From an uncultured Synechococcus sp. (lineage in GTDB: Bacteria; Cyanobacteriota; Cyanobacteriia; PCC-6307; Cyanobiaceae), in contig CAJXSQ010000007.1 of assembly GCA_913061215.1 (NCBI GenBank), forward strand, positions 1-33,489: a stretch of 33,489 bases of DNA, read 5' to 3'. The position numbers were made by a program, and so were the translations under genes. Below the pieces are notes generated by a model. It made no database searches. It worked only from the letters and a program-made list of their open reading frames with translations, and was not told the DNA's origin. This document shows, piece by piece, positions 1 to 33,489 of the stretch (the stretch's first letter is position 1; each line of letters opens with the position of its first letter).

Positions 1-5
1 CCAGC

Positions 6-1862
<1,857 letters not shown>

Positions 1863-1869
1863 CCGGGAA

Positions 1870-1898
1870 CTGACGGGGCGGACTGGATCTCCCACAAT
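1870..1898 (+). promoter_or_regulatory. possible sigma70-type promoter of the sugar permease gene
   Basis: CTGACG (1870-1875) and CACAAT (1893-1898) are separated by exactly 17 bases; each matches the -35 and -10 consensus in 4 of 6 positions. The predicted transcription start would lie near 1905, 15 bases before the ATG at 1920. This is a pattern match only. Confidence 0.35.
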
Positions 1899-1919
1899 GG
1901 CGCGATCACGGTTGGTGGC

Positions 1920-2843
1920 ATGTCTGAGCCTTCCCCCCGCCTGGGCCACTCCACCACCACGGCCTGGGGGTTTCTCGCTCCCGGGTTGATCCTGATCAGC
2001 CTTTCGGTGCTGATCCCGGCCGCCATGGCCCTGGTGATGAGCTTCACCCAGACGGGCCTGGATGTGAGCGAGCCGCTGCGCTTCGTGGGGCTGGCCAACA
2101 TCCGCCGGCTGCTCAGCGATCCGATGTTCTTCCGGGTGCTCGGCACCACCTTGCTTTATCTGGTGGGTGTGGTGCCGCCGGTGGTGCTGGGCTCGCTGGC
2201 TCTGGCGGTGCTGGTGAACCGGCAGCTGCCGGGGATCCACTGGTTCCGCGCGGCCTTCTACACGCCGGTGCTCGTGTCGATCGTGGTGGCGGCGATTGCC
2301 TTTCGCTGGCTTTATGCGGAAACAGGGCTGATCAATGGGTGGCTCAGCGCGCTCACGCGCGACGGTTGGCTGAGTGCGCTCTTCCCCGCCGGCTTCCAGC
2401 CGATCGGCTTCCTCACCAACCCCGTGCTGGCGCTGCCCTCGGTGATGCTGGTGACCCTGTGGAAGGGCCTCGGCTACTACATGGTGATCTTCCTGGCGGG
2501 ATTGCAGGGGATCAGCGCCGACCTTTACGAGGCCGCTGAGCTCGATGGCAGCGAGGGCTGGCGCAAGCATCTCGACATCACCCTGCCGCTGTTGCGCCCC
2601 TACGTGACCCTGGTGGCCGTGATCTCCGCCATCGCCGCCACCAAGGTGTTTGAGGAGGTGTACCTGATGACCCAGGGCGGCCCGGCCGATTCCACCCGAA
2701 CACTGGTTTATTACGTGTACGACCAGGCCTTCGCGGAGCTGGAGATCAGCTACGCCTGCACGGTGGGCCTGGCCCTGTTCGTGATCGTGCTGCTGCTCAG
2801 CCTGGTGCGCTTCGCCTTCGCCCGCGACCAGGGCTTCAGCTGA
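1920..2843 (+). CDS. sugar ABC transporter permease, MalF/UgpA type
   Basis: Inner-membrane permease of a carbohydrate uptake ABC importer, 307 aa from the ATG at 1920 ([11 protein letters not shown]). There are about six hydrophobic spans, the first at roughly residues 16-42, and the cytoplasmic coupling loop shows the EAA motif ([24 protein letters not shown]) that docks on the ATPase. Family membership (BPD_transp_1) is clear; the substrate cannot be read. The usual partners (second permease, binding protein, ATPase) are not next to it: recQ lies upstream on the other strand and purK follows 40 bases downstream. In cyanobacteria such parts are often scattered, so this is a lone component. 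The longer ORF start in the track (1578) overlaps recQ and is rejected. Confidence 0.92.
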
Positions 2844-2891
2844 ATGCGTCGCGGCTCGGATGCGACATTGATCCATTGACCAACCGTGCGC

Positions 2892-4148
2892 ATGGGCGCT
2901 GCCACATCGATCGGAATCGTGGGCGGCGGTCAGCTGGCCTGGATGCTGGCCGAGGCTGCCCGCCGGCGCGGTGTGGAACTGCATGTGCAGACCCCAGGCC
3001 CCGGGGATCCGGCCGTGGCGCTGGCCAGCAGCGTGGTGCAGGCGGATGTGCGCGATGTGGCCGCCACGCGGGAGCTGGCTGGCCGTTGCAGCGCCATCAG
3101 CTTTGAGAACGAATGGGTGGATCTCGATGGCCTCGCGGCCCTGGCCGCCGATGGCGTCTGCTTTCTGCCGTCGCTGGATGCCCTGCGGCCACTGGTGTGC
3201 AAGCGCAGCCAGCGGGAACTGCTGCAGCGCCTGAACCTGCCTTCACCGGCCTGGTTCGTGCTCGAGCAGGTGTTGCCCGTGGCGGCCGATCCCGACCCTG
3301 GCGCCGAGGCCACACCTCAGCAACCTCCCACGCCCTCGGGGCCTGCCTTGCCCGCGGGGTTTGCCTACCCCGTGATGGCCAAGGCCGCCAGCGGCGGTTA
3401 CGACGGCAAGGGCACCGCGGTGTTGCGCAGCGACGCTGATCTTGAGGCGCTGCTCCAGCGCGTGGATCCGGCCGGCTGGATCGTGGAGGAGTTCGTGGCG
3501 TTTGAGCAGGAGCTGGCGGTGGTGGCCGCCCGCGATCAGCTCGGCCAGGTGGAGTGTCTGCCGATCGTTCAGACCCACCAGCATCAGCAGGTGTGCGATT
3601 GGGTTCTGGCGCCGGCTGAGGCGGGGCATGCCCTGCAGCAGGCCGTGCGCAACATCGCCGCTTCACTGCTCACCGCGCTCGACTATGTGGGCGTGCTCTC
3701 GATCGAGTTCTTCTACGGGCCCCGCGGCCTGATGATCAACGAGCTGGCCCCACGCACCCACAACTCAGGCCACTACTCGATCGAAGCCTGCGACAGCAGC
3801 CAGTTCGATCTGCAGTTGCTGAGCGTGAGCGGCGCCGCGTTGCCGGAGCCTCGCCTCCAGGCACCCGGCGCCCTGATGGTGAACCTGCTGGGCTTTGAAC
3901 AGCGTTCCGCGGACGATCCAGCCTCCGCCTATGAGGGCCCGCGCCAGCAGCTCTCTGCCCTGCCCGATGCTCACCTGCACTGGTATGGCAAGGCGGGATC
4001 CAGCCTCGGCCGCAAGCTCGGCCACATCACGCTGCTGCTGCGTGAACACGATCCGGCGGCCCGGCGTGAGGAGGCGATGCAGCGGCTGGATCAGGTGCGT
4101 GCGATCTGGCCCCTTCCGCCTGGACCAGCGAGCCCCGATCTGTCTTAA
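2892..4148 (+). CDS. purK: 5-(carboxyamino)imidazole ribonucleotide synthase PurK
   Basis: ATP-grasp enzyme of purine synthesis that carboxylates AIR to N5-CAIR using ATP and bicarbonate. The N-terminal nucleotide-binding fold [17 protein letters not shown] is typical, as are [36 protein letters not shown] and the C-terminal metal/substrate motif [18 protein letters not shown]. The protein is about 418 aa, somewhat longer than the roughly 350-390 usual for PurK, partly through a Pro/Gln-rich insert near residues 130-155 ([15 protein letters not shown]) between the preATP-grasp and ATP-grasp parts. Start is ATG 2892; an in-frame GTG two codons upstream (2886) is equally possible. No strong Shine-Dalgarno is visible. 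It is the only purine gene here. Confidence 0.96.
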
Positions 4149-4223
4149 GGTTCAGCCGGACTGCTGTGTTGGTGACTGCCTTCTACAGTTTTCTGATCTG
4201 ACTCCCTTTTCGACTTGGGGCGT

Positions 4224-4260
4224 CTGTCGCGACAGTGCCGTAAACCGGCCTCGTAGCCGG
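4224..4260. repeat. adjacent palindrome and hairpin upstream of the Nif11 peptide gene
   Basis: CTGTCGCGACAG (4224-4235) is a perfect 12-base palindrome. Ten bases on, CCGGC (4245-4249) and GCCGG (4256-4260) form a 5-bp stem with a 6-base loop. They sit in the 217-base gap between purK and the peptide gene. They could be an operator, a purK terminator lacking a T tract, or part of a leader RNA; the sequence does not decide. Confidence 0.5.
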
Positions 4261-4365
4261 AAACGAATCTTCGCTTTGACTCCCCTTCTGGTTTATCCAG
4301 GTCGGAATCTGGGGCAGAACGGCACAGCGGTTCACCCTCTTGCAGCGCCATGAACCGATCAAGCG

Positions 4366-4611
4366 ATGTCTGATGACCAGCTGAAGGTTTTTCTGGAAGC
4401 AGTCCGGGCGGACGCGGGGCTTCGGGAGCAGCTCCAAGGCGCTGCCGACGCTGATGCTGTTGTGGCGATTGCCAAGGCGGCGGGTTTTGTGATTTCCGCT
4501 GAGGAGCTGAAAAAGGTTCAATCAGAGGTCTCGGAAGAAGAGCTTCAGACCATGGCTGGTGGTGGCATTTGGTCGATGGATTGCACGGGTGGGCACTGGG
4601 GGCCTTGCTAA
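4366..4611 (+). CDS. Nif11-type leader RiPP precursor peptide (orphan)
   Basis: 81-aa protein whose N-terminal two thirds match the Nif11-like leader family: MSDDQLKVFLEAVRAD, then a helix-rich acidic segment with GFVISAEEL and EEELQTMAGGG. The MAGGG at residues 63-67 is a double-glycine leader cleavage site as in prochlorosin-type precursors. The remaining core, about 14-15 residues (IWSMDCTGGHWGPC), holds Ser70, Cys73, Thr74 and a C-terminal Cys81, the residues needed for lanthionine rings, though disulfide or other processing is possible. No LanM, cyclodehydratase, radical SAM maturase or peptidase-exporter lies in the window (the cofH radical SAM enzyme has another role), so the enzyme must be elsewhere if the peptide is modified. 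The gene and its upstream gap look less GC-rich than their neighbours, suggesting a mobile or recently gained gene. Family assignment is strong, product structure is inference. Confidence 0.85.
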   Translation: MSDDQLKVFLEAVRADAGLREQLQGAADADAVVAIAKAAGFVISAEELKKVQSEVSEEELQTMAGGGIWSMDCTGGHWGPC

Positions 4612-4653
4612 GTGCCGCGGATGTGCGTGCTCCTGGGGCGTTGAACGTTGGCT

Positions 4654-4932
4654 TCAGCCCTTGATCGCTGCCTGGATGCGTTGCTCGAGAGCGGCCGCAT
4701 CCAGGGCGGTCACGATGAACACCTCCTGAGCGCTGCTGCCCCGGCGGGCCACCAGCTTCCAGCCGCCCGTGATCGGTGTGGAGACCCTCAGGCGCAATTC
4801 CGGGGCGCGTCCTCTCACGCGTGCAATCACCGCTGGGGTGATGGTGTCGATCTCAGGCTCCCTGGCCAGGCGCTTCAGCAGCGGGATCAGTCCCTCCAGG
4901 TAGGTGCTGTGGGTGATCACCAGCCGTCCCAT
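4654..4932 (-). CDS. DUF2103 family protein
   Basis: 92-aa protein beginning [23 protein letters not shown], which is characteristic of the cyanobacterial DUF2103 family (described as predicted metal-binding; function unknown to me). The rest, [59 protein letters not shown], looks like a small alpha/beta fold. The track's 122-aa form extends into clpS; I start at the ATG 4932, which lies two bases after the clpS stop, so the two genes are likely co-transcribed and translationally coupled. It converges on the Nif11 peptide gene with a 42-base gap that shows no obvious terminator. Confidence 0.82.
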
Positions 4933-4934
4933 GC

Positions 4935-5216
4935 TCAACAGCGCTCCAGCGGAGCCATGGTGAGCCCTTCGGCGCTGAGCTGTTGGTGGTAGAGCTCCGC
5001 CTGCTCCAGCGGGCCGCTCCACACCTCAGCCGATCCCTGTCCATCGATCCGGTGAGCCAGCTCCCAGGCCCGGTCCGGCGTCATGCCCGGGATGTGGCGC
5101 ACCAGCACCTCCACCACGTGCTGAAAGGTGTTGTGGTCGTCGTCCAGCACGATCACCCGGGCGTTCGGGTAGCGCGCCTGGACGCGCTGGCGATCCACCA
5201 CCGCCTGCTCTGGCAT
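4935..5216 (-). CDS. clpS: ATP-dependent Clp protease adaptor ClpS
   Basis: 93-aa adaptor that delivers N-degron substrates to the ClpC/ClpA unfoldase. The core motif [18 protein letters not shown] (ClpS: DD.HNT), the helix [38 protein letters not shown] and the length all fit. Cyanobacteria often encode two paralogues, ClpS1 and ClpS2; I cannot tell which this is. Start is the ATG at 5216. It is divergent from petN (76 bases between starts) and followed by the DUF2103 gene two bases after its stop. Confidence 0.95.
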
Positions 5217-5238
5217 GGGTCACAAGCCGCATGGGGCC

Positions 5239-5268
5239 TTCATTGTGCCCCCGGGCACTGGTTAAAAT
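5239..5268 (+). promoter_or_regulatory. possible petN operon promoter
   Basis: In the clpS-petN divergent gap, TAAAAT (5263-5268) resembles a -10 element, but the best upstream -35 (TTCATT, 5239-5244) is weak with an 18-base spacer. The short inverted repeat GTGCCC-CC-GGGCAC lies between the two elements. The predicted start would be about 17 bases before the petN ATG. Weak, context-driven call. Confidence 0.3.
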
Positions 5269-5291
5269 CCTTCCGAACTCTTTTCGCCACC

Positions 5292-5393
5292 ATGCTGATC
5301 ACTGCTGGATGGGCCGCTCTGTGCGCCGTGTTCACCTTCTCGATCGCGATGGTGGTGTGGGGCCGTAACGGCGACGGCACCATCAACTTCTGA
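5292..5393 (+). CDS. petN: cytochrome b6f complex subunit VIII (PetN)
   Basis: 33-aa single-span thylakoid membrane subunit of the cytochrome b6f complex, needed for its assembly and stability. The sequence [33 protein letters not shown] has the invariant PetN ending [10 protein letters not shown], with the span at about residues 3-23. The track only shows it inside a longer frame beginning at 4983; the ATG at 5292 gives the family's normal length. It is the first gene of a compact + operon: the 62-aa gene begins two bases after its stop. Confidence 0.96.
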
Positions 5394-5395
5394 TC

Positions 5396-5584
5396 GTGAG
5401 CGACGTTGCTGTCGCCGGCCTCACGCTCAACAACGTGCTGGCCATTGCAGCGGCTCTGCTGCTGGTGTTCGTGAGTGGCGGGGTGATCTACCTCTCCACC
5501 ATCGAATGGCGTGATCGCCGGCGCCGGCAGCAGCCCGTTCAGCCGCAGTCCAAGCCCAGAACCAAGGCCAAAGCCCTGCGGTGA
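5396..5584 (+). CDS. small single-span membrane protein, unknown
   Basis: 62-aa protein from a GTG at 5396. It has one clear hydrophobic span (about residues 10-34, VLAIAAALLLVFVSGGVIYL), then TIEWRDRRRR and a basic, Pro/Gln/Lys-rich tail that should lie on the cytoplasmic (N) side by the positive-inside rule. I do not recognise a named family. It starts two bases after petN and its stop overlaps the cofH start by four bases (GTGA), so it is translated from the same message. Its size and position invite a role as an accessory to a membrane complex, but nothing in the sequence proves this. Confidence 0.8.
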   Translation: MSDVAVAGLTLNNVLAIAAALLLVFVSGGVIYLSTIEWRDRRRRQQPVQPQSKPRTKAKALR

Positions 5585-6819
5585 CGCACCTTCAGGAGTC
5601 GTTCGACCCCTGGGCCTGGGATCGTTCCGCAGCCGTTCTGGCGCCGGTGCCGGCAGAGCCGGTCGGCCCCACGATCCCCTGGGATGCTGCAGCCCAGGCA
5701 GAGCTCGAGCGGGCCCTTGAGCCCGGCGCTGAGCCCGCCCTCAGCCACCCCCTCGCCTTGCGCCTGCTGCGTCAGCTGCCCTCGGAGCCGCTGCGGTTGA
5801 TGGCGGATGGCCGCCGCCGCGAGCTGGTGGGTGAGATGGTCACCTATGTGGTGAACCGGAACCTCAACTTCACCAACCACTGCCTGCAGCACTGCAGCTT
5901 CTGCGCCTTTCGCCGCGATGCCGGGGATCACGGCGCCTACTGGCACAGCTTCGAGGTTCTGCAGCAACGCGCCGCTGAAGCCCAGCGCCTCGGTGCCACC
6001 GAGCTCTGCATTCAGGGTGGGCTGAATCCTGCCGCTCGCCTTGATGGCTCGGCCCTGGCTTACTACCGCCAGCTGCTGCTGGCTCTGCAGGAGGCCGCAC
6101 CGGGGCTTCATCTGCACGCCTTTTCTCCCCAGGAGCTGCTGTTCATCGCCCAGCAGGATCAGCGGCCCCTGCAGGCGGTGATCGATGGCCTGATCGAGGC
6201 GGGGCTGGGATCGGTGCCGGGCACCGCTGCCGAGGTGCTCAGTGAGCCGGTGCGTCAGCGGCTCTGCCCGGAGAAGCTCTCGGCCCGTGAGTGGTGTGCC
6301 GTGGTGCTGCAGGTGCATCGCAGCGGCCTGCCCAGCACGGCCACACTGATGGCCGGCCACATCGAATCCCCGGCAGATCGCGCCGCCCATCTGCTCACGT
6401 TGGTGGCTCTTCAGCAGGAGGCCTGGCAGCATCAACACACCGGGTTCAGCGAGTTTGTGTTGCTCCCCTTCATCGGCGCCCAGGCCCCGGCGGCCCTGCG
6501 CCAGCGCGTGGGCCGCGACCAACCCGATCGCCCTGCGATGCTCGCGCTCACGGCGCAGGCGCGCCTGCTGCTCGGCCGCTGGATCGTGAACCACCAGCCC
6601 AGCTGGGTGAAGCTCACCCTGGATGGTGCCCGTGAAGCGCTCCGCTGGGGCTGCAACGACCTCGGCGGCACCCTGATGGAGGAGAGCATCACCAGCATGG
6701 CCGGGGCCCAGGGCGGCACCTGCCAGAGTCCGGCAGCCCTGCGCGCGGCGGCCACCAGCCTCGGACGACCGGTGCGTCAGCGCAGCACCCTCTATGGCGC
6801 GGTCGCGGTGTGCGCCTGA
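5581..6819 (+). CDS. cofH: FO synthase subunit 2, CofH (radical SAM)
   Basis: Radical SAM enzyme that joins 5-amino-6-ribitylaminouracil and tyrosine; CofG then closes the ring to give FO (8-hydroxy-5-deazaflavin). The cluster-binding motif is CLQHCSFC (CxxxCxxC) within NRNLNFTNHCLQHCSFCAFRRD. Other family marks are ELCIQGGLNP, HAFSPQE, GLGSVPGTAAEVL, TATLMAGHIE and the C-terminal WGCNDLGGTLMEESIT. At 412 aa from the GTG at 5581 it has an N-terminal extension of about 70 residues before the radical SAM core, so a later start cannot be excluded. cofG is not adjacent. In cyanobacteria FO commonly serves as the antenna chromophore of photolyases, so the petN operon links photosynthesis and light-repair chemistry, which is inference. 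Confidence 0.93.
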   Translation: MTHLQESFDPWAWDRSAAVLAPVPAEPVGPTIPWDAAAQAELERALEPGAEPALSHPLALRLLRQLPSEPLRLMADGRRRELVGEMVTYVVNRNLNFTNHCLQHCSFCAFRRDAGDHGAYWHSFEVLQQRAAEAQRLGATELCIQGGLNPAARLDGSALAYYRQLLLALQEAAPGLHLHAFSPQELLFIAQQDQRPLQAVIDGLIEAGLGSVPGTAAEVLSEPVRQRLCPEKLSAREWCAVVLQVHRSGLPSTATLMAGHIESPADRAAHLLTLVALQQEAWQHQHTGFSEFVLLPFIGAQAPAALRQRVGRDQPDRPAMLALTAQARLLLGRWIVNHQPSWVKLTLDGAREALRWGCNDLGGTLMEESITSMAGAQGGTCQSPAALRAAATSLGRPVRQRSTLYGAVAVCA

Positions 6820-6836
6820 ACATCCCGCCGCTGAAC

Positions 6837-8093
6837 ATGGAGCCCCTGAAGCGCCTGCCGCTCAGGATCACCGCGCTCACCACGGCCGTGGCCGTGCTGG
6901 TGCCTGCTCTGCTGGTGCTGTTGGTGCCCCGGCGCCTCGCCAGCGGGCTGGATCGCCTTCTGCCCGAGGCGGCTCTGCTGCAGAGTTTCCCGGCCCGACC
7001 CGGCTCAGCGCCGCCACCCCTCTGGCAGCAGCGCCTCGGGCCCCAGCAGGCCGCTGAGCTCTGGCGCAGGCAGCGGCGGCTGTGGTGGCAGTTCTGGGGT
7101 CCCCACGGCGACGCCGGGGCCTATCTGGTGTTCGCGGCTCCGCCCTCCACCCCGTTGCCGGCGGATGCCCTGCGGGTCGACGATCTGCTCGTGGTGGCCC
7201 CCAGTCCGCTGGCGCGGCAGCTGCTGCAGCAGCAACTGCGGCTGCGCCGTCGCCCCTCCCGGGGCCTGAACCAGCGCTGCAGCGAAGCCCTGATGCAACG
7301 GGAGGCGGTGCACTGGACGGGCACCGCCCTGGCCCAGATGCTCGGCCCGCTCTCGCCACTGGCCCTCAGCCTGCAGCAGGGATGTCTGCTGTTGAGCAGC
7401 GAAGGTTCGGCTCTGCTCTGGCAGGGCGAAGCCGAGGCCAGCCGCGATTCCCTGCAGCCAGCCCCAGCCCGGCTGGCGATCCCTGCGGCGTTGCCCCGAT
7501 CAGGTGCCACCCTGCTCGAGCTGCGGGGGCGCCGGCTTGAGCTGTTGCTGCGCGGTCTGCTGAGCACGGCGTTACTGCGCAATGCCCTGGCAGAGCGCTA
7601 TGGGCTGGGCCCGGAGCAGCTGCGGCGCCTGCAGGGTGCGCCGTTCGTGCTGCAGTTGCAGCCGCAGGCTGCCGGCACCTGGCGGGCGGGACTCTCCCTG
7701 TTGGTGCGCCTTCCCGGCGAACGCCAGCTGTGGGAGCGCTGGCTCGCGGATCTGAGCCGAGCGCTGGAGCAGCAGGGCCTGGCTCCCAGCCAGCCCGGCG
7801 GGGGCGTGACCCTCTGGGGCCGTGAGGATGGCACCTCCGTGGGGGGCTGGCGCTGGCTCAAGCCCGATCAGCTGCTCCTCTTCCTTGGCCCCAGCCCCGG
7901 CAGCACCGCCAACCTGGATGGATCAGCCGGCTCGGCCGACTGGCAGCTGAGCCTGAGTCCAGCAGCGCTGCAGGCGGCTCAGTTGCTGCCGCCCGGACTG
8001 CCCCTGGTGGTTCAGCGTTCCCAGGCGCTGTTGCTGCAGGGGCGGGCCGCTGCAGGCAGCACCGCCCTCTCGGGCCGCCTGGAGCTCAGGTAG
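6837..8093 (+). CDS. membrane-anchored protein of unknown function
   Basis: About 418 aa from the ATG at 6837; an in-frame GTG at 6810 overlapping the cofH stop would add nine residues. An N-terminal hydrophobic segment (ALTTAVAVLVPALLVLLVP, about residues 10-30) is a membrane anchor or uncleaved signal, and the rest looks extracytoplasmic: rich in Leu, Gln, Arg and Pro, with no catalytic motif I recognise. Cyanobacterial DUF3352-like envelope proteins have a similar layout, but I cannot confirm membership. It is the last gene of the petN-cofH operon. Its final eight bases overlap the convergent thf1 gene, so no terminator fits between them. Low-complexity Leu/Gln content makes composition-driven false matches likely. 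Confidence 0.75.
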   Translation: MEPLKRLPLRITALTTAVAVLVPALLVLLVPRRLASGLDRLLPEAALLQSFPARPGSAPPPLWQQRLGPQQAAELWRRQRRLWWQFWGPHGDAGAYLVFAAPPSTPLPADALRVDDLLVVAPSPLARQLLQQQLRLRRRPSRGLNQRCSEALMQREAVHWTGTALAQMLGPLSPLALSLQQGCLLLSSEGSALLWQGEAEASRDSLQPAPARLAIPAALPRSGATLLELRGRRLELLLRGLLSTALLRNALAERYGLGPEQLRRLQGAPFVLQLQPQAAGTWRAGLSLLVRLPGERQLWERWLADLSRALEQQGLAPSQPGGGVTLWGREDGTSVGGWRWLKPDQLLLFLGPSPGSTANLDGSAGSADWQLSLSPAALQAAQLLPPGLPLVVQRSQALLLQGRAAAGSTALSGRLELR

Positions 8094-8766
8094 CGCTGCC
8101 TTCAGCGGCGCGTTCGCGCCGGCGCCGCTCGGCGGCCACGGTCTCTTCCATCAGTTCCACCGCCTGGCTCATCTTCTCGATGTTGCTGGCGTAGAGGCTG
8201 AGGTCCTTGTCAACGCGGTCCTTGATCAGGCCCATGGCTTCGCCGATCTCATGGGCGGCGCTGCGCAGGGCCTGGGGCTCGATCGCTTCAGCGCCCTGGG
8301 CGCTCTGCAGCAGGCTGAGCAGGCCCACGGCCACCAGGCGGGAGTAGTGGAAATCGGGGCGTTGCACCTCGTGCAGCAGGCTGGCGATCAGCTCGGGCGC
8401 GCCTTCCCCCTGCTTGGAGAGCCAGCTTTTCACCTCCTCCAGGCTGTGGTGCCCCACCTGCTGGCGGGCCTGCTCGGCCTTGGCGCGCAGCGCCGTGCCA
8501 TCGAAGCCATTGGCGCTGCAGAGGGCCTGGAACAGGGGCTCGCGCTGCTCATCAGGCCGGTAGCCCTTGGAGAAGCTGTCGAACACCTGGGTGAGGCCCA
8601 CGGCGAACAGGCCGTCGGCCTGGAACCCCTTCTGATGGCTGAGCAGGTGCAGCTCCACCAGCAGCTCATCCACCAGCCGCCGGTAGATCGGCGCGATCAC
8701 GTGGGGGAAGGCGCTGTGAAAGGCACGCTTGCTATCGGCAACGGTGAGGCTCACGCCCACGCTCAC
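8086..8766 (-). CDS. thf1: thylakoid formation protein Thf1/Psb29
   Basis: 226-aa protein needed for photosystem II maintenance and thylakoid formation. The conserved Thf1 pattern is clear: TVADSKRAFHSAFPHVIAPIYRRLVDELLVELHLLSHQKGF near the start, then QVFDSFSKGYRPDEQREPLFQALC, a long helical middle and a coiled-coil, Arg/Glu-rich C terminus (ETVAAERRRRERAAEG). In Synechocystis, Psb29 associates with and stabilises the FtsH2/FtsH3 protease. Here an ftsH gene lies about 1 kb away, with clpP between. Start is a GTG at 8766; no better ATG exists in frame. The gene is divergent from clpP and overlaps the convergent upstream operon's last codons by eight bases. Confidence 0.95.
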   Translation of the reverse strand: MSVGVSLTVADSKRAFHSAFPHVIAPIYRRLVDELLVELHLLSHQKGFQADGLFAVGLTQVFDSFSKGYRPDEQREPLFQALCSANGFDGTALRAKAEQARQQVGHHSLEEVKSWLSKQGEGAPELIASLLHEVQRPDFHYSRLVAVGLLSLLQSAQGAEAIEPQALRSAAHEIGEAMGLIKDRVDKDLSLYASNIEKMSQAVELMEETVAAERRRRERAAEGSAT

Positions 8767-8790
8767 ATCGGTAAAGGTGGTTGGACCCTA

Positions 8791-8800
8791 GCTCGCGAGC
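8791..8800. repeat. palindrome GCTCGCGAGC in the thf1-clpP divergent gap
   Basis: A perfect 10-base palindrome lies in the 94-base gap between the thf1 and clpP starts. A -10-like TAGGAT (8826-8831) preceding clpP follows it. The position suits an operator shared by both genes, but no regulator is identified. Confidence 0.35.
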
Positions 8801-8860
8801 AACGCTGATCCCGGCTGGAGCTCAGTAGGATCGCCCCAGCTGCTGAGCCCCACTGTGTCG

Positions 8861-9451
8861 ATGATCCCGATCGTGATCGAAGAGTCGGGCCGGGGCGAAC
8901 GGGCGTTCGATATCTATTCCCGTCTGCTGCGCGAGCGCATCATTTTTCTGGGTGAGCCCGTCACCGCCGAATCCGCCAACCGGATCGTGGCCCAGCTGCT
9001 CTTCCTGGAGGCTGAGGATCCCGAGAAGGACATCTACCTCTATATCAATTCCCCTGGCGGCTCGGTGTACGACGGCCTCGGCATCTTCGACACGATGCAG
9101 CACATCAAGCCGGACGTGCACACCGTGTGCGTGGGCCTGGCCGCTTCGATGGGTGCCTTTCTGCTCTGCGCCGGCGCCAAGGGCAAGCGCAGCAGCCTCA
9201 CCCATTCGCGGATCATGATCCACCAGCCCCTGGGCGGGGCCCGCGGTCAGGCCAGCGATATCCGCATCCAGGCCGATGAGATCCTCTTCCTCAAGAAGAA
9301 GCTCAACCAGGAGCTCGCTGATCGCACCGGTCAGCCCCTGAGCCGCATCGAGGAAGACACCGACCGCGACTTCTTCATGTCTCCCGCTGAGGCCGCCGAG
9401 TACGGCCTGATCGACAAGGTGATCGACAAGCGCCCCGTGCGCGCTGTTTGA
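8861..9451 (+). CDS. clpP: ATP-dependent Clp protease proteolytic subunit ClpP
   Basis: 196-aa serine protease subunit that forms the heptameric Clp chamber in the cytosol. The catalytic triad is visible: Ser in [11 protein letters not shown], His in [10 protein letters not shown] and Asp in [11 protein letters not shown], so this is an active ClpP and not the inactive ClpR. N-terminal [30 protein letters not shown] and [21 protein letters not shown] are diagnostic. ATG 8861 is chosen; an in-frame GTG at 8855 adds two residues. Cyanobacteria hold several ClpP paralogues and I do not assign a number. No clpX follows, unlike the clpP-clpX arrangement; instead a small DUF2256 gene starts 22 bases downstream. 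Confidence 0.97.
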
Positions 9452-9473
9452 TCCGATTGCTTGATGCAGGCCC

Positions 9474-9650
9474 GTGGGCCGCAAGCGGGGTGGTTCCGCG
9501 GACAAACCGGGTGGAAAAGGGTTGCCGCCCAGCCAGCGGCCCAGCAAGGTCTGTCCGGTGTGTGGCAGGCCTTTCAGCTGGCGCAAGAAGTGGGCCTCGG
9601 TGTGGGATCAGGTGATCTACTGCTCCGATCGCTGCCGCAACCAGCGTTGA
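9474..9650 (+). CDS. DUF2256 small zinc-ribbon protein
   Basis: 58-aa protein too short for the supplied ORF track. From the GTG at 9474 it reads [16 protein letters not shown], then [22 protein letters not shown] and a second cysteine pair [10 protein letters not shown] before TGA at 9648. CPVC...C...C in this spacing with WRKKW and VWD is the DUF2256 family, a predicted zinc-binding ribbon of unknown function. The basic, Gly-rich N terminus suggests nucleic-acid contact, which is inference. An in-frame stop at 9462 rules out a much earlier start. It lies 22 bases after clpP and is followed by a strong hairpin, so clpP-DUF2256 is probably one transcript. Confidence 0.88.
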
Positions 9651-9671
9651 AGCACCGGCCTGATCCGGCAC

Positions 9672-9701
9672 AAAAAAGCCCGCGTCATCGACGCGGGCTT
9701 T
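9672..9701 (-). terminator. rho-independent terminator after ftsH (also in the clpP-DUF2256 path)
   Basis: AAAGCCCGCGTC (9675-9686), loop ATC, then GACGCGGGCTTT (9690-9701) is a perfect 12-bp stem. On the minus strand it is followed by a run of six T, ideal for ending ftsH, whose stop is at 9730. On the plus strand only CTTT follows, so it may act as a weaker terminator for clpP-DUF2256. Confidence 0.92.
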
Positions 9702-9729
9702 GTCGTGGAGCACTGAATCGCGGGGTGCC

Positions 9730-11688
9730 TCAGGCTTCTGCCGGCTGAGGGCTCGCTTCAGTCGCCGGTTCAGCCTCGGAAAGGAAGGGGGAGAAACGCT
9801 CCTTTTCGGGAACAGTGGTGAATTCGCTCACGATGGCGCGGAACTCATCACCATCCAGGCTTTCCTTCTCGATCAGCACCTCCACCACGCGATCCATACA
9901 GGCGCGGTTCTCAGCCACGAGCTTCACGGTTTCCTCGTAGCAGTTCTGCACGATCTGGCGCACCGCCAGATCAACGCGCGCTGCTGTGGCATCCGACCCA
10001 TCGCTGCGGGTCATCAGATCGCGGCCCAGGAACACCTCCTGGTTGCCGGCTTCCAGCGAGAGCTGGCCCACCTCGCTCATGCCGAAACGGGTCACCATCT
10101 GGCGGGCGATCGAAGCCACCTGCTGAATGTCGCCGCCGGCACCGGTGGTCACCTCAGCGTGGCCGAACACCACATCCTCCGCGGCACGGCCGCCCAGGGC
10201 GCCCATGATGCGGGCGCGCAGCTGGGCGCGGCTCACCAGCATCTGCTCCTCATCCGGCGAGAACCAGGTGAGGCCCTGGGCCTGGCCACGGGGGATCAGG
10301 GTCACCTTCTGCACCGGGTCGTGGGCTTTCACGAGGGTGCCCACCAGGGCATGGCCCACTTCGTGATACGCGATCAGGCGCTTGCTGCGGCCATCGGTGA
10401 GGGGCTTGCCTTCCATGCCGGCGATGATCCGGTCCACGGCGTCGTCGATCTCGGCCAGACCGGTGGCCTCCTTGCGGCGGCGGGCGGTGAGGATCGCCGC
10501 TTCATTCAGCAGGTTGGCCAGATCGGCGCCGGAGAAGCCGGGGGTGCGGCGGGCGATCGCTTCGAGGCTCACGTCGTCGGCGAGCTTCTTGTCGCGGGAG
10601 TGCACCTTGAGCACCGAGAGACGGCCCTTGATGTCGGGCACATCCACCTGCACCTGGCGATCGAAACGACCCGGACGCAGCAGGGCCGAATCGAGCACGT
10701 CGGCACGGTTGGTGGCCGCAATGATGATGATGCCGCTGTTGCCCTCGAAGCCGTCCATTTCGGTGAGCAGCTGGTTGAGCGTTTGCTCACGCTCATCGTT
10801 GCCGCCGCCCACACCGGCGCCGCGCTGACGGCCCACCGCATCGATCTCGTCGATGAAGATCAGGCAGGGGCTGTTTTCCTTGGCGCGCTTGAACAGATCG
10901 CGCACGCGGCTGGCGCCGACGCCCACGAACATCTCCACGAATTCCGAACCGGAGAGGGAGAAGAAGGGCACGCCGGCTTCACCGGCGATCGCCTTGGCCA
11001 GCAGCGTTTTGCCGGTGCCGGGAGGGCCCACCAGCAACACGCCCTTGGGGATCTTGGCGCCCACGGAGGTGAAGCGCTCAGGGGTCTTGAGGAAGGTCAC
11101 CACTTCCTGGAGGTCCTGCTTGGCTTCCTCCACGCCGGCCACGTCGTCGAACTTCACGCCGGTTTCGGCTTCCATCAGGAAGCGGGCCTTGGTTTTGCCG
11201 AACTGCATGGCCTGGCCGGGGCCGCCGGGCATGCCGTTACCGCGGCGCGCCAGGAACACCAGCACCCCGATCAGCAGCAGCGGGAAGAGCAGGTTGCCCA
11301 GCAGGCCCAGGGCGGGCGGTGCCTGCCGGGGCGGGTGGATGTCGAAGCTGATGCCCTGCTCCTTGAGGTTGTTCACCAGCTCGGGCGCGAGACCGGGCAG
11401 ATCCACGCGCAGGCGCTGCACGCGGTTGTCGAGGTCGGGATCCACCGCTTCCACCACGGCCGTGCGGCCGCCATCGAAGATGTCCACGGCGGTGACGCGT
11501 CCGGCATCCACGTAGTCGAGGAAGCGGCCGTAGCTCATGCGGGCCACCGCGGCATTGCGGGGAGCCACGGTGGGGCCGGCGGGCGCTCCCAGACGGGCTG
11601 AGCCGTTGCCGAGCACCTGCCAGCCCAGGAACAGAGCAACCCCGATGGGCAGAACCCAGAGAGCGATCGTGCGCCAGCGCTGGTTCAT
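9730..11688 (-). CDS. ftsH: ATP-dependent zinc metalloprotease FtsH
   Basis: 652-aa membrane AAA+ protease. Two N-terminal spans (about residues 7-27 and 128-147) flank a luminal/periplasmic domain. Then come Walker A GPPGTGKT, Walker [14 protein letters not shown], the second region of homology with [10 protein letters not shown], and the zinc site HEVGHALVG with a downstream acidic ligand region. Cyanobacteria carry four FtsH paralogues; thylakoid FtsH2/FtsH3 degrade damaged D1 in PSII repair. The nearness of thf1/psb29, the known FtsH partner, fits a PSII-repair paralogue, but I cannot assign the number. ATG at 11688 gives the family's usual length. A long opposite ORF (9700..11601) is a shadow. 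Confidence 0.97.
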
Positions 11689-11729
11689 GGCAGCCTCAGC
11701 AGGTTGTGATGTTTAACAAGTGTAAAGCG

Positions 11730-11762
11730 AGCGCTGCCGCCAGCGGGGATCTCGGCAGCGCT
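11730..11762 (-). terminator. probable terminator of the DUF1830 gene
   Basis: AGCGCTGCCG (11730-11739) and CGGCAGCGCT (11753-11762) form a perfect 10-bp stem with a 13-base loop, ten bases after the DUF1830 stop on the minus strand. The following minus-strand bases CGCTTT give only a weak T tract. Just beyond it lies the AT-richer stretch (about 11706-11727) likely to hold the ftsH promoter. Confidence 0.55.
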
Positions 11763-11771
11763 GCCTTCTCA

Positions 11772-12062
11772 TCAGGAGGCTCGTTGCCACTCAGGCAGGG
11801 CGCCGGCGATGCCGCTGATCGGTGCCTGGCTCAGGGCTTCGGGTTCGTCCACGCAGAGCTCCTCCACCTGGATGCTCTCGCGCAGTTCCGGGCCGCCAAG
11901 GCCATGGGTCCAGATCTGAACCTGCGATTCCGGCGGCGCCAGAAAGCTCAGCAGTTCGAACGGAAACACCACCCGCTCCAGAAAGAACTCATCGGGGCCC
12001 ACGCAGCGCACGATCACCATCCGATCGCTGCTGTTGCGATAGCCACAGGTGAGCTGCGCCAA
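11772..12062 (-). CDS. DUF1830 family protein
   Basis: 96-aa cyanobacterial protein. MAQLTCGYRNSSDRMVIVRCVGPDEFFLERVVFPFELLSFLAPPESQVQIWTHG has the DUF1830 pattern (C.Y.N.S...ERVVFP....F.APPE), with function unknown. The only in-frame start before an upstream stop codon is TTG at 12062, which gives a family-typical N terminus; an AGGAG lies about 15-20 bases upstream. The gene follows the MacB-type permease on the same strand after a 131-base gap, so it may be a separate unit, and is followed by a hairpin before ftsH. Confidence 0.8.
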   Translation of the reverse strand: MAQLTCGYRNSSDRMVIVRCVGPDEFFLERVVFPFELLSFLAPPESQVQIWTHGLGGPELRESIQVEELCVDEPEALSQAPISGIAGALPEWQRAS

Positions 12063-12193
12063 GGGAAAAGCTGCCGAAAGGTCTCCTCATGAAGCCATCT
12101 CGTTGCAGGCGGGATGGTCGCAGTTGAAACCGTTTGTGAGCACGTTGCCCATCTTTGGGATTTCTTCGCTTTTGCGCGGCTTCCCGCCGCTGC

Positions 12194-13423
12194 TCAAAGG
12201 CTGCGCAGCGCGGTGATCGGATCCAGCCGTGCCGCCCTGCGGGCGGGAAGCACCCCGAACACCAAGCCGATCGAGCCGGAGAGGCCAACGGTGATCAGCA
12301 CACTCACCCCGCCGATGGCAGCCGGCAATGGCGTGACGGCGGCCACGGCCGCCACGGCCGAGAGCCCCACGGCACTGCCGATCACCCCGCCCAGGCTGGA
12401 GAGCACCAGGGCCTCCACCAGGAACTGGGCCAGCACATCGCTGCTGCGGGCACCGATCGCCTTGCGCAGGCCGATCTCGGAGGTGCGCTCGCTCACCGAC
12501 ACCAGCATGATGTTCATGATCCCGATGCCGCCCACCAACAGGGAGATGGCGCCGATCGCACCGAGCATCAGCGTGAGACCGCCGGTGATCGTGCCCACGA
12601 TCGAGAGCGCATCCTGCTGGGAGCGCACGGCGAAATCGTCCTCCCGCAGGATGTTGTGGCGCTGGCGCAGCAGGTTGGTGATCTGAAACTTGGCGGCGCC
12701 GGTGCTCGCTTCATCGTTGGCTTCCACGCTGATGAAGTTGAGGCTGACGCCATAGGTGGGATCGCGCCCCGACAGCTTGCTCACCATGGTGGTGAGCGGG
12801 ATGTAAGCCGCCTCATCCTGGTTCTGGCCGAACACGGCCCCCTTGGGCGCCATCACCCCGATCACTTCGAAGCTCTGATCGCGGATGCGCAGCTGCTGGC
12901 CCACGGCCGGGCCCACCGGCAGCAGCTTGTCGCGCAGATCAGGGCCGATCACCACAACGTTGCGGGCGGCGTCCATGTCGCGCTGATCGATGAAGCGGCC
13001 GCGGGCCACCTCGAAGCGGCGCACGGCCAGAAACTCCGGCGTGATGCCAGACACCGTGGTGCTGGTGCTCTTGGCACCGGCTTGCAGGACAGCGCTGAGG
13101 GTGATCTGCGGCGCCACCCGCTTCACGCTCGGCACCTGCTCGGCAATCGCTTCAGCATCCTCAAGCACCAGGGTCTTGGGAAAATCAATGCCCCGGCGAC
13201 GGCTGTCGTTGTTGCCCGGCACCACGAACAGCACGTTGGCTCCGAGGGTGTTGAGCTGTCCCTCTGCCAGGTTCTGGGCACCGCGGCCCACACCCACCAG
13301 GGTGATCACAGAGGCGTTGCCGATCACAATGCCGAGCATCGTGAGCAGGGAACGGAGACGGTTGGCCCGCAGGGTGGCCAGGGCCATCCCCACGGTTTCA
13401 CCCATGGCGAGCTTGGCGGCCAT
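12194..13423 (-). CDS. ABC transporter permease, MacB/FtsX type
   Basis: 409-aa inner-membrane protein with the MacB layout: an N-terminal span around residues 18-45 (LRSLLTMLGIVIGNASVITLVG), a large periplasmic MacB_PCD-like domain (about 50-270) and three C-terminal spans with the FtsX domain (GGIGIMNIMLVSVSERTSEIGLRKAIGARSSDVLAQFLVEA). It ends at the conserved ARRAARLDPITALRSL. These permeases work by mechanotransmission with an ATPase and often a membrane-fusion protein; neither is adjacent, so the partner must be elsewhere. It starts four bases after the pyruvate kinase stop (ATG 13423, stop codon 13428-13430), indicating co-transcription with pyk. Confidence 0.94.
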   Translation of the reverse strand: MAAKLAMGETVGMALATLRANRLRSLLTMLGIVIGNASVITLVGVGRGAQNLAEGQLNTLGANVLFVVPGNNDSRRRGIDFPKTLVLEDAEAIAEQVPSVKRVAPQITLSAVLQAGAKSTSTTVSGITPEFLAVRRFEVARGRFIDQRDMDAARNVVVIGPDLRDKLLPVGPAVGQQLRIRDQSFEVIGVMAPKGAVFGQNQDEAAYIPLTTMVSKLSGRDPTYGVSLNFISVEANDEASTGAAKFQITNLLRQRHNILREDDFAVRSQQDALSIVGTITGGLTLMLGAIGAISLLVGGIGIMNIMLVSVSERTSEIGLRKAIGARSSDVLAQFLVEALVLSSLGGVIGSAVGLSAVAAVAAVTPLPAAIGGVSVLITVGLSGSIGLVFGVLPARRAARLDPITALRSL

Positions 13424-13427
13424 CGGC

Positions 13428-14885
13428 CTACATGATCGTGGGATCGAGCACGGTGCCCTTGCCCACGATGCTCACCTTCACCAGATCGGTGGAGCCGCTC
13501 ACATCGGCCACCGTGCCGGCGGTCTGAATCACGAGGTCGCCTTCGCGCAGCAGGGCGTTTTCGGCGGCCATCTCCATGGCCTTGTTGAAGCTGGCGGTGG
13601 CGTTCTCAGCGTCGTCCACCAGCAGCGGATGCACACCCCACACCAGCTGCAGCTGGCAGGCCACCTTCTCCTCGCTGGTGATCGCCAGGATCGGTGTGCT
13701 GGGCCGGAACTTGCTCACATTGCGGGCCGTGGCGCCGCTCTTGGTGAGGGGCAGGATCGCCGCCGCCTCCAGCTGGCGGGCGATGGCGCTCACCGCGTGG
13801 CTGATGGCGTTGGGGATCGTGGAGGCCAGCTGGCCATCGCTGGCGCGGCGCGGGTAGTCGCGCTCGATCCGGCGGGCGATCTGGCTCATCGTGGCCACAG
13901 CCTCCACGGGGTAGTCGCCCACGGCGCTCTCGTTGGAGAGCATCACCGCATCGGTGCCATCGAGGATGGCGTTGGCCACATCGCTCACTTCAGCGCGGGT
14001 GGGCCGGGGGCAGCTCACCATCGAATCGAGCATCTGGGTGGCGGTGATCACCGGGATACCCAGGCCGTTGCACTTGCGGATCAGTTCCTTCTGCAGCAGC
14101 GGCACTTCTTCAGCCGGCATCTCCACGCCCAGGTCGCCGCGGGCCACCATCACGCCGTCGCAGAGCGGCAGGATCGCATCGATCTGATCGATCGCTTCGA
14201 ATTTCTCGATCTTGGCCACCACAGGTGTGTTGTGGCCGTGGGAGGCGATCAGCGCCTTGATTTCCTCCATATCGGAGGGGTTGCGCACAAAGCTGAGGGC
14301 CACCCAGTCCACCCCCTGCTGCAGACCAAAGGCCAGATCGGTGCGGTCCTTATCGGTGAGGGCGCGGATCGAAAGCTGCACATCGGGGAAATTCACCCCC
14401 TTGTTGTTCGACAGCACCCCGCCCACCGTCACGGTGCAGTAGAGGGTCTGATCACTCTTGTCCACGCGGTCGGCCACCATTTCCACGCGGCCGTCGTCCA
14501 GCAGGATCCGGCTGCCGGGCACCACCTCCTCGGCGAGCTTGTCGTAGGTGACGGTGGCGATCTCCTGGGTGCAGGCCACATCCCGGGAGGTGAGGGTGAA
14601 GGCATCACCCTTGGCCACGGTGATCGGGCCGTCCTTGAAGCGACCGAGGCGGATCTTCGGGCCCTGCAGGTCCTGCAGGATGCCGATATGAACATCGAGC
14701 TCCTCAGCCACGCTGCGGATCGTGCGGATCCGGGCGGCGTGTTCGCTGTGGTCGCCGTGGGAGAAATTGAGCCGGAACGTGGTGGCGCCCGCTTCGATCA
14801 GGCGCCGCAGCTGTTCCGGAGATTCGGTGGCAGGGCCGATGGTGGCCACGATCTTGGTGCGACGCGTGAGATCGGGCAGGGCCAT
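13428..14885 (-). CDS. pyk: pyruvate kinase
   Basis: 485-aa cytoplasmic enzyme converting PEP and ADP to pyruvate and ATP. The N terminus RRTKIVATIGPATESPEQLRRLIEAGATTFRLNFSHG is canonical, followed by the B domain, KIEKFEAIDQID with the catalytic Lys, VARGDLGVEMP, ITATQMLDSM and a C-terminal alpha/beta domain (TKSGATARNVSKFRPSTPILAIT). It is the short form: the extra PEP-utiliser domain found at the C terminus of one cyanobacterial Pyk type is absent. ATG at 14885 is well placed. It is divergent from the MazG-like gene (60-base gap) and apparently heads a pyk-macB-type operon. Confidence 0.97.
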   Translation of the reverse strand: MALPDLTRRTKIVATIGPATESPEQLRRLIEAGATTFRLNFSHGDHSEHAARIRTIRSVAEELDVHIGILQDLQGPKIRLGRFKDGPITVAKGDAFTLTSRDVACTQEIATVTYDKLAEEVVPGSRILLDDGRVEMVADRVDKSDQTLYCTVTVGGVLSNNKGVNFPDVQLSIRALTDKDRTDLAFGLQQGVDWVALSFVRNPSDMEEIKALIASHGHNTPVVAKIEKFEAIDQIDAILPLCDGVMVARGDLGVEMPAEEVPLLQKELIRKCNGLGIPVITATQMLDSMVSCPRPTRAEVSDVANAILDGTDAVMLSNESAVGDYPVEAVATMSQIARRIERDYPRRASDGQLASTIPNAISHAVSAIARQLEAAAILPLTKSGATARNVSKFRPSTPILAITSEEKVACQLQLVWGVHPLLVDDAENATASFNKAMEMAAENALLREGDLVIQTAGTVADVSGSTDLVKVSIVGKGTVLDPTIM

Positions 14886-14945
14886 TCGGCAGGGCCAAAG
14901 TTGAGGCCGACCCTATCATCGGGGCCCGCCAGCCCTGCTCTGCCA

Positions 14946-15275
14946 ATGGATCTCAATGCTTACCAGCAGGGCGCCCGGGCCACGGCGCGCTATCCCGATG
15001 TGGGCTCCAACCCGATCTATCCCACCCTCGGGCTCTGCGGCGAGGCCGGTGAGGTGGCCGACAAGGTGAAGAAGGTGTTGCGCGATCAGGGTGGTGATTT
15101 CTCCCCGGAGGCGCGCGAAGCGCTCAAGCTGGAGCTGGGAGATGTGCTCTGGTACGTGGCGCAGCTCTCCAGTGAACTCGGCTTCGAGCTCGAGGACATC
15201 GCCGCCTCCAATCTGGGCAAGTTGGCCAGCCGCGCGGCCCGTAACGTGATCGCAGGCAGCGGCGACGATCGCTGA
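14946..15275 (+). CDS. MazG-like nucleotide pyrophosphohydrolase
   Basis: 109-aa all-alpha NTP pyrophosphatase. The metal-binding motif is clear: GLCGEAGEVADKVKK followed by ELGDVLWYVAQLSSELG (ExxE...ExxD). It is single-domain, about half of E. coli MazG, like many phage and cyanobacterial homologues that hydrolyse non-canonical or regulatory nucleotides; the substrate cannot be read. The track shows it only as the end of a 761-aa frame whose first three quarters oppose pyk; the ATG at 14946 restores the family start MDLNAYQ. It is followed 38 bases later by a secreted-protein gene. Confidence 0.92.
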   Translation: MDLNAYQQGARATARYPDVGSNPIYPTLGLCGEAGEVADKVKKVLRDQGGDFSPEAREALKLELGDVLWYVAQLSSELGFELEDIAASNLGKLASRAARNVIAGSGDDR

Positions 15276-15313
15276 CGCTCCTGCTGCCGGCCTCGCTGTT
15301 CTGCGTTTCGCCT

Positions 15314-15814
15314 GTGCCCGTTCCGTGTTTCCGGCCTCTGCGTTCGCTGCTCGGCGCAGCGCTGATGCTGCTGCTGGTGCTGGCGGGTCCGCTGGCGGCA
15401 CCGGCCCTGGCCGCCACCCTCACGGTGAGCGAGGTGAGCCTCGATCCCTGTCCCACGGACGACATCGGCGCACAACCCCAGTTGCGCCGCCCCAGTGGAG
15501 CCAGCTGCTACGTGCTGCGCGGCACGGTGACCAACCCGGGGCGCAAACCGGTGGTGGACACCGATGTGTTCGCCCAGATCCTCGATGCCAGCGGTGAACC
15601 CGTGCTGCAGAACCGGGCCCGGGTGGGATCCATCGGTGATGTGCCCCCCGGCGATTCCAGCTTCGCCCTGCGGCTCGCCGTGCCGGCCGGTACCCCCGGA
15701 CCGTTCACTTTCTCCAACGTGAAGGCCCGGGGCTTCAAGGCACCCGTGCGCACCCGCGCCGGCGAGTTCGACGACCTGCTGCCGCTGGAGCAGGCCGTGA
15801 CCGAGGCTCAGTAG
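15314..15814 (+). CDS. secreted FxLYD-like protein, unknown
   Basis: 166-aa protein from a GTG at 15314 with a signal peptide: basic start, hydrophobic core LLGAALMLLLVLAGPLAAP and cleavage site ALA-AT near residue 33. The mature part holds two cysteines (DPCPTDD and GASCYVL) that may pair. The segment SCYVLRGTVTNPGRKPVVDTDVFAQILDASGEPV...VPPGDSSFAL resembles the FxLYD beta-sandwich pattern (G.V.N....v.....ild..g). Function is unknown; an exported, beta-rich binding domain is the best reading. The last seven bases overlap the convergent yggT gene. Confidence 0.83.
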   Translation: MPVPCFRPLRSLLGAALMLLLVLAGPLAAPALAATLTVSEVSLDPCPTDDIGAQPQLRRPSGASCYVLRGTVTNPGRKPVVDTDVFAQILDASGEPVLQNRARVGSIGDVPPGDSSFALRLAVPAGTPGPFTFSNVKARGFKAPVRTRAGEFDDLLPLEQAVTEAQ

Positions 15815-16098
15815 AAGCCGGGGTAGAAGAAGCCGCGGCTCTGCTCCAGGAGGCTCTGGATCAGCTGCAGGGCGAGAAAGGCGAGGATCGCCGAGAGGTC
15901 GAGGCCGCCCAGGGGAGGGATCAGGCCGCGGAAGGCGTTGAGGTAGGGGTCGGTGATGGCGCTCACGGTGGAGAGCACCGGGTTGCTCCAATCGAGATTG
16001 GGGAACCAGCTGAGCAGCACCCGCACCAGCAGGATCAGCGTGTAGATCGAGAGGGTCTGGGCCAGAACGCCGATCAGATCGCCGACCAGTGGGGACAT
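15808..16098 (-). CDS. YggT family membrane protein
   Basis: 96-aa protein with two hydrophobic segments (about 8-30 and 66-84) and the YggT signature IYTLILLVRVLLSWFPN...NPVLSTVSAITDPYLNAFRGLIPPLGGLDLSAILAFLALQLIQ. Family members, including the chloroplast CCB3/YlmG relatives, act in membrane-associated processes such as division or nucleoid and thylakoid organisation; the exact role here is not visible. A good ribosome site (AGGAG) lies six bases before the ATG at 16098. It follows scpB on the same strand after 52 bases, a gene concerned with chromosome structure. Confidence 0.93.
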   Translation of the reverse strand: MSPLVGDLIGVLAQTLSIYTLILLVRVLLSWFPNLDWSNPVLSTVSAITDPYLNAFRGLIPPLGGLDLSAILAFLALQLIQSLLEQSRGFFYPGFY

Positions 16099-16150
16099 GG
16101 GTGCTCCTGCGTTGCCTTGACTTTATGGACCCGGCCAGCGGCGTGGCGGT

Positions 16151-16672
16151 TCAGGCCGCTTCCGCCCGGGGCCTGAGCTCCTCGGTTCGGATCGAGAAGG
16201 TGCGGTGGAACTTCTCACTCAGGCTGAGCCAGTAGGAGCGGCCCTCGCTCTGGCGTTTGCGCTCGATGAAGTTCTGCGCCAGCAGCTCCTTGATGTGGTC
16301 GTAGGCGCCGGAGCCGCGCAGCTCCACCAGCTCCGATTGGAGGATGCGCTTCTTGAGGGCGATGGTGGCCAGGGTGCGCAGGGCGGCCGTGGAGAGGTCC
16401 ACCGGCAGCAGGTTCTGCACCAGATCGCCGAGGCCGTCGCGCAGCTGCAGGCTGTAGCGCTGTCCCTCCTGGCGGATCTCCAGGGCGGTGTCGCGGTGGG
16501 CGTAATCGGCCATCAGGGTGATCAGGCCGAGCTCCACCTGATCGCGGTTGACGCCGCTGATCTCCGCCAGTTCCCCCAGGCTGAGGGAGCGCCCCTTCAG
16601 ATAGAGGATGGCCTCAAGCCGGGCCGGCAGGGACAGCGAAACCTCACCCTGCTTCTGGGTTGTGTCGTCCAT
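16151..16672 (-). CDS. scpB: segregation and condensation protein ScpB
   Basis: 173-aa winged-helix subunit of the SMC-ScpA-ScpB condensin. The pattern LEAILYLKGRSLSLGELAEISGVNRDQVELGLITLMADYAHRDTALEIRQEGQRYSLQLR and ALRTLATIALKKRILQSELVELRGSGAYDHIKELLAQNFIERKRQSEGRSYWLSLSEKF fits ScpB throughout. The track starts at a GTG one codon earlier (16675); I prefer the immediately following ATG. scpA and smc are not in view. It begins 24 bases after the ilvA stop, so ilvA-scpB-yggT may be one transcript. Confidence 0.93.
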   Translation of the reverse strand: MDDTTQKQGEVSLSLPARLEAILYLKGRSLSLGELAEISGVNRDQVELGLITLMADYAHRDTALEIRQEGQRYSLQLRDGLGDLVQNLLPVDLSTAALRTLATIALKKRILQSELVELRGSGAYDHIKELLAQNFIERKRQSEGRSYWLSLSEKFHRTFSIRTEELRPRAEAA

Positions 16673-16696
16673 CACTGCCCCAGGCCATGCCGCAAG

Positions 16697-18280
16697 TTAT
16701 CCCACGCCCACAGCGCCGGCCACTTCCCCCAGGAAGAGCCTGTAGGCCGGGTTTTCCGTTTCATCCACAAAGCGGTAGCCCAGCCCGTCCAGGAAGTTGC
16801 GCCAGTCGTCCATCTCCTCGGGCGGCACCTGCACGCCCACCACGATCCGGCCCACGTCGGCGCCGTGGTTGCGGTAGTGAAAAATGCTGATGTTCCAGTT
16901 GGGGTGCAGGCTGGTGAGGAAGCGCATCAGCGCTCCCGGCCGCTCCGGAAATTCGAAGCGATACAGCAGCTCGCGGGTGTGGCTGCAGGCCTCGGTGGCG
17001 GCTGCCGGCATGCGGCCCCCCACCATGTGGCGCAGGTGCAGCTTGGAGAGTTCGTCGTTGGAGAGATCCAGGCAGGGGAAGCCGGCAGCCTGCAGGTCGT
17101 GGATCAGGTCCTGCTCATCGCGGCTGCCGCTGGTCTGCACGCCCACAAAGATGTGGGCGCGGCTGGGATCGGCCAGGCGATAGCTGAATTCCGTGAGGCT
17201 GCGGTTGCCCAGCAGCGTGCAGAACTGCCGCAGGCTGCCGGCCCGCTCCGGGATCTCCACCGCCAGCATCGCCTCGCGGTCTTCGCTGATCTCGGTGCGT
17301 TCGGCCACGAAGCGCAGCCGATCGAAGTTCATGTTGGCGCCGCAGGCCACCGCCACCAGCGTGCGGCCCTGCAGCCCGCGCCGCGCCACATCCGCCTTCA
17401 TCCCGGCCACCGCCAGTGCCCCGGCGGGCTCGAGGATCGAGCGGGTGTCCTCAAACACGTCCTTGATGGCGGCGCAGATGGCGTCGGTGTCCACGGTCAC
17501 CATGGCGTCCACATGGCGGCGGGCCAGCTCGAACGTCTGCTCTCCCACCTCCCGCACGGCCACGCCATCGGCAAACAGACCCACCTGGTCGAGCTTCACC
17601 CGCTCCCCCAGGGCCAGGGAGCGGGTCATCGCATCGGCATCCACCGGTTCCACCCCGATCACCTCCACCTGGGGCCAGAGCGCTTTCACGTAGGCGGCGA
17701 TGCCGGCGATCAGGCCGCCACCACCCACGGCCACGTAGATGGCATCGGGTGGTTCGGAGCACTGGCGCAGGATCTCCAGGGCGATGGTGCCCTGGCCGGC
17801 GATCACATCCGGATCATCGAACGGGTGGATGAAGGTGAGGCCCCGCTCCGCGCTCAGGCGCCAGGCCTCGCTGCAGGCGGCGTCGTACGTGTCGCCATGG
17901 AGCACCACCTCGGCGCCGCGGGCCGCCACCGCGCGCACCTTCATCTCAGGTGTGGTGACCGGCATCACGATCACGGCCCGGCAGCCCAGCTTCTGCGCCC
18001 CCAGGGCCACGCCCTGGGCGTGGTTGCCGGCACTGGCGGCGATCACACCGCGCTCCAGCTCCGTGGAGCTGAGGCCAGCCATCTTGTTGTAAGCGCCCCG
18101 CAGCTTGAAGCTGAACACCGGCTGCAGGTCCTCGCGCTTGAGCAGCACCGTGTTGTTCAGCCGGCGCGAGAGGTTCGGCGCCGGATCCAGGGGTGATTCG
18201 ATCGCCACGTCGTACACCCGCGCCCGCAGGATGCGCAGCAGCATCGGCAGGGAGCTGTCCTGGCTCTTGGTGTCGCTCAT
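16697..18280 (-). CDS. ilvA: threonine ammonia-lyase (threonine deaminase) IlvA
   Basis: PLP enzyme converting threonine to 2-oxobutanoate and ammonia, the first step of isoleucine synthesis. The PLP lysine is in FSFKLRGAYNKM (about residue 59), with SAGNHAQGVALGAQ and the phosphate-binding loop VGGGGLIAGIA. Two C-terminal ACT-like regulatory domains (about 340-430 and 435-515) fit the long, isoleucine-inhibited biosynthetic form. ATG 18280 (MSDTKSQDSS) gives 527 aa; ATG 18295 would add five residues, and the track's 567-aa start overlaps dxs and is unlikely. It is divergent from dxs. Confidence 0.95.
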   Translation of the reverse strand: MSDTKSQDSSLPMLLRILRARVYDVAIESPLDPAPNLSRRLNNTVLLKREDLQPVFSFKLRGAYNKMAGLSSTELERGVIAASAGNHAQGVALGAQKLGCRAVIVMPVTTPEMKVRAVAARGAEVVLHGDTYDAACSEAWRLSAERGLTFIHPFDDPDVIAGQGTIALEILRQCSEPPDAIYVAVGGGGLIAGIAAYVKALWPQVEVIGVEPVDADAMTRSLALGERVKLDQVGLFADGVAVREVGEQTFELARRHVDAMVTVDTDAICAAIKDVFEDTRSILEPAGALAVAGMKADVARRGLQGRTLVAVACGANMNFDRLRFVAERTEISEDREAMLAVEIPERAGSLRQFCTLLGNRSLTEFSYRLADPSRAHIFVGVQTSGSRDEQDLIHDLQAAGFPCLDLSNDELSKLHLRHMVGGRMPAAATEACSHTRELLYRFEFPERPGALMRFLTSLHPNWNISIFHYRNHGADVGRIVVGVQVPPEEMDDWRNFLDGLGYRFVDETENPAYRLFLGEVAGAVGVG

Positions 18281-18398
18281 CGGCTCGCATGCCATCGAAC
18301 CAGTGTGACAAGCCCCTGACATCCCCTCGCCTCTGTCCACCGAACCGCCAGTGGTCAGATCGGAGCACGTAGGCTGAGCGCCAATCAAGGCCCAGGGC

Positions 18399-20306
18399 AT
18401 GCATCTCAGCGAGCTGACGCATCCGAATCAGCTGCATGGTCTGAGCGTTCCCGAGCTCGAGGGCATCGCCCGCCAGATCCGTGAGCGCCATCTGGAGGTG
18501 GTGAGCACCAGTGGCGGCCACCTCGGTCCCGGTCTGGGTGTGGTGGAACTCACCCTGGCCCTGTATCAGACCCTCGACCTCGACCACGATCGGGTGGTGT
18601 GGGACGTGGGCCACCAGGCCTATCCCCACAAACTGATCACCGGTCGTTACAACGACTTCCACACCCTGCGCCAGCAGAACGGTGTGGCGGGCTATCTCAA
18701 GCGTTGCGAGAGCCCGTTCGATCATTTCGGTGCCGGCCACGCCAGCACCTCGATCTCAGCGGCCCTGGGCATGGCCCTGGCCCGGGATCAGCGCGGAGAG
18801 GATTTCAAGTGTGTGGCGGTGATCGGCGACGGCTCGCTCACCGGTGGCATGGCCCTGGAAGCGATCAACCACGCCGGCCACCTGCCCCACACCCGCCTGC
18901 TGGTGGTGCTGAACGACAACGACATGTCGATCAGCCCGCCGGTGGGGGCGCTGAGCACCCACCTGAACCGCATGCGGCACAGCAAGCCGCTGCAGTTCCT
19001 GCAGGACAACGCCGAGGAGGCGATCAAACACCTGCCCTTCCTGCACGGTGAGCTGCCCACCGAGCTGAAGAACCTCAAGGAGAGCATGAAGCGCCTGGCG
19101 GTGCCCAAGCTGGGCGCCGTGTTCGAGGAGCTGGGCTTCACCTACATGGGTCCGGTGGATGGGCACGACATCGCCGGCATGATCCAGGTGTTCCAGCAGG
19201 CCCACGCCCACGAAGGGCCGGTGCTGGTGCATGTGGCCACCACCAAGGGCAAGGGCTACGCCTACGCCGAGGAAGACCAGGTGGGCTACCACGCCCAGAG
19301 CGCCTTCGATCTGGCCACCGGCAAGGCCTACCCCTCCAGCAAGCCCAAGCCCCCCAGCTACAGCAAGGTATTCGGCCAGACGCTGGTGAAGATCTGCGAG
19401 CAGGATCCCCGCGTGGTGGGCATCACCGCGGCCATGGCCACCGGCACCGGCCTGGATCTGCTGGAGAAGGCCCGTCCGAAGCAGTATTTCGATGTGGGCA
19501 TCGCCGAGCAGCACGCCGTGACGATGGCGGCCGGCATGGCCTGCGAGGGACTGCGCCCGGTGTGCGCGATCTACAGCACCTTCCTGCAGCGGGCCTACGA
19601 CCAGCTGATTCACGATGTAGGCATTCAGAACCTGCCCGTCACCTTTGTGATGGACCGGGCCGGGATCGTTGGCGCTGATGGCCCCACCCACCAGGGCCAA
19701 TACGACATCAGCTATCTGCGCTGCGTGCCCAACTTCACGGTGATGGCACCGAAAGATGAGGCGGAACTGCAGCGGATGATGATCACCTGCCTGCAGCACG
19801 ACGGCCCCACCGCCCTGCGCATCCCCCGGGGCTCCGGCGAAGGCGCCGCCCTGATGGAGGAGGGCTGGGAGCCCCTGGAGATCGGCCGCGGTGAACTGCT
19901 CGCCGATGGCGACGACCTGCTGATCGTGGCCTACGGCGCCATGGTGTACCCCGCCATGGCCACCGCCGGGCTGCTGCAGGAGCAGGGTGTGCGCGCCGCT
20001 GTGATCAATGCCCGTTTCCTGCGTCCGCTGGATGAGGCGCTGATCCTGCCGATGGCGCAACGCATCGGCCGGGTGGTGACCATGGAGGAGGGCTGCCTGG
20101 CCGGTGGTTTCGGCGCTGCTGTGGTGGAAACCCTCAACGATCACGATGTGCTCGTGCCCGTGCATCGCATCGGCATCCCCGATCAGCTCGTGGATCACGC
20201 CACCCCGGATCAGAGCAAGCAGGCTCTCGGTCTCACGCCGCCGCAGATGGCCGATGCCATCCTCAAGCGCTTCAGTTCCCTGCGCCGCCAGGCTGTGGGT
20301 GTCTGA
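18399..20306 (+). CDS. dxs: 1-deoxy-D-xylulose-5-phosphate synthase
   Basis: 635-aa thiamine-diphosphate enzyme that condenses pyruvate and glyceraldehyde-3-phosphate, the entry step of the MEP isoprenoid pathway feeding carotenoids, phytol and quinones. The TPP motif [20 protein letters not shown]...VLNDNDMSI, the His in [30 protein letters not shown], and the transketolase-like [17 protein letters not shown] and [15 protein letters not shown] are all present at normal length. ATG 18399 is clear. The next gene, a carotenoid/chlorophyll-pathway-like flavoprotein, overlaps its stop by eight bases, suggesting translational coupling within isoprenoid metabolism. Confidence 0.98.
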
Positions 20307-21495
20307 CACCAGCCGCTGTGATGTTCTGATCGCCGGCGCCGGACCGGCCGGGCTGTTGCTGGGCCGGTTGCTGGCCCAGGCCGGGGTGGCGGTGCAGGTG
20401 GTGGATCCGCTGCAGGATCTGCGCTGCGGCGCCTTCAGCAGTGCAGCCTTGCCGCTGGCTGCCGTGCACCACTTTCAGCTGCCTGAGCAGGTGCAGGCCG
20501 CCCACTGGAGCCAGTGGCAGCTGTTCGGGCCGGCGGCTGAGCGGCGGGCCTGGGCTGCGCCGGAGCCCCTGGGTGCCGTGCTCGATTTCGGTGCCTTGCG
20601 CCAGTGGTTGGCGCAGCGGGCCCGGGCCGCGGGTGCGGCGGTGCAGCTCGGCTGGAGTGTGCGCAGCTGGGAGCCTGCAGGCAGCGGAGCACGCGCCCGG
20701 CTGCGTGGGCCCGCCGGGCTGGAGCGGCAGGTGCAGTGCCGCTGGTTGGTGGATGCCACGGGGCAGCGGCGCGCCCTGATCGGCGATCCTCCCTTGAGCC
20801 ACGGCGCGTTGGTGAGCGGCAGCGGGGTGGAATGGCTGCTGCAGGTGCCGCCGGAGGCCTGGCAGCCCTGGGCGGATCGGCTCAGCTTCATGCTCGGCAG
20901 CCACTGGGTGCCCCAGGGCTACGGCTGGGTGTTTCCCATGGCCAGCGGCCAGCTGAAGCTGGGGGTGTGCCGCCTGCAGGATCCGCGGCGCACGCAGCCG
21001 CCGCTGCACCAGCTGCTGCGGCAACTGCAGGCACGGCTCGGCCTGGAGGAGGCGCGGGTGCTGGACCGCCATGGCGGTTTGATCCGCAGCACGATCCGGC
21101 GGCGGGAGCCGCATCAACGGGGGCCGCTGCTTGCCCTAGGCGATGCCGTGAGCACGGGCAATCTGCTCGGCGGTGAGGGCATCCGCCACGCGATGGCCAG
21201 CAGCGAAGTGCTGGCACCGCTGTTGCTGGAGGCGCTTGGCGGCCGCTCGGAAGCGCTGGCGGCCTATCCGCGGCGCCTGCGCCGCCGGCTCGGCTGGCGC
21301 TGGTCGCTCAGCGGCCGCTTGGCCCGCCGCACCTGGCTGGGCCTGCAGAGCGCCCATGCCGATCAGCGGCTGGGGCGCCTGCTTCAGGGGCTGGAAGCCG
21401 GCAGCAGCGCTGCCGACCTCTCAGCCTTGCTGTTCGACTACCGCTTTGAGCGCTACGGCCTGCGGGCGCTGCCCTACCTGTTGGGCTGGCGCTGA
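20299..21495 (+). CDS. FAD-dependent oxidoreductase, lycopene cyclase/geranylgeranyl reductase-like
   Basis: 398 aa from the GTG at 20299. The N-terminal Rossmann motif [29 protein letters not shown] binds [17 protein letters not shown] and [35 protein letters not shown] are the second and third flavin-site motifs of the geranylgeranyl reductase/lycopene cyclase superfamily. Between them the substrate domain is divergent, so I do not name a reaction. The coupling to dxs supports an isoprenoid substrate. The opposite and shifted ORFs here are shadows. It converges on psaK with only five bases between stops and no terminator. Confidence 0.87.
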
Positions 21496-21500
21496 GCGGT

Positions 21501-21758
21501 TCAGATCACGCCGCGGGCAGCCAGGCCCAGGATGGCGCCCATGCCGAGCACATGACCGAAGGAGGTGGTGGCCAGCAGGGAGGCGTGGCTCATGCCGCCG
21601 AACATGGCGGGATTGGGCAGCTGAGCACCTTCGTTGGGGTACTTGATGGTGGCCTTGCCGATGCCGATGGCGATCACGTTGGCAACGATCATCACCAGGC
21701 CCACCTTGGGCGACCAGGACACGGAAGCGGGGGCGATGGCCAGCAGGGGAGCGAGCAT
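21501..21758 (-). CDS. psaK: photosystem I reaction centre subunit PsaK
   Basis: 85-aa thylakoid membrane subunit with two spans at the periphery of photosystem I, involved in energy transfer and state transitions. SVSWSPKVGLVMIVANVIAIGIGKATIKYPNEGAQLPNPAMFGGMSHASLLATTSFGHVLGMGAILGLAARGVI is the PsaK pattern, with the two spans at about 18-37 and 60-80 and the loop between them on the cytoplasmic side. ATG at 21758. It follows the DUF3593 gene on the same strand after 68 bases, room for a separate promoter. Confidence 0.96.
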   Translation of the reverse strand: MLAPLLAIAPASVSWSPKVGLVMIVANVIAIGIGKATIKYPNEGAQLPNPAMFGGMSHASLLATTSFGHVLGMGAILGLAARGVI

Positions 21759-21826
21759 CGAATTCTCGGGCGACGCCTCATCTTCCAGGCGGCCCCAGCG
21801 ATCCGCACGCGCCGCTTAAGACTTGT

Positions 21827-22156
21827 TCACTGCTCCTGCTCGTTCGCCCGGCGGCTGAACCCCAGCAGCACCAGCACATTGCTGAGGGTGAGAAAGGCCT
21901 CAGCGCCGCCGTGCAGGGCATCCACATCCGCCAGCTGCCGGCCGGTGGTGGCCTCCGCCAGCAGGGCCGCCGCGATGGTGACCAGCACGAACAGCAGCGT
22001 GAGCGCAAAGCCCCACAGGGCCAGCTTCGGCATGCGCCCGGAGCGCCAGCTCCACCAGAGAAAGGCCAGATAGGGAAACAGCGACAGGCCGAAGAACGGC
22101 GCCGGATCGATCCGGCTGAGGCTTTCGAGCAGCGTGGAGGCGTTGATCGCGATCAT
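21827..22156 (-). CDS. DUF3593 family membrane protein
   Basis: 109-aa protein with three hydrophobic spans (about 20-36, 45-66, 84-99). The start MIAINASTLLESLSRIDPAPFFGLSLFPYLAFLWWSWRSG is the DUF3593 pattern, found in cyanobacteria and plastid-bearing eukaryotes. Function is unknown. Its ATG overlaps the stop of the upstream DUF2499 gene by four bases (ATGA), so the two are translationally coupled; the same pairing recurs in cyanobacteria, pointing to a joint membrane complex, which is inference. Confidence 0.87.
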   Translation of the reverse strand: MIAINASTLLESLSRIDPAPFFGLSLFPYLAFLWWSWRSGRMPKLALWGFALTLLFVLVTIAAALLAEATTGRQLADVDALHGGAEAFLTLSNVLVLLGFSRRANEQEQ

Positions 22157-22446
22157 CGCGCTCGCCGCGCCAGGTTCCAGGCTGCCCCTGCCATGGCGGT
22201 GTTGCCTGCGGCGGTGCAGGCCGCCTGCAGCACCACCAGGCCCTTCAGTTCGATGGGGTTATCGAACAGGTGCCAGGTGCAGGCCGCCATGGCACTCACC
22301 AACGCCGGAAGCATCGCCAAGGCCAGCCAGTTCCACTCCGGTTCACCGCGCCGCTGGCCCCAGGCCTGGATCGCCAGCATCGCCAGCCCCCACTCCAGCA
22401 CGGAGGCAACGTGGATCCACCAGGTGGGCAGCGAAAGGGCGTGCAT
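22153..22446 (-). CDS. DUF2499 family membrane protein
   Basis: 97-aa protein with about three hydrophobic spans. MHALSLPTWWIHVASVLEWGLAMLAIQAWGQRR, then ALVSAMAACTWHLFDN and LVVLQAACTAAGNTAMAGAAW match DUF2499, a family shared by cyanobacteria and chloroplasts. The conserved HalSLPTW and CTWHLFDN segments put His and Trp residues near the membrane face. Function unknown. It is the first gene of the DUF2499-DUF3593 coupled pair and lies 18 bases after the DOMON-like gene's stop, so all may share one message. Confidence 0.87.
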   Translation of the reverse strand: MHALSLPTWWIHVASVLEWGLAMLAIQAWGQRRGEPEWNWLALAMLPALVSAMAACTWHLFDNPIELKGLVVLQAACTAAGNTAMAGAAWNLARRAR

Positions 22447-22464
22447 GCCCCCGGTTCTACACGT

Positions 22465-23013
22465 TCAGCCGGCTGCCTGGAGGCGCAGGAAGCTGTCGCG
22501 CCGGTGGAAGTCGGGCTCGCTGCCGCTGTGGCGCAGGGCCCAGTAGCTGCAGCCCAGCCCCTCGCAGGCCAGCACGCTGGTGATCGACAGATCCAGATCG
22601 GTGGGATCGGGCAGCAGTGCGTGCAGATCCAGGCGCAGCCGCATCTCCAGGTCGCCACACCGGCGCTGCAGGCTGTAGGGCAATCCCACGATCAAGCCTT
22701 CAGGCTCCAGTCCGCTGCGGTAGCCGCTGAGCCTGTAGGCATTCCAGTGGCCATTGGGGGCGAGATTCAGCTCCCAGTAGGCCTCGGCACCGGGCGCGCT
22801 GAAAAAGGCTTCGAAGCAAGTGGACTGCCAGAGCCCATCGCGGCGTTCGATCAGCCCCGTGGCGGGCGGACACCACACCAGGCCCTGGGGATCGCGCAGG
22901 CGCAGCTGCAGATCGAGCTGTGGTTGCCGCCACAGCGCGCGGGCCTGCAGCTGGATCCTCTCCAGGCCCTGCTCCGGGCGGAACGGTTGCAGCGTTAACC
23001 AGGCAGGCTCCAT
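22465..23013 (-). CDS. DOMON-like domain protein
   Basis: 182-aa protein from the ATG at 23013; the track's longer GTG-type start adds nine residues inside the kinase gene. LWQSTCFEAFFSAPGAEAYWELNLAPNGHWNAYRLSGYRSGL is the DOMON-like pattern known from cyanobacterial hypothetical proteins, a beta-sandwich related to carbohydrate- or heme-binding modules. No signal peptide is visible, so it should be cytoplasmic. Its ATG shares one base with the stop codon of the upstream kinase gene (TGATG), a tight translational coupling. That suggests a joint task, perhaps around a sugar or sugar phosphate, but the ligand is not readable. Confidence 0.85.
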   Translation of the reverse strand: MEPAWLTLQPFRPEQGLERIQLQARALWRQPQLDLQLRLRDPQGLVWCPPATGLIERRDGLWQSTCFEAFFSAPGAEAYWELNLAPNGHWNAYRLSGYRSGLEPEGLIVGLPYSLQRRCGDLEMRLRLDLHALLPDPTDLDLSITSVLACEGLGCSYWALRHSGSEPDFHRRDSFLRLQAAG

Positions 23014-24134
23014 CAGCTCCGCACGCCCGCTGTGGTGCAAGCGAGATCCCCCACCAGCTGGCGCAACGCACCCATCTGCTGCTCGATGCTGGCGGTGAGC
23101 TGGAACTGCACCATGGCCCGGTGCAGGTTCTGCTCCGGCCGGCTGATGCGGAAGTAGGTGTCGCCGTTGAGGTGGTCGCTGAAAAAGCGCAGCCCCAGCT
23201 CGAAGCTGATCAGGCGTACGGCATCCGGGATCAGGCGCACCTCCGCCGGGCTGAGGCTGCTGCCGGCCACGCTGAAATAGCCCGTGAGGATCTCGGCCGC
23301 CAGGTTGAGATCGAAGTGCACGGCATCGCGTTCGAGGGTTTCCTCGCCCAGTGGGTTGCAGCCGGAACGCAGGCAGTCGCCGATGTCGTAATGCACCAGG
23401 CCGGGCTTCACGGTGTCGAGATCGATCAGGGCCACGGCCTGGCCACTGCGGCGATCGAGCATCAGGTTGTTGATCTTGGGATCGCCGTGGATCGGCCGCT
23501 CCACCAGTTCACCGCGCTGCCTGGCGCGCTCCAGCACATCGCAGATCGGTTCCCGGTCGCGGATGAAGCGCATGCAGCGCTCCGTGTCCGCCGAAGGTTG
23601 CAGGCGCGTCTGCACCAGGGCGCGGCGGTAGGCCTGCAGGTAGCCGGGGGTGATGTGGAAACCCTCCAGGGTGTCCGCCAGCGCGGCCGCAGGCAGATCG
23701 CTCACCAGTTGATGGAACAGCCCCAGGCCGATGCCCAGCTCCCTGGCCTGGCTGGGGCTCTCGATCACATCAACGCTTCTGGCCTCCTCCACGTAGGTGA
23801 GCATGCGCCAGGTTTCACCCTTCGGGCACCGGTAACCGGTGAGGCCTTCAGCCTGGGTGCGCAGTAAGCGCGGCAGCTCCCAGCGCCGCTGCGGCAGGGT
23901 TGCCCGCTTGCGCTCCACGTGGGCCGTGAGCACCTCGAGGTTGTGCAGCACCAGATCGGGGCGCTGAAACACCGCCCGGTTGAGCCGCTGCAGAACGCTG
24001 GTGCCGCTGGCACTGCGCACGCGATAGGTGGCGTTCACGTTCCCGTGGCCGAGGGGCTCGATGGAGTGGATGCTGCCCGCGCCGTGAAACGCTTCCGCGA
24101 TGGCCGTCAGTTCGGCAGTGCCCAAGTCATGCAA
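23013..24134 (-). CDS. APH-family kinase, N-acetylhexosamine kinase-like
   Basis: 373-aa small-molecule kinase of the aminoglycoside phosphotransferase fold. The nucleotide lobe starts PLGHGNVNATYRVRSASGTSVLQRLN, the catalytic loop is IHGDPKINNLMLD and the metal-binding site IDLDTVKPGLVHYDIGD. The order and spacing resemble NahK-type N-acetylhexosamine 1-kinases and relatives rather than antibiotic kinases; the substrate is not proven. The only start before an in-frame stop that gives the glycine-rich lobe is TTG at 24134. It is coupled to the DOMON-like gene through TGATG. Confidence 0.87.
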   Translation of the reverse strand: MHDLGTAELTAIAEAFHGAGSIHSIEPLGHGNVNATYRVRSASGTSVLQRLNRAVFQRPDLVLHNLEVLTAHVERKRATLPQRRWELPRLLRTQAEGLTGYRCPKGETWRMLTYVEEARSVDVIESPSQARELGIGLGLFHQLVSDLPAAALADTLEGFHITPGYLQAYRRALVQTRLQPSADTERCMRFIRDREPICDVLERARQRGELVERPIHGDPKINNLMLDRRSGQAVALIDLDTVKPGLVHYDIGDCLRSGCNPLGEETLERDAVHFDLNLAAEILTGYFSVAGSSLSPAEVRLIPDAVRLISFELGLRFFSDHLNGDTYFRISRPEQNLHRAMVQFQLTASIEQQMGALRQLVGDLACTTAGVRS

Positions 24135-24145
24135 GATTCAAACCG

Positions 24146-24183
24146 CTGATTGCAAGCACGTTGACACTTGTTGCGTCAATCAG
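24146..24183. repeat. inverted repeat upstream of the APH-like kinase gene
   Basis: CTGATTG (24146-24152) and CAATCAG (24177-24183) are perfect inverted repeats 24 bases apart. Inside them TTGAC (24161-24165) and GTCAA (24175-24179) form a second inverted pair. This AT-richer spot lies just before the kinase start (24134, minus strand) and suits an operator or promoter region. Confidence 0.4.
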
Positions 24184-24214
24184 TGGTGCAGAGGGGTCAG
24201 AACCTGGGCTGGAA

Positions 24215-24472
24215 TCAGTTGGAAACCGTGCTGCGCTGGAGGCTCTCACCCTGGTCGCGTTCGATCTCCCGCCGCAGTTGATGGCGGATGTGATCCGGTG
24301 ATTTGTATTGCCTCGGCAGACAGTTGTGCAGCGTGGTAAGCCGGCTCCAGCACAGCGTTTTCTCAATGCTTGCCGCTGGCCGGCCCTCCAGCAGAAGCTG
24401 TTTCAGTGCCTTGCGGTAAAGAAAGTATTTGGCCTCCAGTTCAGCGATCGTGAGTCCCTGGCTGTCGCTCAT
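24215..24472 (-). CDS. small hypothetical protein, 85 aa
   Basis: MSDSQGLTIAELEAKYFLYRKALKQLLLEGRPAASIEKTLCWSRLTTLHNCLPRQYKSPDHIRHQLRREIERDQ. No family is recognised. It is soluble, mostly helical and charged, with a LxxAELEAKYFLYRKALKQLL helix followed by a Cys-containing segment; small conserved proteins of this style occur in picocyanobacteria. ATG at 24472 is the natural start. It is separated by 80 bases from the kinase downstream and by 148 bases from the next small gene upstream, both gaps being AT-richer than average. Confidence 0.68.
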   Translation of the reverse strand: MSDSQGLTIAELEAKYFLYRKALKQLLLEGRPAASIEKTLCWSRLTTLHNCLPRQYKSPDHIRHQLRREIERDQGESLQRSTVSN

Positions 24473-24620
24473 GAGCTGCCTACCTGGCGGTGCGGTTGTT
24501 ACACCGTACGTGAGCTGCGGGGCCTGCGTCGTCTGCGACGGGAGCGCTGTAGCACTGAATACGGCGCTGTTCGCAGCAAAGATTCACAACCACGGCTTGG
24601 ACCTGCGCTGGCGGTCCGCT
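24473..24620. other. 148-base gap with small hairpins
   Basis: No coding reading is supported. Two short stems are visible: CGGTG (24488-24492) with CACCG (24502-24506), and CGTCG-TCTG-CGACG (24527-24540). They precede the 24472 gene on the minus strand and follow the 24621 gene, so either regulation or termination is possible; no T tract follows. Confidence 0.3.
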
Positions 24621-24869
24621 TCAGACGCCGTTGATCCACTGCCTCCCCAGCGGCACGAGCGAACGGCTCACCTCCGCCCATGGAAACGGCTGCTCCGGCC
24701 GTGTGCTGTCGGCCACCAGCTCAGTGCCCAGCCCATCGTGCACATCCTCGAGAGCCTGCTGAAACGGGATGGAGCACAGCGTGGCGTACACGCGGGCGAT
24801 GGCATTGATCTCACCGGGGCTGCTGCTGCCCTGGAGGTAGCGATCGCGCAACTGTTCAGCGCTGTGCAT
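24621..24869 (-). CDS. small hypothetical protein, 82 aa
   Basis: MHSAEQLRDRYLQGSSSPGEINAIARVYATLCSIPFQQALEDVHDGLGTELVADSTRPEQPFPWAEVSRSLVPLGRQWINGV. I do not recognise the family. It is soluble and helical in its first half, with no signal or metal motif. Start is the ATG at 24869. It lies 87 bases after the last gene of the ABC operon on the same strand, preceded by a tandem CTGTTCAC repeat. Being a clean frame with ordinary composition it is probably real, but this rests on ORF quality alone. Confidence 0.6.
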   Translation of the reverse strand: MHSAEQLRDRYLQGSSSPGEINAIARVYATLCSIPFQQALEDVHDGLGTELVADSTRPEQPFPWAEVSRSLVPLGRQWINGV

Positions 24870-24925
24870 GGTGGGGCTGGGAGCACTGGCTGCAGGCTCG
24901 GTGGGCGGTCCAGAGGCGGCAAGAG

Positions 24926-24943
24926 CTGTTCACCCCTGTTCAC
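24926..24943. repeat. tandem 8-base direct repeat CTGTTCAC
   Basis: CTGTTCAC occurs at 24926-24933 and 24936-24943, a 10-base period (one helical turn), with a related TGTTCAG at 24954-24960. It sits between the ABC permease stop and the 82-aa gene start. On the minus strand it reads GTGAACAG twice, a plausible protein-binding tandem. Confidence 0.45.
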
Positions 24944-24956
24944 ACGGGCGCGTTGT

Positions 24957-25769
24957 TCAGCTGGATGCCGAGGTGTAATGCCGCAGGGCATAACGCCAGA
25001 ACAGCCGCGTGCCCACCAGCGCCAGCGTTGCGGCCGCCAGTGAGCCGAACACCCAGCTGGCTGAACTGCGGCCCAGGAGCGCTTCTGCCGGCACGGTGGT
25101 GAGAAAGGCCACCGGCAGCACGAAGGTGAACACCAGCCGCAGCGCAGCGGGATAGGCACTGATCGGATAGCGCCCAGCCACGAGCGTGTAGCGCAGCACT
25201 TCGGTGGCATTCCAGATCTTCACGAACCAGATCGAGAGGCTCGCCAGCAGAAACCAGAGGCTGTAAAGGATCAGAGCACCGCTCACCAGCAGCACCACGC
25301 CGATCAGCAAACCCAGCGGCGAGATCGCACTGGAGCGTTGCATCAGGGCCCAGCCGATCAGGGCCAGGCCTGCCGCGATTCCCGGCAGGCCCCAGGGCGA
25401 GAAGCTGCGGGTGGATAACCAGAACTGGCTGTCGATCGGCTTGAGCAGCACGAAATCCAGCGTGCCGTTCTGCACATGGTTCACGATCTGGCTGAGGTTG
25501 GGCTGCAACACGCAGCTGGTGAAGCCATCGAGCAGGGTGTAGAGGCCCAGCACCACCAGCGCTGCATCCCAGCTCCACCCTCCCAGCGATGCGCCGTTGC
25601 CGAACAGCAGCCTGAGCACGAACAGGCTTCCCACCAGATTGCCCACCACCGCCAGCAGCTCCACCACGAGGTTGAGCTGGTATTCGAATTCGGCCTGGAG
25701 CGAACTCAGCCAGAATCGCCGCAGGCTCCTGCCGTAGCGGCCGATGCGATGGAGATGGTGGCCATCCAT
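24957..25769 (-). CDS. ABC-2 family transporter permease (COG3694 type)
   Basis: 270-aa inner-membrane permease with about six spans. MDGHHLHRIGRYGRSLRRFWLSSLQAEFEYQLNLVVELLAVVGNLVGSLFVLRLLF is the typical start, with LQPNLSQIVNHVQNGTLDFVLLKPIDSQFWLSTR as the conserved loop that marks this COG3694/DUF990-like family. Its ATG (25769) shares one base with the stop of the previous permease (TGATG). With that gene and the ATPase it forms a heteromeric ABC exporter-type system whose substrate is uncharacterised. The track's 25847 start is rejected because the coupling point is at 25769. Confidence 0.92.
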   Translation of the reverse strand: MDGHHLHRIGRYGRSLRRFWLSSLQAEFEYQLNLVVELLAVVGNLVGSLFVLRLLFGNGASLGGWSWDAALVVLGLYTLLDGFTSCVLQPNLSQIVNHVQNGTLDFVLLKPIDSQFWLSTRSFSPWGLPGIAAGLALIGWALMQRSSAISPLGLLIGVVLLVSGALILYSLWFLLASLSIWFVKIWNATEVLRYTLVAGRYPISAYPAALRLVFTFVLPVAFLTTVPAEALLGRSSASWVFGSLAAATLALVGTRLFWRYALRHYTSASS

Positions 25770-26572
25770 CAGGCTCCCATCGCTCCATAGCGGCGCACGC
25801 CCAGCTTCCACAGCACCAGGCTGATCGGCAGCAACACGGCGCACCACAGGGCCAGACGCGCGAACCCATCGATCACATCCACCGCTTCACCGGCGAGCAG
25901 CTGGGCTGGAAAGGCCACCATCGAGGGAAAGGGTGTGCAGTCTGCGAGTCGCCGGATGGCGGGTGGAAAGGCCTGCAGCGGTGCCACCAGTCCCGAGAGA
26001 AACAGATAGGGAATCAGCGCCAGGCGATCCAGTGCAGCCGCCCGTTCGCTCCAGAAGCAGAGCATCGTGAGAATCGTTTGCAGCAGAAAGCGCAGTGCAA
26101 AGGCGCCGAGGATGGCGAGGACTCCGAGCACCAGTTGGCTCAGGGAGGGAATCCAGAGCAGGCTGGGTTGCAGCACAGCCAATGCGGCCAGCATCACCGC
26201 CACAAACGGCACGCGTGTGGCCTGTTCCGCCAGATGCGCCGCCACGTAGCGCCAGAGGGGCTGCACCGGCTGCAGCAGATAGGGCGACAGCCGGCCCTGC
26301 AGCGCATCCTCTTCAAACACATGAATCAGCCACACCACGCTGAACTGGCGCACCACAAAGGCAGCCACGAAGTAGTGGCTGAGCTGCGCCCCACTCAGGC
26401 CTGCCGTTGCGGCGCCGTTGGAGTCGCGCCACACGGCCAGCATGATCAGGGGCAGCACACCGGAGAGCGCCCAGAGCGCAATCTCGGCCCGGTATTCGAG
26501 CATCAGGGCGTACTGGCTGGACAGCAGCGCCCGGGCGATCCGGCCTGCTCTCTGGAGGCGACGCCTGGTCAC
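25769..26572 (-). CDS. ABC-2 family transporter permease (COG4587 type)
   Basis: 267-aa permease with about six hydrophobic spans, starting at the GTG 26572 (RRRLQRAGRIARALLSSQYALMLEYRAEIALWALSGVLPLIMLAVW). FVVRQFSVVWLIHVFEEDALQGRLSPYLLQPVQPLWRY is the conserved cytoplasmic loop, equivalent to that of the partner permease. The GTGA overlap with the ATPase stop (26569-26572) decides the start; the track's 26887 start lies deep in the ATPase gene. The arrangement ATPase-permease-permease is the standard order of this uncharacterised COG4586/4587/3694 transporter. Confidence 0.92.
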   Translation of the reverse strand: MTRRRLQRAGRIARALLSSQYALMLEYRAEIALWALSGVLPLIMLAVWRDSNGAATAGLSGAQLSHYFVAAFVVRQFSVVWLIHVFEEDALQGRLSPYLLQPVQPLWRYVAAHLAEQATRVPFVAVMLAALAVLQPSLLWIPSLSQLVLGVLAILGAFALRFLLQTILTMLCFWSERAAALDRLALIPYLFLSGLVAPLQAFPPAIRRLADCTPFPSMVAFPAQLLAGEAVDVIDGFARLALWCAVLLPISLVLWKLGVRRYGAMGA

Positions 26573-27588
26573 CGCTCCGCTCCGGCGCTGCGGAACAGCG
26601 CTCCGATCAGCTCCTCCACCGGCGGATCGCTCACCTCCAGATCCACCACGGGAAAGTTGGCCAGCAGCGCTGCCACCTGGTCGGTGAGGCGCTCCCGCGG
26701 GATCAGCAACTGCACGTGGTGGCCGTGGTGCGTCTCCAGTTCGCCGTAGGGCCTGAAGGCTTCCGCTGGCACGCTCTGCTGCAGTTCCAGGCGCACCTGG
26801 CGGCAGGGGGCCAGGCGGCTGGTGAGCGCCTCCAGCGGCCCGTCGTGGAACAGTTCGCCCTGGTGAATCAACAGCACCCGATCGCACAGGGCGGTGATAT
26901 CGCCCATGTAGTGGCTGGTGAGCAGCACGGTGGCGCCGGTGCGGCGGTTGTAGTCGGCCAGGAAATCGCGCACGCGGGCCTGAGCGTTCACATCCAGCCC
27001 CAGGGTGGGTTCATCCAGAAACAGCACCGCCGGGTTGTGCAGCAGCGCCGCCAGCAGCTCGGCCTTCATCCGCTGCCCCAGGGAGAGCTTGCGCACCGGC
27101 CGGTGCAGCTCCTCGCCCAGTTCGAGCATCTCCGCCAGGGTGGCGATGCGCCGCCGGGCTTCCGCTTCATCGATGCCGTACACGGCGGCATTCACCCGCA
27201 GGGAATCCAGCGGCGGTAGATCCCAGATCAGCTGCTGGCGATTGCCCATCACCAGGGTGATCTGCTGGAGGAATCGCTCCTGCCGCCGCTGGGGCAGGCA
27301 GCCGGCCACCTCCAGCTGTCCTGCCGAGGGGTGAATCAGGCCGCTGAGCATCTTCAACGTGGTGGTTTTGCCGGCGCCGTTCGGCCCCAGAAAACCCACC
27401 ATCTCCCCCGGTTCGATCACAAAGCTCAGATCGCGCACCGCCTCCACCCGGCGGTAGCGACGGTGCAACAGGTGCTGCACCGTGCCCGCCAGGCCTGGCT
27501 GCTTATGGGCCACGCGAAAGCTTTTGCACAGCCCTGTCGCCCGCACGATCGGCCCGGCTGAGGGCAGCACCGCTTCAGAAGGGCTCAC
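26569..27588 (-). CDS. ABC transporter ATP-binding protein (COG4586 type)
   Basis: 339-aa ATPase from the GTG at 27588. Walker A GFLGPNGAGKTTTLKML, Q-loop near LVMGNRQQLIWDLP, signature LSLGQRMKAELLAAL, Walker B AVLFLDEPTLGLD and switch His TSHYMG are intact. The core is preceded by ATGLCKSFRVAHKQPGLAGTVQHLLHRRYRRVEAV, the extended N terminus of the COG4586 subfamily. A GTG at 27570 is an alternative start that would avoid the 14-base overlap with the lipoprotein gene's end. It energises the two permeases that follow with 4-base and 1-base overlaps. Confidence 0.94.
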   Translation of the reverse strand: MSPSEAVLPSAGPIVRATGLCKSFRVAHKQPGLAGTVQHLLHRRYRRVEAVRDLSFVIEPGEMVGFLGPNGAGKTTTLKMLSGLIHPSAGQLEVAGCLPQRRQERFLQQITLVMGNRQQLIWDLPPLDSLRVNAAVYGIDEAEARRRIATLAEMLELGEELHRPVRKLSLGQRMKAELLAALLHNPAVLFLDEPTLGLDVNAQARVRDFLADYNRRTGATVLLTSHYMGDITALCDRVLLIHQGELFHDGPLEALTSRLAPCRQVRLELQQSVPAEAFRPYGELETHHGHHVQLLIPRERLTDQVAALLANFPVVDLEVSDPPVEELIGALFRSAGAER

Positions 27589-27919
27589 AGGCCGCGCGGT
27601 AGGTGTCGAGCTGTTGGCGCAGGGCCTGATCCACAGCGGCACCGGGCTGCTCGGCCAGGTTCTGGGCCTGTTTCACCTGCTCGCAGGCCAGATCATTCTC
27701 ACCACGATTGAACAGATCACCGGCCGCCCGCAAGGCGGACTGCAGCTCCGTTGGTGTGCCGGATGGCGCGGCCGGCTGTGTTGGTGCAGGCTTGGTGTCC
27801 CTGGGAGGGGTGGGTTTGATCTGCGGTGCGGGATCAGGCCGGCGGCAGGCGCCGAGGCCTGCCGTGAGCAGGGCCAGGCCGATCAGTGACCAGCGACAAC
27901 GGCGGTTGCGTGTTGGCAT
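27575..27919 (-). CDS. small lipoprotein, unknown
   Basis: 114-aa protein with a lipoprotein signal: basic start MPTRNRRCRW, hydrophobic SLIGLALLTAG and lipobox LGAC with the lipidated Cys at residue 25. A Pro/Thr-rich linker (about 26-55) precedes a helical domain TELQSALRAAGDLFNRGENDLACEQVKQAQNLAEQPGAAVDQALRQQLDTYRAACEPF with two cysteines. No family is recognised. It starts 11 bases after the PyrF-PyrE stop and its end overlaps the ABC ATPase start, so it may be an accessory of that exporter; this is inferred from position. Confidence 0.82.
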   Translation of the reverse strand: MPTRNRRCRWSLIGLALLTAGLGACRRPDPAPQIKPTPPRDTKPAPTQPAAPSGTPTELQSALRAAGDLFNRGENDLACEQVKQAQNLAEQPGAAVDQALRQQLDTYRAACEPF

Positions 27920-27930
27920 CGTTGTTCCCT

Positions 27931-29409
27931 TCAGCTCAGCACAGCAGCCTGCTCGGGCGTGAGCCGTCCGGCCGCCAGCAGCGCCTGGGTGATCCGTTCG
28001 ATGTTGAGCACCGCATGCACGCGGTAGCCCAGGCCCTCCAGCCGTTCGCGCGCCCGGCGATCCCGTTGGCCGCCGTGGTCGATGAACACCACCACATCCT
28101 TCACCACCAGCCCGGAACTCTCCAGCTTGGCGATGCCCTCGAGCACGCTGCCGCCGGTGATCAGGATGTCGTCCACCACCACCACCTGATCGCCTTCGTT
28201 GAAGTCGCCTTCGATCAGGCGGCGAGCGCCGTGGGCCTTCACCTCCTTGCGGGGATAGATCAAGGGCTTGTGCATCGAGAGCGACAGCCCTGTGGCCGTG
28301 GGCAGGGAGCCGTAGGGAATGCCGGCAATGCGATCGAACTGCAGCTGCTCCAGCAGGCCGCTGTAGCTGTGCAGCACGCGATGGAACAGGTTCGGGTCGG
28401 AGATGATCTGGCGCAGATCGATGTAGTAGTTGAACACCGCGCCTGATGCCTGCACGTACTCCCCGAACAGCAGGCAGCCGATATCAAACAGATCCACGAT
28501 CAGCTCCGCCAGCGGATCGCTGTCGCCCTCGCCGGTGGGTTCCGGGTCCGCCAGCCACACCGCGCAACTGTCGGCCGCACGCGCCGGCTGTCGCTCCAGC
28601 CAACGCTGCCGCCGGCGATTGATCAGCCCCTTGAGCGCGGCGGCCTGTTCGCTCAGATCGTCCTCCACGAGCAGGTTCTGCGGCAGCGGCAGCAACAGTC
28701 CGTCCGCGGCGTCGTTCAGCCCAGCCTCCAGCAGGCCATCGAGCCGTTCTTCCTCGCTCCAGATGCTCCGCAACATCAACACCCGCTCCGGTGCCGCCCG
28801 GCGCACCTGGGCCAGCACCGCCGGATCGCTGGTGCCCACTTCCAGCAGCAATTGGTCGGGCGTGCCCCAGAGCTGGCTTTCCCGCACGATCTGCAGGAAC
28901 AGCGGATCGGCTTCGCTGGGGTGGTACTGGATGCGTTTGGCCGCCGGGTTGGAGCTGCGGCAGGTGATCACCACCGCTTTGTCGGCATAGAGCAGGAAGG
29001 GAGCAGCGATGTCCTGCCCCGCCAGGGGCGAGAGGCTCACCGCATCCACCCCCAGATCCCGGAACAGGTAGTGCGCCAGGGCGGTGGAGGAATTGAGGTC
29101 GCCGTGCTTGGCGTCGATGATCAGCGGCAGATCGCGCGGCACCAGGTCGCGCACCTCCAGCAGCAGCTCCAGCCCCAGTGGCCCCAGGGCCTGATAGAAG
29201 CCGAGGCTGGCCTTGATTGCACACACGTGCGGGCTGGTGGCCTCCACCACGGCCTTGATCCAGTGGCGGGCCTGGCTGAGGAAGGAGCGGTTGCCCATCC
29301 CATGCCGCAGCGCCCAGCTCTGCAGCATCTCCGGATTGGGATCGAGCCCGGTCACCAGGAGCGACTGGCGCTCGGCGATGGCTTCGGTGAGTTGAACGAA
29401 GAAGCCCAT
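27931..29409 (-). CDS. pyrF-pyrE: orotidine-5'-phosphate decarboxylase / orotate phosphoribosyltransferase fusion
   Basis: 492-aa bifunctional enzyme for the last two steps of UMP synthesis. The N-terminal half is a long-type OMP decarboxylase: LLVTGLDPNP, IDAKHGDLNSS with the catalytic Lys-Asp pair, and SLSPLAGQDIAAPFLLYADKAVVITCRSSNP. The C-terminal half is OPRTase with the PRPP loop QVVVVDDILITGGSVLEG and IAGIPYGSLPTATGLSL. The order decarboxylase-OPRT is the reverse of the animal and plant UMP synthase and is known from cyanobacteria and kinetoplastids. ATG 29409 (MGFFVQLTEAIAERQ) is the natural start. It heads a tight five-gene operon with a lipoprotein and ABC exporter. Confidence 0.95.
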   Translation of the reverse strand: MGFFVQLTEAIAERQSLLVTGLDPNPEMLQSWALRHGMGNRSFLSQARHWIKAVVEATSPHVCAIKASLGFYQALGPLGLELLLEVRDLVPRDLPLIIDAKHGDLNSSTALAHYLFRDLGVDAVSLSPLAGQDIAAPFLLYADKAVVITCRSSNPAAKRIQYHPSEADPLFLQIVRESQLWGTPDQLLLEVGTSDPAVLAQVRRAAPERVLMLRSIWSEEERLDGLLEAGLNDAADGLLLPLPQNLLVEDDLSEQAAALKGLINRRRQRWLERQPARAADSCAVWLADPEPTGEGDSDPLAELIVDLFDIGCLLFGEYVQASGAVFNYYIDLRQIISDPNLFHRVLHSYSGLLEQLQFDRIAGIPYGSLPTATGLSLSMHKPLIYPRKEVKAHGARRLIEGDFNEGDQVVVVDDILITGGSVLEGIAKLESSGLVVKDVVVFIDHGGQRDRRARERLEGLGYRVHAVLNIERITQALLAAGRLTPEQAAVLS

Positions 29410-29482
29410 CCGCCGGACCGCGGCAAGGTTGTTGATAGGAGATTGCCGGCCCCCAACGGCGGCTGCAGACACAGCTCGTAGC

Positions 29483-29505
29483 AAAAAACAGTCAGCCCCG
29501 CGGGC
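29483..29505 (-). terminator. possible terminator at the end of the metallopeptidase gene
   Basis: On the minus strand GCCC-GCG-GGGC (29495-29505) reaches the stop codon and is followed within ten bases by six T (29483-29488). The stem is only 4 bp, so this is a weak candidate for separating the metallopeptidase from the PyrF-PyrE operon. Confidence 0.3.
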
Positions 29506-30595
29506 AGTCGCGCGCCATGAGCACGCCGGCCTGCCCCTTGCCGTCGCGGTCGATCGGCTGGGGGTCGAAGTCGTCGTCGCTCACATCAAAGCTGCCGCTG
29601 GAGCAATACAGGCTCAGGGTGCGTTCGGTGTAGGCCCCCTCGGCCCGTCCCTTGCCCTGCTGGGCGGCCATGCCGATGCACTGCTGCTGGCTGCCCCAGA
29701 TGCAGCTGGCGGCGCCGAGCAGTCCGCCCACCAGATTGGTGGCGATCTGCTGGTCGCGTTCAATCTCGAAGCGGCGCACCGCGTAGCGCCGGCGCCCGAG
29801 CAGTTTGTCCTTCTGGGTCTGTCGCAGAGGCCGGCTGAAGGTCTCCTGGGTGTCCACCATCCACGGGCCGAGGCTCTGTCCCGGCGTCAGCTGGCTGGCG
29901 ATCCCGCGGGTGAGGGCCTGAAAGCGATCCTTGGGATAGCCGTGATGCTGGGCGGCCAGTCGCTCGTAGTCGCCCATCTCGAACAGCAGATTCGCCGTCT
30001 GGGTGAAGTCGTCCACGCCGATCGCGCCCTGGCTGAGCATCCAGCCCAGAAACACCCCGGTACGCCAGTCGGCGGCGAGCTCCTCCTGCTTCACCGTGAG
30101 GTTGAAGTTGCTGCGGTAGGGCCCGCGGCCCTGCTCGCGGTTCACGTGGTGACCCCATTCGTGGGCCAGCACCGCCAGGTCCAGCAGCAGCAGATCCTGA
30201 TCGCTCTTGCCGCGGGCACTGCGCACACTCCGGCGCAGATTCAGGGCCATCGCCAGCTCCTTGCTGGAGGGGCAGTAGTAGGCCATCGGGTGTTCAACCC
30301 GCTTCACCCCGCAGCCCTCGGCCTTATCGCCGGCGAAGAGCAGCCTGGGCTGCTCGCGGCTGTTCCAGAAGCGGTTGAGCAGCTTGTGGGCATGGCGCAG
30401 ATAGCGCTCACGCTGCCCTTGGCCCGAGCCGGTCTGTCTGAGCGCCTCCAGTTGCCTGGCCTCCGCTGCGCTGGGAAGCTGCAGCTCTGGCGGTGGGCCC
30501 TGGCCCGGAGCCCAGGGCTCTGCCCAGCCTGAGGGACACAGGAGCAGCCCGGCCAGGAGCACAACGGGCAGGCGCCGGAGCGAACGATGGGGCAT
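29492..30595 (-). CDS. neutral zinc metallopeptidase, secreted
   Basis: 367-aa exported peptidase-like protein. The N terminus RRLPVVLLAGLLLCPSGWAEP is a signal peptide with a likely cut after GWA. The zinc motif is VLAHEWGHHVNREQG, followed by an acidic ligand region QEELAADWRTGVFLGWM, which together match the YpfJ-type putative neutral zinc metallopeptidase family (HExxH plus EE.ADCWAG-like). Substrates are unknown. It lies 27 bases after the rhomboid gene on the same strand, so two envelope proteases are co-transcribed. The gap to the PyrF-PyrE fusion is 82 bases. Confidence 0.9.
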   Translation of the reverse strand: MPHRSLRRLPVVLLAGLLLCPSGWAEPWAPGQGPPPELQLPSAAEARQLEALRQTGSGQGQRERYLRHAHKLLNRFWNSREQPRLLFAGDKAEGCGVKRVEHPMAYYCPSSKELAMALNLRRSVRSARGKSDQDLLLLDLAVLAHEWGHHVNREQGRGPYRSNFNLTVKQEELAADWRTGVFLGWMLSQGAIGVDDFTQTANLLFEMGDYERLAAQHHGYPKDRFQALTRGIASQLTPGQSLGPWMVDTQETFSRPLRQTQKDKLLGRRRYAVRRFEIERDQQIATNLVGGLLGAASCIWGSQQQCIGMAAQQGKGRAEGAYTERTLSLYCSSGSFDVSDDDFDPQPIDRDGKGQAGVLMARDCPRG

Positions 30596-30622
30596 GGCCT
30601 GGCCGGATCGTTGCTGGGATTT

Positions 30623-31207
30623 CTACTGCGACCGCCGCTGTCGCTGCAGGGCCCAGGCCGCCAGCACCCCGCCGGCAAAACCACTGGCGTGGCCGATCCA
30701 GCTCACCCCCGCCGGGGAGAACAGGGGGATCAGGCTGGGCAACACGCCGCCGTAGGCCACCAGACACACCAGCGACAGCAGCAGCGACAGGGGGCGCTTC
30801 TCCAGCCAGCCGATCAGCAGCAGGTAGCCCAGCAGCCCATACACCACCCCGGAGAGGCCGTGGCTGGCGGTGGGCCAGAACAGCCACACCGGGATCGCCG
30901 TGGCATACACCCCGAGCCACACCGCCAGGTAGTCGCGCCGGCTTTTGGTGAGCACCAGCCAGGAGAGCGGCAGAAACAGCAGGCTGTTGGCCAGCAGATG
31001 GCTGAAGCCGCTGTGGCTGAAGGGAGCGGTGAGCACCCCGATGAAGGGGCCGCGCGGTGTCATCGGCAGATTCCAGCTGCCGCGGAAGAACAGCTGATCG
31101 ATCAGCTCCTGCCCCCAGGGGATCAGCAGAATCAGCGCTGGGATCAGCAGGTTCGTACCCAGTCGCGCCAGGTTGCGATCCAGGCGCTGGCCAAGGCTCT
31201 CCTTCAT
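30623..31207 (-). CDS. rhomboid family intramembrane serine protease
   Basis: 194-aa protein with about six spans. The catalytic serine is in HGLSGVVYGLLGYL (GxSG) and the histidine in WIGHASGFAGGVLAAW; HSGFSHLLANSLLFLPL supplies the conserved His-Asn region. Both catalytic residues are present, so it should be active. The first span follows a basic start, MKESLGQRLDRNLARLGTN. Its ATG overlaps the stop of the upstream 198-aa gene by four bases (ATGA), and a metallopeptidase follows, pointing to an envelope proteolysis unit. Confidence 0.92.
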   Translation of the reverse strand: MKESLGQRLDRNLARLGTNLLIPALILLIPWGQELIDQLFFRGSWNLPMTPRGPFIGVLTAPFSHSGFSHLLANSLLFLPLSWLVLTKSRRDYLAVWLGVYATAIPVWLFWPTASHGLSGVVYGLLGYLLLIGWLEKRPLSLLLSLVCLVAYGGVLPSLIPLFSPAGVSWIGHASGFAGGVLAAWALQRQRRSQ

Positions 31208-31800
31208 CGCTGCGGACTCAGGCGGAAGGCCAGAACGGCGAGGGCCTCATCGGGGAGTCCGAGAAAGCGATCCAACCAGGCTTCGCCACAGGGTTGCACC
31301 AGGGCGGCACCCACCATCAGCCCGGCTTGATCACCCTGCTGCGGGCGACCCTCGCAGCGATGCCGCCGGCTCTCCAGGCTCCCGGTGCTGAGCGTGGTGT
31401 TCACGATCAGATCCGGGGCGCGGTAGCGCACGGCTCCGCCAGCGCGCAGTTCAAAGCGGAACCGCGCCTCAAACTGCAGCTCCACCCTGCCGCTGGCAGG
31501 TTCGATCACGCCCTCCAGCCGCTCGGGTTCGATGCTGATGCTCAGCCCCGGTGGCAGGGGCAGGCCGAGAAAGCGGGTGGTGCGGCTGCAGAGGGCGGGG
31601 ATGCTGGTCTGCGTGGCTGGGAAGCTGAGCGCAACGGCGCTGCCGGCCGCGGGCACGGCTGTGGCATGGGCCACACCGCCGGCGGCGTTGTAGCGGAAGC
31701 GCGGGTAGCGGCCGATCACCAGGGCGCAGCCCGGCAGGGTGGTGAGCCGCCAGCGGTCAGCTTCAGCCACCGCGCAGATCCCGCAAGGCTCCGCGGCCAT
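31204..31800 (-). CDS. conserved protein of unknown function, 198 aa
   Basis: Begins MAAEPCGICAVAEADRWRLTTLPG, with a CxxC near the start that may not be translated if a GTG at 31770 is the true start. The body is beta-rich: YPRFRYNAAGGVAHATAVPAAGSAVALSFPATQTSIPALCSRTTRFLGLPLPPGLSISIEPERLEGVIEPASGRVELQFEARFRFEL. I recognise no family; there is no signal peptide or membrane span. It overlaps the upstream PCC-glutaredoxin gene by 38 bases (or 8 with the later start) and the rhomboid gene by 4, so it is embedded in that operon. A cytosolic partner of these proteins is possible but unproven. Confidence 0.75.
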   Translation of the reverse strand: MAAEPCGICAVAEADRWRLTTLPGCALVIGRYPRFRYNAAGGVAHATAVPAAGSAVALSFPATQTSIPALCSRTTRFLGLPLPPGLSISIEPERLEGVIEPASGRVELQFEARFRFELRAGGAVRYRAPDLIVNTTLSTGSLESRRHRCEGRPQQGDQAGLMVGAALVQPCGEAWLDRFLGLPDEALAVLAFRLSPQR

Positions 31801-32341
31801 GCAGATCAGCCAGCTCGCTGTAGCCGCCGATCAGTTGGCCATCGATGTGAACCTGCGGCAAGGGACCCGGAGCAGGCTCGATCAGCGCGAAGGGAATGCC
31901 CAGCCCCCGCAACAGACGTTCAGCCCGCCGCGACCACGGGCAGTGTTCGGCGACCGCCAGCTGCACCCGCACCGGCGGCGCCGCGGCGTTGGTTGCCGGC
32001 ACCGGTACCGGCTCCGGCTCGAGGAAGCCCACCAGCAGATCGGCCCCCTTGAGCACATGGCTGCCGTGCTCGAGGTGTCCGCCCCACACCTGGCAGCTTC
32101 CATCGGAAAAGCTCAGATGCAGGTGCACCCCCTGGGGGGTGAGGGTGCCCTGCAGCGTGATGATCTCCAGGTCGCCCTGCAGCACCGTGGGGCCTTGCCG
32201 TCCCGGGCAGGCGAAGCTGGCCTGGCTCATGTTGCCCACCACGCTGAGCACGAAGCCCACGCTGTTCTCGCGCTGCGCAATCGCTTCGAGGCTGCGGCGC
32301 AGATCAGCCCCGGGCTCGAGGTGGAAGGGCTTGGCCCGCAT
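31763..32341 (-). CDS. PCC (DUF296) domain fused to a glutaredoxin-like domain
   Basis: 192-aa protein with two parts. Residues 1-110 match the PCC/DUF296 domain found in plant AT-hook proteins and bacterial small proteins: LEPGADLRRSLEAIAQRENSVGFVLSVVGNMSQASFA, and GSCQVWGGHLEHGSHVLKGADLLVGFLEPEP with the GGHL metal/substrate motif at 87-90. After a Pro/Ala linker (about 111-130), VRVQLAVAEHCPWSRRAERLLRGLGIPFALIEP...LPQVHIDGQLIGGYSELADL is glutaredoxin, with a monothiol-like CPWS site at 134-137 and the GG glutathione contact. The fusion is unusual; I have no function for it. ATG 32341 follows the 52-aa gene's stop by six bases. Confidence 0.87.
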   Translation of the reverse strand: MRAKPFHLEPGADLRRSLEAIAQRENSVGFVLSVVGNMSQASFACPGRQGPTVLQGDLEIITLQGTLTPQGVHLHLSFSDGSCQVWGGHLEHGSHVLKGADLLVGFLEPEPVPVPATNAAAPPVRVQLAVAEHCPWSRRAERLLRGLGIPFALIEPAPGPLPQVHIDGQLIGGYSELADLHGRGALRDLRGG

Positions 32342-32347
32342 GCGTGG

Positions 32348-32506
32348 TCAGCGCTTCAGCAGCTCAGAGGGTACCCACTGGGCGAGGCGTTGTTCGTGAC
32401 GCACCAGCTGGTAGCGGTTGAAGTCGCTGGGTTGATGGTTGTAGCGGCCCTTCAGCTCATGCAGCTGCTGCCGCATGGCCAGAAGGACAGGGTTGTTCTC
32501 GTTCAA
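32348..32506 (-). CDS. small hypothetical protein, about 52 aa
   Basis: From the TTG at 32506 the frame reads (L/M)NENNPVLLAMRQQLHELKGRYNHQPSDFNRYQLVRHEQRLAQWVPSELLKR. Small proteins with a similar NNPVLxAMRQQL...RHEQRL helix pattern are what I would expect as conserved picocyanobacterial hypotheticals, but I cannot search. An ATG at 32476 gives 42 aa. It lies six bases before the PCC-glutaredoxin gene and 28 bases after the next small frame, so it looks like part of the same operon. Amphipathic helices, no membrane span, no metal motif. Confidence 0.6.
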   Translation of the reverse strand: MNENNPVLLAMRQQLHELKGRYNHQPSDFNRYQLVRHEQRLAQWVPSELLKR

Positions 32507-32534
32507 TCGCGATGGCCGGATCCTTGAGAAAAGA

Positions 32535-32777
32535 TTAAGTGTCTGGTGGTCGCTGCGGGCCGTGGGCCGCCTCCCTGGTGCCAGAGCTTCTGAACTCTTC
32601 ACATCGATGGCCGCGGGGTGGCGGCAGCTCCAGGGCAACCACTTCAACGCTGCAGGCCGGGAACAGTTCCCGGGCCGCCAGGTAGGCCTGGGCGTGGCTC
32701 TGGGCGTGCATCTCCATCCGGGTGACACCACCGCCGCCGGTGTGCACCAGCAGTTGACACAGAAACGCCACGCTCAC
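32535..32777 (-). CDS. small hypothetical protein, 80 aa
   Basis: GTG at 32777: MSVAFLCQLLVHTGGGGVTRMEMHAQSHAQAYLAARELFPACSVEVVALELPPPRGHRCEE. The first 50 residues look like a folded alpha/beta unit (AQSHAQAYLAARELFPACSVEVVAL), while the tail REAAHGPQRPPDT looks non-functional. No family is recognised. It may be the first gene of the minus-strand operon ending at the metallopeptidase. The call rests on frame quality and position. Confidence 0.5.
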   Translation of the reverse strand: MSVAFLCQLLVHTGGGGVTRMEMHAQSHAQAYLAARELFPACSVEVVALELPPPRGHRCEEFRSSGTREAAHGPQRPPDT

Positions 32778-32798
32778 CCCCTGTAGACACCCATCAGG

Positions 32799-32850
32799 CT
32801 GTCACAGCAGGGGCGACGATGCGGCAAAAGTCGGCCGGTCTTGTCACAAG
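32799..32850. promoter_or_regulatory. paired TGTCACA palindromes upstream of the secreted protein gene
   Basis: CTGTCACAG (32799-32807) and CTTGTCACAAG (32840-32850) are each palindromic around a central C, sharing TGTCACA. Their centres are 42 bases apart, about four helical turns. They lie in the 128-base gap between the minus operon and the + gene at 32906 and could bind a dimeric regulator. No regulator is identified. Confidence 0.45.
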
Positions 32851-32864
32851 TCGCTGCTACGGAG

Positions 32865-32893
32865 CTGACAGGCCCGGGCTCGGCATCTATGTA
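32865..32893 (+). promoter_or_regulatory. possible promoter of the 32906 gene
   Basis: CTGACA (32865-32870), 17 bases, then TATGTA (32888-32893) match a sigma70-type promoter 5/6 and 4/6. The predicted start near 32900 leaves almost no leader before the ATG at 32906, which is a weakness; a leaderless or misplaced call is possible. Confidence 0.35.
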
Positions 32894-32905
32894 TTGGGGG
32901 TCAGG

Positions 32906-33489
32906 ATGTCAATCCCAATGTTGAAGCTGCTCGCCGGTCTGGCCGGTGCAAGCGTCGTTCTTGCCGGCGCCGCTCAGGCCATCCCCCTCACCGCCCGCAC
33001 CGTCTGCGTGAACTGCGTCGGCCCCCGTTCCGACGTGCTCAACCCCCTCGACGGCACCAACGACACCCCGGTTCCCGGCGGTCTGGTGCGTCGTTCCGGC
33101 TACACCTACGACGAGCTGGAAGCCGGCCTGTCCAAGAACTACTCCGTGGATGTGGTCGCCGTTGCCGACTTCCTCTACAGCGACAAAGGCGTGCAGTTCC
33201 TCAAGGACAGCATCGGCCAGAACAACTACACCCCCTACTACAGCCAGCAGAACGCCCTGCAGGCCGTGCGCAGCGCCATCATCCTCGATTCCGTGGATGG
33301 CAAGCTCTCCGGCTTCGGCATGATGAACCTGCTGCCCGTGGATGAGCGCCTCCAGGGCGCCATGAACGTCTGCAACGTGGACGCCAGCAACACCGAGCGC
33401 AAGACCTCCCTGCTCAGCTGGTACGTGAACACCCCCGCCTGCATCGCCGCCTACACCCAGGTGACCCAGTCGGCTCCCGCCGCTGCTCC
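32906..33489 (+). CDS. secreted protein, DUF1400-like N-terminal region (cut by window edge)
   Basis: Open frame of 194 codons running off the 3' end; it is absent from the track because no stop is reached. MSIPMLKLLAGLAGASVVLAGAAQAIPLTA carries a signal peptide with cleavage near AQA-IP. The mature part, GYTYDELEAGLSKNYSVDVVAVADFLYSDKGVQFLKDSIGQNN...NALQAVRSAIILDSVDGKLSGFGMMNLLPV, resembles the DUF1400 pattern found before cyanobacterial alpha/beta hydrolase domains (FLYs..G..lL...ALRaAlil....g.lt....l.P). No catalytic serine is in view. Cysteines in CVNC and later may pair. The window truncates it, not a mutation. Confidence 0.85.
   Translation, partial: MSIPMLKLLAGLAGASVVLAGAAQAIPLTARTVCVNCVGPRSDVLNPLDGTNDTPVPGGLVRRSGYTYDELEAGLSKNYSVDVVAVADFLYSDKGVQFLKDSIGQNNYTPYYSQQNALQAVRSAIILDSVDGKLSGFGMMNLLPVDERLQGAMNVCNVDASNTERKTSLLSWYVNTPACIAAYTQVTQSAPAAA

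Follow-up and report, generated by a model that had tools for sequence, protein, structure and literature searches.

A cyanobacterial PCC-glutaredoxin fusion with fusion-specific cysteines and a recurrent gene neighbor: a possible thiol switch

Fusions of a PCC domain (PPC/DUF296) to a glutaredoxin (Grx) are known as a domain architecture. Alves et al. 2009 (PMC2679010), in the portion considered here, list DUF296-GRX among the bacteria-specific glutaredoxin architectures and suggest a role in gene regulation. Prokaryotic PPC proteins form homotrimers and PCC domains act as trimeric protein-interaction modules (PMC4209074), while monothiol class I glutaredoxins with a CPYS active site exchange glutathione via one cysteine and can both oxidize and reduce roGFP2 (PMC8161271, PMC7138851). 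Our literature search found no functional study of DUF296-GRX proteins and nothing direct on bacterial PPC function or on natural Grx-sensor fusions. For the PCC described here, its Grx-linked cysteines provide a concrete, mutable hypothesis of what it does. A sequence-only reading of the locus had proposed an undescribed redox-controlled proteolysis or signaling unit; the fusion architecture itself was already on record in the part of PMC2679010 cited above. New, by our sequence comparisons, are a cysteine pair specific to fused PCC domains (C45/C83) and the recurrent pairing of the fusion with a neighboring gene, p198.

The window, i.e. the whole 33,489-nucleotide stretch analyzed, belongs to a cyanobacterial draft genome (84% complete, 1.9 Mb), and all counts given below for "the family" refer to its own cyanobacterial family (Cyanobiaceae). 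Five closely packed genes run along the minus strand from 32506 to 29492, followed by pyrF-pyrE, and all previously assigned coordinates hold. The first gene (32348..32506, minus strand) encodes a conserved 52-aa protein, starts with TTG and ends 6 bases before the fusion gene. It is a real gene, as relatives keep it at the same place with TTG, GTG or ATG starts, and among the inspected loci it was seen in the window's genus only. The PCC-Grx fusion gene (31763..32341, minus strand) encodes 192 aa and has full-length relatives with 34% to 72% identity. The p198 gene (31204..31770, minus strand) likewise proved real; its start is probably the GTG at 31770, which overlaps the PCC-Grx stop and yields 188 aa, instead of the ATG at 31800 that yields 198 aa. 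A rhomboid-family protease (30623..31207, minus strand) overlaps p198 by 4 bases, meets the cut-off of the general rhomboid family PF01694 (E=4.6e-17) and retains GLSG and the GHA histidine, as had been claimed. Its nearest NCBIfam model is rhombosortase (TIGR03902), where it stays below the equivalog cut-off (36.8 bits vs 84). The last gene (29492..30595, minus strand) encodes a predicted secreted zinc peptidase that carries the HEWGHH motif and shows weak family matches under the cut-offs for YpfJ-type zinc metallopeptidases (NF050010: 31.5 vs 250; PF04228: 16.1 vs 23.2).

Comparison of 12 loci of the window's genus revealed a conserved non-coding element, CTTAATCTTTTCTCAAGG (32522..32539, minus strand), just 5' of the 52-aa start. 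It comprises an AG(G) element and a CTTAA box that 12 of 12 relatives share unchanged. We read it as a putative -10-like box and ribosome-binding site. A sigma-70 consensus scan found no promoter and likewise missed this element. Gene overlaps and close spacing, together with the conserved promoter-like element, fit a single operon in the window's genus, where co-transcription of the cluster appears plausible. Further upstream, an 80-aa frame (32535-32777, minus strand) resembles loci L016 and L018 over its first ca. 55 codons only; its end may differ or be frame-shifted in the window.

The domain assignment of the fusion protein, a PCC domain with GGHL (H89) joined to a monothiol-like CPWS glutaredoxin (C134), was confirmed by Pfam, alignment and structural modeling. 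The PCC domain (residues 6-101; 32039..32326, minus strand) matches PF03479 with E=5.5e-19 and 69.1 bits (cut-off 25), and 63 of 63 aligned sequences match as well. For the Grx domain (residues 125-190; 31772..31969, minus strand) the score of 21.6 bits lies just below the PF00462 cut-off of 22.9, a shortfall due to the ca. 13 residues missing from the window's clade. The Pfam Grx domain was found in 58 aligned members at E<=0.01 (60 are fused), the best relative reaching E=6.6e-16. An AF2 monomer model had a pLDDT of 93.9, and a Foldseek search matched its PCC part to 2nmu (E=1.6e-12, rmsd 1.1 A) and 2hx0 (rmsd 1.1), with further PCC fold matches to 2p6y, 2dt4 and 2h6l. Many glutaredoxins were matched as well, as befits the thioredoxin fold of the Grx part. 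Metal-containing AF0104 (2h6l) and acetolactate decarboxylases are among the structures matched. Three histidines, His73 and His75 of an HLH motif and His89 of GGHL (32075..32125, minus strand), form a candidate metal site; they are invariant in fused and unfused PCC domains alike, as is E59.

These data bear on the possibility of a redox-responsive transcription regulator, in which the PCC domain would act on DNA or together with transcription factors while the Grx sets its state. In its favor, 'putative DNA-binding protein' is the name under which PCC chains were deposited, PPC domains of plants function within transcription complexes (PMC4209074), and gene regulation is the role proposed in the cited portion of Alves et al. 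2009 (PMC2679010). However, a DNA-binding segment (helix-turn-helix, AT-hook or other) was not found in the protein, Pfam matches are to PCC and Grx or GST-type families only, and the invariant histidines and the acetolactate decarboxylase fold match fit other roles too. We consider a regulator distinctly unlikely.

Our alignment comprised 60 fused sequences from across the family, including genomes of 1.5-1.8 Mb. The catalytic cysteine C134 (codon 31940..31942, minus strand), the cis-proline P162 and the GG motif G172-G173 are kept in all 60. Active sites are CPWS (33), CPFS (10), CPYS (8), CPWC (5) and CAWS (4), so that the second active-site cysteine is missing in 55 fusions, making them monothiol; CGFS, the class II monothiol motif, occurs in none of the 60. 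An Fe-S binding Grx held in a PCC scaffold and serving as an iron or cluster sensor might be considered here, given that some monothiol glutaredoxins bind [2Fe-2S], that a few CPYC glutaredoxins do so despite their proline (PMC8161271) and that the four CAWS relatives have no proline. Yet a proline, which usually hampers cluster binding, follows the catalytic cysteine in 56 of 60 fusions and makes a cluster improbable, if still conceivable; plant GRXS12, whose WCSYS site lacks a second cysteine, bound no cluster (PMC8161271, PMC7138851). Overall, we regard such a sensor as very unlikely.

The window's clade is further set apart by 27-29 residues (28 in the window) between C134 and the cis-proline, compared with 41 elsewhere. 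The window model has no helix at 147-162, whereas other fusions, judged by length, possess it. In ScGrx7 the region there adds to the glutathione-scaffold site (PMC7138851). Mapping this region by position onto the missing helix suggests that the Grx of the window's clade may be partner-specialized or of low activity; helix loss may weaken its general glutathione activity.

In addition to C134, two cysteines of the PCC domain are conserved in the fusions. C45 (codon 32207..32209, minus strand) is present in 60 of 60 fusions and C83 (codon 32093..32095, minus strand) in 59 of 60, whereas neither is found in any of 33 unfused PCC domains. Unfused PCCs of other cyanobacteria (n=30) carry F, L, Y or W at column 45 and G at column 83, while the three unfused paralogues of the family carry F or L and G, respectively. 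The extra cysteines thus go with the Grx. C45 and C83 sit in different turns. The sole fusion lacking C83, L090 (G086), has a divergent PCC domain in which C45 abuts an insertion, making its assignment unsure; this protein still adjoins p198 and could represent a separate fusion event. Since the fused proteins probably go back to a single origin, cysteine conservation in 59 sequences does not amount to 59 independent events and instead reflects one long-kept association.

A PCC-Grx query matched 266 of 300 sampled family genomes in 34 of 40 genera. As some matches cover the PCC domain only (those listed are mostly full length), at most 266 of these genomes carry the fusion itself. Outside the family, PCC proteins of a cyanobacterial class sample lie mostly in frames fitting unfused proteins. 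In another cyanobacterial family, a GlmU-like protein carries a PCC domain C-terminally (NTP transferase, hexapeptide repeats and PCC in a 625-648 aa frame; L121:40-1983, L129:43-1917, also L106, L112 and L120). Hexapeptide acyltransferases are usually trimers, so this fusion would fit a trimeric PCC. A viral origin was rejected: no fusion was present in phage records, which gave two PCC-only Salmonella matches, or in IMG/VR contigs. The phage records include AGRM01000002.1, a 691-kb Salmonella enterica houtenae contig. One locus, L009 (CALPNT020000053.1), is titled a Bifidobacterium breve MAG and has a cyanobacterial PCC-Grx and p198, indicating a mislabeled or contaminated bin.

Starting from the observed domains, the conserved cysteines with their confinement to fused PCCs and the repeated occurrence of p198 nearby, we tentatively favor a reading of the locus as encoding a soluble thiol-switch protein in which the Grx acts in cis on thiols of the PCC domain, with p198 as the likely partner. 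As in other prokaryotic PCC proteins, the PCC domain would probably form trimers and bind metal, and the monothiol class-I-type Grx would serve as a tethered modifier on it. The oxidation state of glutathione, or another thiol signal, would be written on C134, which could then pass glutathione in cis to C45/C83 or take it off. As output, the conformation or contacts of the PCC domain would change with redox state, and p198, with its own conserved cysteine, would take part as partner or client. Absence of the second active-site cysteine in 55 of 60 fusions identifies the glutaredoxin type handling protein-glutathione mixed disulfides and counts in favor of the switch. Against it count the helix missing from the Grx of the window's clade, the probable single origin of the fusions and the lack of p198 in many genomes that carry the fusion. 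A bolder version, which we consider unlikely, would make the protein a natural counterpart of Grx-roGFP: the Grx would bring the two PCC cysteines into equilibrium with the glutathione pool and in this way control p198, the Grx of the window's clade having become cis-specialized through partial loss of its glutathione site.

Genomic neighborhoods were surveyed for 67 fused loci (window included) and 3 PCC-only loci. The p198 gene adjoins PCC-Grx in 40 of the 67, in three orientations and across 17 genus codes: downstream in tandem in the window's genus and others, upstream in tandem in L049, L050, L075 and L090, and divergent in L043, L044, L052, L053, L057, L058, L069, L070 and L073. The arrangement label requires at least 15-16 changes on the PCC-Grx tree, a quick tree with several open forks, and this number counts losses of adjacency. 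The pairing thus survived rearrangement. By profile search, 144 of 300 family genomes contain p198; in the cyanobacterial class sample, no match fell outside the family. Some genomes carry p198 far away from PCC-Grx, and in several genera the fusion occurs but p198 does not, making p198 a favored, not an obligatory, companion. Its model (pLDDT 94.8) is all-beta. None of 34 members matched a Pfam family beyond chance, the window protein had no NCBIfam match, and a PDB fold search returned nothing under E=0.001 (best 0.035, an antibiotic sequester), with weak fold likeness to OmpA/PagP/YceI barrels. Of 54 members, 53 have Cys25 and 48 have a second cysteine near the C terminus, which the window protein lacks. 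We infer that p198 is most likely a partner or client of PCC-Grx.

The same observations could be explained if PCC-Grx served a single client, perhaps p198, as its dedicated deglutathionylase or thiol carrier, in which case the PCC trimer would be a docking scaffold and C45/C83 would be structural or metal-binding. The role of PCC domains as trimers and protein-interaction modules (PMC4209074) fits such a carrier, as do p198 adjacency in three orientations and Cys25 of p198. It leaves the confinement of C45/C83 to fused PCCs unexplained, however, and many fusions occur without p198, so that we consider it rather unlikely.

Compared with p198, the two proteases are found much less broadly. A rhomboid gene directly follows the fusion, with or without p198 between them, in 12 of 67 loci, namely those of the window's genus plus L064 and L065 from two others. 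In 6 further loci a rhomboid is found within 6 kb, in some of them separated by a gene on the opposite strand. For the zinc peptidase, adjacency was seen in 12 of 67 loci (the window's genus and L074), and rhomboid and/or zinc peptidase neighbors span four genera altogether. Related rhomboids a few kb from PCC-Grx in several other genera probably reflect an old gene order. In small-genome lineages the context differs, with pgsA-like, GNAT-like and SDR-like genes by visual inspection. In the suggested search for the fusion's neighbors in relatives, p198 is thus the most constant neighbor, and the rhomboid/zinc peptidase linkage is clade-specific.

A redox-controlled proteolysis unit of PCC-Grx, rhomboid and zinc peptidase can point to the tight same-strand cluster with its conserved upstream promoter-like element in the window's genus, to two additional genera in which the rhomboid comes directly after the fusion and to some others with a rhomboid within 6 kb. 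Against it, both proteases are missing beside the fusion in most genomes that have it: the PCC-Grx query matches 266 of 300 genomes, while rhomboid plus zinc peptidase next to the fusion are limited to a few relatives besides the window's own genus. Several of the loci in which a rhomboid lies nearby also have an opposite-strand gene in between. We judge such a unit highly improbable; the proteases accompany the fusion through local gene order and are no core components. "Redox-sensing" and "operon", as used in the sequence-only reading, had been read into the locus and not observed. Its redox part has been strengthened by three cysteines conserved throughout, two of them specific to fused PCCs, while its proteolysis part finds no support as a general feature because the fusion occurs widely without the proteases. 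More broadly, this case illustrates that proteases clustered in a single genome may owe their proximity to local gene order and need not form a functional unit.

Should the bolder, Grx-roGFP-like version hold, it would provide small unicellular cyanobacteria with a built-in glutathione-potential switch. The host family is one for which reading the photosynthetic redox state matters. The p198 pairing offers the first function lead for an orphan family without a Pfam entry.

Compared with known systems, PCC-Grx has the same domain architecture and order as DUF296-GRX of PMC2679010. In the portion of that work considered here, the Grx is classed as CPYC, whereas 55 of 60 fusions in our alignment are without the second cysteine, and that portion makes no mention of the C45/C83 pair, the family distribution, the p198 neighbor or the helix loss. 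Prokaryotic PCC/PPC proteins (2nmu, 2hx0, 2p6y, 2dt4, 2h6l) share the fold but have no Grx in the matched chains. The HLH/GGH histidines are common to PCC-Grx, unfused cyanobacterial PCCs and the 2p6y and 2hx0 alignments, while unfused cyanobacterial PCCs, unlike PCC-Grx, have no cysteine at positions 45 and 83. Yeast Grx7 (CPYS) and plant GRXS12 (WCSYS) resemble PCC-Grx in their single catalytic cysteine, cis-proline and GG motif; PCC-Grx differs in being fused to a PCC domain and, in the window's clade, in having no helix before the cis-proline. Finally, the engineered Grx1-roGFP2 and rxYFP-Grx sensors, in which a tethered Grx acts on partner cysteines, would resemble PCC-Grx solely in how they work: in contrast to them, PCC-Grx, for which we propose such a relay, is a natural protein with an unrelated fusion partner.
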